NCBI GenBank assembly: GCA_945607565.1
Contig: CALYZD010000010.1
Coordinates: 1-46,062, forward strand
Origin: an uncultured Bacteroidales bacterium
Lineage (GTDB): Bacteria > Bacteroidota > Bacteroidia > Bacteroidales > Marinilabiliaceae
Length of the DNA stretch: 46,062 nucleotides
Reading direction: 5' to 3'
Positions 1 through 46,062 of this stretch are shown piece by piece. A program made the translations under genes and the position numbers. Below the pieces are notes generated by a model. It had not been told where the DNA came from, searched no databases, and saw nothing but the letters and a program-made list of their open reading frames with translations. How positions within the stretch are numbered: the first letter of the stretch is position 1; the number at the start of each line of letters is the position of its first letter.

Positions 1-79
1 AAATATTCGCTAATTTAATTCAACCAACAAGTTGATGATGATTTCTTGTTCCATATACCTTTTTATAAATGATCCGTTT

Positions 80-874
80 TCAGAACCACCTCAGCCCGAG
101 TATCAGCATCCCCGCACACAGCCCCACCGACAGGCAGGCGGTCAGGAGTGCCGCATCCACAAGTCGGCTGAAGGCGCACAGATAGTGCCGGTCCATCATG
201 TCGCTGACGGCGTTGATGTAGGGCACGCCCGAGATGAGGTAGAGCACGCTTGTGCCGAGGGCGATCTCGGGCGTCGTGCCCCAGCCGAACACATGCCCGC
301 CGGCACTGATGGCGGCCGAGAAGAACGAAGCGCACAGAAAGGTCAGCCGCACGTCGCGTCCGGCCTCCAGCATCAGCTGCTTCAGCCGGTAGCCGGCGAG
401 CGTGGAGACGAACACGAGCAGCATGGCCACAGCGTCGCCGCCAAACAGCCGGCAAAAAGCGGGGTTGGCGAGGCTGGCCAGCGTCAGCACCTCCCATTTG
501 CCGGTGGGGCGGGTCCGGGTGATGAGCCCGAACAGCTCCCGGGCGGCGGGGTAATCCGCTTTGCCGTCGGCCACCTCCCAACTGAGGCGGCTCAGCCGGG
601 CATTGAGGTCAAAACTGATTCCGCGCCGCTGCACCTTGCGCACCGCCATGCGAGCATCCGCCGCGACGCCTCGCCAAACCGCCACCTGCACGTGCGAGGG
701 CATGATGGTGATGTCGCCCTGCATGCCGAACGCCGCAACCATCCGGTCCACGTTCTTTTCGATGCGGATGCAGGTGGCGCCGCAGCCCAGCAACCACGAG
801 GCATATTCCGCAAGGAACACGGCGGCCTGATGCGCGGTTGGCAGGGACGGCGAGGCTTCGTCATTACAAGTCAT
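80..874 (-). CDS. Threonine/serine exporter, ThrE N-domain type (DUF1212)
   Basis: Inner-membrane protein of the ThrE/YjjP family, which exports threonine and serine. About the first 115 residues are a soluble domain with the family's HASWLLGCGA-like entry (here YASWLLGCGAT) and an IMPSHVQVAV stretch. The rest is a series of hydrophobic segments, starting near residue 125. The length (264 aa) fits the split form, in which a second short membrane subunit (ThrE_2/DUF3815) completes the transporter. That partner is not visible in the 79 nt downstream, which are AT-rich and hold only a 14-codon frame. The ATG at 874 is chosen over the GTG one codon earlier because GGAGGA (881-886 on the opposite strand) sits just upstream. 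The upstream small ORF stops about a dozen bases before this start, so the two are probably one transcript. The family call is from sequence recognition. Confidence 0.85.
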   Translation of the reverse strand: MTCNDEASPSLPTAHQAAVFLAEYASWLLGCGATCIRIEKNVDRMVAAFGMQGDITIMPSHVQVAVWRGVAADARMAVRKVQRRGISFDLNARLSRLSWEVADGKADYPAARELFGLITRTRPTGKWEVLTLASLANPAFCRLFGGDAVAMLLVFVSTLAGYRLKQLMLEAGRDVRLTFLCASFFSAAISAGGHVFGWGTTPEIALGTSVLYLISGVPYINAVSDMMDRHYLCAFSRLVDAALLTACLSVGLCAGMLILGLRWF

Positions 875-887
875 CACTCATCCTCCA

Positions 888-1043
888 TCACGTCCCACGG
901 ACAATAAGACACTTCGCGCGGCAGACGCGTCCGCCCTTGGCGGAGGGGCGGCACTTCTCGCGCAACTTCCGGACGGCGTTCGACACAAATGCGCACAGTA
1001 GCACTCCCACTATCGCGCACCACACAATCATTGGCTGGCTCAT
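888..1043 (-). CDS. Small single-pass membrane protein, unknown
   Basis: A 51-aa ORF beginning MSQPMIVWCAIVGVLLC. One hydrophobic segment at about residues 5-20 is followed by a strongly basic tail (RKLREKCR...KGGRVCRAKC) with three cysteines, which predicts an N-out/C-in single-pass topology. A promoter-like element (TTTG, 19 nt, TACCTTGC) lies 33-63 nt upstream, and AAAGGT precedes the ATG. Its TGA lies immediately before the GGAGGA site of the exporter gene, an arrangement typical of co-transcribed genes. No family is recognised. It could be a fortuitous frame; codon composition resembles its neighbours, but 51 codons is too short to be decisive. Confidence 0.45.
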   Translation of the reverse strand: MSQPMIVWCAIVGVLLCAFVSNAVRKLREKCRPSAKGGRVCRAKCLIVRGT

Positions 1044-1075
1044 ACCTTTTGGTTTTTCTTGTTTTAATTGACGGG

Positions 1076-1106
1076 GCAAGGTATGGCCGGCCATCGAGGT
1101 TCCAAA
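1076..1106 (-). promoter_or_regulatory. Probable Bacteroidota sigma-ABfr promoter for the small ORF and exporter
   Basis: On the minus strand TTTG (1103-1106) and TACCTTGC (1076-1083) are separated by exactly 19 nt, matching the -33/-7 spacing of Bacteroidota promoters. The -7 box departs from TAnnTTTG at its last two positions. It lies 33 nt before the small ORF's ATG. Confidence 0.5.
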
Positions 1107-1191
1107 GGCATGTTTAAGGGATTTTCCGATATGTGCTATCGGCCCGGCGGATAGCCACGCAGGCAAAAAATCCTTGCAGACGGATCACAAC

Positions 1192-1237
1192 AAAAACGCC
1201 ACCCTGCCCCGAAAAAAAACGAGTGGGCAGGGTGGCG
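1192..1237 (-). terminator. Rho-independent terminator of asnB
   Basis: A perfect 13-bp stem, CGCCACCCTGCCC (1197-1209) with its complement (1225-1237), encloses a 15-nt loop. On the minus strand it is followed by TTTTTG. It lies 38 nt beyond the asnB stop codon. Confidence 0.9.
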
Positions 1238-1274
1238 CTTAAACTTTATTTGATTGTGTTGCAGATGCTTGGGG

Positions 1275-2855
1275 CTATTCGCCGCTCTTGCCGTAGTTGG
1301 GCAGGACGCGGGCGCTGGGGTCGTTGACATTGCAGTTGTCCCACTCTTTGTTGGGCATCCAGAAGTCTTTGATGGTCTCGGCGCGGCCTGGGAAGTGCTC
1401 TTCGAAAATCTCGCGATAGAGCAGCGACTCTTTCGAGATGGGCGGCACGTGGGTGTATTTCTTGCGTTTTTCTTCGAACTCGGCGTCGGTATACATCTCC
1501 TCGGCATAGCGCTTCAGGTAGTCGACCGAGCTGTGGCCCACGGCGTCGGAGAAGGCGGCCTTTTCGCGGTAGAGAATCTCGCGGGGCAGATAGTCGCCCT
1601 CGAAGCTCTTGCGCAGCAGGTATTTGCCCATGCCGGTGCGGTTCATCTTCATTTCGGGCACGATGGCCATGACGTATTTGACAAAGTCGATGTCGCCAAA
1701 GGGGACGCGCGCTTCGAGCCCGTTGGCCGAGATGCAGCGGTCGGCGCGAAGGACGTCGTACATGTAGAGCTCGCGGATGCGCTTGGCGGCTTCGTCCTGG
1801 AAGGCTTGTGCCGATGGAGCAAAGTCGGTGTATTTGTAGCCGAAAAGTTCGTCGCTGATCTCGCCCGTCATCAGCACCTTGACATCGCTATGCTCGCTGA
1901 TGTATTTGCAAATCAGATACATGCCCATCGACGCGCGGATGGTGGTGATGTCGAACGTCTCGATGAGATAAATCAGGTGGTGGAGCGAGTTGAAGATGTC
2001 CTGACGGCTGAAGAGCACTTCGGTGTGGCGGCAGCCGAGATAGTCGGCCACGATGCGGGCGTATTTGGTGTCGATGGGGTCGTCTTCGATGCCGATGGCG
2101 AACGTCTGGATGGGCCGCTTGATGATTTTGGCGGCGATGGCGCACACGAGGCTCGAATCAAGGCCGCCGCTGAGCAGGAAGCCCACGGGCACGTCGCTCT
2201 GGAGGCGCTTGGCCACGGCGTCGGTCAGCAGCTTGTTTATCATCTTGCAGGCCTGGGCCTCGGCCACGTCGATGGGCTTGTCGACGTGGGCAATGTCGAT
2301 GTAGGGACGGATGTCGTGGCCGTCGTAATAGTGGCCGGGCGGGAATGGCATGACGGTGGTGCAGAGCTTGTGGAGCGCCTTCATCTCGGAGGCGAAGGCT
2401 ATCTGGCCGTCGGGCGTGTAGCCGTAGAACATTCCGCGGATGCCGATGGGGTCGCGGGCGGCAAGATACTTGTCGGTACGGGCGTCGTAGATGACGAGAG
2501 CGAACTCGCCGTCGAGCGAGCGGGCGGCCTCTTCGATGCCCTTGTCGAGATAGAGCGGGATGATGGATTCGCAGTCGCTGCCCGACTTGAAGGGGAAGTC
2601 GGCGTACTGCTGTCGGAGCTGCGGGTTGTTGTAGATCTCGCCGTTGCAGGTCAGATAGACGTCGCCGTAGGTCAGCGGCTGGTTGCCGGCGGCCGACACG
2701 TCCATGATGCTGAGGCGGTGGAAGGCCATCCAGCCTCGGCCCAGCGAGACGCAGCAGCTGTTGTCGGGTCCGCGATGTTTGATTTTATATGTTTCATGAG
2801 CAAATCGGAGCGTGGTTTTCGGATCGCTACCGGTGTAAACAGTAAATCCACACAT
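1275..2855 (-). CDS. asnB: Asparagine synthase B (glutamine-hydrolysing)
   Basis: Makes asparagine from aspartate, glutamine and ATP in the cytoplasm. The protein begins MCGF, so Cys2 is available as the N-terminal nucleophile of the class II glutamine amidotransferase domain (about residues 2-190; KHRGPD and CNGEIYN motifs are present). The C-terminal synthetase domain carries the pyrophosphate loop SGGLDSS at about 229-235 and the RADRCISANGLEARVPF segment typical of AsnB. At 526 aa it is slightly shorter than the 554-aa E. coli enzyme but looks complete. It stands alone, with its own promoter upstream and a strong terminator downstream, and is divergent from nfnAB, another glutamate/redox-linked operon. 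Confidence 0.97.
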   Translation of the reverse strand: MCGFTVYTGSDPKTTLRFAHETYKIKHRGPDNSCCVSLGRGWMAFHRLSIMDVSAAGNQPLTYGDVYLTCNGEIYNNPQLRQQYADFPFKSGSDCESIIPLYLDKGIEEAARSLDGEFALVIYDARTDKYLAARDPIGIRGMFYGYTPDGQIAFASEMKALHKLCTTVMPFPPGHYYDGHDIRPYIDIAHVDKPIDVAEAQACKMINKLLTDAVAKRLQSDVPVGFLLSGGLDSSLVCAIAAKIIKRPIQTFAIGIEDDPIDTKYARIVADYLGCRHTEVLFSRQDIFNSLHHLIYLIETFDITTIRASMGMYLICKYISEHSDVKVLMTGEISDELFGYKYTDFAPSAQAFQDEAAKRIRELYMYDVLRADRCISANGLEARVPFGDIDFVKYVMAIVPEMKMNRTGMGKYLLRKSFEGDYLPREILYREKAAFSDAVGHSSVDYLKRYAEEMYTDAEFEEKRKKYTHVPPISKESLLYREIFEEHFPGRAETIKDFWMPNKEWDNCNVNDPSARVLPNYGKSGE

Positions 2856-2896
2856 ATTATGTCGGTTTTTGTTATTATTTATTTGTTATTATGCCG

Positions 2897-2925
2897 CAAA
2901 AGTAATTATTCGAAATAAAAAACAA
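2897..2925 (-). promoter_or_regulatory. asnB promoter (-7 TACTTTTG)
   Basis: Minus-strand TACTTTTG (2897-2904) matches TAnnTTTG exactly. TTG (2923-2925) lies 18 nt further upstream, close to the usual -33 spacing. The predicted leader is roughly 35 nt. Confidence 0.65.
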
Positions 2926-3295
2926 GAAAATGATTACAAATAATAAGTTGCATTTTTATACATTGATGCATATTCTTCATTTTCGGGTTTTGCCTGTTTC
3001 AGGCCAGCACCCCATCGCCGGCAGGGTATGTCGGCACAATAACACATCGCAATCGACACACCACCCCATCGACACAGACACCATGCGGCCGCAAAGCGCG
3101 CATCTTTTCCAGACCACCCCCCCGATACGAGATTTTTTCGCCACGGCACTATTTATAAGAAGTATAAATAATGGCCGAACGCTCAGTGATGAACTATTTT
3201 TTTGCAATTTTGTGCGATTTTTTGGTTGAGTGTTAATAAATAAACATTCATTTATACAAAAGGAAACAAAAGAAGAATAGCTTAATAGACTGAAA
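2926..3295. other. Divergent intergenic region between asnB and nfnA
   Basis: About 370 nt, more AT-rich than the flanking genes. Short frames here have neither a plausible start nor coding-like composition. The last 120 nt before nfnA contain T-rich tracts (TATTTTTTTG near 3196, TTTTTTGG near 3219) that could hold its promoter, but no exact TAnnTTTG match is seen. No hairpin of note. Confidence 0.5.
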
Positions 3296-4132
3296 ATGAA
3301 CTTAATTGTTAGCAAAGAGTACTTTTCCGAAAATGTGGTGAAGCTCGAAATCGAGGCACCACGCATCGCGAAAGCGCGCCGCGCGGGTCACTTTGTGATA
3401 GTGCGCGTAGGCGAAAATGGCGAACGCATTCCGCTGACCATAGCGGGTTCGGACACGAGCCGCGGGACGATAACGCTGGTGGTTCAGCGCATGGGCGTGT
3501 CGTCGCGCAAACTGACCGACCTGAACGTGGGCGACAGCGTGACCGACGTGGTGGGCCCGCTGGGTCAGGCCACCAAGATAGAAAAGGTGGGCACCGTGCT
3601 GTGCTGCGGCGGCGGCGTGGGCGTGGCTCCGCTGCTGCCCATCATCGAGGCGCACAAGGCTGCGGGCAACCGCGTGGTGAGCGTGATAGCCGGCCGCACC
3701 AAGGACCTCGTGATTCTCGAAGAGCAGGTGCGCCGCTCGTCGGACGAACTGATAATAATGACCGACGACGGCTCGTATGGCCAGAAAGGCCTGATAACCG
3801 AGGGCATGGAGCAGGCCATTGCCAAAGAGAAGATTGACGAAGCCGTCATCATCGGCCCCGCAATCATGATGAAATTCGCGGCGCAGACCACCCGCAAGCA
3901 CAACATCCCGTCAATCGTGAGCCTGAACACCATCATGGTCGACGGCACGGGCATGTGCGGCGCCTGCCGCGTGACGGTGGGCGGCAAGACCAAGTTCGTC
4001 TGCGTGGACGGCCCCGAATTCGACGCCCACGAGGTGGACTTTGACCAGATGATGATGCGCCTGTCGGGCTACAAGGCCGAAGAGCAGGCTGCGTTGAAAG
4101 ATTTTTCGGAACAGCAACAGAAGAACAACTAA
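3296..4132 (+). CDS. nfnA: NfnA-type FAD/[2Fe-2S] ferredoxin:NADP oxidoreductase small subunit
   Basis: Small subunit of an NADH-dependent reduced ferredoxin:NADP+ oxidoreductase (NfnAB/NfnSL), often annotated as sulfide/dihydroorotate dehydrogenase-like FAD/NAD-binding protein. The N-terminal ferredoxin-reductase-like FAD domain has the RIPLTIAG motif (about residues 44-51). The NAD-binding domain starts with CCGGGVGVAPLLP (about 103-115). A C-terminal cysteine cluster, GMCGACRVTV with FVCVDG, ligates the iron-sulfur centre. The length (278 aa) is usual. Ten bases separate it from nfnB, so they form an operon ended by the terminator at 5644-5696. In Bacteroidales this complex is thought to balance NADH, NADPH and ferredoxin; glutamate synthase activity for the pair is a common but less certain annotation. 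Confidence 0.92.
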   Translation: MNLIVSKEYFSENVVKLEIEAPRIAKARRAGHFVIVRVGENGERIPLTIAGSDTSRGTITLVVQRMGVSSRKLTDLNVGDSVTDVVGPLGQATKIEKVGTVLCCGGGVGVAPLLPIIEAHKAAGNRVVSVIAGRTKDLVILEEQVRRSSDELIIMTDDGSYGQKGLITEGMEQAIAKEKIDEAVIIGPAIMMKFAAQTTRKHNIPSIVSLNTIMVDGTGMCGACRVTVGGKTKFVCVDGPEFDAHEVDFDQMMMRLSGYKAEEQAALKDFSEQQQKNN

Positions 4133-4141
4133 CTGAAGATT

Positions 4142-5617
4142 ATGGCTATTGACGAATCAAAAATAAAGGCAGAGCGCGAATTGCCTTGGCGTGTCGAAAC
4201 GCGCAACAGCATGAAACCCAAAGACAGAATGGCGATTGAGCGCGTCAGAATGCGCGAGGCCGACCCCGCCGAACGCAGCCGCACCTACGAGGAGGTCAAC
4301 CGGGGCCTGACGCTCGAAGAGGCCGTGCAGGAGTCGCACCGCTGCCTCGACTGCCCGCAGCCGCTGTGCATGACCGGCTGCCCGGTCGAAATCAACATCC
4401 CGAAATTCATCAAGAACATCGAGCGCGGCGAAATACTCGAGGCCGCACGCACGCTGAAAGAGACCAGCACCCTGCCGGCCGTGTGCGGCCGCGTGTGCCC
4501 GCAGGAAAAGCAGTGCGAGTCGAAATGCATCTACCACAAGCAGAACAAGCCCGCCGTGGCCATCGGCTACCTCGAACGGTTTGCCGCCGACTACGAGCGC
4601 GAATCGGGCAATCTGTCGGTGCCCGAGACGGCCGCACCCAACGGCATCAAGGTGGCCGCCATCGGCTCGGGCCCTGCCGGCCTGACCTTTGCCGGCGAGA
4701 TGGCCAAGAAGGGCTACGACGTGACGGTGTTCGAAGCGCTCCACGAAATAGGCGGCGTGCTCAAATACGGCATTCCCGAATTCCGCCTGCCCAACAGCAT
4801 CGTCGACGTCGAGATAGAATCGCTGCGCAAGATGGGCGTCAAGTTCGAGGCCGACTTCATCGTGGGCAAGACGGCCACCATGGACGACCTGCGCGCCGAG
4901 GGCTTCAAGGCCTTCTTCGTGTGCTCGGGCGCCGGCCTGCCCCGCTTCATGAACATCCCGGGCGAGAACTACCTCGGCATCATGAGCTCTAACGAATATC
5001 TGACCCGCGTCAACCTGATGCACGCGGCCGACAAGCGCTACGACACGCCCGTCTTCTTCGGCAAGAACGTGGCCGTGATAGGCGGCGGCAACACGGCCAT
5101 GGACAGCGTCCGCACGGCCAAGCGCCTTGGTGCCGAGCGCGCCATGATAATCTATCGCCGCTCGATCGAAGAGATGCCGGCACGCCTCGAAGAGATTCAC
5201 CACGCTCAGGAAGAGGGCGTCGAGTTCATCATGCTGAGCAATCCGGTAGAATACACGGCCGACGAGAAGGGCCGCGTGAACGGCGTCAACGTGCAGAAAA
5301 TGAGACTAGGCGAGCCTGACGAACGCGGACGCCGCAGCCCGGTGCCCATCGAGGGCGCCATTGAGCACATCGACATCGACCTTGCCGTGGTGAGCGTCGG
5401 CGTGTCGCCCAACCCGCTGATACACAATTCGCACCCCGAACTCGAAGAGACCGCCAAGGGCACGCTTGCCGTCAACGACGAGACCCTGCAGACCACCTGC
5501 AGCGACGTGTTTGCCGGCGGCGACATCGTGCGCGGCGGCGCTACCGTGATTCTTGCCATGGGCGACGGCCGCAAGGCTGCCGCGCAGATGGACAGCTATC
5601 TGCAGAGCAAGGCATAA
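4142..5617 (+). CDS. nfnB: NfnB / GltD-like NADPH-binding flavoprotein large subunit
   Basis: Large subunit partner of NfnA, of the glutamate synthase small-chain (GltD) family; databases often call it NADPH-dependent glutamate synthase. The N-terminal part carries two [4Fe-4S] cysteine sets (CLDCPQPLCMTGCP and CGRVCPQEKQCESKC). The FAD-binding GSGPAGL motif follows at about residue 175, and the NADP-binding VIGGGNTAMD at about 316-325. The C-terminal FAGGDIVRGGATVILAMGDG closes the second FAD-contact region. At 491 aa it is complete. No large glutamate synthase subunit (GltB) is in the window, which favours the Nfn role over a true glutamate synthase. Confidence 0.92.
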   Translation: MAIDESKIKAERELPWRVETRNSMKPKDRMAIERVRMREADPAERSRTYEEVNRGLTLEEAVQESHRCLDCPQPLCMTGCPVEINIPKFIKNIERGEILEAARTLKETSTLPAVCGRVCPQEKQCESKCIYHKQNKPAVAIGYLERFAADYERESGNLSVPETAAPNGIKVAAIGSGPAGLTFAGEMAKKGYDVTVFEALHEIGGVLKYGIPEFRLPNSIVDVEIESLRKMGVKFEADFIVGKTATMDDLRAEGFKAFFVCSGAGLPRFMNIPGENYLGIMSSNEYLTRVNLMHAADKRYDTPVFFGKNVAVIGGGNTAMDSVRTAKRLGAERAMIIYRRSIEEMPARLEEIHHAQEEGVEFIMLSNPVEYTADEKGRVNGVNVQKMRLGEPDERGRRSPVPIEGAIEHIDIDLAVVSVGVSPNPLIHNSHPELEETAKGTLAVNDETLQTTCSDVFAGGDIVRGGATVILAMGDGRKAAAQMDSYLQSKA

Positions 5618-5643
5618 GAGAACAGCAAAAACACGAATAGACC

Positions 5644-5696
5644 GAGCCGCTTCCGGAAGAGAGTCATCTCGACCCGGAAGCGGCTCACTTTTTTTT
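5644..5696 (+). terminator. Rho-independent terminator of nfnAB
   Basis: A perfect 13-bp stem, GAGCCGCTTCCGG (5644-5656) with its complement (5674-5686), encloses a 17-nt loop that itself has a GAG/CTC pairing. AC and eight T follow. It lies 26 nt after the nfnB stop and 17 nt before the end of the convergent gene. Confidence 0.95.
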
Positions 5697-5713
5697 CACC
5701 CGCCCGCGCGGCG

Positions 5714-8224
5714 CTAAAGTTTGACGTTGAACTGGGCTCTGAGCCCGAAGGTGGGCGCGCCCGTCGAGGTGGCGTTGGTCACGCGCCAGACGGCGTCGAG
5801 CCTGAAGAAACGGAAGATGTTGTCGAAGCCGGCGTTGAGCTCAAGGTAGCCGCCGTCGAGCCCCCTGAGCGTCGCGGGCATGTCGAGCATCGCCCTGTGC
5901 CTGTCGGACAGCGAGCCGAGCATCGCCTTGAAGCCCACCACCTCGCGCAGACCAAGGCGGTTGGCGCGCGGAAAGAGGTGGAGCAGGCGGCCGTTGAGGA
6001 AATAGTCGACGTAGGCGTAGACGTATTTGTCGTGGACAAACTCGAGATAGTCGAGCATGTTGAAGTCGTAGCGATAGAAGCCGTAGGTCTTGTTGCCGCG
6101 CGGCAGTTCGAGCTGCGTGTAGGGCAGCCGGCCGAAAATCATGCCGCCCTCCACGGCATAGTCGAGCTCGGTCTGGCCCAGGAAGACGCGGTGCTTGACC
6201 GTGGTGTGGAAGCGCGCGTAGAGGTTGCTTTTGCTGCCGGCCTGGGTGTGTCCGCCGGCCAGAGTGAAGTGCAGGATGGGATAGTCGGTCGACATGTACA
6301 TTCGCATCGTCCCGTCCTCGATGTATTTCTCCTTGAAACTCAGACGCGTGTCAATCAGCAGTTCCTGCTGCTCGACGCGGCCTATGCCGGCGCCGCCCTG
6401 CGCGAACGGATAGAACGGCGGCGAATACTGCCAGCGGGCCGACGCGCCGAAGCGTGTGCTGAAGCCGTCGAACCACTCGTGGGCGTAGTCGAGCGAGAGC
6501 TTGCGCTCATACATCAGCTCGTCGACCTCGTCGCGCTGGAAAAGCATCGATATGATGTTGCTCTCCGACGTGGTTATCATGTTCTCGTAGAGATAGAGGA
6601 TGTTCTCGTTCTCACCTATCTTGACAAGGCGGTCGTAGTACGAGAGCTTGAGCACTCGCCTGAAAGGGTTGTCGAACCGATAGCCGGCCTCGCCCTGCAG
6701 GGTGCCGCGCCCGTTCCTGGTGCCGATGCCCACCACGCCCATCAGGTTCCAGCGCTCGCTTATTTCGCTGCTGGTGCGCGCGCCGATGCCGAGGTGCACG
6801 CCCTCGACCTTGTTGGTGTTGAAGAGCTGCATCATGGGGCCCAGCTCGAATCGGCCCATGTCCCAGAATCCGGTGATGCCCATCTTGGCCGCCGTGTTGA
6901 AGGCGCGGACGGTCCCGACATTGTTGAGAGAATCTATCGAAAGCGTCGACTTGAGGTCTTCGGCCGACAGCTGCTCGTGCCGGCGGCTGTTCCAGAAGGC
7001 CGTGTCCTGCGTGGCATAGCCGGCCACCTTAACTGTCTCGAAGGTCAGCGCCTTGGAACTGAGTTCGATAGGCTCGGGCGGGTCTATCTCCACCTTGCTG
7101 CTCGAATTGTGCATCCGGCAATATATCTCAAGGCGTTTCTTGTCCGAATTGATTGGCATGTAGTCGATGTGCGCTTCGAGAGTGTTGGTGCCGTAGAAGA
7201 CCGCCGTGTCGGCCACAAGCTGATAGGTGCTGTTGATGTGCAGCTGCTTGACGAAGTTGATGTTGGTGTATTTCGGCATTGCCGCGTCGATGTCGAGCAG
7301 GGCGAAGCGCTTGTTGTCGATGCGCATATTGCCCTCAAAGGCAAGGTCGCCCTCGTTGCGCGGCTTGAACTTGACGGTGTAGATTTTGGTGCTGTCGGCC
7401 GTCAGGACGCTGTCGGTGATGTAGAACTTATAGTAGGACAGCGCATTGTCGGCTATCGGGCTGACGAAGCCGACGGTCAGGATGCGCACCACGTTGTCGT
7501 AAAACGAAATCTGCATGTCGAGCGCCGACGAGAATCCGCCTATTTCGTACTGCTTGAAGACGTCGAGCCCCAGCGTCTTGTCGGCTATCACGGTCGACTT
7601 GCGCTTCTCGGGCTGCTTCTGCAACTGGTTGAACGACAGCTGTTCCGAAAAATATACGGTCAGAAAGCGGTTGCTGTCGCTGTCGGCGCGCATCAGATTC
7701 GAGGCGCCGCGCAGAAGCCACGAGTTCATGGCGCGGTCGCTGATGTTGTTGAGCGAATATTCCCACTTGCTGTACTTTTCGAACTGCACCTTGTTGTGAC
7801 GCTCCGGGTCGTTGCCGCGCTTGTGGGCTATCACGTTGCGGATGAGGCGGCGCGGCGCGTCGTCGGGCCTGACCTTTATCTCGTCGAGCGCCACGTTGAG
7901 CGGCACCAGAGCCACCACCAGCGTGTCGGCCCCGAAAGCCCCCAAGGGGAGCGTCCGCTCGCGGTAGCCGAGGTCCTTGAACGTTACGCTGTCGGTGCCG
8001 GCCGCTATCCGAAGCCGGAAAATCCCGTCGAAATCGGTGACCGTGCCGTTCATGCTGCTGCGCACAAACACGTTGGCAAACGGCACCGGCTCCGACGTCT
8101 CGCTGTCGACGACCTTGCCCACCAGCGTGCGCTGCGGCTTCTGCGCCAGGCCGACGGCGGGCAGCAGGACGGCCAGCAACGTCAGCAATGCCAAAGAACG
8201 GCTCTTGAACTTTTCCTTCGTCAT
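5714..8224 (-). CDS. DUF5686 family outer-membrane protein with CarboxypepD_reg-like domain
   Basis: Large envelope protein of unknown function, typical of Bacteroidota. A signal peptide (LALLTLLAVLLPAVGLAQ) precedes a carboxypeptidase-regulatory-like beta-sandwich at about residues 30-110 (LVGKVVDSETSEPVPFANVFV, GTVTDFDGIF). A DUF5686 region follows. The C-terminal half is rich in alternating aromatic/polar strands and ends in FGLRAQFNVKL, as expected for a barrel inserted by BamA. The ATG at 8224 (836 aa) is preferred over an in-frame TTG six codons earlier, because that TTG overlaps the -7 promoter element. The N-terminal domain resembles that of SusC/TonB-dependent receptors, but no plug domain is present. 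It stands between convergent nfnAB and same-strand queF. Confidence 0.85.
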   Translation of the reverse strand: MTKEKFKSRSLALLTLLAVLLPAVGLAQKPQRTLVGKVVDSETSEPVPFANVFVRSSMNGTVTDFDGIFRLRIAAGTDSVTFKDLGYRERTLPLGAFGADTLVVALVPLNVALDEIKVRPDDAPRRLIRNVIAHKRGNDPERHNKVQFEKYSKWEYSLNNISDRAMNSWLLRGASNLMRADSDSNRFLTVYFSEQLSFNQLQKQPEKRKSTVIADKTLGLDVFKQYEIGGFSSALDMQISFYDNVVRILTVGFVSPIADNALSYYKFYITDSVLTADSTKIYTVKFKPRNEGDLAFEGNMRIDNKRFALLDIDAAMPKYTNINFVKQLHINSTYQLVADTAVFYGTNTLEAHIDYMPINSDKKRLEIYCRMHNSSSKVEIDPPEPIELSSKALTFETVKVAGYATQDTAFWNSRRHEQLSAEDLKSTLSIDSLNNVGTVRAFNTAAKMGITGFWDMGRFELGPMMQLFNTNKVEGVHLGIGARTSSEISERWNLMGVVGIGTRNGRGTLQGEAGYRFDNPFRRVLKLSYYDRLVKIGENENILYLYENMITTSESNIISMLFQRDEVDELMYERKLSLDYAHEWFDGFSTRFGASARWQYSPPFYPFAQGGAGIGRVEQQELLIDTRLSFKEKYIEDGTMRMYMSTDYPILHFTLAGGHTQAGSKSNLYARFHTTVKHRVFLGQTELDYAVEGGMIFGRLPYTQLELPRGNKTYGFYRYDFNMLDYLEFVHDKYVYAYVDYFLNGRLLHLFPRANRLGLREVVGFKAMLGSLSDRHRAMLDMPATLRGLDGGYLELNAGFDNIFRFFRLDAVWRVTNATSTGAPTFGLRAQFNVKL

Positions 8225-8239
8225 CTTTCTAAAATCGCG

Positions 8240-8247
8240 CAAAGATA
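8240..8247 (-). promoter_or_regulatory. -7 promoter element (TATCTTTG) of the DUF5686 gene
   Basis: Exact match to TAnnTTTG on the minus strand, 15 nt before the ATG at 8224. The implied 5' leader is only about 10 nt. A TTG triplet about 22 nt upstream is a weak -33 candidate. Confidence 0.55.
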
Positions 8248-8310
8248 ACTGCCGCCGGCATTAGCCATGCAACTACGTGTTTAAACATCATTAAATAATG
8301 TATGAATTGT

Positions 8311-9195
8311 TCATTGGCGCAGCAGTTTGCGCGTCATCGTGAACGGATTGGGCAGATGCTGCGGCAGCAGATGCTGATGGCTGGCGCGCGTGGGGCAGAT
8401 GTCGATGCCGCCGCGGCGCGTGTAGATGCAGCTGACCGACATCTCGGACGGCGCAAAGGCGTCGAGCAGACGCTTGTAAATCATCTCGCATATCTCCTCA
8501 TGGAAATGGTTTTCGCTGCGGATGCTCACCAGGTATCTGAGCAGCGACTCGGGTGTGGGCAGGCTGCGCCCCTTGATGCGCACAAAGGCGCTGCCCCAGT
8601 CGGGCTGACGGGTTATCTTGCAGTTGCTGCGCAGCAGGTGGGTCGACACCAGCATCTGCCCCGACCGTCCCGACGGCTGCAGCAGCGACGGATTTTCGGT
8701 GTAGCAGTCGAACTCGATGTCGGTCATCCCCGGCTCGTTTTCGAGGGCCATGAAGCCCGTGAAGTCGTACTGAATCTGCTGCTGGAAGGCCGTGAACGGG
8801 TTGACCCGCACCTTGGCACCCAGCAGCCGACTCAGGTCGGCGGCTATGGTGGCCGTCACCTGCCGCAGACCCTCGGCCGGCGTGCGCCCGATGCGCTCCA
8901 TGTTGAACGAATTGAGGTAGAGCTTGAGCGACTTGCTCTCGACTATGCTGGGGCTCGATGCCGGATAGACGATCTTGAGGATGGCCTGCACGGGCAAGCC
9001 TTTTTCGGTCAGGAAGCCGAGCTCGTAGGCGTGCCAGGTGTCGAAGCCCACAAAGGGCAGGGCATCGTCGTCCAAGCCATAGAGGCTGCGATTGAGGCGG
9101 CGCGGCACGGCCACAAGTATTTTAGGATCATAGGTTTGCGGATATTCCACGCGGTGTCCGAGCACTGTCGACTCGACTTGATTGTTGTCTTCCAT
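8311..9195 (-). CDS. queF: NADPH-dependent 7-cyano-7-deazaguanine reductase, long (E. coli-type) QueF
   Basis: Reduces preQ0 to preQ1 in queuosine tRNA modification. The 294-aa protein is the bimodular type. The ESKS motif (about residues 87-90) binds the substrate and NADPH, and LLRSNCKITRQPDWG holds the catalytic cysteine (Cys192) and the general acid Asp199, matching Cys190/Asp197 of E. coli QueF. The late HF-HEEICE segment is also conserved. The ATG at 9195 gives the canonical N-terminus. Other queuosine genes (queC, queD, queE, tgt) are not in the window. The 5' leader contains an intrinsic terminator hairpin, which suggests transcriptional attenuation. Confidence 0.95.
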   Translation of the reverse strand: MEDNNQVESTVLGHRVEYPQTYDPKILVAVPRRLNRSLYGLDDDALPFVGFDTWHAYELGFLTEKGLPVQAILKIVYPASSPSIVESKSLKLYLNSFNMERIGRTPAEGLRQVTATIAADLSRLLGAKVRVNPFTAFQQQIQYDFTGFMALENEPGMTDIEFDCYTENPSLLQPSGRSGQMLVSTHLLRSNCKITRQPDWGSAFVRIKGRSLPTPESLLRYLVSIRSENHFHEEICEMIYKRLLDAFAPSEMSVSCIYTRRGGIDICPTRASHQHLLPQHLPNPFTMTRKLLRQ

Positions 9196-9240
9196 TTCGT
9201 ATAATTTGCGTTTCTCGACGGACCCGGCCGGCGAACCGAC

Positions 9241-9273
9241 AAAACAAAAAAGGGGCAGAATAACTTCTGCCCC
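9241..9273 (-). terminator. Intrinsic terminator/attenuator in the queF leader
   Basis: A 9-bp perfect stem (GGGGCAGAA, 9252-9260, with its complement 9265-9273) has a 4-nt loop. On the minus strand it is followed by TTTTTTGTTTT. It lies 45 nt upstream of the queF ATG. The gene on its other side (sbcD) runs the opposite way, so the only obvious transcript it can stop is queF's own leader or an unannotated small RNA. Confidence 0.8.
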
Positions 9274-9569
9274 TAACCCTTAAATCAGCTCGTTAACCAA
9301 ATCCAAATCTATGAAAAAAATCTATGCTGCAAATGTAGTGTCTTCTGCCTTATCGAAGTATGAATCTATGTTAAACAACCTCAATTGTGGTTAACCGTCC
9401 GATTCAGACCCGTGAACCGTTGCTCTTGCGCTCAAACAATGTCTTCTACGTCGGCGGCGCCGTCAGGTTGCATTTGGCGCTGATTTTTTTTTCGAGGGAG
9501 CTGACGACGCGATGCTTGGCGCCGCTCACAAAACTCCCGGCCGCGCGCGCCTACGCCCCCGCTTTCCAC
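9274..9569. other. queF-sbcD divergent intergenic region, no supported gene
   Basis: About 300 nt. It holds the candidate queF promoter and two short frames I do not call as genes. One is a plus-strand 27-codon frame (9311-9394, MKKIYAANVV...). The other is a minus-strand 27-codon frame (9446-9529) with a GTG start behind GGGAG; past its TAG the same frame continues to a TGA at 9404. The composition drifts from AT-rich (near 9300) to GC-rich (near 9550). Confidence 0.4.
9330..9337 (-). promoter_or_regulatory. -7 element (TACATTTG), candidate distal queF promoter
   Basis: Exact TAnnTTTG match on the minus strand, 135 nt upstream of the queF start and upstream of the hairpin at 9241-9273. No good TTTG lies 19-21 nt further upstream, so the promoter call is tentative. 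Confidence 0.4.
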
Positions 9570-9577
9570 TATCTTTG
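9570..9577 (+). promoter_or_regulatory. -7 element (TATCTTTG) of sbcDC
   Basis: Exact TAnnTTTG match 28 nt before the sbcD start codon. No clear TTTG is seen at the -33 position. Confidence 0.5.
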
Positions 9578-9605
9578 CCCGGAACCCAAAAACGGAATCT
9601 GAAAC

Positions 9606-10832
9606 GTGATACGAATCATCCACACCGCCGACTGGCATCTGGGCCAGACGTTCTACGGCTACGACCGCGAGAGCGAGCATCGGCACTTCATGCGCTGGCT
9701 GACAGACACCATCGAAGAGCGGCAGGCCGACGCGCTGCTGGTGTCGGGCGACGTCTTCGACGTGGCCAACCCATCGGCGGCGGCCACCAGGCTGTTCTAC
9801 CAGTTTGTGGCCGACGCCAAACGCCGCCTGCCACAGCTGCAGATAGTGGTCACGGCCGGCAATCACGACTCGGCGTCGCGGCTCGAAGCGCCTCAGGCTC
9901 TGCTCGATGCGATGGACACGCACCTGATAGGCACCGTAAGCAAGACGCCTGAGGGCGAGGTGGACGCCGACCGCATGATAGTGAAACTCAGAGGCAAGAG
10001 CGGCCGGACCGAGGCGCTCTGCATGGCCGTGCCCTACCTGCGTCAGGGCGACTGCCCCGATGCCGAGACGACGTCGGAGTCGGTCGGGCGGCTCTATGCC
10101 GAGGTGACGCGCCGCGCCTTCGGACAGCTCGGCGAGGGTCAGGCCGTGGTGGCCATGGGGCATCTGAGCCTGACCGGCGCGCAGCTGGCCGACAAGCTGG
10201 TGGGCGGCCTCGAAGGCGTGGACGCCGGCTGCTTCGACCGGCGGATATCCTATGTAGCTCTGGGTCACATACATCGCGCGCAACGGGTGGGCGACAATGC
10301 GGCCGTGCGCTACGCCGGGAGCCCCATCCCGCTGTCGTTCGCCGAAAAGGACTATCGGCACAGCGTCCGCCTTGTCGAAATCGACAACGGCAGGCTGACG
10401 GCCGGCGAGAGCATCGAGTGCCCACTGCTCACAAGCCTCATCAGCGTCCCGCCGCAACCGATGCTGCCGGCCGAAGTGCTCGCCCTGCTCGAGCGGCTGC
10501 CCGAGGCCGCCGGGGCGGATGCCGACAATGCGCCGTTTCTGGAGGTGAACGTCAGATTCGACGAGCCGGACCCGTTTTTCAGAAACTCCGTCGAGAAGGC
10601 CATTGCCGGCAAGCACGTGCGCCTCGCCCGCATCGAACTGGCGCGGGCGGCTGCGACTCCGACAGGCGAGCCGGCGGACGCCAAGGCCGCGAGCCTGAGC
10701 CCGCTGGAGATGTTCCGGAGCGTGTTTGAACGCCGCAACGGCTGCACGCCCTCGGCCGAAATGGAAAGAATGTTCAGCGCCGTGGTCGACGAAGTGACCT
10801 CAGGCACGGAACAGGACGCAGAAAAATCATAA
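9606..10832 (+). CDS. sbcD: Exonuclease subunit SbcD (Mre11-type nuclease)
   Basis: Nuclease subunit of the SbcCD complex, which cleaves DNA hairpins and protein-blocked ends during replication and repair. The calcineurin-like phosphoesterase fold starts with HTADWHLG (Asp9, His11). It continues with SGDVFD (Asp49) and AGNHDS (Asn86, His87), then VAMGHLSL and ALGHIH, which supply the remaining metal ligands. A capping domain fills the C-terminal third. The start is a GTG at 9606; the protein then reads MIRIIHTADWHLG, the normal family N-terminus. Length 408 aa. sbcC follows after 18 nt, so the two are an operon. Confidence 0.96.
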   Translation: MIRIIHTADWHLGQTFYGYDRESEHRHFMRWLTDTIEERQADALLVSGDVFDVANPSAAATRLFYQFVADAKRRLPQLQIVVTAGNHDSASRLEAPQALLDAMDTHLIGTVSKTPEGEVDADRMIVKLRGKSGRTEALCMAVPYLRQGDCPDAETTSESVGRLYAEVTRRAFGQLGEGQAVVAMGHLSLTGAQLADKLVGGLEGVDAGCFDRRISYVALGHIHRAQRVGDNAAVRYAGSPIPLSFAEKDYRHSVRLVEIDNGRLTAGESIECPLLTSLISVPPQPMLPAEVLALLERLPEAAGADADNAPFLEVNVRFDEPDPFFRNSVEKAIAGKHVRLARIELARAAATPTGEPADAKAASLSPLEMFRSVFERRNGCTPSAEMERMFSAVVDEVTSGTEQDAEKS

Positions 10833-10850
10833 ACCAACACGTCATCAGCC

Positions 10851-13800
10851 ATGAAAATACTCCGCATCAGCCTCTGCAACCTTGCGTCGCTCGAAGGCAC
10901 GCATACCATCAACTTCGGGCAGGAACCGCTGGCGTCGGCCGGGCTCTTTGCCATCACGGGAGCCACGGGCGCGGGCAAGAGCACCCTGCTCGACGCGATG
11001 TGTCTGGCGCTCTACGGCAAGACTCCGCGCCTGACAGCGGCCAAGGGCACCAAAGAAAACATGATTGGCAACGAGATGATTAACATCAACGACCCGCGCT
11101 CCATCCTGCGGCGCGGGTGCGGCGCCGGCTGGGCGCAGGTCGACTTTGTGGCCGTGGACGGCAAGACCTACCAGGCCCGATGGTCGGTGAAGCGCGCCCA
11201 CAAGAGCGCCGCCGAAAAGCTGATGAACGCCGAGATGGAGGCCGTGTGCATCGACACCAGGACGCCGCTGCAAGGCACCAAAACCGAGATTCAGGCAAAG
11301 ATAGAAACGCTGGTAGGGCTTAAATATGAGCAGTTTACGCGGACGGTGCTGCTGGCTCAGAACGATTTCGCGTCGTTCCTGAAAGCCGACGAGAACACCA
11401 AGGCCGACCTGCTCGAAAAACTGACCGACACCGACATTTTTTCGCGCATCTCGATTCGGGTCTACGAACAGAACAAGCTGAAACAAAGCCATATGGACGA
11501 ACTGCGCGCAAAGCTCGACGGCATCCGCCTGCTGACCGACGACGAGATGAACGCCCTGCAGGCCGACCTCGACAAGGCCCTGAACGACGCCGAACGCTGC
11601 CGGCGCGAACTGGACGAAACCAACGCTCGCATTGCGTGGCACGACGAGGCGGCGAAAATCACGAAACTATGCGAACAGGCCCGGGCCGAAATGGAGCGAT
11701 GCCAGACCGAAGCCATGCAGGCCGCCGAACGCCGGGAACGCCTGGCCGATATTGAGGCGGCGCAGCACTCGCGCGAGATTGTGGCGCACATCGACAATGC
11801 CCGCAAGAACATCGCGCAGAACAACAATGCGCTGATTGCCAACCGAAAAGACATCACCACCAATGAAGCGTCCGCCCAAAAAGCCGAAGCCGAACGGGCG
11901 GCGGCCGGCGAAAAGATGCAGGCGTGCGTCGAGGAGGCGGCGGCGATGGCCGGGCAGCTCAAAGAGGCGCGCGCCCTCGACGCCCGCATCGAGGCCGAGG
12001 CGCTGCTGGCCATGCAACGCACCGACGAGCACGAAGCGCAGCGAAACAAGGCTGACGAGGCGGAAAAATCGGCACAATCGGCACAAAACGCACTGACCGA
12101 AATCATCCGAAAACTTGATGCAGAAACAGCCATGGTGGAGAGCATGAAGTCGAGGGCAGAGCTGTTTGCGAATGTGCAGACGGTGGTCGAGAAGCTGAAT
12201 CAGGCCAAGGCGGCGAGGCGCACGGCGACGGAGCACGTCCAAAAAGCTAAACAAGCTCAGGACCAAATGGTTGAGCACGAGAAAACACGCTCCGAAAACG
12301 ACCGTCAGACCGAAAATCTGCGGGCAAGAGTTGACGAACTGACGCAGAAAAGCGACAAGGCGGGCGAAGAGCTGCGCCGGACAGACATCGGCCAACTGCA
12401 AGAAAATATGCAACTTGCGCAGCAGGAAGCGGCGCGTCTGAAAATGGCGCTGATGCTTGCCTGCGAGTTCGCCGCCAAGTCGGCCGACACCAACGCCATA
12501 AAATCCGAAATATCAATCACTTGCGAAAACATCGACGCTATCCGGAAAGAACTCGACGCCGCGCAGGACAGACTGGCACAAGCCCGCGCCGACGCCGAAA
12601 AATGCGACGAACGGCTGAAGACGGCGCGCCAGTTTGCCACCGAGAACATCAGGCTGCTGCGGATGTCGCTGACCGAAGGCGAGCCATGCCCCGTGTGCGG
12701 CAGCACGCATCACCCTGACGCCGAGAAACTTGTGGACGACGTCCTGAAACAGCGCGAGGCCGAAAGCAAGACTGCCGACGCAAGGCGCGCCGAGGCCGAA
12801 AAGGCGGCGAGCGACTTGCAGAACCAACTGAATGCCAGCACGAACCGAAAGGAACAAATAGAAAAACGGCTGCTGCAGTTAGGCGGCGAACTGGACAGAA
12901 CGCGCGCCAAGGCTGCCGAACTGAAAATTGACATCGAAGCCGAAAGCGTTGAAAATCTGACAGATGCCGAAAGACGAGCCAACAGTGAAAGCGAGCGTCT
13001 GAAAATGCAAATAACTGACTGGCAGCGCAAAAACGAAGATATGCAGAAATGCAACGGACTGCTGGCGCGAACACAGAACGAACTGTCTGAGGCTAAGCAC
13101 AAAAGTCAGGAATGCGCGCTGAAGGTGTCGCAACTGAAGGCCGAAATGGAGTCGGCGCAGAAGACGGCGGCCGACGAGATGCGGCGAGCCGCAGAATGCC
13201 TCGACGATGCGGGCAGATTTTTCAGCAGACAGGAATGGAAAGAAAACTGGGAGTCGGCGCCGGACGAATTTGTGAAAACGCTGAAAACGAAAGCCGCCGA
13301 ATATGACGAGCATCAGAAAAACGCAACCGCCTTGGCGGCCGAAGCCGAACGGCTGAAGACGGCGGCCGAGGCCGCCGGCAAGGCCGCCAACGAGGCCGGG
13401 CAAGCCGCCGCCGAATGTGCGCAACGGCTTAAAGCTCAGCTGGAAACGCTCAGCAATCTAAAAGAAAAACGCAAAGCGCTGCTCGGCGGACGCGAGGCTG
13501 ACGACGTGGAGCGTGGGCTGGAGCGCAACAAAGCCGCCGCCCAAAAGGCGCTCGACGACTGCACCGAGCAGTGCACCACCATCCGCAACGAGCGCGACCG
13601 CATGGAAGGCATTGTGCAGCAGCTAAATAGCTCCATCGCGACGCAGCAGGACGAACTAAACGAAGCGTCGGCGCAGCTCGAAAAGTGGCTCGGCAAGTTC
13701 AACGTCGGGCGCCCGCGCAGCATCGACGAGGCAGGCCTGCGCCAGCTGCTCCAGCACGATAATCAATTTATTGAAAATGAACGCATTGCATTGGACAAAA

Positions 13801-14564
13801 TCAGGCACAGCCTGACAATGGCCGAAGCCCAGCTGGCAGGCGCGCAGGAACGGCAGTCGGCTCACCACAGCCGCCCAGACCGGCCGACGGCCGAGCAGAC
13901 GGCGGAAAGACTCGCCGAACAAGCGACGAAAATCAGGCAGGAGTCGGCACAGATTGACGAAAGACGCATCGGCATCAGGACCACGATGGAACAGCAGAAA
14001 AGCAACCAGCGCCTGCACGCCGAACGCATTGCCGAGCTCGAAAAAATGCAGTCGTCGGCGCGGCTGTGGCAGACCATGGCGGCCACCATCGGGTCGGCCA
14101 AGGGCGACACATTCAGGCGGATAGCGCAGAGCTACACGCTGCAGTCGGTCATCGGCTACGCCAACCGGCACCTGCAGAGCCTGTCGGGCCGATACGAGCT
14201 GCGGCAGATTCCCGACACGATGAACATAAAGGTGGTGGACCACGACATGTGCGACGAGGAGCGCAGCGCCAACAGCCTCTCGGGCGGCGAGTCGTTCCTG
14301 GTGTCGCTGGCGCTGGCGCTCGGTCTGTCGTCGCTGACGGGCAGCAACCTCAACGTGGAGTCGCTCTTCATCGACGAGGGCTTCGGGTCGCTCGACAGCC
14401 GCAGCCTCGACACCGTCATGGAAGCGCTCGAACGCCTGCAGATGCAGGGGCGCAAGATTGGCGTCATATCGCACATCGGCGAGATGCAGGAGCGGATGAA
14501 CGTCAGCATCTGCGTCTGCAAGAACGGGCGCGGACGCAGCGGCGTGAAGATTGTGTCGAAATGA
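10851..14564 (+). CDS. sbcC: Exonuclease subunit SbcC (Rad50-type ATPase)
   Basis: SMC-like ATPase partner of SbcD. The N-terminal Walker A is GATGAGKST (residues 37-45) and the Q-loop region is VLLAQNDFASFL. Two very long Glu/Lys/Ala-rich coiled coils flank a zinc hook, CPVC (Cys613/Cys616). The C-terminal half-site has the signature LSGGESF (about residue 1143) and Walker B LFIDEGFGSLD (about 1174-1184). The length of 1,237 aa is at the upper end for the family. The frame is open throughout and the stop is 7 nt from the convergent gene at 14572. Confidence 0.97.
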   Translation: MKILRISLCNLASLEGTHTINFGQEPLASAGLFAITGATGAGKSTLLDAMCLALYGKTPRLTAAKGTKENMIGNEMININDPRSILRRGCGAGWAQVDFVAVDGKTYQARWSVKRAHKSAAEKLMNAEMEAVCIDTRTPLQGTKTEIQAKIETLVGLKYEQFTRTVLLAQNDFASFLKADENTKADLLEKLTDTDIFSRISIRVYEQNKLKQSHMDELRAKLDGIRLLTDDEMNALQADLDKALNDAERCRRELDETNARIAWHDEAAKITKLCEQARAEMERCQTEAMQAAERRERLADIEAAQHSREIVAHIDNARKNIAQNNNALIANRKDITTNEASAQKAEAERAAAGEKMQACVEEAAAMAGQLKEARALDARIEAEALLAMQRTDEHEAQRNKADEAEKSAQSAQNALTEIIRKLDAETAMVESMKSRAELFANVQTVVEKLNQAKAARRTATEHVQKAKQAQDQMVEHEKTRSENDRQTENLRARVDELTQKSDKAGEELRRTDIGQLQENMQLAQQEAARLKMALMLACEFAAKSADTNAIKSEISITCENIDAIRKELDAAQDRLAQARADAEKCDERLKTARQFATENIRLLRMSLTEGEPCPVCGSTHHPDAEKLVDDVLKQREAESKTADARRAEAEKAASDLQNQLNASTNRKEQIEKRLLQLGGELDRTRAKAAELKIDIEAESVENLTDAERRANSESERLKMQITDWQRKNEDMQKCNGLLARTQNELSEAKHKSQECALKVSQLKAEMESAQKTAADEMRRAAECLDDAGRFFSRQEWKENWESAPDEFVKTLKTKAAEYDEHQKNATALAAEAERLKTAAEAAGKAANEAGQAAAECAQRLKAQLETLSNLKEKRKALLGGREADDVERGLERNKAAAQKALDDCTEQCTTIRNERDRMEGIVQQLNSSIATQQDELNEASAQLEKWLGKFNVGRPRSIDEAGLRQLLQHDNQFIENERIALDKIRHSLTMAEAQLAGAQERQSAHHSRPDRPTAEQTAERLAEQATKIRQESAQIDERRIGIRTTMEQQKSNQRLHAERIAELEKMQSSARLWQTMAATIGSAKGDTFRRIAQSYTLQSVIGYANRHLQSLSGRYELRQIPDTMNIKVVDHDMCDEERSANSLSGGESFLVSLALALGLSSLTGSNLNVESLFIDEGFGSLDSRSLDTVMEALERLQMQGRKIGVISHIGEMQERMNVSICVCKNGRGRSGVKIVSK

Positions 14565-14571
14565 CTCCCGG

Positions 14572-15171
14572 TCAGAAACAGAACCCGATTTTGATGCCCG
14601 AGGTGAGCGCCACGTTGCTGTTGCGGGTGCCGAAGAAGTCCCACAGCAGAAATCCGTGCTCGTAGAACGTGTCGCACTCCGTACCGAAGGCGCCGCCGAT
14701 GCCCCAGTAGAGGTCAAGCGCCAGCCGGTTGCGTGCCAGCTGATAGCCGCCTATGACCATGACTGCCATGACGTTGGACTCGTCGCGGACGGGCGATTTG
14801 GGGTTGCGATAGGTGAAGTGCGAGAAGGCCAGCGCCGGCTTGACGTAGAACCCGTTGAGCGGCTGCGGGCAGGCGCCGGGCGCTATGAACTTGTAGGCCG
14901 CCTGGACGTGGATTCCCTTGGGATTGTTGTTGTACGAATCGCTCATGGGCCCGATGACGGCCATCGTCAGCTCCAGGCTGCGGCGCTCGGCCACGGCGCG
15001 CTCGTAGACCAGCTTGACCGAGCCGGTGTGCCACGACAGGAACGATGTCTTGATGGAATTGCGGTAGCGCGTGCTGTCGGCCGCAGGCTGCGAAAAGGCA
15101 GTGGCCGTCATGGCAGCCATCAGCAGAATCAACAAAAGGCGGTAGCCGTGCGGTCGTTTCGTGTTTCCCAT
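14572..15171 (-). CDS. Small outer-membrane beta-barrel-like protein, unknown
   Basis: A 199-aa exported protein with a signal peptide (LLLILLMAAMTATAFSQ). The body alternates polar and aromatic residues in short strands (KLVYERAV, LELTMAVIG, HVQAAYKFI, FYVKPALAFSHF, VMAVMVIGGYQLA) and ends in GIKIGFCF, a terminal aromatic typical of barrel proteins. The overall layout (KTSFLSW near the start, then a lineage of paired strands) resembles DUF3575-like proteins, but I cannot assign the family firmly. It is the last gene of the minus-strand run, 48 nt after rarA. Confidence 0.7.
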   Translation of the reverse strand: MGNTKRPHGYRLLLILLMAAMTATAFSQPAADSTRYRNSIKTSFLSWHTGSVKLVYERAVAERRSLELTMAVIGPMSDSYNNNPKGIHVQAAYKFIAPGACPQPLNGFYVKPALAFSHFTYRNPKSPVRDESNVMAVMVIGGYQLARNRLALDLYWGIGGAFGTECDTFYEHGFLLWDFFGTRNSNVALTSGIKIGFCF

Positions 15172-15219
15172 TGCGCTACATTAAACGCATCGCGGGGGCT
15201 TGTGGTTACGGTTGCCGCG

Positions 15220-16503
15220 TCATTTTTTTGCATCGCCCCAGAGCATCTTCATGCGCTCGCCGATGCGGTTTTCCTGCTGGTTGTCCTGCGCCTGATAGAA
15301 GCGCCGGGTGGCGGCCTCGTCGGGCATAAACTGCTGGACGACAAAATGATTGGGATAGTCGTGCGAATATTTGTAGTCGCGGCCGTAGTTGAGCTGCTGC
15401 ATCAGTTTGGTGGGCGCGTTGCGCAGATGGAGCGGCACCGGCAGATTGCCCGTCTGGCGCACGAAGTCGATGGCCTCGTTGATGGCCAGATAGGCCGAGT
15501 TGCTCTTGGGCGACGTGGCCAGATAGATGGCGGCCTCCGAGAGGATGATGCGCCCCTCGGGCCAGCCCACCTTGCTGACGGCATCGAAAGCCTGATTGGC
15601 CATCAGGAGCGCGTTGGGGTTGGCAAGGCCGATGTCTTCGGAGGCCGAGATGACCAGCCGGCGCGCTATGAACTTGGGGTCTTCGCCGCCCTCGATCATG
15701 CGGGCAAGCCAGTAGACGGCGGCGTCGGGGTCGCTGCCGCGGATGGACTTGATGAAGGCCGAGATGATGTCGTAGTGCATCTCGCCGCCCTTGTCGTAGA
15801 GCGCGGGGCTCTGCTGCAGGTTGGCCACCACCCTCTCGTCGTCGATTATTATGGCGTCGGAACCTATCTGCGCATTGACCACCAACTCGATTATGTTCAG
15901 CAGTTTGCGGGCATCGCCGCCGGCAAAGCGCATCAGCGCGGCATCTTGCCTGAGCTCGACGTTGAGCTTGCTGATGACGGCGTCGGTGTCGAGCACGCGA
16001 CGGGCCAGGCGGAGCAGATCGGCGGGCTCGAGCGGGCGCAGGACGTACATCTGGCATCGCGACAGCAGCGGCGAGATGACCTCGAACGAGGGGTTCTCGG
16101 TGGTGGCTCCGATCAGCGTCACCACGCCGGCCTCCACGGCGCCCAGCAGGCTGTCCTGCTGCGACTTGCTGAAGCGGTGAATCTCGTCGATGAAAAGGAT
16201 GGGCGATGCCGGATTGAAGAAACGGCCTTTCTGGGCGCGCTCAATCACGTCGCGCACGTCCTTGACGCCCGAGGTGACGGCCGAGAGCGTGTAGAACGGC
16301 CGCTGCAGCCGCTGCGAGATGATGTTGGCCAGGGTCGTCTTGCCCACGCCGGGCGGGCCCCAGAGGATGATTGACGACATGTTGCCGCTGTCGATCATGC
16401 GGCGCAGCACGGCGCCCTGCCCCACCAGATGCTGCTGCCCGACGTAGTCGTCGAGCGTCCGGGGGCGCATTCGTTCGGCAAGTGGTTCGCTTGTATTTGT
16501 CAT
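15220..16503 (-). CDS. rarA: Replication-associated recombination protein A (MgsA/RarA AAA+ ATPase)
   Basis: AAA+ ATPase acting at stalled replication forks, related to clamp loaders. The N-terminus has the family opener LAERMRPRTLDDYVGQQHL. Walker A GPPGVGKT is at residues 49-56 and Walker B LFIDEIHRF around 103-111. Sensor 1 is GATTENPSF and the arginine finger region is SPLLSRC. The C-terminal tetramerisation domain (MGSDPDAAVYWLARMIEGGEDP-like segment and the final MKMLWGDAKK) is complete. Length 427 aa. It follows the SUI1-like gene by 24 nt on the same strand. Confidence 0.96.
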   Translation of the reverse strand: MTNTSEPLAERMRPRTLDDYVGQQHLVGQGAVLRRMIDSGNMSSIILWGPPGVGKTTLANIISQRLQRPFYTLSAVTSGVKDVRDVIERAQKGRFFNPASPILFIDEIHRFSKSQQDSLLGAVEAGVVTLIGATTENPSFEVISPLLSRCQMYVLRPLEPADLLRLARRVLDTDAVISKLNVELRQDAALMRFAGGDARKLLNIIELVVNAQIGSDAIIIDDERVVANLQQSPALYDKGGEMHYDIISAFIKSIRGSDPDAAVYWLARMIEGGEDPKFIARRLVISASEDIGLANPNALLMANQAFDAVSKVGWPEGRIILSEAAIYLATSPKSNSAYLAINEAIDFVRQTGNLPVPLHLRNAPTKLMQQLNYGRDYKYSHDYPNHFVVQQFMPDEAATRRFYQAQDNQQENRIGERMKMLWGDAKK

Positions 16504-16527
16504 TGTATCGGTCTGAATATCAACACG

Positions 16528-16875
16528 TCAATTGATTCGCTTGACTTTGTAGCCGTCTTTGAGCAGCAGGGCGGCCACGCGCTCGCGGAAATCGCCCTGA
16601 ACCAGAATCTCGCCGTCCTTGACCGTGCCGCCCACGCCGCACGCCGCCTTGACGCGCCTGCCGAGTTCGCGGAGGGCGTCGTCGGGACCCACAAAGCCGG
16701 TCACCAGCGTCACGGCCTTGCCGGCGCGCTGCCTGCGGTCGAGCTGCACTTTGAGGTTCTGCTGCTGAGGCGGCAGGAGCTCGGCCTGGGCCTGGGTGTC
16801 GGAATATTCGTATTCAAAATTGTCGGCTGTCGAGTAGACAACTCCTTCGCGGCTGCGGCGGCCTGGCTGTTTCAT
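16528..16875 (-). CDS. eIF1/SUI1-family translation factor (YciH-like)
   Basis: A 115-aa protein with a charged N-terminal tail and a SUI1 domain from about residue 40 to the end. Visible features are LDRRQRAGKAVTLVTGF, the KAACGVGGTVKDGEILVQGDF core (18-20-residue conserved strand-loop) and the final LLKDGYKVKRI. In bacteria this family (YciH) is linked to fidelity of start-site choice or stress-time translation inhibition; the exact role is not settled. It lies between dsbD (32 nt upstream) and rarA (24 nt downstream), probably in one transcript. Confidence 0.93.
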   Translation of the reverse strand: MKQPGRRSREGVVYSTADNFEYEYSDTQAQAELLPPQQQNLKVQLDRRQRAGKAVTLVTGFVGPDDALRELGRRVKAACGVGGTVKDGEILVQGDFRERVAALLLKDGYKVKRIN

Positions 16876-16907
16876 GGCAAAAAAGCGTTTTTAGATATTA
16901 TTCTGAT

Positions 16908-18890
16908 TCACTGACTGATGCGAGCGAAAGTCTCCTTGCCTCGCTGCAAGAAATCGACGAACTTGTCGGGGTCGGTGTCGAAGACGTAGGGCTCGGCAAT
17001 CATGCGGCCGGCGGCGTCGAGCACCACATAGTAGGGCTGCGCGGCCACGCCGAACCGGCGCTGCTGCAGGTAGCTCCACTTGTCGCCCACGGTGCGCAGG
17101 ACGATGGCGGTGCCGTTGTCGTCGAACTCGACGCGCTCGGGCAGAGGCGTCTTGTCGTCGACATAGAGGCTGACGAGCACGTAATCGTCGGTCAGCAGGC
17201 GTGCCACGCGGGCATCGGTCCACACCGCCTGCTCCATCTGCCGGCAGTTGACGCAGCCGTGTCCGGTGAAGTCGATGAGGGCGGGCTTGCCGTGCTGCGC
17301 GGCGTAGGCCATGCCCTGCTCGTAGTCGGTGAAGTGGGCGTGGACTTCGGCGGTGTTCAGGTCAAAATCCTGCGTGGACATGGGCGGCGCAAAGGCGCTG
17401 ACGGCCTTGAGCGGCGCGCCCCAGAGGCCGGGCACCAGATAGATGGCGAAGGCCAGCGAGAGGAGCGCCATGAAGAAGCGCGGCACGCCGATGCGGGTGT
17501 CGTCGGAGTCGTGCGGGAACCTGATTTTGCCGAGCAGATAGAGCGCCAGCAGCAGCGCCAGCGCAATCCAGAGGGCGAGGAACGTTTCGCGGTCGAGCAG
17601 GCGCCAGCCGTAGGCAAGGTCGGCCACCGAAAGGAATTTGAGCGCGAAGGCCAGCTCCACGAATCCGAGCGTCACCTTGATGACGTTCATCCAGCCGCCC
17701 GACTTGGGCATCTGCCTGAGCCACGACGGGAAGATGGCGAAGAGCGTGAACGGCAGCGCCAGAGCCAGCGCAAAGCCGGCCATGCCGATGATGGGCGCGG
17801 CGTAGCTCCCCGACGTCGACACCTCGACGAGCAGGAACCCGACTATGGGGCCCGTGCACGAGAACGACACGAGCGAGAGCGTGAAAGCCATCAGGTATAT
17901 GCTGACGAATCCGCTGGTGCTGAGCGATTTGGAATCGACCGCATTGCTCCACGACGACGGCAGCGTTATCTCGAACGCGCCCATGAACGATGCGGCGAAG
18001 ACGACCAGCATCAGGAAGAAGAAGATGTTGAAGACGGCGTTGGTGGCCATGGCGTTGAGGCCGTTGGAGCCGAAGATGAGCGTCACGCCGATGCCGAGCG
18101 TCAGGTAGGTGACGACGATGGACGCGCCGTAGACAAAGGCGTCGCGGATGCCGCGGGAGCGCGTGCTGCTGCGCTTGAGGAAGAAGCTGACGGTCATCGG
18201 GATGATGGGCCAGACGCAGGGCGTGAACAGGGCGAAGAATCCGCCCACCAAGCCCATCAGAAAAATGTAGAACCACGATTTCGTGCGGGCGTCGGCGGCC
18301 ATGGTCTGGGCGCCGTCGGCTGCGGGCTCCCACAACGGGCCGGAGTATGGCGAGGCGACGGCGGCGGGCGATCCTACCGACTGCACACCGACAGGAACCA
18401 GCTGAGGCACTGCGCCCTGCGCAGCCACTGCCGGCCCGGCACCGCTCAGCCTGACATTGACCGACGTGGGCGGAGTGCACGCGCCGCCCGAGCAGGCGCC
18501 GTATTGCAGGTAGCCGTCGAGCCGATAGTCGCCGCCTGTGAGCACAACGCGCTGTGCAAAAGTGACTTCGTCCTCAAAATATCGCACCTGCATTTCAAAA
18601 ATGTCTTCGTAGACTGATATTTCGCGGCCGCGGGCTTCGAGCTCGCCGTCGAGCCGGCAGCCCGACATGGCGTCGACCTTGAAGGCGGCGCGCGTGGGGC
18701 CGCCCTCGTCCATTGCCGACGAGTAGACGTGCCATTTGGGGTCGATGCGGCCGGCAAATTCTATTTCGAGCGTCGAGTCGTTGACGTTCCTGACGTTGGT
18801 GCCGAACTGCACGGGGGCATCGGCCTGCGCCCAAAGCGTGGCGCACAGCCCCGACGCTACTACGGATGCAATTAAATGTCTGATTTTCAT
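16908..18890 (-). CDS. dsbD: Thiol:disulfide interchange protein DsbD
   Basis: Passes electrons from cytoplasmic thioredoxin to periplasmic proteins. A signal peptide (residues 1-21) is followed by the periplasmic DsbD-alpha-like domain with Cys133 and Cys138 in CSGGAC. A membrane domain of about eight helices starts near residue 210 and contains the redox site FTPCVWPIIPMT and the SFSCTGPIVG half. The C-terminal thioredoxin-like domain has HGCVNCRQME near residue 547. All three redox modules are intact, and the length (660 aa) is normal for Bacteroidota. It follows the phosphatase-fold gene by 63 nt on the same strand. Confidence 0.95.
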   Translation of the reverse strand: MKIRHLIASVVASGLCATLWAQADAPVQFGTNVRNVNDSTLEIEFAGRIDPKWHVYSSAMDEGGPTRAAFKVDAMSGCRLDGELEARGREISVYEDIFEMQVRYFEDEVTFAQRVVLTGGDYRLDGYLQYGACSGGACTPPTSVNVRLSGAGPAVAAQGAVPQLVPVGVQSVGSPAAVASPYSGPLWEPAADGAQTMAADARTKSWFYIFLMGLVGGFFALFTPCVWPIIPMTVSFFLKRSSTRSRGIRDAFVYGASIVVTYLTLGIGVTLIFGSNGLNAMATNAVFNIFFFLMLVVFAASFMGAFEITLPSSWSNAVDSKSLSTSGFVSIYLMAFTLSLVSFSCTGPIVGFLLVEVSTSGSYAAPIIGMAGFALALALPFTLFAIFPSWLRQMPKSGGWMNVIKVTLGFVELAFALKFLSVADLAYGWRLLDRETFLALWIALALLLALYLLGKIRFPHDSDDTRIGVPRFFMALLSLAFAIYLVPGLWGAPLKAVSAFAPPMSTQDFDLNTAEVHAHFTDYEQGMAYAAQHGKPALIDFTGHGCVNCRQMEQAVWTDARVARLLTDDYVLVSLYVDDKTPLPERVEFDDNGTAIVLRTVGDKWSYLQQRRFGVAAQPYYVVLDAAGRMIAEPYVFDTDPDKFVDFLQRGKETFARISQ

Positions 18891-18953
18891 TGAAATTTGT
18901 TATGATGAGTTTAAGTTTTCTGCGAAAAAGTCGGTCGCGCCGCCGGCCGTGCG

Positions 18954-20573
18954 CTACTTTATCAGCGGGATGTCGCTGCCGCTGCAGCCGTCGGGCTTCT
19001 GGACGTTGAGGAAAGTGCAGATGGTGGGCGCCACGTCGGCCATGTTGTGGCGCTCGTAGAGCACGGCGTTGCGCCCGATGCGCCATCCGGCAAAGACGAG
19101 CGGCACGAACTCCTGCCCCCACAGCTGCATGATGCAGCTGCCGTCGTCCTGCTCCTCGGCCCAGCCGGGTTCGAGGGCAAACAGCACGTCGCCCGAGCGC
19201 TTGCGGTGGTAGTTGCGCTTCATGCCGTTGACCACCGGCGACAGGGCGAAGGTGCGGTCGAGCGTCGAGGCGGCTATGGCGGTGCCGATGCCCTGCATCT
19301 GCGTCAGGAAATCGGCGGCCTCGGAGCAGAGCAGCGCAAAGTCGACGCCTTTCTCCTTGGCCAGTTCGGCGTTCATGTACATCTCGCCGCTCTTGTAGTT
19401 GTCGACCCACCGGCCCTGTCCGTGCAGAGCCATCAGGTAGAGATTGAGCAGTGCCGACGCGCGGTGCAGGCTGACGGAGCCCCGGCTGTTCCACTGCTCC
19501 TGCGGCGTGTGCGACAGGTCGTAGCTGCCGCGGGCTGCGCAGAGCACCACCAGCGTGTTGTCCATCCCAATCTCGTGGTCGATGAGGCGGAGCAGGTCGG
19601 CTATGTTGTCGTCGAGGCACAGCAGCAGGTCTTCGGTTTCGGCGTCGAGCGGCTGTGTCTTGTGCGCGGTCGATGGCGTGGCATTGAACTGAAGCATAAG
19701 CACATCGGGCACGTCGTCGCGGCCCATGCGGGTGTCGAGCAGCACCGAGGCGGCCAGGTCGCGCAGCAGCGTGTTGCCATAGGGCGAGCCGGCCACGAGC
19801 GAATAGTCGGGCGGGGCTGCGGGCGACTGGCGCATGTTATAATAGAACGTCCGCTGGGCGCCGGTGGTGCTCTTGAAATATTTCCATTCGTGATACTGGC
19901 TGATGTCGTTGCGCGGCGCCCACTGCTTGCCGAGGTAGACGTCGGCGATGCGCTTGGAGTTAAAGCAGTCGATGGCCTTGCGGAGCATCGTGTCGGGCGT
20001 CTGTGCGTTGTTGCCCACGAAGTTGCCGGTGCGGGTGTCGAACCAGAATGTGGGCTCGGCCTGCTGCATTCCCGACAGCCAGATGAGCATGTCGGGGTCG
20101 AAGCCGAGCGACACGACGCGTGCGGCCGAGTTGTATTTCTTGCGAATCTGGTTGGTGATGGTGGAGCAGAGCAGCAGGCGGTTGTCGGCCACGAGCGTGT
20201 CGGCGCCAATGCGGCCCTGGCTGTCGTAGACCTTGCCGTAGATGGCGTGCACCTTGCGGTTGTCGAAGCGGTCGATCCACGTTTCGGACACCACGCCGTG
20301 GGTCGATGCGGGGGCGCCGGTGAAGAGCGTGGCCATGTTCTTGCCCGAATAGTTGCCGCCGGCGTCGTAGTAGGCGTTGCGGCAGACGGTCCCCTCGGCC
20401 AGCAGGCGGTTGAAGCCGTCGCGGCCGCATTCGTTGCGCACAATGTCGAGCTGTTCGTTGTTCAGATTGTCGACCACAAGCATCAGCACCAGCCGCGGCT
20501 TGTCGGGCGTCATCTGCGCGCGCGCGGCCAGGGCGGCCAGGGCGAGCGTTATCAGTAGTGGCAGTCGTAGCAT
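18954..20573 (-). CDS. Alkaline-phosphatase-superfamily protein, apparently catalytically inactive
   Basis: Exported protein (signal peptide LLITLALAALAARAQ) with the PafA/type I phosphodiesterase-like fold. LVLMLVVDNL (metal Asp35 retained), TLFTGAPASTHGVV, a FWFDTRTGNFVGN strand, EFVPLVFAGWRIG and DVAPTICTFLNV all align to conserved structural motifs. Catalytic positions are altered. The usual A-D-H-G is AARG (346-349). The D-x3-H pair in the FSSTDxxGH motif is P300/H304. The K-x-R pair after SL is absent (LGFDPD). The His before VPLVF is not present. The GH of the nucleophile loop is replaced by KN. With most zinc ligands missing, it should not bind two metals in the usual way. The fold is confident; inactivity is inferred. 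It sits between a Crp/Fnr regulator and dsbD. Confidence 0.8.
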   Translation of the reverse strand: MLRLPLLITLALAALAARAQMTPDKPRLVLMLVVDNLNNEQLDIVRNECGRDGFNRLLAEGTVCRNAYYDAGGNYSGKNMATLFTGAPASTHGVVSETWIDRFDNRKVHAIYGKVYDSQGRIGADTLVADNRLLLCSTITNQIRKKYNSAARVVSLGFDPDMLIWLSGMQQAEPTFWFDTRTGNFVGNNAQTPDTMLRKAIDCFNSKRIADVYLGKQWAPRNDISQYHEWKYFKSTTGAQRTFYYNMRQSPAAPPDYSLVAGSPYGNTLLRDLAASVLLDTRMGRDDVPDVLMLQFNATPSTAHKTQPLDAETEDLLLCLDDNIADLLRLIDHEIGMDNTLVVLCAARGSYDLSHTPQEQWNSRGSVSLHRASALLNLYLMALHGQGRWVDNYKSGEMYMNAELAKEKGVDFALLCSEAADFLTQMQGIGTAIAASTLDRTFALSPVVNGMKRNYHRKRSGDVLFALEPGWAEEQDDGSCIMQLWGQEFVPLVFAGWRIGRNAVLYERHNMADVAPTICTFLNVQKPDGCSGSDIPLIK

Positions 20574-20603
20574 TGTCGGTTTGCGTGGGTTGGTTTGTGA
20601 GCG

Positions 20604-21320
20604 TCAGCCCAGCCGCGAGATGCGCTCAAGCATTGGCTCGTTGAGTATTTTGATGGTGCGCCCGTTGACGGCTATGATGTTCTCGCTCACGAAGTTGCTT
20701 AGCGTGCGGATGGCATTGGAGGTCGTCATGTTGCAGAGGTTGGCCACGTCCTCGCGCGAGAGGTTGGCGTTGAGCGTGTTGCCGTCGATGTAGCCATATT
20801 TGTCGCGCAGCACAATCAGCCCCTCGGCCAGTCGACCGCGTATCTGCTTCTGCGTCAGCGTGACGCTGCGGTATCGGCTGAATCCCAGCTCGATGGCCAG
20901 CGATTTGATTATGAACAGGCAGAGCTCGTTGTTCTCGCGCAGCAGCTGCATCACCAGTTCTTCCGACAGGAAGAAGGCGACGCACGGGTCGAGCGCCATG
21001 GCCGTGGCTATGTGCTTCTGGCCGCTCATCAGGGCGCGGTAGCCGATGAACTCCTGGGGCGATGCCAGCTTGACTATCTGCTCGCGTCCGCCCACGCCTT
21101 CCTTGTAGATCTTGACCTTGCCCGAGGCGAGGATATAGAGGCCTTCGGGCTGCTGGCCTTCGCTGTAGATGATTTCGTTGCGCTTGAATGTACGCTGACA
21201 ATGAGACGATTCGACCAGCTGCATCTGTGCCGGTGTCAGCACGCGGAAGAGCTCGACATCGCGCACCGTGAGGCTTAGCGGCGATTCGAATGTTTCGGGT
21301 TCATTGCTGTTTGATGCCAT
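20604..21320 (-). CDS. Crp/Fnr-family transcriptional regulator
   Basis: A 238-aa cytoplasmic regulator. A cyclic-nucleotide-binding-like beta-roll spans about residues 25-145 (IIYSEGQQPEGLYILASGKVKIYKE is its strand-turn core). A dimerisation helix follows, then an HTH_Crp domain at about 165-225 (NLSREDVANLCNMTTSNAIR recognition region). No N-terminal cysteine cluster of the Fnr type is present; the two cysteines before the roll region (for example SSHCQR) are isolated. The ligand is unknown: the phosphate-binding segment of cAMP-type proteins (RSA) reads IATAMA. It is flanked by DUF819 upstream and the phosphatase-fold gene downstream on the same strand. Confidence 0.92.
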   Translation of the reverse strand: MASNSNEPETFESPLSLTVRDVELFRVLTPAQMQLVESSHCQRTFKRNEIIYSEGQQPEGLYILASGKVKIYKEGVGGREQIVKLASPQEFIGYRALMSGQKHIATAMALDPCVAFFLSEELVMQLLRENNELCLFIIKSLAIELGFSRYRSVTLTQKQIRGRLAEGLIVLRDKYGYIDGNTLNANLSREDVANLCNMTTSNAIRTLSNFVSENIIAVNGRTIKILNEPMLERISRLG

Positions 21321-21395
21321 AGGATAAAATATGTTTTACAGCAGTAAAATTAGACAATTTTCGTTTCAGTCTCCGCCGGGGCTCTCCTTTTTATT

Positions 21396-22559
21396 TCAGC
21401 ACGCCGACGCCAGCGCCAGCGCCACGGCGTAGCCCAGGTAGGTGCCCACAGCGTAGCCTATCAGCCCCACGGCAATGCCCGGCCCGATGACCGCCCGGTT
21501 GTTGAGCGCGCCGGCCATCACCGGCACGAACGGCGGGCTGCAGATGAGCGATATGGAGCTGACGAGCGTCGTGTCGGTGTCGACACGCATCAGGGCGTTG
21601 AGGACGATGTGGATGGCCAGGGCGCCGAGCGTCACGAACAGGATGTAGTAGAAGAACGTCAGGTCGATGTTGCGGAACATCGACACGCTGACCTGCGACG
21701 ACACGGCCACGCTGAAGACGAGGATGAAATAGATGCCCATCTCGAACGTCCGCTCGATGCGGCGGATGCGCCTGACGAACGAGGCGCCGATGGCCAGCAC
21801 CGACATGCTCAGGATGAACACCGCCAGAAACGAGCCCGACGGCGCCAGCATGGCTATCGCGCCCCCGACGGCCACCACCGCCAGGGCGCACCCGAGGCCT
21901 CGTAACAGATTGCCCAGATTGCCGCGCGAAAAGAGGCCGAGGAAGAGCTCGTCGTCGTGCGAGGCCGTCTCGACGTCGGGCGCCGGCTGTCCGTCGGAGG
22001 CGGCCCGGGCGTCGAAGCGCGGCAGGACGAGCCCGGCCACCTGCCGGCCGCAGAAGATGAGCACCAGCAGATAGATGGCGCCCACCAGAATGCTGTAGGT
22101 GTGCACCATCAGGTAGGTCTCGTTGTCGATGCCGAGCACCAGCTTGAGCGACGCCAGATTGGCCGTGCCGCCGGTGTAGAGCCCCATCAGCAGGCCGCCC
22201 ATGCCGGCGTACTGCTCGCCGTGGCCCGTGCCGAACAGGAAGAAGCCGGCCACCACGGCAATCACCGTGGCCGCCACGCCCGCAAGCAGCGACTTGGCGA
22301 AGTTGGGCGCCAGCCGCAGCCACGCCTTGACGTCGGACGAGAAGAGCATGAGCGGAATGGCTACGGGGATGGCGATGTTGGCAATCGTCTCCTGCGCCTT
22401 GGCCGTCGCCGCGTCCTGCGGCAGCAGGCCCGACAGGCCCAGCAGGCAGCCAAGGGCGTAGGCCAGCACCACACTACCTATCTTATTGAGTATCTTGCTT
22501 TTATAGGTCAGCCACAGCACCAGCAGCGGCGACAGGAAACAAATCGGATATAAAATCAT
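21396..22559 (-). CDS. DUF819 family integral membrane protein
   Basis: A 387-aa inner-membrane protein with around ten hydrophobic segments. It carries the family's diagnostic IPLMLFSSDVKAWLRLAP stretch and the YTGGTANLASLK motif that follows GMGGLLMGL. DUF819 (YjcL-like) proteins resemble secondary transporters; the substrate is unknown. The C-terminal half has SVSMFRNIDLTFFYY and a GALNNRAVIGPGIAVGL re-entrant-like stretch. It follows nspC by 49 nt on the same strand and may be co-transcribed, but no functional link is established. Confidence 0.9.
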   Translation of the reverse strand: MILYPICFLSPLLVLWLTYKSKILNKIGSVVLAYALGCLLGLSGLLPQDAATAKAQETIANIAIPVAIPLMLFSSDVKAWLRLAPNFAKSLLAGVAATVIAVVAGFFLFGTGHGEQYAGMGGLLMGLYTGGTANLASLKLVLGIDNETYLMVHTYSILVGAIYLLVLIFCGRQVAGLVLPRFDARAASDGQPAPDVETASHDDELFLGLFSRGNLGNLLRGLGCALAVVAVGGAIAMLAPSGSFLAVFILSMSVLAIGASFVRRIRRIERTFEMGIYFILVFSVAVSSQVSVSMFRNIDLTFFYYILFVTLGALAIHIVLNALMRVDTDTTLVSSISLICSPPFVPVMAGALNNRAVIGPGIAVGLIGYAVGTYLGYAVALALASAC

Positions 22560-22608
22560 CGGGTCAGGAAATTTGTGAAAGATTCATTCTGATGCAAAGC
22601 GTTGTCGT

Positions 22609-23754
22609 TCAGCCCAGTCGGCTTCGATAGTCGTCGTAGCCGAAAGTGCGGACCACGCGCAGGCCCTTGGCATCGTCCCAGATGGCGAGCGACGGGTGCG
22701 TCAGTCCGTTGAACATTGTGGTCTTGACCACCGTGTAGTGAATCATGTCTTCGAACACAATCTTGTCGCCTACGCGGAGCGGCCTGTCGAACGACCAGCT
22801 GCCGATGTAATCGCCAGACAGACAGCTGTTGCCGCCGATGCGATAGGTCGGCAGCCCGTCGACCGGGTCGTGATGCGCGCCTGCGATGCGCGGCTTGTAG
22901 GGCATTTCGAGGCAGTCGGGCATGTGGGCCGCGAACGACACGTTGACGATGGCCGTGCTGATGCCGCCGTTCTCGACCACATCTTCCACATCCGACACCA
23001 GAACGCCCGTCTGCCAGGTGAATGCGCTGCCGGGTTCGAGGATGACGCGGACGCCCCAGCGGCGCGCGAAGTCGCGTATCAGCCTGACGAGCAGGTCGGT
23101 GTCGTAGCCCTTGCGCGTCATCAGGTGGCCGCCGCCCATGTTGACCCAGCGCACCTTGGGCAGCCAGCGCGCAAACCGCTGTTCGACGGCGCCAAGCGTC
23201 TTCTGCAGGTCGGTCGAGTCGGATTCGCAGAGGGCGTGGAAGTGGAGGCCTTCGATGTCGGCGGGCAGCTCGGCCGGCATGTTGGCGGCCGTGATGCCCA
23301 TCCGCGAGCCGGGCGCGCAGGGGTTGTAGAGCGCGGTCGCCACGTCGCTCGACTCGGGGTTGATGCGCAGGCCGAGCGAGATGGCGTGGCCGGCCGCACG
23401 GGCGCGCGGCGCGAATCGCTCGTACTGCGAAAGCGAATTGAACGTTATGTGGCTGCTGCATTGGCAGATGGCGTCGAACTCGGCGTCGGTGTAGGCCGGC
23501 GAATAGGTGTGGGCCGGCTGCCCCAGTTCGTGCCGGGCAAGCATGGCTTCGGAGAGCGAACTGGCAGTGGCACAGTCGAATCCGCATTCGCGAAAGATGC
23601 TGAACGACGGCCAGAAGGCGAACGCCTTGAAGGCCATTATGATTTCGGCGCCCGACTCGCGGCGGACGCGGTCGATGAGGCGCAGATTGTTGCGGAGCAA
23701 CTGTTCGTCGAGCACGTAGCAGGGCGACGGAACTTTTGAAATGTCTATTGCCAT
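22609..23754 (-). CDS. nspC: Carboxynorspermidine decarboxylase
   Basis: PLP enzyme of the alternative spermidine pathway, which decarboxylates carboxyspermidine/carboxynorspermidine. It has the alanine-racemase-like barrel of group IV decarboxylases, with the Schiff-base lysine in AFKAF (Lys43). Other visible features are ECGFDCATASSLSEA, GLHFHALCESDS, a GGGHLMT glycine loop for PLP phosphate, and LEPGSAF. The ATG at 23754 gives 381 aa and the usual MAIDISKVPSPCYVLDE start. A longer frame extends upstream, but it crosses the -7 promoter element and lacks homology. The partner carboxyspermidine dehydrogenase is not in the window. Confidence 0.94.
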   Translation of the reverse strand: MAIDISKVPSPCYVLDEQLLRNNLRLIDRVRRESGAEIIMAFKAFAFWPSFSIFRECGFDCATASSLSEAMLARHELGQPAHTYSPAYTDAEFDAICQCSSHITFNSLSQYERFAPRARAAGHAISLGLRINPESSDVATALYNPCAPGSRMGITAANMPAELPADIEGLHFHALCESDSTDLQKTLGAVEQRFARWLPKVRWVNMGGGHLMTRKGYDTDLLVRLIRDFARRWGVRVILEPGSAFTWQTGVLVSDVEDVVENGGISTAIVNVSFAAHMPDCLEMPYKPRIAGAHHDPVDGLPTYRIGGNSCLSGDYIGSWSFDRPLRVGDKIVFEDMIHYTVVKTTMFNGLTHPSLAIWDDAKGLRVVRTFGYDDYRSRLG

Positions 23755-23779
23755 TGGGCTTGTTTCGATTTTCAGCCCG

Positions 23780-23787
23780 CAAATGTA
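23780..23787 (-). promoter_or_regulatory. -7 element (TACATTTG) of nspC
   Basis: Exact TAnnTTTG match on the minus strand, 26 nt before the nspC ATG. It may also drive the downstream same-strand genes as far as the 14.6 kb end. No -33 TTTG is seen. Confidence 0.5.
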
Positions 23788-23973
23788 GCAAAAAATCAGC
23801 ATCGGCACCCGGCGGCGGCCCAAGGCGTCGGCAGGCGTAGCCAAGCATCGGTTCTGCGCAAAAAAGTGACGCGGGCCGGCAACCTTAACGCGCCCGAAGC
23901 AGTAAAAATGCTGCCGACGTTCCGCATTTCGGGACGGCCGGCGCAAGAAAAGCGTAACCAATCAACATCGACC

Positions 23974-25158
23974 ATGGACTACTTTCTTATAAAGAATGGG
24001 AAAATAGCAGCCGACAACGGGGCTGGCACAGCGGACGTCCTGATGGGCAACGGCAAGATACTGCACATAAGCTCCGACATAGCGCGCCCCACCACACGCA
24101 CCGTCGTCTACGATGCCGAGGGGCGGTATCTGCTCCCCGGAACCATAGACTGCAACAATCATAGCCTGAGCCTTCAGGAGACGGCGCTGGCCGAGGCCAC
24201 ACGCACCTCTATTCTGTCGGGCTGCACCACATGGCTCCACCCGGTGACGGCGGCCAACGTCGAAGCCTTCGACGCAGCAGCGTCGGGCCTCGGCACGCCA
24301 ACGCCCAACTATGGCATTCATTTTCTGCAGGATAGATTCAAAGCCGGCGACCTTGCCAAGATACGCCGCCGCATCCTGGAACTGGGCGTGCCCAGCATAG
24401 TGGTGCCCTTCCCCAACTACAACAACTTCAAGTTCGAGCGCATCGAGATGCTCATCGAATTTGCGGTCAGCAACAATGCCGTGCTCGTCTTCGACCTATG
24501 CCCCAAAGGCGCCGAGAGCGAATACACCGGCCAGCTCAACAAGCTGACGCAGGCCCTGCGCTTCCAGCGGTGCCGCACGGCCTTTCTCAACGTCCGCTAC
24601 CAGGAGGAGCTGAGCGCGGTCGAGAACCTGTCGCTGGCCAACGACACGACGTGCGAGCTGCGCTTTGTGGTCGACTACGAAGACAAGCCGCAGTCGGAAC
24701 TGCACCATCTGACCCCGTCGATGTTCTGCCACACGCTCAAGACGCACAAATGGACCTTTGCCGGCACCTGCTGCCTGAGCCAGGCCCCCGGCCGCGGCAG
24801 CTCCGACGCCAACAGCGACTTCGTGAGCCGCAACAGCCTCGCGATAATCTACAATATGCTCGCATCTACACAGATGACAGTCAGCGACTTGGCCGACGTC
24901 ACATCGACACGCGCGGCACAAAAGTTTGGTCTGTCGCCGGAAAAAGGCAATATTTGTGTCGGAGCAGATGCCGACATCGTTGTCTGGAATGCCGCCGAGA
25001 CGCAGAACATCTATTTCAGCCCGTCGGCCGACTATCGCAAGACACTGATGCTCAACGGCAAAATAGACGCCGTAATAATGAACGCCCAGCTTGTGCTCGA
25101 CGACAAACTGCACGAGGACAACATTGCAGGTCGATATTGCTACCGCCGAATCGTCTGA
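23974..25158 (+). CDS. Amidohydrolase-fold (dihydroorotase/hydantoinase-like) protein lacking metal ligands
   Basis: A 394-aa cytoplasmic protein with the layout of cyclic amidohydrolases. An N-terminal beta-sandwich (FLIKNGKI, ILHISSDI) leads into a barrel starting LLPGTIDC. A C-terminal sandwich carries the family closers SRAAQKFGL-like, G-x-I-x-V-G-ADADIVVWN and an NGKIDAVIM strand. The catalytic signature is eroded. The H-x-H motif is DCNNH (N61, only H63 kept). The lysine that would be carbamylated aligns with V143. The next metal His aligns with D174, and the late Asp of the TDH motif aligns with Cys266. Activity as a dihydroorotase is therefore unlikely. The ATG at 23974 is chosen because homology begins there. 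It lies 30 nt upstream of a BY-kinase gene in the same orientation. Confidence 0.8.
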   Translation: MDYFLIKNGKIAADNGAGTADVLMGNGKILHISSDIARPTTRTVVYDAEGRYLLPGTIDCNNHSLSLQETALAEATRTSILSGCTTWLHPVTAANVEAFDAAASGLGTPTPNYGIHFLQDRFKAGDLAKIRRRILELGVPSIVVPFPNYNNFKFERIEMLIEFAVSNNAVLVFDLCPKGAESEYTGQLNKLTQALRFQRCRTAFLNVRYQEELSAVENLSLANDTTCELRFVVDYEDKPQSELHHLTPSMFCHTLKTHKWTFAGTCCLSQAPGRGSSDANSDFVSRNSLAIIYNMLASTQMTVSDLADVTSTRAAQKFGLSPEKGNICVGADADIVVWNAAETQNIYFSPSADYRKTLMLNGKIDAVIMNAQLVLDDKLHEDNIAGRYCYRRIV

Positions 25159-25188
25159 CTCCGAAGCGATTGACCACAAACAGAACGA

Positions 25189-27588
25189 ATGAAACGGAAG
25201 AACACTTCAAAGGACTCCGGCAACAGCCAGAACTATCAGATAGACGTCACCATGCTGCTGCGCAGCGCGTTGCGACATTGGTACTGGTTCGTCATCTCGC
25301 CGCTGATCGTCATGAGCGGCGCATTCGTTTACAACAGGTATGCCGAGCGCGTCTACAGCTGCACGTCCACCATCCTGCTCAAGGGCCAGGAATACACGTC
25401 GCAGATGCAGATGGAGCTGACCGAGGGCTTCGGCCTGTCGCAAGCCATGACCAACATCAACAACCAGCTCTACATCTACAGTTCGCCCAAAATAGTGAGC
25501 AATGCCCTGGCAGGCCTCGACTTCACCGTATCGTATCGCAACGTCGGCACGCTCGACGGCCGCAGCATCTATGGCCGGCAGGTGCCGATCGACGTCGAGA
25601 TGGACACCACGCAGGCGCAACTGACCTTCGCCACGTTCCGCCTCGAAACGGAGAGCGCCCAGGGCGGCAGCATCCGCGTGCAGTCGGAGGCGGCCTGGCG
25701 ATACGACTTTGCGGCCAGGGCCTATGCCGACCACATGCCCATAACCGACCTCGACACCACGGTGCAGTTCCGCTTCGGCGTCCCCGTCAGGTGCCCGATG
25801 TTCGCATTCACCGTCTACCCCAAGCCGGGCCGGACCACGGCCGAGCTCCGGGAGCGGACCATCGACTTCTGGTTCAACACGCCCGAACAGCTTGTGGCAC
25901 AGTGGCGCGGGCGGCTCTCGCTGTCGCTGACCGACAAGGAGGGAACGGTGGCCTACATCTCGGCCGTGGGGCACAATCAGGAGCAGCTCGTCAAATTCCT
26001 GAGCGCCGTCAACCGCGCCATAGAGCAATACAACATCGACCAGAAAAATCTGAAAGCATCGCGCACGCTGCAGTTCATCGAGCTGCAGATGAATCAGATA
26101 AACGACTCGCTGATAGAGGCGCAGAACCGGTTGAACGAGTTCAGGAAACGCAACAATCTGGCCGGCCGGACGCTGTATGCCGACAACGTCCAGAAACGAT
26201 ATTTTGAAAACGAGGACGAAATCAAGAAGCTGACCCTGCTGCGCAACTACTACGAGCACATCCGCAGCAACACCGGCAACAACGCCGACCTCGAAAACTA
26301 CTTCGCGCTGAGCGACCCCGACATCGTCAGCCCAATAATCAGCCAGCAGATACAGCAGCTCATCACCGTCCAGCAGCAGCTGCGCTCGGTGGCCGACCAG
26401 ACCGAGCAGAACCCCTACCGTCAGCAGCTCTATCAGGACGAGCATCTGCTGCGAAGCAACCTCGAAACCATTCTGAGCCAGGCCATCAGCCGCATCAACC
26501 TCCGGATTGAAGAGTGCAGGCAGATTGCCGCCGAACTCAACTCGCTCATCAGCAAGCTGCCCGATGTGGAGTCGGAATATTCGGACCTTGAGCGCGACTT
26601 CAAGATACTGGACGCCACCTACACCTTCCTGCTCCAGAAGCAGTCCGAAAACCAGATAGCCAAGGCCTCGAACACCAGCGACTGCGAAGTGCTCGAAGAG
26701 CCGCACGGAGTCAGCGTCGTGGCGCCGCAGTCGGAGCGCATCTACAGCACCGCCCTGGCGCTGTCGCTGGCACTGCCGGCCGCCATCCTCTTTCTGCTCG
26801 AATATTTCAACAGCAAGATACGCACGGCCGACGAACTGATGAAGACCGTGCCCGACGTGCCGCTGCTGGCCGTGGTGCCGCAGTCGTCGAGCACCGAAGA
26901 GCTCATCTGCATCAAAGAGCCGCAGCGCGTCACAAGCGAAGCCTTCAGAGGCCTGAGGGTCAAGCTGCAATTCATGAACAGCACGACCGACGCCGCCTGC
27001 AAGACCATCATGTTTTCGAGCTGCAACTCGGGCGAGGGCAAGACCTACTGCGCCGCCAACACCGCCAGCGTCTTCGCCCTGACCGGCAAGCGGACGCTGA
27101 TAATGAACTTCGACCTGCGATGCCCGCGCATGGAGGCGTCCATCGGCATCAGCCCCACATGCGGCATTGCCGACTATCTGGCCGACCTAACCGACGTGGA
27201 GAGCATCATCGTGCCGTCGGGCGTCAACCCCAACCTGTTCGTGGCGCCGGCAGGCTCCATACCGCCCAACCCGGCCGAACTGATCGCATCCGTAAGAACC
27301 AAGGAATTAATGGATTATGCTCACAAGAACTTCGACATCATCATTGTCGACACGGCACCCGTGGGGCAGGTGTCCGACTGCCGGATGCTCGAAACGTTCT
27401 GCGACTCGTTCGTCTTCGTGACCTATTGCGGACGAACGGAATATTCTCACATCCAGCACATTATCGAATCGCTGAAGCAGGAGAACGTCAAGTCGCTGGG
27501 GCTGCTGTTCAACGGCCAGCCGGCTTCGGAGCGGAGCTACGGCAACTATGGCTACTACAATCGCGACAGCAAATATCTGAAAAGCTGA
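25189..27588 (+). CDS. Wzc-like polysaccharide co-polymerase / tyrosine autokinase
   Basis: A 799-aa inner-membrane protein that usually controls chain length and export of capsule or exopolysaccharide. Transmembrane segment 1 lies at about residues 30-52, followed by a Wzz/PCP periplasmic domain with coiled coil (about 55-510) and transmembrane segment 2 (about 517-540). The cytoplasmic BY-kinase has Walker A (SSCNSGEGKT, about 609-618), Walker A' reading MNFDLRCPR and Walker B IIIVDTAPVG. PAGSIPPNPAEL is the usual Wzc segment. The C-terminal cluster SYGNYGYYNRDSKY supplies tyrosines for autophosphorylation. The first Asp of Walker A' is Asn here, which may affect catalysis. No export channel (Wza), priming transferase or flippase is nearby, which is unusual. 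Confidence 0.92.
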   Translation: MKRKNTSKDSGNSQNYQIDVTMLLRSALRHWYWFVISPLIVMSGAFVYNRYAERVYSCTSTILLKGQEYTSQMQMELTEGFGLSQAMTNINNQLYIYSSPKIVSNALAGLDFTVSYRNVGTLDGRSIYGRQVPIDVEMDTTQAQLTFATFRLETESAQGGSIRVQSEAAWRYDFAARAYADHMPITDLDTTVQFRFGVPVRCPMFAFTVYPKPGRTTAELRERTIDFWFNTPEQLVAQWRGRLSLSLTDKEGTVAYISAVGHNQEQLVKFLSAVNRAIEQYNIDQKNLKASRTLQFIELQMNQINDSLIEAQNRLNEFRKRNNLAGRTLYADNVQKRYFENEDEIKKLTLLRNYYEHIRSNTGNNADLENYFALSDPDIVSPIISQQIQQLITVQQQLRSVADQTEQNPYRQQLYQDEHLLRSNLETILSQAISRINLRIEECRQIAAELNSLISKLPDVESEYSDLERDFKILDATYTFLLQKQSENQIAKASNTSDCEVLEEPHGVSVVAPQSERIYSTALALSLALPAAILFLLEYFNSKIRTADELMKTVPDVPLLAVVPQSSSTEELICIKEPQRVTSEAFRGLRVKLQFMNSTTDAACKTIMFSSCNSGEGKTYCAANTASVFALTGKRTLIMNFDLRCPRMEASIGISPTCGIADYLADLTDVESIIVPSGVNPNLFVAPAGSIPPNPAELIASVRTKELMDYAHKNFDIIIVDTAPVGQVSDCRMLETFCDSFVFVTYCGRTEYSHIQHIIESLKQENVKSLGLLFNGQPASERSYGNYGYYNRDSKYLKS

Positions 27589-27595
27589 CACTTGA

Positions 27596-28108
27596 CTACG
27601 GCTGCACGGCATAGCGGCGCACCCACTCGAACAGTGCGACCGACGTGGCGTGCGACACGTTCATGCTGGTGGCCGGGCCGGTCATCGGGATGTGGACGTG
27701 CAGCGCGCAGCGGTCGAGCAGTTCGGGGCGCACGCCCAGCACCTCGCTGCCGGCCACCAGAGCCATCCGCTGCGGCAGCCGGGCCGCGAAAACGCTCTGC
27801 GACGACGGCGTGGTTTCGAGAGCAACCCACTGGTAATCAGCCGGTATATATCGGTCAAATGCGTCATAGTCGGTCCGGACGAGTTCCACATAGTCCCAGG
27901 CCATGCAGGCCGTCTTCCTGATGCGGCCCTCGCCGAGGCGCACCTCCTCTATCGACACTATTCGGCGCACGCCCACGTTGGCGGCCAGCCGGATGATGTT
28001 GCCGATGTTTTCGGGCGTCCGCAGGCGGTCGAGCACCACGATGGGCGCGACGTCGGGCGTGTGGCGGCGTTCGGGCGCAAAGAGGATGCGCGAGTCATTG
28101 ATCAGCAT
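27596..28108 (-). CDS. SpoU/TrmH-family RNA 2'-O-methyltransferase
   Basis: SAM-dependent RNA methyltransferase of the SPOUT class. Motif 1 is [16 protein letters not shown]-like (residues 30-45), with the invariant Asn-Ile-Gly and Arg. Motif 2 is [12 protein letters not shown] and motif 3 [23 protein letters not shown] (shown by its MxGPxxSMNVS core), which form the knotted SAM site. The ATG at 28108 (170 aa) is preferred to an in-frame TTG eight codons earlier. The start overlaps the 3' end of the nucleotidyltransferase gene by 14 nt, suggesting translational coupling. The target (tRNA or rRNA) cannot be told from the sequence. It converges with the kinase gene, 7 nt apart. Confidence 0.92.
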
Positions 28109-29531
28109 GGTCGGATGTCGTTTTGGGCTCAAGTCCCATGGCAGCAGCGCGTTGCATCATGAAAGCATAAGCCTCGTCGTAGTCGTTGTGAATGACGCCG
28201 TCGAGAATGGCGTCCTTGATCTGCGCCTTGAGCTCGCCCACCTCGCGCGACGGCGGGATGCCGAAAGTCTCCATAATCATCTCGCCGGTGATGGGCGGCT
28301 GGAAGTTGCGGATATGATCTTTCTCCTCGATCTCGCGCAGCTTGCGGCGCACTATTCTGAAGTTGCGCAGGAAACGCTGCACTTTCTCCTCGTTTTTCGA
28401 AGTGATGTCGGCCTCGCAGAGCGTCATGAGCGCGTCGATGTCGTCGCCGGCCTCGAAGAGCAGACGCCGCACGGCCGAGTCGGTCACCGTGTCTTCGCTC
28501 AGGACGATGGGGCGCATGTGCAGCCCGACCATTTTCTGGACGAATTTCATCTTCTCGTTGAGCGGCAGCTTGAGTCGTTTGAAGATGCCCTGAACCATCT
28601 TTTCGCCCACAAAGTTGTGGTTATGAAAGGTCCAGCCCTGCTTTTCGACATATTTTTTGGTGCGTGGCTTGCCCACATCGTGCAGCAGGGCCGCCCAGCG
28701 CAGCCAGAGGTCGTCGGAGGCGGCGGCCACCGCGTCGAGCACTTCGAGCGTGTGGTAGAAGTTGTCCTTGTGGCCCCGGCCGTTGACGCGCTCCACGCCT
28801 TTGAGGGCGGCGATTTCGGGAAAGATGATGGGCAGAAGTCCGGTCTTGTCGAGCAGCTTGAAGCCCATCGACGGGCGGGCGGCCATCATCATCTTGTTGG
28901 TTTCGTCGCAGACGCGCTCCATCGATATGATGCCGATGCGGTCGCGCACGGCCTCGATGCCGGCCAGCGTCCGGTCTTCAATCACAAAGTCGAGCTGCGT
29001 GGCAAAGCGGATGGCGCGGAGCATCCGGAGCGGGTCGTCGCTGAAGGTCAGGGCCGGGTCGAGCGGCGTGCGGATGAGGCGCGCCTGCAGGTCGGCCACG
29101 CCGCCGAACGGGTCTATCAGTTCGCCGAAACTGTCGCGATTGAGACTGAGCGCCAATGCGTTGATGGTGAAGTCGCGACGGTTCTGGTCCTCTTCGAGCG
29201 TCCCGTCCTCGACGATGGGCTTGCGCGAATTGTGCGAATAGGACTCGCGCCGCGCTCCCACAAATTCGACCTCGACATCGCGCACGCGCAGCATGGCCGT
29301 GCCGAAGTTCTTGAACACCGACAGATGCGTGCCGCCCATCTTGGCAGCCACCTCGCGGGCCAGCTCTATGCCGCTGCCCACCACCACAATGTCGATGTCT
29401 TTGGACGGACGCCCGAGCAGCAGGTCGCGCACGAATCCGCCAATCACGAAAGCCTGCCGGCCCTGGGCGGTAACGATGTCCGAGACCGTCCGGAACACCG
29501 GATTGCGTAGTTTGTCTTTTAATGTCTGCAT
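28095..29531 (-). CDS. CCA-adding-type tRNA nucleotidyltransferase with HD domain
   Basis: Class II nucleotidyltransferase that adds or repairs the CCA end of tRNA, or part of it. The polymerase-beta head has [22 protein letters not shown] (metal Asp pair in DID) and [25 protein letters not shown] is the RNA-binding motif. A C-terminal HD phosphohydrolase domain carries LLHDVGKP and [11 protein letters not shown]. Length 478 aa. None of the four tRNAs in the window encodes CCA, so this activity is needed in this organism. The gene overlaps its upstream neighbour by 13 nt and the downstream methyltransferase by 14 nt. Confidence 0.95.
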
Positions 29532-29887
29532 TGGTTTTCGTCTGCTGTGCCGACGCTTCCGTCGGCATTAATCACAAATGTCGGCTCGCCGGCAGGCGCG
29601 GTTGCCGCAGTCGCGCAGCCGGCCTCGACCAGCAGGGCCGCAGCGGCTGCCGTGGCGAATGGCCGCAGGCTCAGCTGCATGTCGACGGCCTGAGGCTTGA
29701 GCCGCTCGATGTCGGCCAAGGTGTCGGCGGTGTCGGCCTGCATCCTGACGCGCCATCCGCGACGCGCCAGCACAATGCCGACGCGTCCGGCCATCGGCCC
29801 GCCGCAGACCACCACCGTGCGCCCCCTGCCCGACTTGCCAAGCGCGCGCCCGAGGGCGGCCAGGACGCGTTGCTCAGCGCCCGTCAT
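29519..29887 (-). CDS. Small Rossmann-like ORF of unknown function
   Basis: A 122-aa frame from an ATG at 29887 (a TTG seven codons earlier is less likely). It overlaps the end of the glycosyltransferase gene by 14 nt and the start of the nucleotidyltransferase gene by 13 nt. That fit into the operon is the best argument that it is real. [21 protein letters not shown] resembles a beta-alpha nucleotide-binding turn, and the later spacing vaguely recalls the C-terminal half of FolD-type dehydrogenases, but key motifs are not convincing. The Ala-rich stretch near residue 80 and absence of strong homology leave a high-GC frame artefact possible. Confidence 0.5.
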
Positions 29888-30842
29888 CGATATTGATGCG
29901 TTTGGCAATCAGATAGTTGTTGCGCGTGGGCGAGTTGCGGCACACCAGCTCGGCCAGGAATCCGGCCAGAAACAATTGCGTGCCCAATATCATGCAGGTC
30001 AGGGCGATGTAGAAGTATGGGCTGTTGGTGACGAGCGTTGCCGGAATGTCGCGATAGACAAACCACAACTTCTTGAGCCCCAAATACAAAGCCGACGCCA
30101 TCCCGAAAAAGAACATCAGCGTGCCGAGCGCGCCGAAGAGGTGCATCGGGCGGTTGCCGAACTTGGAGATGAACGTGACCGACAGCAGGTCGAGGAAGCC
30201 CTTGACGGTGCGCTCGATGCCGAACTTGGACACGCCGTATTTGCGCTCGTAGTGCGTCACGACCTTTTCGCCGATGCGCCCGAAGCCGGCGCGCTTGGCC
30301 AGCAATGGAATGTAGCGGTGCATCTCGCCGTAGACCTCGATGGACTTGACCACGTCGCTGCGATAGGCCTTGAGGCCGCAGTTGAAATCGTGGAGACGGA
30401 TGCCCGATATGGCGCGCACGGTGCGGTTGAACAGCTTGGAAGGCAGCGTCTTGCTGAGCGGATCGTGGCGCACCTTTTTCCAGCCGCTCACCATGTCGAA
30501 GTGCTCGTGCCGGATCATGCGCATCAGCTCCGGAATCTCGTCGGGGCTGTCCTGAAGGTCGGCGTCCATGGTGATGACGATGTCGCCCGAGGCGGCCGCA
30601 AAGCCCACGTTGAGCGCGGCCGACTTGCCATAGTTGCGCCTGAACCTGATGCCGCGCACGCGGGCGTTGGCCGCCGACAGCGCCTCGACCTGCGCCCACG
30701 AGCCGTCGTTGCTGCCGTCGTCGACTATCACTATCTCGTAATCTTCGGTCGGATGGGCGGACATGACGCGGTCGATCCATGCCACCAGTTCGGGGAGCGA
30801 CTCCTCTTCGTTGAACGAAGGCACTACTATCGATAAATCCAT
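29874..30842 (-). CDS. Family 2 glycosyltransferase, polyprenyl-phosphate (DPM1/GtrB) type
   Basis: Transfers a sugar from a nucleotide donor, most likely to polyprenyl phosphate. The GT-A domain starts SIVVPSFNEEESLPEL and has VDDGSNDGS, the DADLQDSP donor/metal motif and NCGLKAYR. The YERKYGVSKFG loop is typical of this subgroup. Two C-terminal transmembrane helices (about residues 235-260 and 275-300) anchor it, as in GtrB. Length 322 aa. It follows the DUF4199 gene by 19 nt. DUF4199 next to this glycosyltransferase is a familiar Bacteroidales pairing, often with a dihydroorotase, which is absent here. Confidence 0.94.
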   Translation of the reverse strand: MDLSIVVPSFNEEESLPELVAWIDRVMSAHPTEDYEIVIVDDGSNDGSWAQVEALSAANARVRGIRFRRNYGKSAALNVGFAAASGDIVITMDADLQDSPDEIPELMRMIRHEHFDMVSGWKKVRHDPLSKTLPSKLFNRTVRAISGIRLHDFNCGLKAYRSDVVKSIEVYGEMHRYIPLLAKRAGFGRIGEKVVTHYERKYGVSKFGIERTVKGFLDLLSVTFISKFGNRPMHLFGALGTLMFFFGMASALYLGLKKLWFVYRDIPATLVTNSPYFYIALTCMILGTQLFLAGFLAELVCRNSPTRNNYLIAKRINIDDGR

Positions 30843-30861
30843 AATCTATTGTGGTCAGTAT

Positions 30862-31398
30862 CTATTCGACTTCTTTCATGGCCTCGTCGAAACCGTTGCC
30901 ACTCCTGTTCCTGAGGAACGCGCCGCAGATGAGCGACACGAAAAGTCCGCCTATAACGTTGGAAATCAGCGCGCCGATGAATTGGGTAACGGGCAGCAAC
31001 GACTTGAGCGTCGACATAATCTGCTCCACATCCGACTTCGGAATGCCGACGCTGGCGTAGACGTTGCGCACGGTGCGGAGAACGGCTTCGGACATTTTGG
31101 CGTCGAACTTGAATATCAGGAACAGGGCGAAGCCGATGACGATGCCCACCATGAGCGATGACAGCGTTCCCATCTTGACGCATTCGCCTAAGGTGACGCT
31201 GCCGCCGCAGACTACATTGCGATAGTGCTTGATAATGAAGAAGATGCCTAATATGAACACTGCATTGTCTATCAGGCCGAGAATTTGGCCGTTGAGATAT
31301 TGACCCGAAAAGACTCTGATAGCCAGCACTATCAGAAGAGGCACGCTGGCCAGCAGGCCGTAGAGCGAAGCCTGCTTCAATTTACTATTTGTATTCAT
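30862..31398 (-). CDS. DUF4199 family membrane protein
   Basis: A 178-aa integral membrane protein with four hydrophobic segments at about residues 10-28, 38-58, 80-98 and 138-160. It carries the family's GGSVTLGECVKMG loop. The function is unknown. In Bacteroidota it usually precedes a family 2 glycosyltransferase, as here, so a role in envelope glycan assembly is plausible but unproven. It is the first gene of a five-gene overlapping operon; a -7 element lies about 54 nt upstream. Confidence 0.9.
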   Translation of the reverse strand: MNTNSKLKQASLYGLLASVPLLIVLAIRVFSGQYLNGQILGLIDNAVFILGIFFIIKHYRNVVCGGSVTLGECVKMGTLSSLMVGIVIGFALFLIFKFDAKMSEAVLRTVRNVYASVGIPKSDVEQIMSTLKSLLPVTQFIGALISNVIGGLFVSLICGAFLRNRSGNGFDEAMKEVE

Positions 31399-31451
31399 CG
31401 TATTGATTTATAATATCTTGTCACTGTCATCAGGCTTCGTTTGCCGAGCCA

Positions 31452-31459
31452 CAAAGATA
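31452..31459 (-). promoter_or_regulatory. -7 element (TATCTTTG) of the DUF4199 operon
   Basis: Exact TAnnTTTG match on the minus strand, 53 nt before the start codon. No TTTG sits at the expected -33 distance. The five overlapping minus-strand genes to 27596 probably depend on it. Confidence 0.5.
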
Positions 31460-31595
31460 ACATCAAATTGCGTATCGCCCCACATTAAATGGCGTCAAAA
31501 GTTGGGGCGGGCGGCAGGCGTGCCGTGGCGGAAAATTATCTCACTTGATTTCAGGCCATTGCAGGCCAACTATCAAAAAAAGTTAACCGGAGCAC

Positions 31596-31625
31596 TTGCA
31601 TAAACGAATATTGTGTCTACATTTG
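31596..31625 (+). promoter_or_regulatory. Promoter of the ffs-tRNA unit
   Basis: TTG (31596-31598) and TACATTTG (31618-31625) are separated by exactly 19 nt, a complete Bacteroidota -33/-7 promoter. Transcription should start close to 31632, about 12 nt before the mature 5' end of the SRP RNA. Confidence 0.8.
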
Positions 31626-31643
31626 CAACCGCAAAAGCAAAAC

Positions 31644-31740
31644 GGGTAAGTCCTACACGACCAGCTCCTGTTGAACTCCCCCAGGGCTTGACGGCAGCAA
31701 GGGTAGATGGTTGTAGCGGTGCGATGCAGATAGCTTACCC
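31644..31740 (+). ncRNA. ffs: Signal recognition particle 4.5S RNA
   Basis: A 97-nt RNA whose ends pair (GGGTAAG at 31644-31650 with CTTACCC at 31734-31740). The apical domain has the invariant SRP signatures: GTTGAACTCCCCCAGG on one side and GGCAGCAAGGGTAG on the other, with the GGCA-type tetraloop region between them. This is the short bacterial form without an Alu domain. It partners Ffh in cotranslational targeting. The ends are set by the terminal helix and could differ by a few bases. A tRNA starts 4 nt after it. Confidence 0.95.
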
Positions 31741-31744
31741 ACCT

Positions 31745-31818
31745 GCCAATGTAGCTCAGTTGGCCAGAGCAGCTGATTTGTAATCAGCTGGTCGTGGGTT
31801 CGAATCCCTCCATTGGCT
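31745..31818 (+). tRNA. tRNA-Thr (UGU), copy 1
   Basis: A 74-nt cloverleaf. The acceptor is GCCAATG/CATTGGC with discriminator T. The anticodon stem GCTGA/TCAGC holds loop TTTGTAA, giving anticodon TGT. The T-arm is GTGGGTTCGAATCCCTC. CCA is not encoded. It is identical over its whole length to the copy at 31996-32069. Confidence 0.97.
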
Positions 31819-31898
31819 CTTGCACGGTTTCGGTCGGCCGGAAGGCGACGGCAGGATACCACGAGACGGTCTTTAAATTATTGACAGAAAGCATTTTA

Positions 31899-31981
31899 GG
31901 GGAGATACCAGAGTGGCCAAATGGGACTGACTGTAACTCAGTTGTCTTGCGACTTCGTAGGTTCGAATCCTGCTCTCCCCA
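31899..31981 (+). tRNA. tRNA-Tyr (GUA)
   Basis: An 83-nt class II tRNA. The acceptor is GGGGAGA/TCTCCCC with discriminator A. The anticodon loop CTGTAAC gives GTA. A long variable arm (about TGTCTTGCGACTTCG) follows. CCA is not encoded. With a G34 anticodon it is a substrate for queuosine, so it links functionally to queF in this window. Confidence 0.96.
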
Positions 31982-31995
31982 CACAGAGACTGAAC

Positions 31996-32069
31996 GCCAA
32001 TGTAGCTCAGTTGGCCAGAGCAGCTGATTTGTAATCAGCTGGTCGTGGGTTCGAATCCCTCCATTGGCT
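31996..32069 (+). tRNA. tRNA-Thr (UGU), copy 2
   Basis: Same 74-nt sequence as the tRNA-Thr at 31745-31818, with no differences seen. CCA is not encoded. It starts 14 nt after tRNA-Tyr. In the E. coli thrU-tyrU-glyT-thrT cluster the two threonine tRNAs have different anticodons; here both read UGU. Confidence 0.97.
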
Positions 32070-32087
32070 CACACGAAAAAACAGAAT

Positions 32088-32160
32088 GCGGAAATAGCTC
32101 AGTTGATAGAGCATCAGCCTTCCAAGCTGAGGGTCGCGGGTTTGAGCCCCGTTTTCCGCT
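32088..32160 (+). tRNA. tRNA-Gly (UCC)
   Basis: A 73-nt cloverleaf with acceptor GCGGAAA/TTTCCGC and discriminator T. The anticodon loop CTTCCAA gives TCC. The T-arm is CGGGTTTGAGCCCCG. CCA is not encoded. It is the last tRNA before the terminator at 32167. Confidence 0.96.
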
Positions 32161-32166
32161 CTACCG

Positions 32167-32202
32167 AAGCACTGATAACCGGCCGGTTGTCAGTGCTTTT
32201 TT
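32167..32202 (+). terminator. Rho-independent terminator of the ffs-tRNA unit
   Basis: A long hairpin (AAGCACTGATAACCGG at 32167-32182 pairs with 32183-32198, one G-T pair) ends in TTTTTT. It begins 6 nt after tRNA-Gly, and no comparable terminator is seen between the RNA genes. Confidence 0.93.
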
Positions 32203-32256
32203 CGTTATCGGGCCCCGGCAGACGGCGGGCGGTGCGCCAAATGAACGCGGAAATGG

Positions 32257-32264
32257 TATATTTG
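32257..32264 (+). promoter_or_regulatory. -7 element (TATATTTG) of the aminotransferase operon
   Basis: Exact TAnnTTTG match, 99 nt before the aminotransferase ATG. No TTTG is seen at -33. The predicted leader is long (about 90 nt), with no obvious hairpin. Confidence 0.5.
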
Positions 32265-32363
32265 CACAGCACTTGACGCGCGCATAGACTGCCGGCAGGT
32301 GCCGAAAACCGAAAGAAAAAGGACAGTCAAGAATCTATCAATTAACGAAAAAGACACAGCATC

Positions 32364-33587
32364 ATGCCTTCCATTTCACAGCGCGGCATCATCATGCCAT
32401 CGTCGCCAATCAGAAAGTTGGTGCCCTATGCCGAACAGGCCAAAGCACGCGGCCTGCGTGTGTTCCACCTCAACATCGGCCAGCCCGACATCCTGACGCC
32501 CGAGGTAGCCATCTCGGCCGTCAAGAATGCCAATCTGCCCATCATCGAATACAGCCACTCGGCGGGAATGCCCGAGTACAGGCGCAAGCTGTCGAAATAC
32601 TACCACGCGGCGGGCATCAACGTCAGCCCCGACGAGATGCTGATAACCTGCGGCGGCTCGGAGGCCGTGCTGTTCGCCTTCATGAGCTGCCTCGACCCGC
32701 TCGACGAGGTGATTGTGCCCGAGCCGTTCTATGCCAACTACGAGGCGTTCGCCACGTCGGCCGGAGCGTGCGTCAAGCCCATCACGGCGACCATCGAGAC
32801 GGGATTCACGCTGCCGTCGATCGACGAGTTCGAGAAGGTAATCACGCCGCGCACCAAGGCCATCATGATATGCAACCCCAACAACCCGACGGGCTACCTC
32901 TATTCGGAGAAGGAATTCATGCAGTTGCGCGACCTGATAATCAAGCACGATCTGTTCCTGATCTCGGACGAGGTCTATCGCGAATTCTGCTACGACGGCG
33001 CGCGCCACTACTCGTCGATGTTCCTCGAAGGCGTCGAGGACAACGTGATAATGATCGACTCGGTGTCGAAGCGATACAGCGAGTGCGGCCTGCGCATCGG
33101 CGCGCTCGTGACCAAGAACAGGGAAGTCCTGGCATCGGCGCTGAAGCAGGCCCAGTCGAGGCTGTGCCCGCCGACCTACGGGCAGATAGCGGCCATGGCG
33201 TCGCTCGATGTGCCCGAAAGCTACTTCCGCAAGATGAACGAGGAATACTGCAAGCGGCGCAACTTCCTGCTCGAAGGGCTCAACAGGATTCCGGGCGTCT
33301 ACTCGCCCATGCCGCGCGGCGCGTTCTACACCGTGGCCAAGCTGCCCGTGGACGACTCGGACAAATTCTGCCAGTGGCTGCTGGCCGACTTCAGCTACAA
33401 CAACCAGACGCTGATGCTGGCGCCCGCCTCGGGCTTCTACTCGAACCGCACGCTGGGACGCAACGAGGTGCGCATAGCCTACGTGCTCAACGTGGACGAC
33501 CTGGCCATAGCGCTCGACCTGCTGGCACGCGCCCTGCGCAGCTATCCGGGCCGCACGCCCGAAAGCGGCTCACCCATAGTGTATTAA
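32364..33587 (+). CDS. Class I/II PLP-dependent aminotransferase
   Basis: A 407-aa fold-type I aminotransferase of the aspartate aminotransferase-like group. Visible motifs are NIGQPD (37-42), GGSEAV for the PLP phosphate (97-102), CNPNNPTG (170-177), ISDEVY (Asp202, Tyr205) and the Schiff-base lysine in SVSKRYS (Lys236). The C-terminal substrate arginine is in NEVRIAYVL. The substrate is not determinable from sequence; aspartate or another amino acid is likely. The first ATG is used because Bacteroidales relatives start with a similar SQRGI-MP-SPIRKL segment. A permease gene follows after 18 nt. Confidence 0.93.
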   Translation: MPSISQRGIIMPSSPIRKLVPYAEQAKARGLRVFHLNIGQPDILTPEVAISAVKNANLPIIEYSHSAGMPEYRRKLSKYYHAAGINVSPDEMLITCGGSEAVLFAFMSCLDPLDEVIVPEPFYANYEAFATSAGACVKPITATIETGFTLPSIDEFEKVITPRTKAIMICNPNNPTGYLYSEKEFMQLRDLIIKHDLFLISDEVYREFCYDGARHYSSMFLEGVEDNVIMIDSVSKRYSECGLRIGALVTKNREVLASALKQAQSRLCPPTYGQIAAMASLDVPESYFRKMNEEYCKRRNFLLEGLNRIPGVYSPMPRGAFYTVAKLPVDDSDKFCQWLLADFSYNNQTLMLAPASGFYSNRTLGRNEVRIAYVLNVDDLAIALDLLARALRSYPGRTPESGSPIVY

Positions 33588-33605
33588 GACCGACACGCAA
33601 GTGCG

Positions 33606-34859
33606 ATGAACTACAAGCTATTCATAGCCCGAAGGCTGATAAGCGGCCACATCGAGAGAGGCCGGCTGTCGGGCCCGGTCATCAGAGTGGCCGTGGCCGG
33701 CATCGCCATCGGGATGGCGGTGATGACAGTGTCGGTGGCCGTGGGTCTGGGATTCAAGCGCCAGATAAGGCAGAAGGTGGCCGGATTCGGCAGCCACATC
33801 CAGGTGATGAGCTTCGACTACAACCAGAGCTACGAGACCAACCCCATCGAAGCCGACAGCGGCATAGTGGCCGCCATAGGCGCCACGCCCGGAGTGACCC
33901 ACACGCAGGTCTTCATCAGCAAGCCCGGACTGGTCAAAACCGACGAGGGCATGCACGGCCTGGCGCTCAAAGGCATCGGCACCGACTTCGACACCGCCTT
34001 CGTCAGCTCGATAATGGAAGAGGGACACTGCGTGCGGACGTGGCTGCCCGACAGCGTGCCGAGCGACGACATCGTGGTGTCGCGCCGGCTGGCCACCATG
34101 CTCGGCCTCAAGCCGGGCGACGCCGTCAGGACCTACTTCCTGCACGACGGCAGCATCCGCGCACGCCGGTTCAGGCTGGCCGGCATCTTCAACTCGCACT
34201 TCGCCGAATTCGACGAGAGCATCGCCTACGCCGACATCCGGCAGCTGCGCGGCCTCAACGGCTGGACGGACCGGATGGTGTCGGGCATCGAGATAGAAAT
34301 CGACGACTTCGGGCGGATAGACGACATCACCTCCGACATAGCATACCTGACGGCCGGCGTGACGGGCGCCGACAAGAAGCTGATGCGGACCCGCAACATC
34401 ATGGAGCTACAGCCGCAGATATTCAGCTGGCTCGGGCTGCTGGACACCAACATAGCCGTCATCCTGGCGCTGATACTTGCCGTGGCCGGCCTCAACATGA
34501 TTTCGGGACTGCTCATCCTGATTCTCGAAAACACCAACATGATAGGCCTGCTCAAAGCCATGGGCAGCCGCAGCGGAGCCATCCGCAGCATCTTCGTCTA
34601 CATCGCCGTCTACATCATCGGCAAGGGGCTCGTCATCGGCAACGTCATCGGCATAGCGCTGTGCATGGCGCAGAGCCGCTGGGGAATAGTGCGGCTCGAC
34701 GCCGACAACTACTACCTCGACACAGTGCCCATCCACCTGACGCCGCTGATGGTGCTGGCCCTCAACGCCGGCACGGTGCTGCTGACCACGCTGATGATTG
34801 TGGGCCCGTCGTATGTGATAGCGAAGATAAAGCCTGCCAAAGCCATCAGATTCAATTAG
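33606..34859 (+). CDS. LolC/LolE-family lipoprotein-releasing ABC permease
   Basis: Inner-membrane permease of the type that, with an ATPase such as LolD, releases lipoproteins for transport to the outer membrane. TM1 is at about residues 25-52 (IRVAVAGIAIGMAVMTVSV). A large periplasmic MacB-like domain follows (about 55-270), then three C-terminal helices in the FtsX-like domain. The LDTNIAVILALILAVAGLNMISGL-type segment and the MIGLLKAMGS coupling helix are typical. The length (417 aa) is normal. Its ATPase is not adjacent. It lies between the aminotransferase and miaA with gaps of 18 and 16 nt, so all three are probably one operon. Confidence 0.92.
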   Translation: MNYKLFIARRLISGHIERGRLSGPVIRVAVAGIAIGMAVMTVSVAVGLGFKRQIRQKVAGFGSHIQVMSFDYNQSYETNPIEADSGIVAAIGATPGVTHTQVFISKPGLVKTDEGMHGLALKGIGTDFDTAFVSSIMEEGHCVRTWLPDSVPSDDIVVSRRLATMLGLKPGDAVRTYFLHDGSIRARRFRLAGIFNSHFAEFDESIAYADIRQLRGLNGWTDRMVSGIEIEIDDFGRIDDITSDIAYLTAGVTGADKKLMRTRNIMELQPQIFSWLGLLDTNIAVILALILAVAGLNMISGLLILILENTNMIGLLKAMGSRSGAIRSIFVYIAVYIIGKGLVIGNVIGIALCMAQSRWGIVRLDADNYYLDTVPIHLTPLMVLALNAGTVLLTTLMIVGPSYVIAKIKPAKAIRFN

Positions 34860-34875
34860 ATAACCCTCACCACGC

Positions 34876-35826
34876 ATGAACGACCGCCGACCGCTGCTGA
34901 TTGTGCTCACCGGCCCCACCGGAGTGGGCAAGACCGACCTGGCCATCGACCTGGCGCTGCACCTCGGCACCGAAATAGTCTCGGCCGACAGCCGGCAGGT
35001 GTTCCGCGAACTGAAGATCGGCACCGCCGCGCCCACGCAGGAACAGCTCGCAAGAGTGCCGCATCACCTCGTGGGGCACAAGTCGATTGACGAATATTAC
35101 AGCGCGTCGGAATTCGAGCAGGACGCCCTCAGGGCGCTCGACGGCATCTTCGGCCGTGGCCGGTGCGCCATCATGTGCGGCGGTTCGATGATGTATGTGG
35201 ACGCGGTGTGCGACGGCATCGACCGGATACCGACCATCAGCGACGAGATACGCCGGAGCACCTGGGCCGAATACGAAAGCCGCGGCCTGCAGCACATGCA
35301 GCAGTGCCTGCTCGAGCTCGACCCCGTGTTCTACGGGCAGGTCGACCTGAAAAACCACAAGCGGGTGGTCCACGCCGTCGAGGTGTGCCGCATGGCCGGG
35401 AAGCCCTACAGCAGCCTGCGCACCCACAGCCGACGCCCCCGCCCGTTCGACACGCTGCGGATAGTGCTCAGCGCCGACCGCGAGGTGCTCTACGACCGCA
35501 TCGACCGCCGCGTGGACCGCATGATGGACCTCGGCCTGGCCGACGAGGCACGCGCCTTCTACCCCAAGCGCAGCCTCAACTCGCTCAACACCGTGGGCTA
35601 CAAGGAGCTGTTCGGCCACTTCGACGGGCTCTACGACATCGGCGAGGCCGTCAGACTGATAAAGCGCAACACGCGGCACTACGCCCGCAAGCAGCTGTCG
35701 TGGTTCCGCCGCTCGGACGACTATCTGTGGCTGGACCCCGAAAGGCGCGACGAAATATTTTCGATTGTGGACAGGCGGCTTGACGACCCCGCAGGATTTC
35801 AATCGCCAAGCAGCGGCGTCATATAG
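34876..35826 (+). CDS. miaA: tRNA dimethylallyltransferase
   Basis: Adds a dimethylallyl group to A37 of tRNAs that read UNN codons, including the tRNA-Tyr in this window. The P-loop is GPTGVGKTD (13-21). SADSRQVF is the conserved DSxQ region, and AIMCGGSMMYVDAV corresponds to the GGTGLY-type substrate site with Thr-Gly replaced by Ser-Met. LNTVGYKELFGHFDG and RQLSWFRR (KQLSWFRR here) are late conserved motifs. Length 316 aa. The last 28 nt overlap the end of a truncated gene on the other strand, so the extreme C-terminus may have been altered by that rearrangement. Confidence 0.95.
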   Translation: MNDRRPLLIVLTGPTGVGKTDLAIDLALHLGTEIVSADSRQVFRELKIGTAAPTQEQLARVPHHLVGHKSIDEYYSASEFEQDALRALDGIFGRGRCAIMCGGSMMYVDAVCDGIDRIPTISDEIRRSTWAEYESRGLQHMQQCLLELDPVFYGQVDLKNHKRVVHAVEVCRMAGKPYSSLRTHSRRPRPFDTLRIVLSADREVLYDRIDRRVDRMMDLGLADEARAFYPKRSLNSLNTVGYKELFGHFDGLYDIGEAVRLIKRNTRHYARKQLSWFRRSDDYLWLDPERRDEIFSIVDRRLDDPAGFQSPSSGVI

Positions 35827-36002
35827 AATGGTACCATTGTGGTCATGCCGTCGGCGCGGAGGTCTTTGGTGCAGATGAGATACCGGTCCGAAACCCTTTC
35901 GGAGTATTTATCGCAGAACATGTCAAGCGACTTGTGCTTGCTGTAGCCCGACGACTTGACCTCGACCGGCACCACCTTGCTTCCCCGCGACAGCATGAAA
36001 GA
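35799..36002 (-). pseudogene. 3' remnant of an AAA+/DUF4143 ATP-binding protein
   Basis: About 67 codons encode a typical DUF4143-ATPase C-terminus: FMLSRGSKVVPVEVKSS, then YSKHKSLDMFCDKYSERV, YLICTKDLRADG and VPFYMTPLLGD. In intact genes this follows about 300 residues of AAA and DUF4143 domain. Here homology stops abruptly near 36002 and is replaced by a repeated sequence. The wider open frame upstream encodes arginine/proline-rich shadow sequence antisense to other features. No plausible start codon or ribosome site precedes the remnant (an internal ATG is at 35996). The stop overlaps the miaA 3' end. It is read as a decayed accessory gene. Confidence 0.8.
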
Positions 36003-36008
36003 CGATAT

Positions 36009-36059
36009 GCCCGAAATCGCAAAATTCAAATGAGCAAAACGGCCCGAAATCGCAAAATT
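36009..36059. repeat. Two 18-bp direct repeats at 33-bp period
   Basis: GCCCGAAATCGCAAAATT occurs at 36009-36026 and again at 36042-36059. The 33-bp period keeps the minus-strand frame and would encode NFAISG twice, 11 residues apart. It abuts the breakpoint of the truncated ATPase gene. It may be part of a dispersed repeat; its presence elsewhere in the genome cannot be seen here. Confidence 0.75.
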
Positions 36060-36078
36060 GGCCGTAATCTTGAAAGGA

Positions 36079-36138
36079 CCGAGGGACAACTGCCGGGCGA
36101 CGCTTTGGGTGGTGTCGCCGGGGGCGGTTGTCCCTCGG
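36079..36138. repeat. 60-nt inverted repeat (REP-like hairpin or terminator)
   Basis: CCGAGGGACAAC at 36079-36090 pairs with its near-perfect complement at the right end (36127-36138). The pairing continues inward through GC-rich arms to GGCGAC/GTCGCC around a 12-nt loop. It lies 19 nt beyond the end of the minus-strand esterase gene, so it could act as its terminator, although no strong T-run follows on that strand. A REP-like or MITE-end origin is possible given the neighbouring repeat and pseudogene. Confidence 0.7.
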
Positions 36139-36157
36139 GCTGTGCGGAATCTGGCCG

Positions 36158-36913
36158 CTATTCGAACACGGCGGCGAGTCGGGCGTCGCGCGTCTTGAGG
36201 TCGTTGATGATGAGCGCGGCCACGCGTTCGGCTCCGGCGGTCTTGAGGTGCGTGTCGTCGGCACGGCCGTCGGGATAGTTGGGGCTGTCGGTGGGCGCGA
36301 GGTGCATGTAGAGGCTGCGCGAGCTGTCGGGGCCGAGGGCGAGCACGAGCTTCTCGGTCAGCAGCTGGGCGTCGACAAGCGTCACGCCGAGCTCGGCTGC
36401 CACCTGGCGCATGGCGTCGGGGTAGCCGCCGTGGGTGTCGACAAGGACGCCGCTCTCGTTGAAGTGGCGGCGCACGATCGACGTCAGAAGCACTGGCGTG
36501 GCCTTGCGGGCGCGCGTGTCGTTGACATAGCGGCGCAGGTTCTCCCTGTAGATAGTGGAGGCGTTGGTGAAGCGGGTGGAGTCTTCGGGCTTGTTGTCGT
36601 TGTGCCCGAACTGGATGAAGACGTAGTCGCCGGGGCGGAGGCTGTCGAGCACGCTGTCCCACCGGCCTTCGGCTATGAAGCTTTTGGTGCTGCGGCCGTT
36701 GACGGCATGGTTGCGCACGCTGACGGCGGCGTCGGGGCGCAGGTGGCGGGCGATGCACTCGCCCCAGCCCGTTTCGGGGCGGCGGTCGTCGCGCTTTTCG
36801 GCCATGGTGCTGTCGCCGATGGTGTGGATGACAAACGACTGGTCGGGCTTGGTCCGGTCGGAGGCGCAGGCTGTTGCCATGAGCAGCGCCGAAATCACAA
36901 TGAATCTATTCAT
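36158..36913 (-). CDS. Rhamnogalacturonan acetylesterase-like SGNH hydrolase (CE12)
   Basis: Removes acetyl groups from pectic rhamnogalacturonan. The N-terminal signal ends in LMATAC, a possible lipobox with Cys16, so it may be a lipoprotein. Block I is IGDSTM (nucleophile Ser35), the RGAE-type block II/III features are NHAVNGRST and FGHND (Gly103, Asn105), and the catalytic Asp-His pair is DDTH (Asp218, His221). Length 251 aa. It follows GH43 on the same strand but is separated from it by a hairpin that looks like a terminator, so its expression may be lower or independent. Together with GH28 and GH43 it forms a pectin-degrading set. Confidence 0.92.
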   Translation of the reverse strand: MNRFIVISALLMATACASDRTKPDQSFVIHTIGDSTMAEKRDDRRPETGWGECIARHLRPDAAVSVRNHAVNGRSTKSFIAEGRWDSVLDSLRPGDYVFIQFGHNDNKPEDSTRFTNASTIYRENLRRYVNDTRARKATPVLLTSIVRRHFNESGVLVDTHGGYPDAMRQVAAELGVTLVDAQLLTEKLVLALGPDSSRSLYMHLAPTDSPNYPDGRADDTHLKTAGAERVAALIINDLKTRDARLAAVFE

Positions 36914-36938
36914 TTTTCTCTGTTTGTGGTTAAGTGTT

Positions 36939-36979
36939 AAAAAACAAAGTGTTGGCAGGCCCGATTGCGGTCTGCCAAC
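36939..36979 (-). terminator. Probable terminator between GH43 and CE12
   Basis: GTTGGCAG (36951-36958) pairs with CTGCCAAC (36972-36979). On the minus strand a T-rich tract (CTTTGTTTTTT) follows. It lies between the GH43 stop and the CE12 start, so it may reduce rather than abolish read-through into the esterase. Confidence 0.65.
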
Positions 36980-37013
36980 AGAGTGGGTTCGTTTTGCGTG
37001 TGTGCGGCGGCCG

Positions 37014-38648
37014 TCATCGGGTCACCACGAATTCTTCGACGTCGAGCCAGCCGCCGTCGTTGATGAACTTGGGCCGCGTGGCGAACATGCCCACTTTGGC
37101 GCCGATCCACTGCCCGGGCTGGGCCGTGAATTCGCGTCCGAGGTCGGCGAAGGTCTTGCCGTCGAAGCTGTAGGAGAATCGGCACAGAGCCTGCGTGCCC
37201 GACCTGCTGACGCGCACGCGCAGCCACACGTCCTGGTTTTTCTGCACCAGCACGGGTTCGGAGCTGACCACCTCTTCGCGGTGCTGCTTGGCCTTGACGC
37301 ACGTGTTCTGCGACAGCAGGATGCCGCGCGGCGTCTGCTCCATGAAGAGGCCGGCGTAGTCCATGCCCATCACCACCAGCCCGGCGCGCTCGCCCTCTAT
37401 CTTGGCCGACGGCGCGAAGCGCAGGCGGGCCGTGGCGGCGAAGTCGGGCGCGGGGAACTTCTGGAGCAGCAGGTTGGGCAGGTCCCAGAGGTTGGCGTAG
37501 TTTTCGGGCAGAGGCACGGTGAAGAGGCGCAGGCGCGTGTGTGCGGCGTCGGCGAAATACCAGAGCGGGTTGGCGTTGGCGTGCCACTGCCACTGCAGTC
37601 CCAGGCGGTTGGAGGTGAAATAGTCGGTCTCCACGGGGTTGGCCTTGGGCTGCCGGGGCAGCGAGGGCTTGACGGCGGTGGTCACGGGCTCGCCGCAGCC
37701 GTCGCCGTCGGCATCGTTGCCAATCACGGGCCAGCCGTCGGCCCAGCGGAGCGGGTTGAGGTGGATGATGCGGCCGTAGGCGTCGACGTCCTGGAAGTGG
37801 ATGAACCAGTGCTCCTTGCCGTCGGGCGTGTCGACCCACGCGCCCTGATGGGGCCCGTTGATGTCGGTCATTCCCTGGGCCATCACCTTACGGTGCTCGT
37901 AGGGTCCGTAGATGTCTTTGGAGCGCAGTGCCAGCTGCCAGCCGGTGGAGACGCCGCCGGCCGGGCAGAGGATGTAGTAGTAGCCGTCGCGCTTGTAGAG
38001 CTTGGTGCCCTCGACGGTCTCGTTGCCCTCGTGGCCGTCGAACACGATGCGGCTCTGGCCGATGGTGCGGGTGCCGTCGGGCGTCATCTCGATGATGCCG
38101 AGGATGCTCTTGAGGCCGGCGCGGCTGCCGGCGTATCCGTGCGACAGATAGGCGCGTCCGTCCTCGTCCCAGAAGGGGCAGGTGTCGATGATGCCGCGTG
38201 CCGGGAGGACGAGCACGGGGTCGTCCCAGCGGCCGAGCACGTCTTTGGTCTTGACCATGAAGATGCCGTTGTCGGGGTCGCCCCAGTAGATGTAGAACTC
38301 GCCGTTGTGGTGGCGGATGGCCGGCGCCCAGATGCCGTTGCCATGGCTCGGGGCGGCAAAGAGCTCGGCCGGCACGAGGCGCTCCACGGCATAGTTGACC
38401 AGCGTCCAGTTGACGAGGTCTTTGGAGTGGAGGATGGGCAGGCCCGGGATGCAGTTGAAGCTCGACGCCGTCATATAATAGTCGTCGCCCACGCGGCAGA
38501 CGTCGGGGTCCGAATAGTCGGCGTAGATGATCGGGTTGCGGAACTTGGTGCCCAGGTCGGGCTGCCACACTTCCGACACATAGTTCTGTGCCACGGCTGC
38601 GCACGGGGCGGCCATGGCAAGCATCAGCATTGATTTCAGTCTGTTCAT
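37014..38648 (-). CDS. Family 43 glycoside hydrolase with C-terminal beta-sandwich
   Basis: Exported (signal peptide to about residue 20, AAPCAAVAQ) five-bladed propeller enzyme acting on arabinose- or xylose-containing side chains. YADYSDPDV carries the catalytic base Asp47. IDTCPFWDEDGRAYL holds the pKa-modulating Asp, and ETVEGTKLYKRDGYYY the acid Glu. A second domain from about residue 335 to the end (YFTSNRLGLQWQW, LVVMGMDYAGLF, VGMFATRP) is the concanavalin-like sandwich seen in GH43 subfamilies such as 12. Length 544 aa. It follows the GH28 gene by 48 nt, so the two are likely co-transcribed. Exact substrate is unknown; arabinan side chains of pectin fit the neighbours. Confidence 0.93.
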   Translation of the reverse strand: MNRLKSMLMLAMAAPCAAVAQNYVSEVWQPDLGTKFRNPIIYADYSDPDVCRVGDDYYMTASSFNCIPGLPILHSKDLVNWTLVNYAVERLVPAELFAAPSHGNGIWAPAIRHHNGEFYIYWGDPDNGIFMVKTKDVLGRWDDPVLVLPARGIIDTCPFWDEDGRAYLSHGYAGSRAGLKSILGIIEMTPDGTRTIGQSRIVFDGHEGNETVEGTKLYKRDGYYYILCPAGGVSTGWQLALRSKDIYGPYEHRKVMAQGMTDINGPHQGAWVDTPDGKEHWFIHFQDVDAYGRIIHLNPLRWADGWPVIGNDADGDGCGEPVTTAVKPSLPRQPKANPVETDYFTSNRLGLQWQWHANANPLWYFADAAHTRLRLFTVPLPENYANLWDLPNLLLQKFPAPDFAATARLRFAPSAKIEGERAGLVVMGMDYAGLFMEQTPRGILLSQNTCVKAKQHREEVVSSEPVLVQKNQDVWLRVRVSRSGTQALCRFSYSFDGKTFADLGREFTAQPGQWIGAKVGMFATRPKFINDGGWLDVEEFVVTR

Positions 38649-38696
38649 GTCTGCTCGGAATTATTGGTGTTTTGGAAACGGTTCTGATGGTGTGTC

Positions 38697-40118
38697 CTAT
38701 TGCGCGTCAGGCGTCTGCTGCTGCCCGTTGAGACGATAGTTGCTGAAGCTGATGCCCTTGGCGCCGGTGATGCTGTTGCCCTGCTTCACGCCGTCGAACG
38801 AGCAGTCGACGAGCGAGATGTCCTCGACGTTGACGGTCTGCGCGTCCTTGAGGCCCACGATGTAGACGCCGTATTTGCTGCTCTGGCTCTCGACGTTCTG
38901 CATCAGCACGTTGCGCACCGTGGGCGGGAAGTCGCGGCGGCAGGCCTCGCGCGGCTCGTAGTCGAGGTTGATTTTGAGGACGGCCTCGCGGCACTGCCCC
39001 ACCTTGATGTTGCGCACGAAGATGTTCTCTATCAGTCCGCCGCGGCAGGGGTTGGTCTTGATGCGGATGACGCGTTCGAGCTCGGGGCTGTCCATGGTGC
39101 AGTTCTCGACCCACAGGTTGCGGTATCCGCCCGTGATTTCGCTGCCCACCACCACGCCGCCGTGGCCGTTCTTCATGTGGCAGTTGCGCACCACGATGTT
39201 CTCGCTCGGCAGGTTCCAGCGGCGGCCGTCGTTGTTGCGGCCGCTCTTGATGGCGATGCAGTCGTCACCGGTATCGAAAAAGCAGTTCTCAATCAGCACG
39301 TTGCGCGACGATTCGGGGTCGCAGCCGTCGCTGTTGGGGCCGTGGCTGATGATGGTTACGTTGCTGACGGTCAGCTGGTTGACCATGACCGGGTGGATAA
39401 CCCAGAAAGGCGAGTTGCGCAGCGTGACGCCGTCGATGAGCACGCGCTCACACTTGTAGAGGTTGATGAGCTGCGGGCGCAGTGCGTCGGCCACGGCCAT
39501 CACGCGCTCTTCGACGGGGACGTCGTTCTGCTCGCACTCGGTGAGGCGGACGCGGCCGTGCCCCGGGGCGCGCTGCGAGAGCATGCCGGGTTTCCAGCCG
39601 TAGCGCGTGGAGCCGCACTGATGCCACCAGGTCTCCTTGGTGGCCTGTCCGTCGATGGTGCCCTGGCCGGTGATGGCGATGTCGTTCTGTCCGTAGGCGT
39701 AGATGAGCGGGTGCAGATTGTAGCAGTCGATGCCCTCCCAGCGCGTCAGCACCACGGGTAAATAATGTTCGCGGACGGTGGAAAATTTAAGCACGGCGTC
39801 CTTTTCGACCACAAGATTGACCCCCGACTTGAGCGTGATGGGCCCCGTGAGCCACTCGCCGGCGGGCACCAGCACGCGGCCGCCGCCGTTGCACGAGGCG
39901 GCGTCGATGGCCTTGTTGATGGCGTCCATGTTGGTCAGGGCGTCGGCCGAGGTGGAGGCGCCGTAGTCGGCGATGCGATAGTCGGCGTCGGCGATGGCCG
40001 GCCGGGCGATGGAGGCGGCAAGTTCCTGGCCGCGAGCCCAGACGTCGGCGGCCGGTTGTGCCTGCGCGGCGGCTGTCAGCGCCGCAAGCATGGCAAGGCA
40101 GAGATGTCTTGTTGTCAT
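38697..40118 (-). CDS. Family 28 glycoside hydrolase (polygalacturonase-like)
   Basis: Exported right-handed beta-helix enzyme that cleaves galacturonan or rhamnogalacturonan. Signal peptide at residues 1-20. Catalytic residues are in GPNSDGCDPE (Asp264; Ser replaces the Thr of the usual NTD), DTGDDCIAIKSG (Asp285/Asp286), GHGGVVVGSE (His319) and RVIRIKT (Arg-Ile-Lys). The N-terminal GGGRVLVPAGEWLTGPI is the standard helix start. Length 473 aa. It is the first gene of the GH28-GH43-CE12 run. No SusC/SusD or hybrid two-component regulator is in the window, so uptake must be encoded elsewhere. Confidence 0.95.
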   Translation of the reverse strand: MTTRHLCLAMLAALTAAAQAQPAADVWARGQELAASIARPAIADADYRIADYGASTSADALTNMDAINKAIDAASCNGGGRVLVPAGEWLTGPITLKSGVNLVVEKDAVLKFSTVREHYLPVVLTRWEGIDCYNLHPLIYAYGQNDIAITGQGTIDGQATKETWWHQCGSTRYGWKPGMLSQRAPGHGRVRLTECEQNDVPVEERVMAVADALRPQLINLYKCERVLIDGVTLRNSPFWVIHPVMVNQLTVSNVTIISHGPNSDGCDPESSRNVLIENCFFDTGDDCIAIKSGRNNDGRRWNLPSENIVVRNCHMKNGHGGVVVGSEITGGYRNLWVENCTMDSPELERVIRIKTNPCRGGLIENIFVRNIKVGQCREAVLKINLDYEPREACRRDFPPTVRNVLMQNVESQSSKYGVYIVGLKDAQTVNVEDISLVDCSFDGVKQGNSITGAKGISFSNYRLNGQQQTPDAQ

Positions 40119-40407
40119 TTGATAAAGTTTCTTTTTTAAAATGATGGTTTACGAATCGGCCGCGCCGACGTGCAAAGATTGCTGCCGGCTGTCGGTTTTT
40201 TCTAATTTCTGATGCAATTTTAACACTCTTTTCGACATCCGACGGGCGATGATAATACGCTTTGAAGGGGAGTAAAATCTGAGTGCCCGCACTGCGGAAA
40301 ATGCCGGCGCGGCCAAGATTGTTAGCTTCAAAATGGTTATCATTGCACCCGGTTAGGGCGCAGCCGAACGACCGTCGCACAACCATTTACCAATCAGACC
40401 GATAGAC
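40119..40407. other. Divergent intergenic region between GH28 and prmA
   Basis: 289 nt. Two imperfect -7 candidates are seen: AATCTTTG on the minus strand (40173-40180) for GH28, and TATCATTG on the plus strand (40338-40345) for prmA. Each has one mismatch and no good -33. No gene or strong hairpin is supported. Confidence 0.4.
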
Positions 40408-41250
40408 ATGGAATATCAGAAAGTAACGATAAGGCTGACGCCGGCGTGCGCGACGGCCTCGGAAGTGATGATGGCGCAGATGGGCGATCTGGGCTACGAG
40501 AGTTTTGTGGAGACGCCTGACGGCTTCGAAGCCTACATCCCCACCCCGGCCTTCGACCCCGAAGCCCTCGCCGGCCTCGACCCGATGGTCGAAGGCGTCG
40601 GCTACCGGTGGCAGGCCGAGACCATTGCCGACCAGAACTGGAACAAGGTGTGGGAGCAGAACTTCTTCGAGCCCATAGTGATTGGCGGCAAATGTCAGAT
40701 ACGCAGCACATTCCACAAGCCGATAGCCGACACCGAATACGAAATAATCATCAACCCGCAGATGGCCTTCGGCACCGGCCACCACCAGACCACCGAACTG
40801 ATGATAACCTTCCTGGCCGACATGGACCTGCACGGCCAGAGCGTGCTCGACATGGGCTGCGGCACGGGCATCCTCGGCATCTTCGCGTCGATGCGCGGCG
40901 CGGCGCACGTCCACGGCATCGACATCGACACGTGGTGCCGCGACAATTCGCTCGACAACATCGCGCTCAACTCCATCGGCAACATGACCGTGGCCGTGGG
41001 CGACGCATCGGCCATCGACCCGCAGGCGCGCTACGACACCATCCTCGCCAACATCAACCGCAACATACTGCTGGCCGACATGCCGCGCTACGCTGCCGCA
41101 CTGGCACCGGGCGGCACGCTGCTGCTGAGCGGATTCTATGCCGACGACGTCCCGATGCTACGCGACGCCGCACGGCAGCTGGGCCTCGAGCTCGCCGACA
41201 GCCGGCAGAAAGACAGCTGGACCGCCCTGAAACTGACCGCACGGCACTGA
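40408..41250 (+). CDS. prmA: Ribosomal protein L11 methyltransferase
   Basis: Methylates ribosomal protein L11 using SAM. The N-terminal substrate-recognition domain (about residues 1-60) is followed by a linker with NWNKVWEQNFFEP. The methyltransferase domain has FGTGHHQTT, VLDMGCGTGILGI (motif I), GIDIDTWC (motif II) and ILANINRNIL (the NPP-like catalytic loop). Length 280 aa. ATG at 40408 gives the standard MEYQKVTIRLTP start. The next gene starts 94 nt later on the same strand with no visible terminator between them. Confidence 0.95.
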   Translation: MEYQKVTIRLTPACATASEVMMAQMGDLGYESFVETPDGFEAYIPTPAFDPEALAGLDPMVEGVGYRWQAETIADQNWNKVWEQNFFEPIVIGGKCQIRSTFHKPIADTEYEIIINPQMAFGTGHHQTTELMITFLADMDLHGQSVLDMGCGTGILGIFASMRGAAHVHGIDIDTWCRDNSLDNIALNSIGNMTVAVGDASAIDPQARYDTILANINRNILLADMPRYAAALAPGGTLLLSGFYADDVPMLRDAARQLGLELADSRQKDSWTALKLTARH

Positions 41251-41344
41251 ACGCGCCGCGCGCCCCGAAACGACAGACGGAAGCATTCACCCTGACACAC
41301 ACAACCTCTCTCGACCAAATACGAAACCGAAAAATCCGACTCCC

Positions 41345-44300
41345 ATGACAAAGCGCATCAGCAAGACAGCACTAATGGCAGTGGCGGTGATGGCCGCCAC
41401 GGCCGCCGCACTGACACTCCACAGCCGCACGGCCGCACAGAGCCAGATTGTCAGCTTCAGCAGCGACCACAACGAGTTCATGGAGCAGATGGCCAAGCTC
41501 TACGAGTTCACCACCGACAAGAAAAAGGCCAAGGAATTCGTGATGCGGATAGACGAATACCTGATGCGCGTGGGCGACAACCAGCGCCTGCAACACATCG
41601 ACGACTGCAACCGCCTCGCACGCCGCAAGGCACGCGCCTACCCCGACTACAACAACTACTTTGAGACCTGCATGGCCTTCGAAGCCAAGGGATTCTACGG
41701 CACGGCCAACCACGCCGTGTGGCACAACGTGCTGACCGCCAAGCTCGACAACCCCAAGACGCAGCTCCGCCACATCAACGACTACCTGAAGGCCTCGGCC
41801 GACCTCGTGTGCGAGAACATGCTCAACCGCACCGCATCGAGCCGATGGTTCGCGCGCGGATGCAGCCTGCAGTTCATCCAGAACAACGACCACCTCGTGG
41901 TCGAAGTGCCGACGACGACGCTGGTGTGCTGCGCCCAGAACGACAGCATCGAAGTGTTCGAGACCGACGGCACCTTCGACATGGACACACACCGATGGAC
42001 CGGCCGCAAAGGCCTCGTCACATGGCACCGCTCCGGATTCTCGCGCGAGGAGTGCCACGCCGACTTCGGCCGCTACGGCATCGACATGACCAAGACCGGC
42101 TTCTCGGCCGACTCGGTGACGTTCATCAACACCAAATACTTCGCCGAAAAGCTGCGCGGCACGCTCGAATGCAAGGTCATGGTCATCCGCACGCCCGAAG
42201 GCGCGCAGTACCCCAAGTTCCGCACCTCGGGCGAGCGGCGCGAAATCAAAGACCTCTTCGACAACATCGACTACTCGGGCGGATTCTCGCAGATAGGCTC
42301 CAAATTCCGCGGCAGCGGCGACCCCGACGAACCGGCCGTGGTCAGCATCTATCGCAACGACACGCTCTTCGTCGAAGCCATGTCGACCAGCTTCACCCTG
42401 CAGTCCAACCGCATCGAAAGCGGCAACGCCTCCATCGCCATCCACCTCGACTCGGGCCGCATCACGCACCCCGGCCTGCGCTTCAGGTATCACGACGGCC
42501 CCAAGGAAATGACGCTGCTGCGAAGCAACGAAGGCATCGAAAAAAGCCCCTATTTCGACACCTACCATCAGGTCAGCCTCGACGTGGAACGAATACGCTG
42601 GCGGGTGCGCGACCCCGAGATGATGCTGCAGGCCGTCGAAGGCGCGGCACAGAGCTACTCGCTGTTCGAGTCGCTCAACTACTACCGCGAAGAAGACTAC
42701 CACGAGTTGCAGGGCATGGAGATGACGCATCCGCTGCAGAACATCAAGGACTTCTACCACTACGCCGGGCGGATGCCGTTCACGGTGGCCGAGTATGCCG
42801 AGTTCCGACGCCTGCCGGCCAACGAGCTGAGGCAGATGATAATCAACCTGTCGTTCGGCGGATTTGTGACCTACGACACCAACACCGACGTTGTCACGCC
42901 CACGCAGCGCCTGTTCGACTACCTGCTGGCACGCGTGGGCAAGAAAGACTACGACGTCATCCGCTTCAACTCCATCACCGACGGCCGCACGCCCAACGCC
43001 GTGCTCGACCTGCGCAACTACGACATGGTGCTCAACGGCGTCAAAGGCATTGCCATCTCCGACCATCAGAACGTGGCACTCTACCCCGACTCGGCCTCGG
43101 GCTGGCAGGTCATCCTCAAGCGCAACCGCGATTTCCGCTACGACGGCAAGCTCGACGCCGGCATGATGGAGCTCTACGGCAACAACTTCTACTTCTCGTA
43201 CGAGAACTTCGAAATCGAGCTCGACAAGATTGACTCGCTCAGGCTCAAGATGGTGTCCGAACACCTCAACCGCTACGGGCAGCAGCAGCTCGTCTATGTG
43301 CAGAACACGCTCTCGGACCTGACGGGCAACCTCAAGATTGACAAGCCCGACAACAAATCGGGCATCAAAGACTATCCCGAATATCCGATTCTGACATCGA
43401 CCAAAGAGTCGTATGTCTACTACGACAAACCCTCAATCCAGCACGGCAAATACAAGCGCGACCGTTTCTACTTTGCCGTCGATCCGTTCGAAATAACCAA
43501 CATCAACCGCTTGACCAAGCAGAACACCGAGTTTGCCGGCACGCTGACGTCCAACATCTTCCCGCCCATAGAGCAGAAGTTAGTGGTGCGGCCCGACTAT
43601 TCGCTCGGCTTTGTGCAGGAAGCCCCGGCCGAGGGCTATCCGATCTACAACAACCGCGCCACCTACCACAACATAGTGGACCTGAGCAATCGCGGCCTGC
43701 GCGGCGACGGCATCCTCGAATACGTGGCGTCGAGCTCGGCCAGCAACGACTTCCTGTTCCTGCCCGACGAGGCCCGCGGACGCACCTACGACTTCACCGT
43801 GTCGTCGGCCGGCGAGCGCACCACGGTGCCCTTCCCCGACGTCAGCCTCGGACGCAAGCAGGCCGTGGTGGTCGACGGCGAGACGCGCACCGGACAGACG
43901 CAGGTGGTCTTCAGGCCGCTCGACGAATACATGTCGGTCGAAAACACGTTCGGCAAGTTCGGAATGTTCGCCGCACGGAAGAACCCCAGCGAATACGAGA
44001 CCCGCTTCAGCGGCCGACTGCTGGTGACGCCCAACGGCATGAAGGGATTCGGAATAACCGACATGCCCTCGGCCTCGCTCGAGTCGGAGCTGATGGACTT
44101 CACCGACCACACCATCGTGGCCGACACGTCGTTCTTCTGCACGCTCGACCGCTCCACGGGCGAAATCAACAGCGGACAGACGCGCCGCAACATCATCGAG
44201 AGCCAGAAGCAGCAGAAGCACTACAACAGCATCGGCAACCGCTCGGGCATGACGGCCTCCAACTATTCGAACGAGACGCTGCGGCACTTCGCCATAGTCG

Positions 44301-46062
44301 ACACCATGTGCCGCGAGATTGCCAAGGTGCGCGACACGGTGGAGATGAAATGCCTCTACTCGGTCATCGACTTCGACAAGCGCGAGGGATACTTCGCCTA
44401 CAAGCGCGGCAACGGCGAGTGGAACAGCAACACCATCAAATTCAAGACACTCCTGAAGTCGTACACGTGGGACATGGACCGCAACATACAGGTGATGGGA
44501 CAGCTGGGCTCCAAGGGCAACCGATTCGTGTCCACGCGCGAACGCGGCGACTCGCTGGCCTTCTACGTGCCCTACGCCGAGCACGACGTGGACCTCGACA
44601 TCCTCTCGTGCCGCGAGGTCAAGAAGATCCGGACGGCCGACGCCACGCTCAACCTCAACAGCAAGGGCATCGTCATCATACACAAGAACGCCGACATCGA
44701 CGAAGTGGACAGCGTCAAGGTCGAGGTCAGCACCAAGACGTCGTATCACAGCTTCTACAACTCCAAAATCAAGATCGAGGGCGCCAAGAAATATCACGGC
44801 TTCGGCAACTACGACTTCGTCAACAAGGAGGGCGAGAAATACACCATCTTCATGAGCAGCATCGTGACCGACAAGGAGGCGCGGACCACGGCGCGCGGCA
44901 ACATCTCGGAGACGGCCGCCTTCCGCTTCGACCGCTACTTCAACTACAAGGGCGACGCCATGATTCTGGCCGGACGCCAGCTGCTCGAGTTCGACGGCGC
45001 CGCGCAGATGATTCACGACGCCGCACACGGCCCGCACACGTTCGTCCGCTTCACGTCGGTCATCGACCCCAAGCAGGTGATGATCCCAATCGGCGACCGC
45101 ATCGAGAACTGGGACCACGACCAGATTCACCGCAACTTCTTCATCCGCAAGGACTCGACGCACGTCTACAGCTCGTTCATCGAAAGCCGCGTCGACTACA
45201 GCGACGTGCCGATGCTCGAGGGGCGCGGCTTCCTGTTCCACAACGACATCTTCGACCGCTTCGACATCTCCACCGAGTCCAAGCGCAACAAGCCCGACAC
45301 CGTGGGCACGCGCCTGAGCTTCGAGCCCGACAAGGACATCATCACCGGCTTCGGACGCATCGACATGGGCGTCGACTTCGGCAAGTCGCGGCCCGTGGAG
45401 ATACGCTCGGCGGGCGACATCACCGACCATCGGCCCACCAACACCATCAGCCTCAACACCACCACGGGCATCGACTTCTTCTTCAGCACCGAGCTGGCCA
45501 CGCGCATCTATCGCAAGGTGCTCGACTCGAAGGCCGAGAAGTGCGACACCACATCGTTCAGATACGAGCTGCGGATGGCCGAGCTCTACGACACCACCGC
45601 CATCAAGACCATGCTTGCCGACCGCAGCAAGCCGCTCGTGCCCGTCAAGAACAGCGAGGAGCTGGTGCTGCCCGAGACGGGGCCGCTCTTCACGTTCGAC
45701 AACATCGAATGGATATGGCACACGCCCAAGAAGGCCTACATTGCCGACACCACCGTCAACCTGATGATGATGCGCGGACGCAATGTCAACCGCAAGGTGC
45801 ACATCAAGTGCGAGCTCGTCAGCCGCAAGGTGGGCAGCTCGCTGACGATGCTCGTCGAGAGCGGACAGGACTGGTTCTTCTTCGCATTCCGCAACGCCAA
45901 CATGCAGGTGCTCACCTCCGACAAGGAGTTCAACCAGGCGCTCATGGCCATCGACCCCGCCGACCGCCGCAACAAGAGCCGCGGCATACAGTACACCCTG
46001 GCGCCCGACAGCAAGCGCAAGACATTCCTGCGCCAGTTCGGCATACAGACCGCGCAGGCCGA
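41345..46062 (+). CDS. Very large exported protein of unknown function (partial, runs off window)
   Basis: An open frame of 1,572 codons with no stop, starting at an ATG at 41345 and still open at the end. It begins with a signal peptide (LMAVAVMAATAAALTLHSR, cleavage likely near AAQSQ) and then a helical segment of about 150 residues. A long beta-rich body follows, with repeated short blocks of alternating hydrophobic residues around Gly-Asn or Tyr-Gly, for example YDGKLDAGMMELYGNNFYF, SGRLLVTPNGMKGFG and GDAMILAGRQLLEFDG. These recall solenoid or OstA/LptA-like strands but I cannot assign a family. Few cysteines, no transmembrane helix after the signal. No homolog is recognised. Two long frames on the opposite strand here are shadows of its GC-rich codons. 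Confidence 0.85.
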   Translation, partial: MTKRISKTALMAVAVMAATAAALTLHSRTAAQSQIVSFSSDHNEFMEQMAKLYEFTTDKKKAKEFVMRIDEYLMRVGDNQRLQHIDDCNRLARRKARAYPDYNNYFETCMAFEAKGFYGTANHAVWHNVLTAKLDNPKTQLRHINDYLKASADLVCENMLNRTASSRWFARGCSLQFIQNNDHLVVEVPTTTLVCCAQNDSIEVFETDGTFDMDTHRWTGRKGLVTWHRSGFSREECHADFGRYGIDMTKTGFSADSVTFINTKYFAEKLRGTLECKVMVIRTPEGAQYPKFRTSGERREIKDLFDNIDYSGGFSQIGSKFRGSGDPDEPAVVSIYRNDTLFVEAMSTSFTLQSNRIESGNASIAIHLDSGRITHPGLRFRYHDGPKEMTLLRSNEGIEKSPYFDTYHQVSLDVERIRWRVRDPEMMLQAVEGAAQSYSLFESLNYYREEDYHELQGMEMTHPLQNIKDFYHYAGRMPFTVAEYAEFRRLPANELRQMIINLSFGGFVTYDTNTDVVTPTQRLFDYLLARVGKKDYDVIRFNSITDGRTPNAVLDLRNYDMVLNGVKGIAISDHQNVALYPDSASGWQVILKRNRDFRYDGKLDAGMMELYGNNFYFSYENFEIELDKIDSLRLKMVSEHLNRYGQQQLVYVQNTLSDLTGNLKIDKPDNKSGIKDYPEYPILTSTKESYVYYDKPSIQHGKYKRDRFYFAVDPFEITNINRLTKQNTEFAGTLTSNIFPPIEQKLVVRPDYSLGFVQEAPAEGYPIYNNRATYHNIVDLSNRGLRGDGILEYVASSSASNDFLFLPDEARGRTYDFTVSSAGERTTVPFPDVSLGRKQAVVVDGETRTGQTQVVFRPLDEYMSVENTFGKFGMFAARKNPSEYETRFSGRLLVTPNGMKGFGITDMPSASLESELMDFTDHTIVADTSFFCTLDRSTGEINSGQTRRNIIESQKQQKHYNSIGNRSGMTASNYSNETLRHFAIVDTMCREIAKVRDTVEMKCLYSVIDFDKREGYFAYKRGNGEWNSNTIKFKTLLKSYTWDMDRNIQVMGQLGSKGNRFVSTRERGDSLAFYVPYAEHDVDLDILSCREVKKIRTADATLNLNSKGIVIIHKNADIDEVDSVKVEVSTKTSYHSFYNSKIKIEGAKKYHGFGNYDFVNKEGEKYTIFMSSIVTDKEARTTARGNISETAAFRFDRYFNYKGDAMILAGRQLLEFDGAAQMIHDAAHGPHTFVRFTSVIDPKQVMIPIGDRIENWDHDQIHRNFFIRKDSTHVYSSFIESRVDYSDVPMLEGRGFLFHNDIFDRFDISTESKRNKPDTVGTRLSFEPDKDIITGFGRIDMGVDFGKSRPVEIRSAGDITDHRPTNTISLNTTTGIDFFFSTELATRIYRKVLDSKAEKCDTTSFRYELRMAELYDTTAIKTMLADRSKPLVPVKNSEELVLPETGPLFTFDNIEWIWHTPKKAYIADTTVNLMMMRGRNVNRKVHIKCELVSRKVGSSLTMLVESGQDWFFFAFRNANMQVLTSDKEFNQALMAIDPADRRNKSRGIQYTLAPDSKRKTFLRQFGIQTAQA

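Follow-up and report, generated by a model that had tools for sequence, protein, structure and literature searches.

We describe a giant exported protein, encoded at the end of a 46,062-nucleotide contig of an uncultured Bacteroidales bacterium (the window, that is, the whole stretch of DNA analysed here), which is a member of an unnamed family and, judged from predicted structures, a variant of the Lpt-jellyroll kind, with an Lpt-type beta-jellyroll predicted in at least two local stretches of its chain. The presence of an exported protein of more than 1,500 residues in most of the genomes sampled from the order, without a family name in the sequence libraries used, represents a large gap in envelope biology. 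Tentatively, the giant may be a carrier of an envelope lipid, glycolipid or acyl chain that is built of tandem Lpt-type jellyrolls, or a scaffold for envelope assembly. If its groove carries lipid, the Bacteroidota would have an extra route for hydrophobic envelope components, and the Lpt fold would have been reused within one giant chain.

The giant gene, its relatives and its neighbourhood

Window and contig share the same end (46,062 bp), so that the stop codon of the giant gene cannot be read (Table 1). The length of the open frame alone is little proof of a gene, since long chance ORFs occur in the window, with antisense ORFs of 630, 740 and 826 amino acids listed in the same DNA. The RSCU of the giant gene agrees closely with that of eight pooled neighbour ORFs (r 0.957, versus -0.004 for frame +1 and 0.109 for the antisense), its GC3 being 0.90, and homologues are open and full-length in most relatives having one, with a few split or cut by contig ends (e.g. 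in G010, G045 and G053). The alignment is co-linear, with identities of ~40% to nearer relatives and 22-31% to farther ones. Neighbour-like codon usage and co-linear homologues thus identify the frame as a real gene, in agreement with an earlier note, made from the sequence alone, that had described an unbroken giant gene with neighbour-like codons behind prmA. In one locus (L063, G053:C24), the homologue is found in two ORFs of 1037 and 399 amino acids; this genome is 70% complete, and either a true split or an assembly error may be responsible. Among 80 relatives, the homologue extends beyond the last window residue by a median of 14 residues, usually as an acidic tail (the acidic fraction in the last 25 residues has a median of 0.32, versus 0.13 overall). 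The part missing from the window therefore appears to be a short, usually acidic tail and the stop codon, and the folded protein appears essentially complete.

Table 1. Features of the giant protein and its upstream neighbour in the window
Feature	Residues	Position	Strand	Basis or remark
prmA, 94 nt upstream of the giant gene		40408..41250	+	NCBIfam PRK00517, E 1.7e-98
Giant exported protein, ORF of 1572 codons		41345..46060	+	Cut by contig end
Signal peptide region	1-32	41345..41440	+	Hydropathy test; position of cleavage site approximate
Six-helix N-terminal domain	42-157	41468..41815	+	AF2/DSSP helices at model 15-130
Predicted Lpt-type beta-jellyroll, first part	294-447	42224..42685	+	VIA-align to Lpt chains
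Predicted winged-helix (MarR-type) insert in jellyroll	448-534	42686..42946	+	VIA-align to OhrR
Predicted jellyroll resumption past winged helix	535-594	42947..43126	+	LptD rows spanning the insert
Loop IDxPxNKSG	665-673	43337..43363	+	Nearly invariant across the aligned family
Internal repeat, copy 1	763-821	43631..43807	+	hhalign versus copy 2
Second predicted Lpt-type jellyroll stretch	793-1120	43721..44704	+	VIA-align to LptD/LptC/LptA
Internal repeat, copy 2	870-935	43952..44149	+	hhalign versus copy 1
Helical insert, in a minority of relatives	947-1001	44183..44347	+	Helices in model
C-terminal helical insert	1382-1428	45488..45628	+	DSSP of second model

A hydrophobic N-terminal segment was detected by the hydropathy test in all 80 scorable proteins of 81 (the start of the L084 protein is cut by the contig), none of which contains a later membrane-like segment by the same test. 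A lipobox-like motif was found in 0 of 80 proteins, and an AxA-like motif lies near the cleavage zone in 64 of 80. The signal peptide proposed earlier is thereby supported, and the giant is most likely a soluble exported protein that resides in the periplasm.

With the window protein as query, the giant was matched in 53 of 61 genomes (the own genome and relatives), essentially once per genome; G028, a genome with 6% contamination, has two copies on separate contigs. In samples of 198 genomes from the order and 296 from the phylum, a profile of 72 rows gave matches in 140 and 11 genomes, respectively, the own genome being counted in both samples. A scan of genome contigs with the single sequence found no relative, and a scan with the alignment identified 184 of 215 candidate stretches as relatives; the best 80 of these 184 were used as named loci, including two pieces of one genome (L101 and L117). 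Among the named relatives are Carboxylicivirga, Marinilabilia, Breznakibacter and Labilibaculum, of which the last two belong to the Marinilabiliales, together with MAGs that carry the labels Bacteroidales, Flavobacteriales and Chitinophaga pinensis.

In 68 of the 80 loci, the giant gene directly follows an ORF of the prmA cluster, and the three genes upstream include tpiA-like (47 loci), DoxX-like (41), DUF1599-like (30), folP-like (26) and cdaA-like (26) genes. The neighbour ORFs are mechanical calls, and their names, including that of prmA in the relatives, are assigned from the look of their sequences, the HMM match being that of the prmA in the window. The commonest neighbour clusters of the 80 loci are mostly housekeeping genes. 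Ten genomes outside the order have a match, and in the nine that were used for the analysis of neighbours (G284 was left out), prmA is adjacent in five loci (L185, L186, L189, L190 and L192), and the contig of L184 begins just before the giant gene. The distribution of the family, together with adjacency to prmA also outside the order, suggests that the gene has long been inherited vertically and was lost in some lineages, in line with the conserved lineage protein that the note had expected. The next gene downstream is plsY-like (glycerol-3-phosphate acyltransferase) in seven of the 80 loci (L119, L125, L131, L132, L134, L135 and L139) and in L188, with PF02660 confirmed in L132 and L188, the two tested; this neighbour may be taken as a weak hint of a role connected with lipids.

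On the other side of prmA in the window, a GH43 gene (PF04616) is located beside a GH28 gene (PF00295) at 37014-40118 on the minus strand, forming a small plant-polysaccharide unit that adjoins prmA. Two further ORFs of the window, at 22559-23848 (minus strand, 430 amino acids) and 25189-27585 (plus strand, 799 amino acids), have no Pfam match at 1e-6, and their status as genes is putative.

Predicted architecture and fold

Searches of Pfam and NCBIfam returned no family match for the window protein, and Pfam gave no convincing family among 23 homologues; in particular, no Lpt family (Pfam OstA_2, LptC, LptD_2 and others) was detected in the window protein or these homologues, and the TamB domain PF04357 is not among the Pfam matches of the giant at E up to 1. 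The best match in the window protein, CheZ (E 0.16 and 0.22), was rejected as noise, as were scattered matches in single homologues (E 0.015-0.092), an integrin chimera matched by the whole protein in a PDB sequence search (E 0.036) and a xylosidase matched by the profiles of the first and second halves in their shared overlap region (E 0.048 and 0.11). No A2M Pfam domain was found at E up to 1, and neither alpha-2-macroglobulin nor a known adhesin, the examples of well-described families given in the earlier note, appears among the Pfam and NCBIfam matches. The absence of a recognised family thus holds for the sequence libraries searched. No title among the papers listed describes the family, which does not prove its absence from print.

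The chain was modelled with AlphaFold2 in two overlapping parts, residues 28-960 (72 sequences; mean pLDDT 90.0, pTM 0.70) and residues 680-1572 (71 sequences; mean pLDDT 91.1, pTM 0.68). Nine loci with at least 88% identity to a kept one were removed before the structure alignments, L101 also from that of the second half, and alignment A1 was made without L043, L053 and L063, which are partial or split. The models contain 98 strands that account for 45% of the mature chain and, by AF2/DSSP, display the helical N-terminus and beta-rich body that had been read from the sequence. The recurrent strand blocks reported with them reduce to one clear repeat (Table 1; hhalign probability 88, E 3.5e-6), other internal repeats being weak. 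The six-helix domain has no significant match to PDB sequences in a profile search (best E 0.047), and the profile of the C-terminal part returned nothing significant from PDB. The first of the two helical inserts has an occupancy of 0.26 over the 72 rows (residues 951-1005).

Conservation peaks at residues 301-830, with a mean majority-residue fraction of 0.59-0.62. In the loop IDxPxNKSG, the I, D, N, K and S positions are invariant and G is conserved to at least 90% in 34 sequences, while over the 72 rows D, N, K and S are invariant and I and G reach at least 90%. H408, S443, D535, D537, N670, K671 and S672, all invariant in the 34 sequences, could form a site if the giant were an enzyme or a binding protein for envelope or extracellular glycans. 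We regard such a function as distinctly improbable: besides these residues, it can draw on the xylosidase profile matches and on the GH28 and GH43 genes upstream in the window, but both profile matches are insignificant, no enzyme family is matched, and the conserved neighbour is prmA, with no glycoside hydrolase recognised among the neighbour clusters read.

For fold comparison, Foldseek candidates were realigned on the predicted models by VIA-align. The first half aligns to Lpt chains with Z 6.8-10.0, apart from one low LptD row at 4.0, on a scale where, as the tool itself warns, Z 7-8 is common without a true relationship. The highest value belongs to LptD (Z 10.0, rmsd 6.5, 227 residues aligned), and the first jellyroll is matched by the LptDE entry 8h1r_A (Z 9.6, rmsd 3.0, 132 aligned), LptA 2r1a_C (Z 9.1, rmsd 3.5, 120 aligned) and 6mjp_C, taken as the LptC chain of an LptBFGC entry (Z 8.7, rmsd 3.2, 122 aligned); the best unrelated beta rows are those of OspA, with Z 6.2. 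Three LptD rows cover model residues 274-567 yet align only 154-162 residues, which is consistent with a jellyroll on both sides of an insert. The second half aligns to Lpt chains mostly with Z 5.9-9.4; the LptD rows mostly have Z 6.3-9.4, two of them being low at about 3. Its top row is LptD (Z 9.4, but with an rmsd of 20.7 over 303 residues), and closer fits were obtained with LptD 9rps_A (Z 8.7, rmsd 3.5 over 142), 6mit_C of an LptBFGC entry (Z 8.0, rmsd 2.4 over 125), LptC (Z 7.3, rmsd 2.5 over 120) and LptA 2r1a_C (Z 6.6, rmsd 2.9 over 118), unrelated rows of OspA and apolipoprotein B starting at Z 5.6.

LptD is also the top Foldseek match of both halves, and a local match of the second half to LptC 4b54 has a probability of 0.97 and a TM of 0.64 over the target. 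However, the local LptA and LptC matches have E >0.05, the whole-chain superpositions on LptD are poor (rmsd 27-45, TM <=0.17), and the unrelated DDB1 (first half) and teneurin (second half) also reach E <0.001. We therefore limit the claim to the local jellyroll, predicted in at least two stretches. Structures of AsmA/TamB are not among the fold rows listed for either half, and their absence there excludes nothing.

A comparison of the giant with a profile of 14 Bacteroidota OstA_2 proteins was not significant (best hhalign E 0.004, probability 9%), and neither were control pairs expected to be related, LptC or LptD-N versus the OstA alignment; the failure of the controls means that this comparison has little power. 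One row of the OstA_2 alignment (L179, 388 amino acids) probably starts too late, the LptC control consists of three good rows (L163 being a 48-residue ORF), and the LptD control is a single sequence. Support for the earlier suggestion of a lipid- or glycan-bridging solenoid, to be sought near OstA/LptA, thus comes from the predicted fold only.

The OspA rows, which represent free-standing beta-sheets, would also suit a structural scaffold or tether, in which a jellyroll rod connects the outer membrane, the cell wall or the secretion machinery without carrying lipid; an envelope scaffold was the alternative role named in the earlier note. The size of the giant fits such a role, as do the conserved winged helix and the helical domain at the N-terminus, both of which are suitable for protein contacts. 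We nevertheless consider it unlikely, as the Lpt rows outrank OspA in both halves, and no peptidoglycan-binding Pfam domain, lipobox-like motif or later membrane-like segment was found in the giant.

The insert in the first jellyroll, a feature absent from the earlier note, is predicted to adopt a MarR-type winged-helix fold, which is more weakly visible in sequence. In the model (residues 421-507), it aligns to OhrR 2pex_A with Z 8.3 and rmsd 2.2 over 68 residues, and the fold likewise resembles that of YusO (1s3j); apoptosome entries match the same stretch with Z 7. By sequence, HTH families were detected in a few of 29 members, the best being PF01325 in one member (E 3.2e-5), with no HTH family match for the segment of the window protein itself, and the winged-helix profile matched the PDB entry 1q1h with E 0.012. 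Unlike in the MarR-type proteins, this winged helix is located within an exported chain, which is unusual. The signal peptide of the chain argues against cytoplasmic DNA binding, and DNA binding is not expected from the net charge of residues 474-534, which ranges from -3 to 8 over 81 proteins with a median of only +1.

Known envelope systems and the candidate roles of the giant

The giant resembles LptA, LptC and LptD-N of the E. coli type in its predicted jellyroll stretches (VIA-align) and in being exported or periplasmic. It differs from LptA in being about ten times longer, and from all three in combining several such stretches per chain with winged-helix and helical domains, in the absence of a Pfam Lpt match and in its location with prmA. 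Bacteroidota OstA_2 proteins (PF13100) are exported and of a multi-jellyroll type; the giant is likewise exported, and the motif RNDTLFVEA resembles NDTLYLHADT, whereas OstA_2 proteins are mostly 500-600 amino acids long and encoded in the own genome by a separate gene. TamB/AsmA-like bridge proteins, for which a beta-rich groove has been proposed, are envelope proteins of a size close to that of the giant (~1500 amino acids).

The own genome (G000) encodes OstA_2/LptA (the LptA-like gene G000:C155), LptD_2, LptF/G and LptC outside the giant gene, and TamB as a separate gene (G000:C9). The giant is therefore additional to the canonical Lpt and TamB systems, and a replacement of either of them is ruled out. 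In Flavobacterium johnsoniae, TamL and TamB are reported to be essential (PMC12045153). As a component of the Lpt system proper, the giant would give this lineage a further LptA-like bridge for LPS. The predicted fold agrees with such a function, but the separate OstA_2/LptA, LptC, LptF/G and LptD in the same genome, and the retention of OstA_2 and LptD in genomes without the giant (e.g. G038, G057 and G059), make it very improbable.

The carrier or assembly scaffold proposed above draws support from the export signal, the confident models, the leading position of the Lpt rows in the fold comparison, and conservation together with synteny. Canonical Lpt and TamB, which leave no missing transport step, and the housekeeping neighbours count against this tentative reading. 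The jellyroll stretches would provide an extended hydrophobic groove in which an amphiphile of the envelope is bound, be it a lipid, a glycolipid or an acyl chain; the groove would then pass the amphiphile along, or the giant would scaffold the assembly of the envelope, alongside the canonical Lpt/TamB routes. As the giant is exported, its helical N-terminal domain and winged helix would be places where partner proteins dock and not DNA binders. It is rather improbable that the family represents a third class of trans-envelope lipid bridge beside Lpt and AsmA/TamB, with one tandem-jellyroll chain lying whole in the periplasm, its winged helix and helical head docking partners in the inner and outer membranes, and a lipid characteristic of Bacteroidota being moved along it.

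An accessory role in type IX secretion or gliding machinery was considered from the distribution of GldM, which is encoded in 183 of the 198 genomes, comprising 138 of the 140 with the giant versus 45 of the 58 without it, in a hand comparison uncorrected for phylogeny. The 45 genomes with GldM that lack the giant rule out a core part of the T9SS and also speak against an accessory, which we judge improbable, no T9SS neighbour being recognised among the commonest neighbour clusters of the locus. Pfam and NCBIfam include models of the Por secretion tail; none was found by Pfam in the 23 homologues, the C-terminus of the window protein being cut.

At the loci L065 and L091, both from Bacteroidales MAGs, the giant homologue is directly followed by an ORF of >2,100 amino acids (12074-18745 in L065) that extends to the end of the sequence analysed there, and the ORF of L065 contains Ig_7 (CHU_C-associated) domains.
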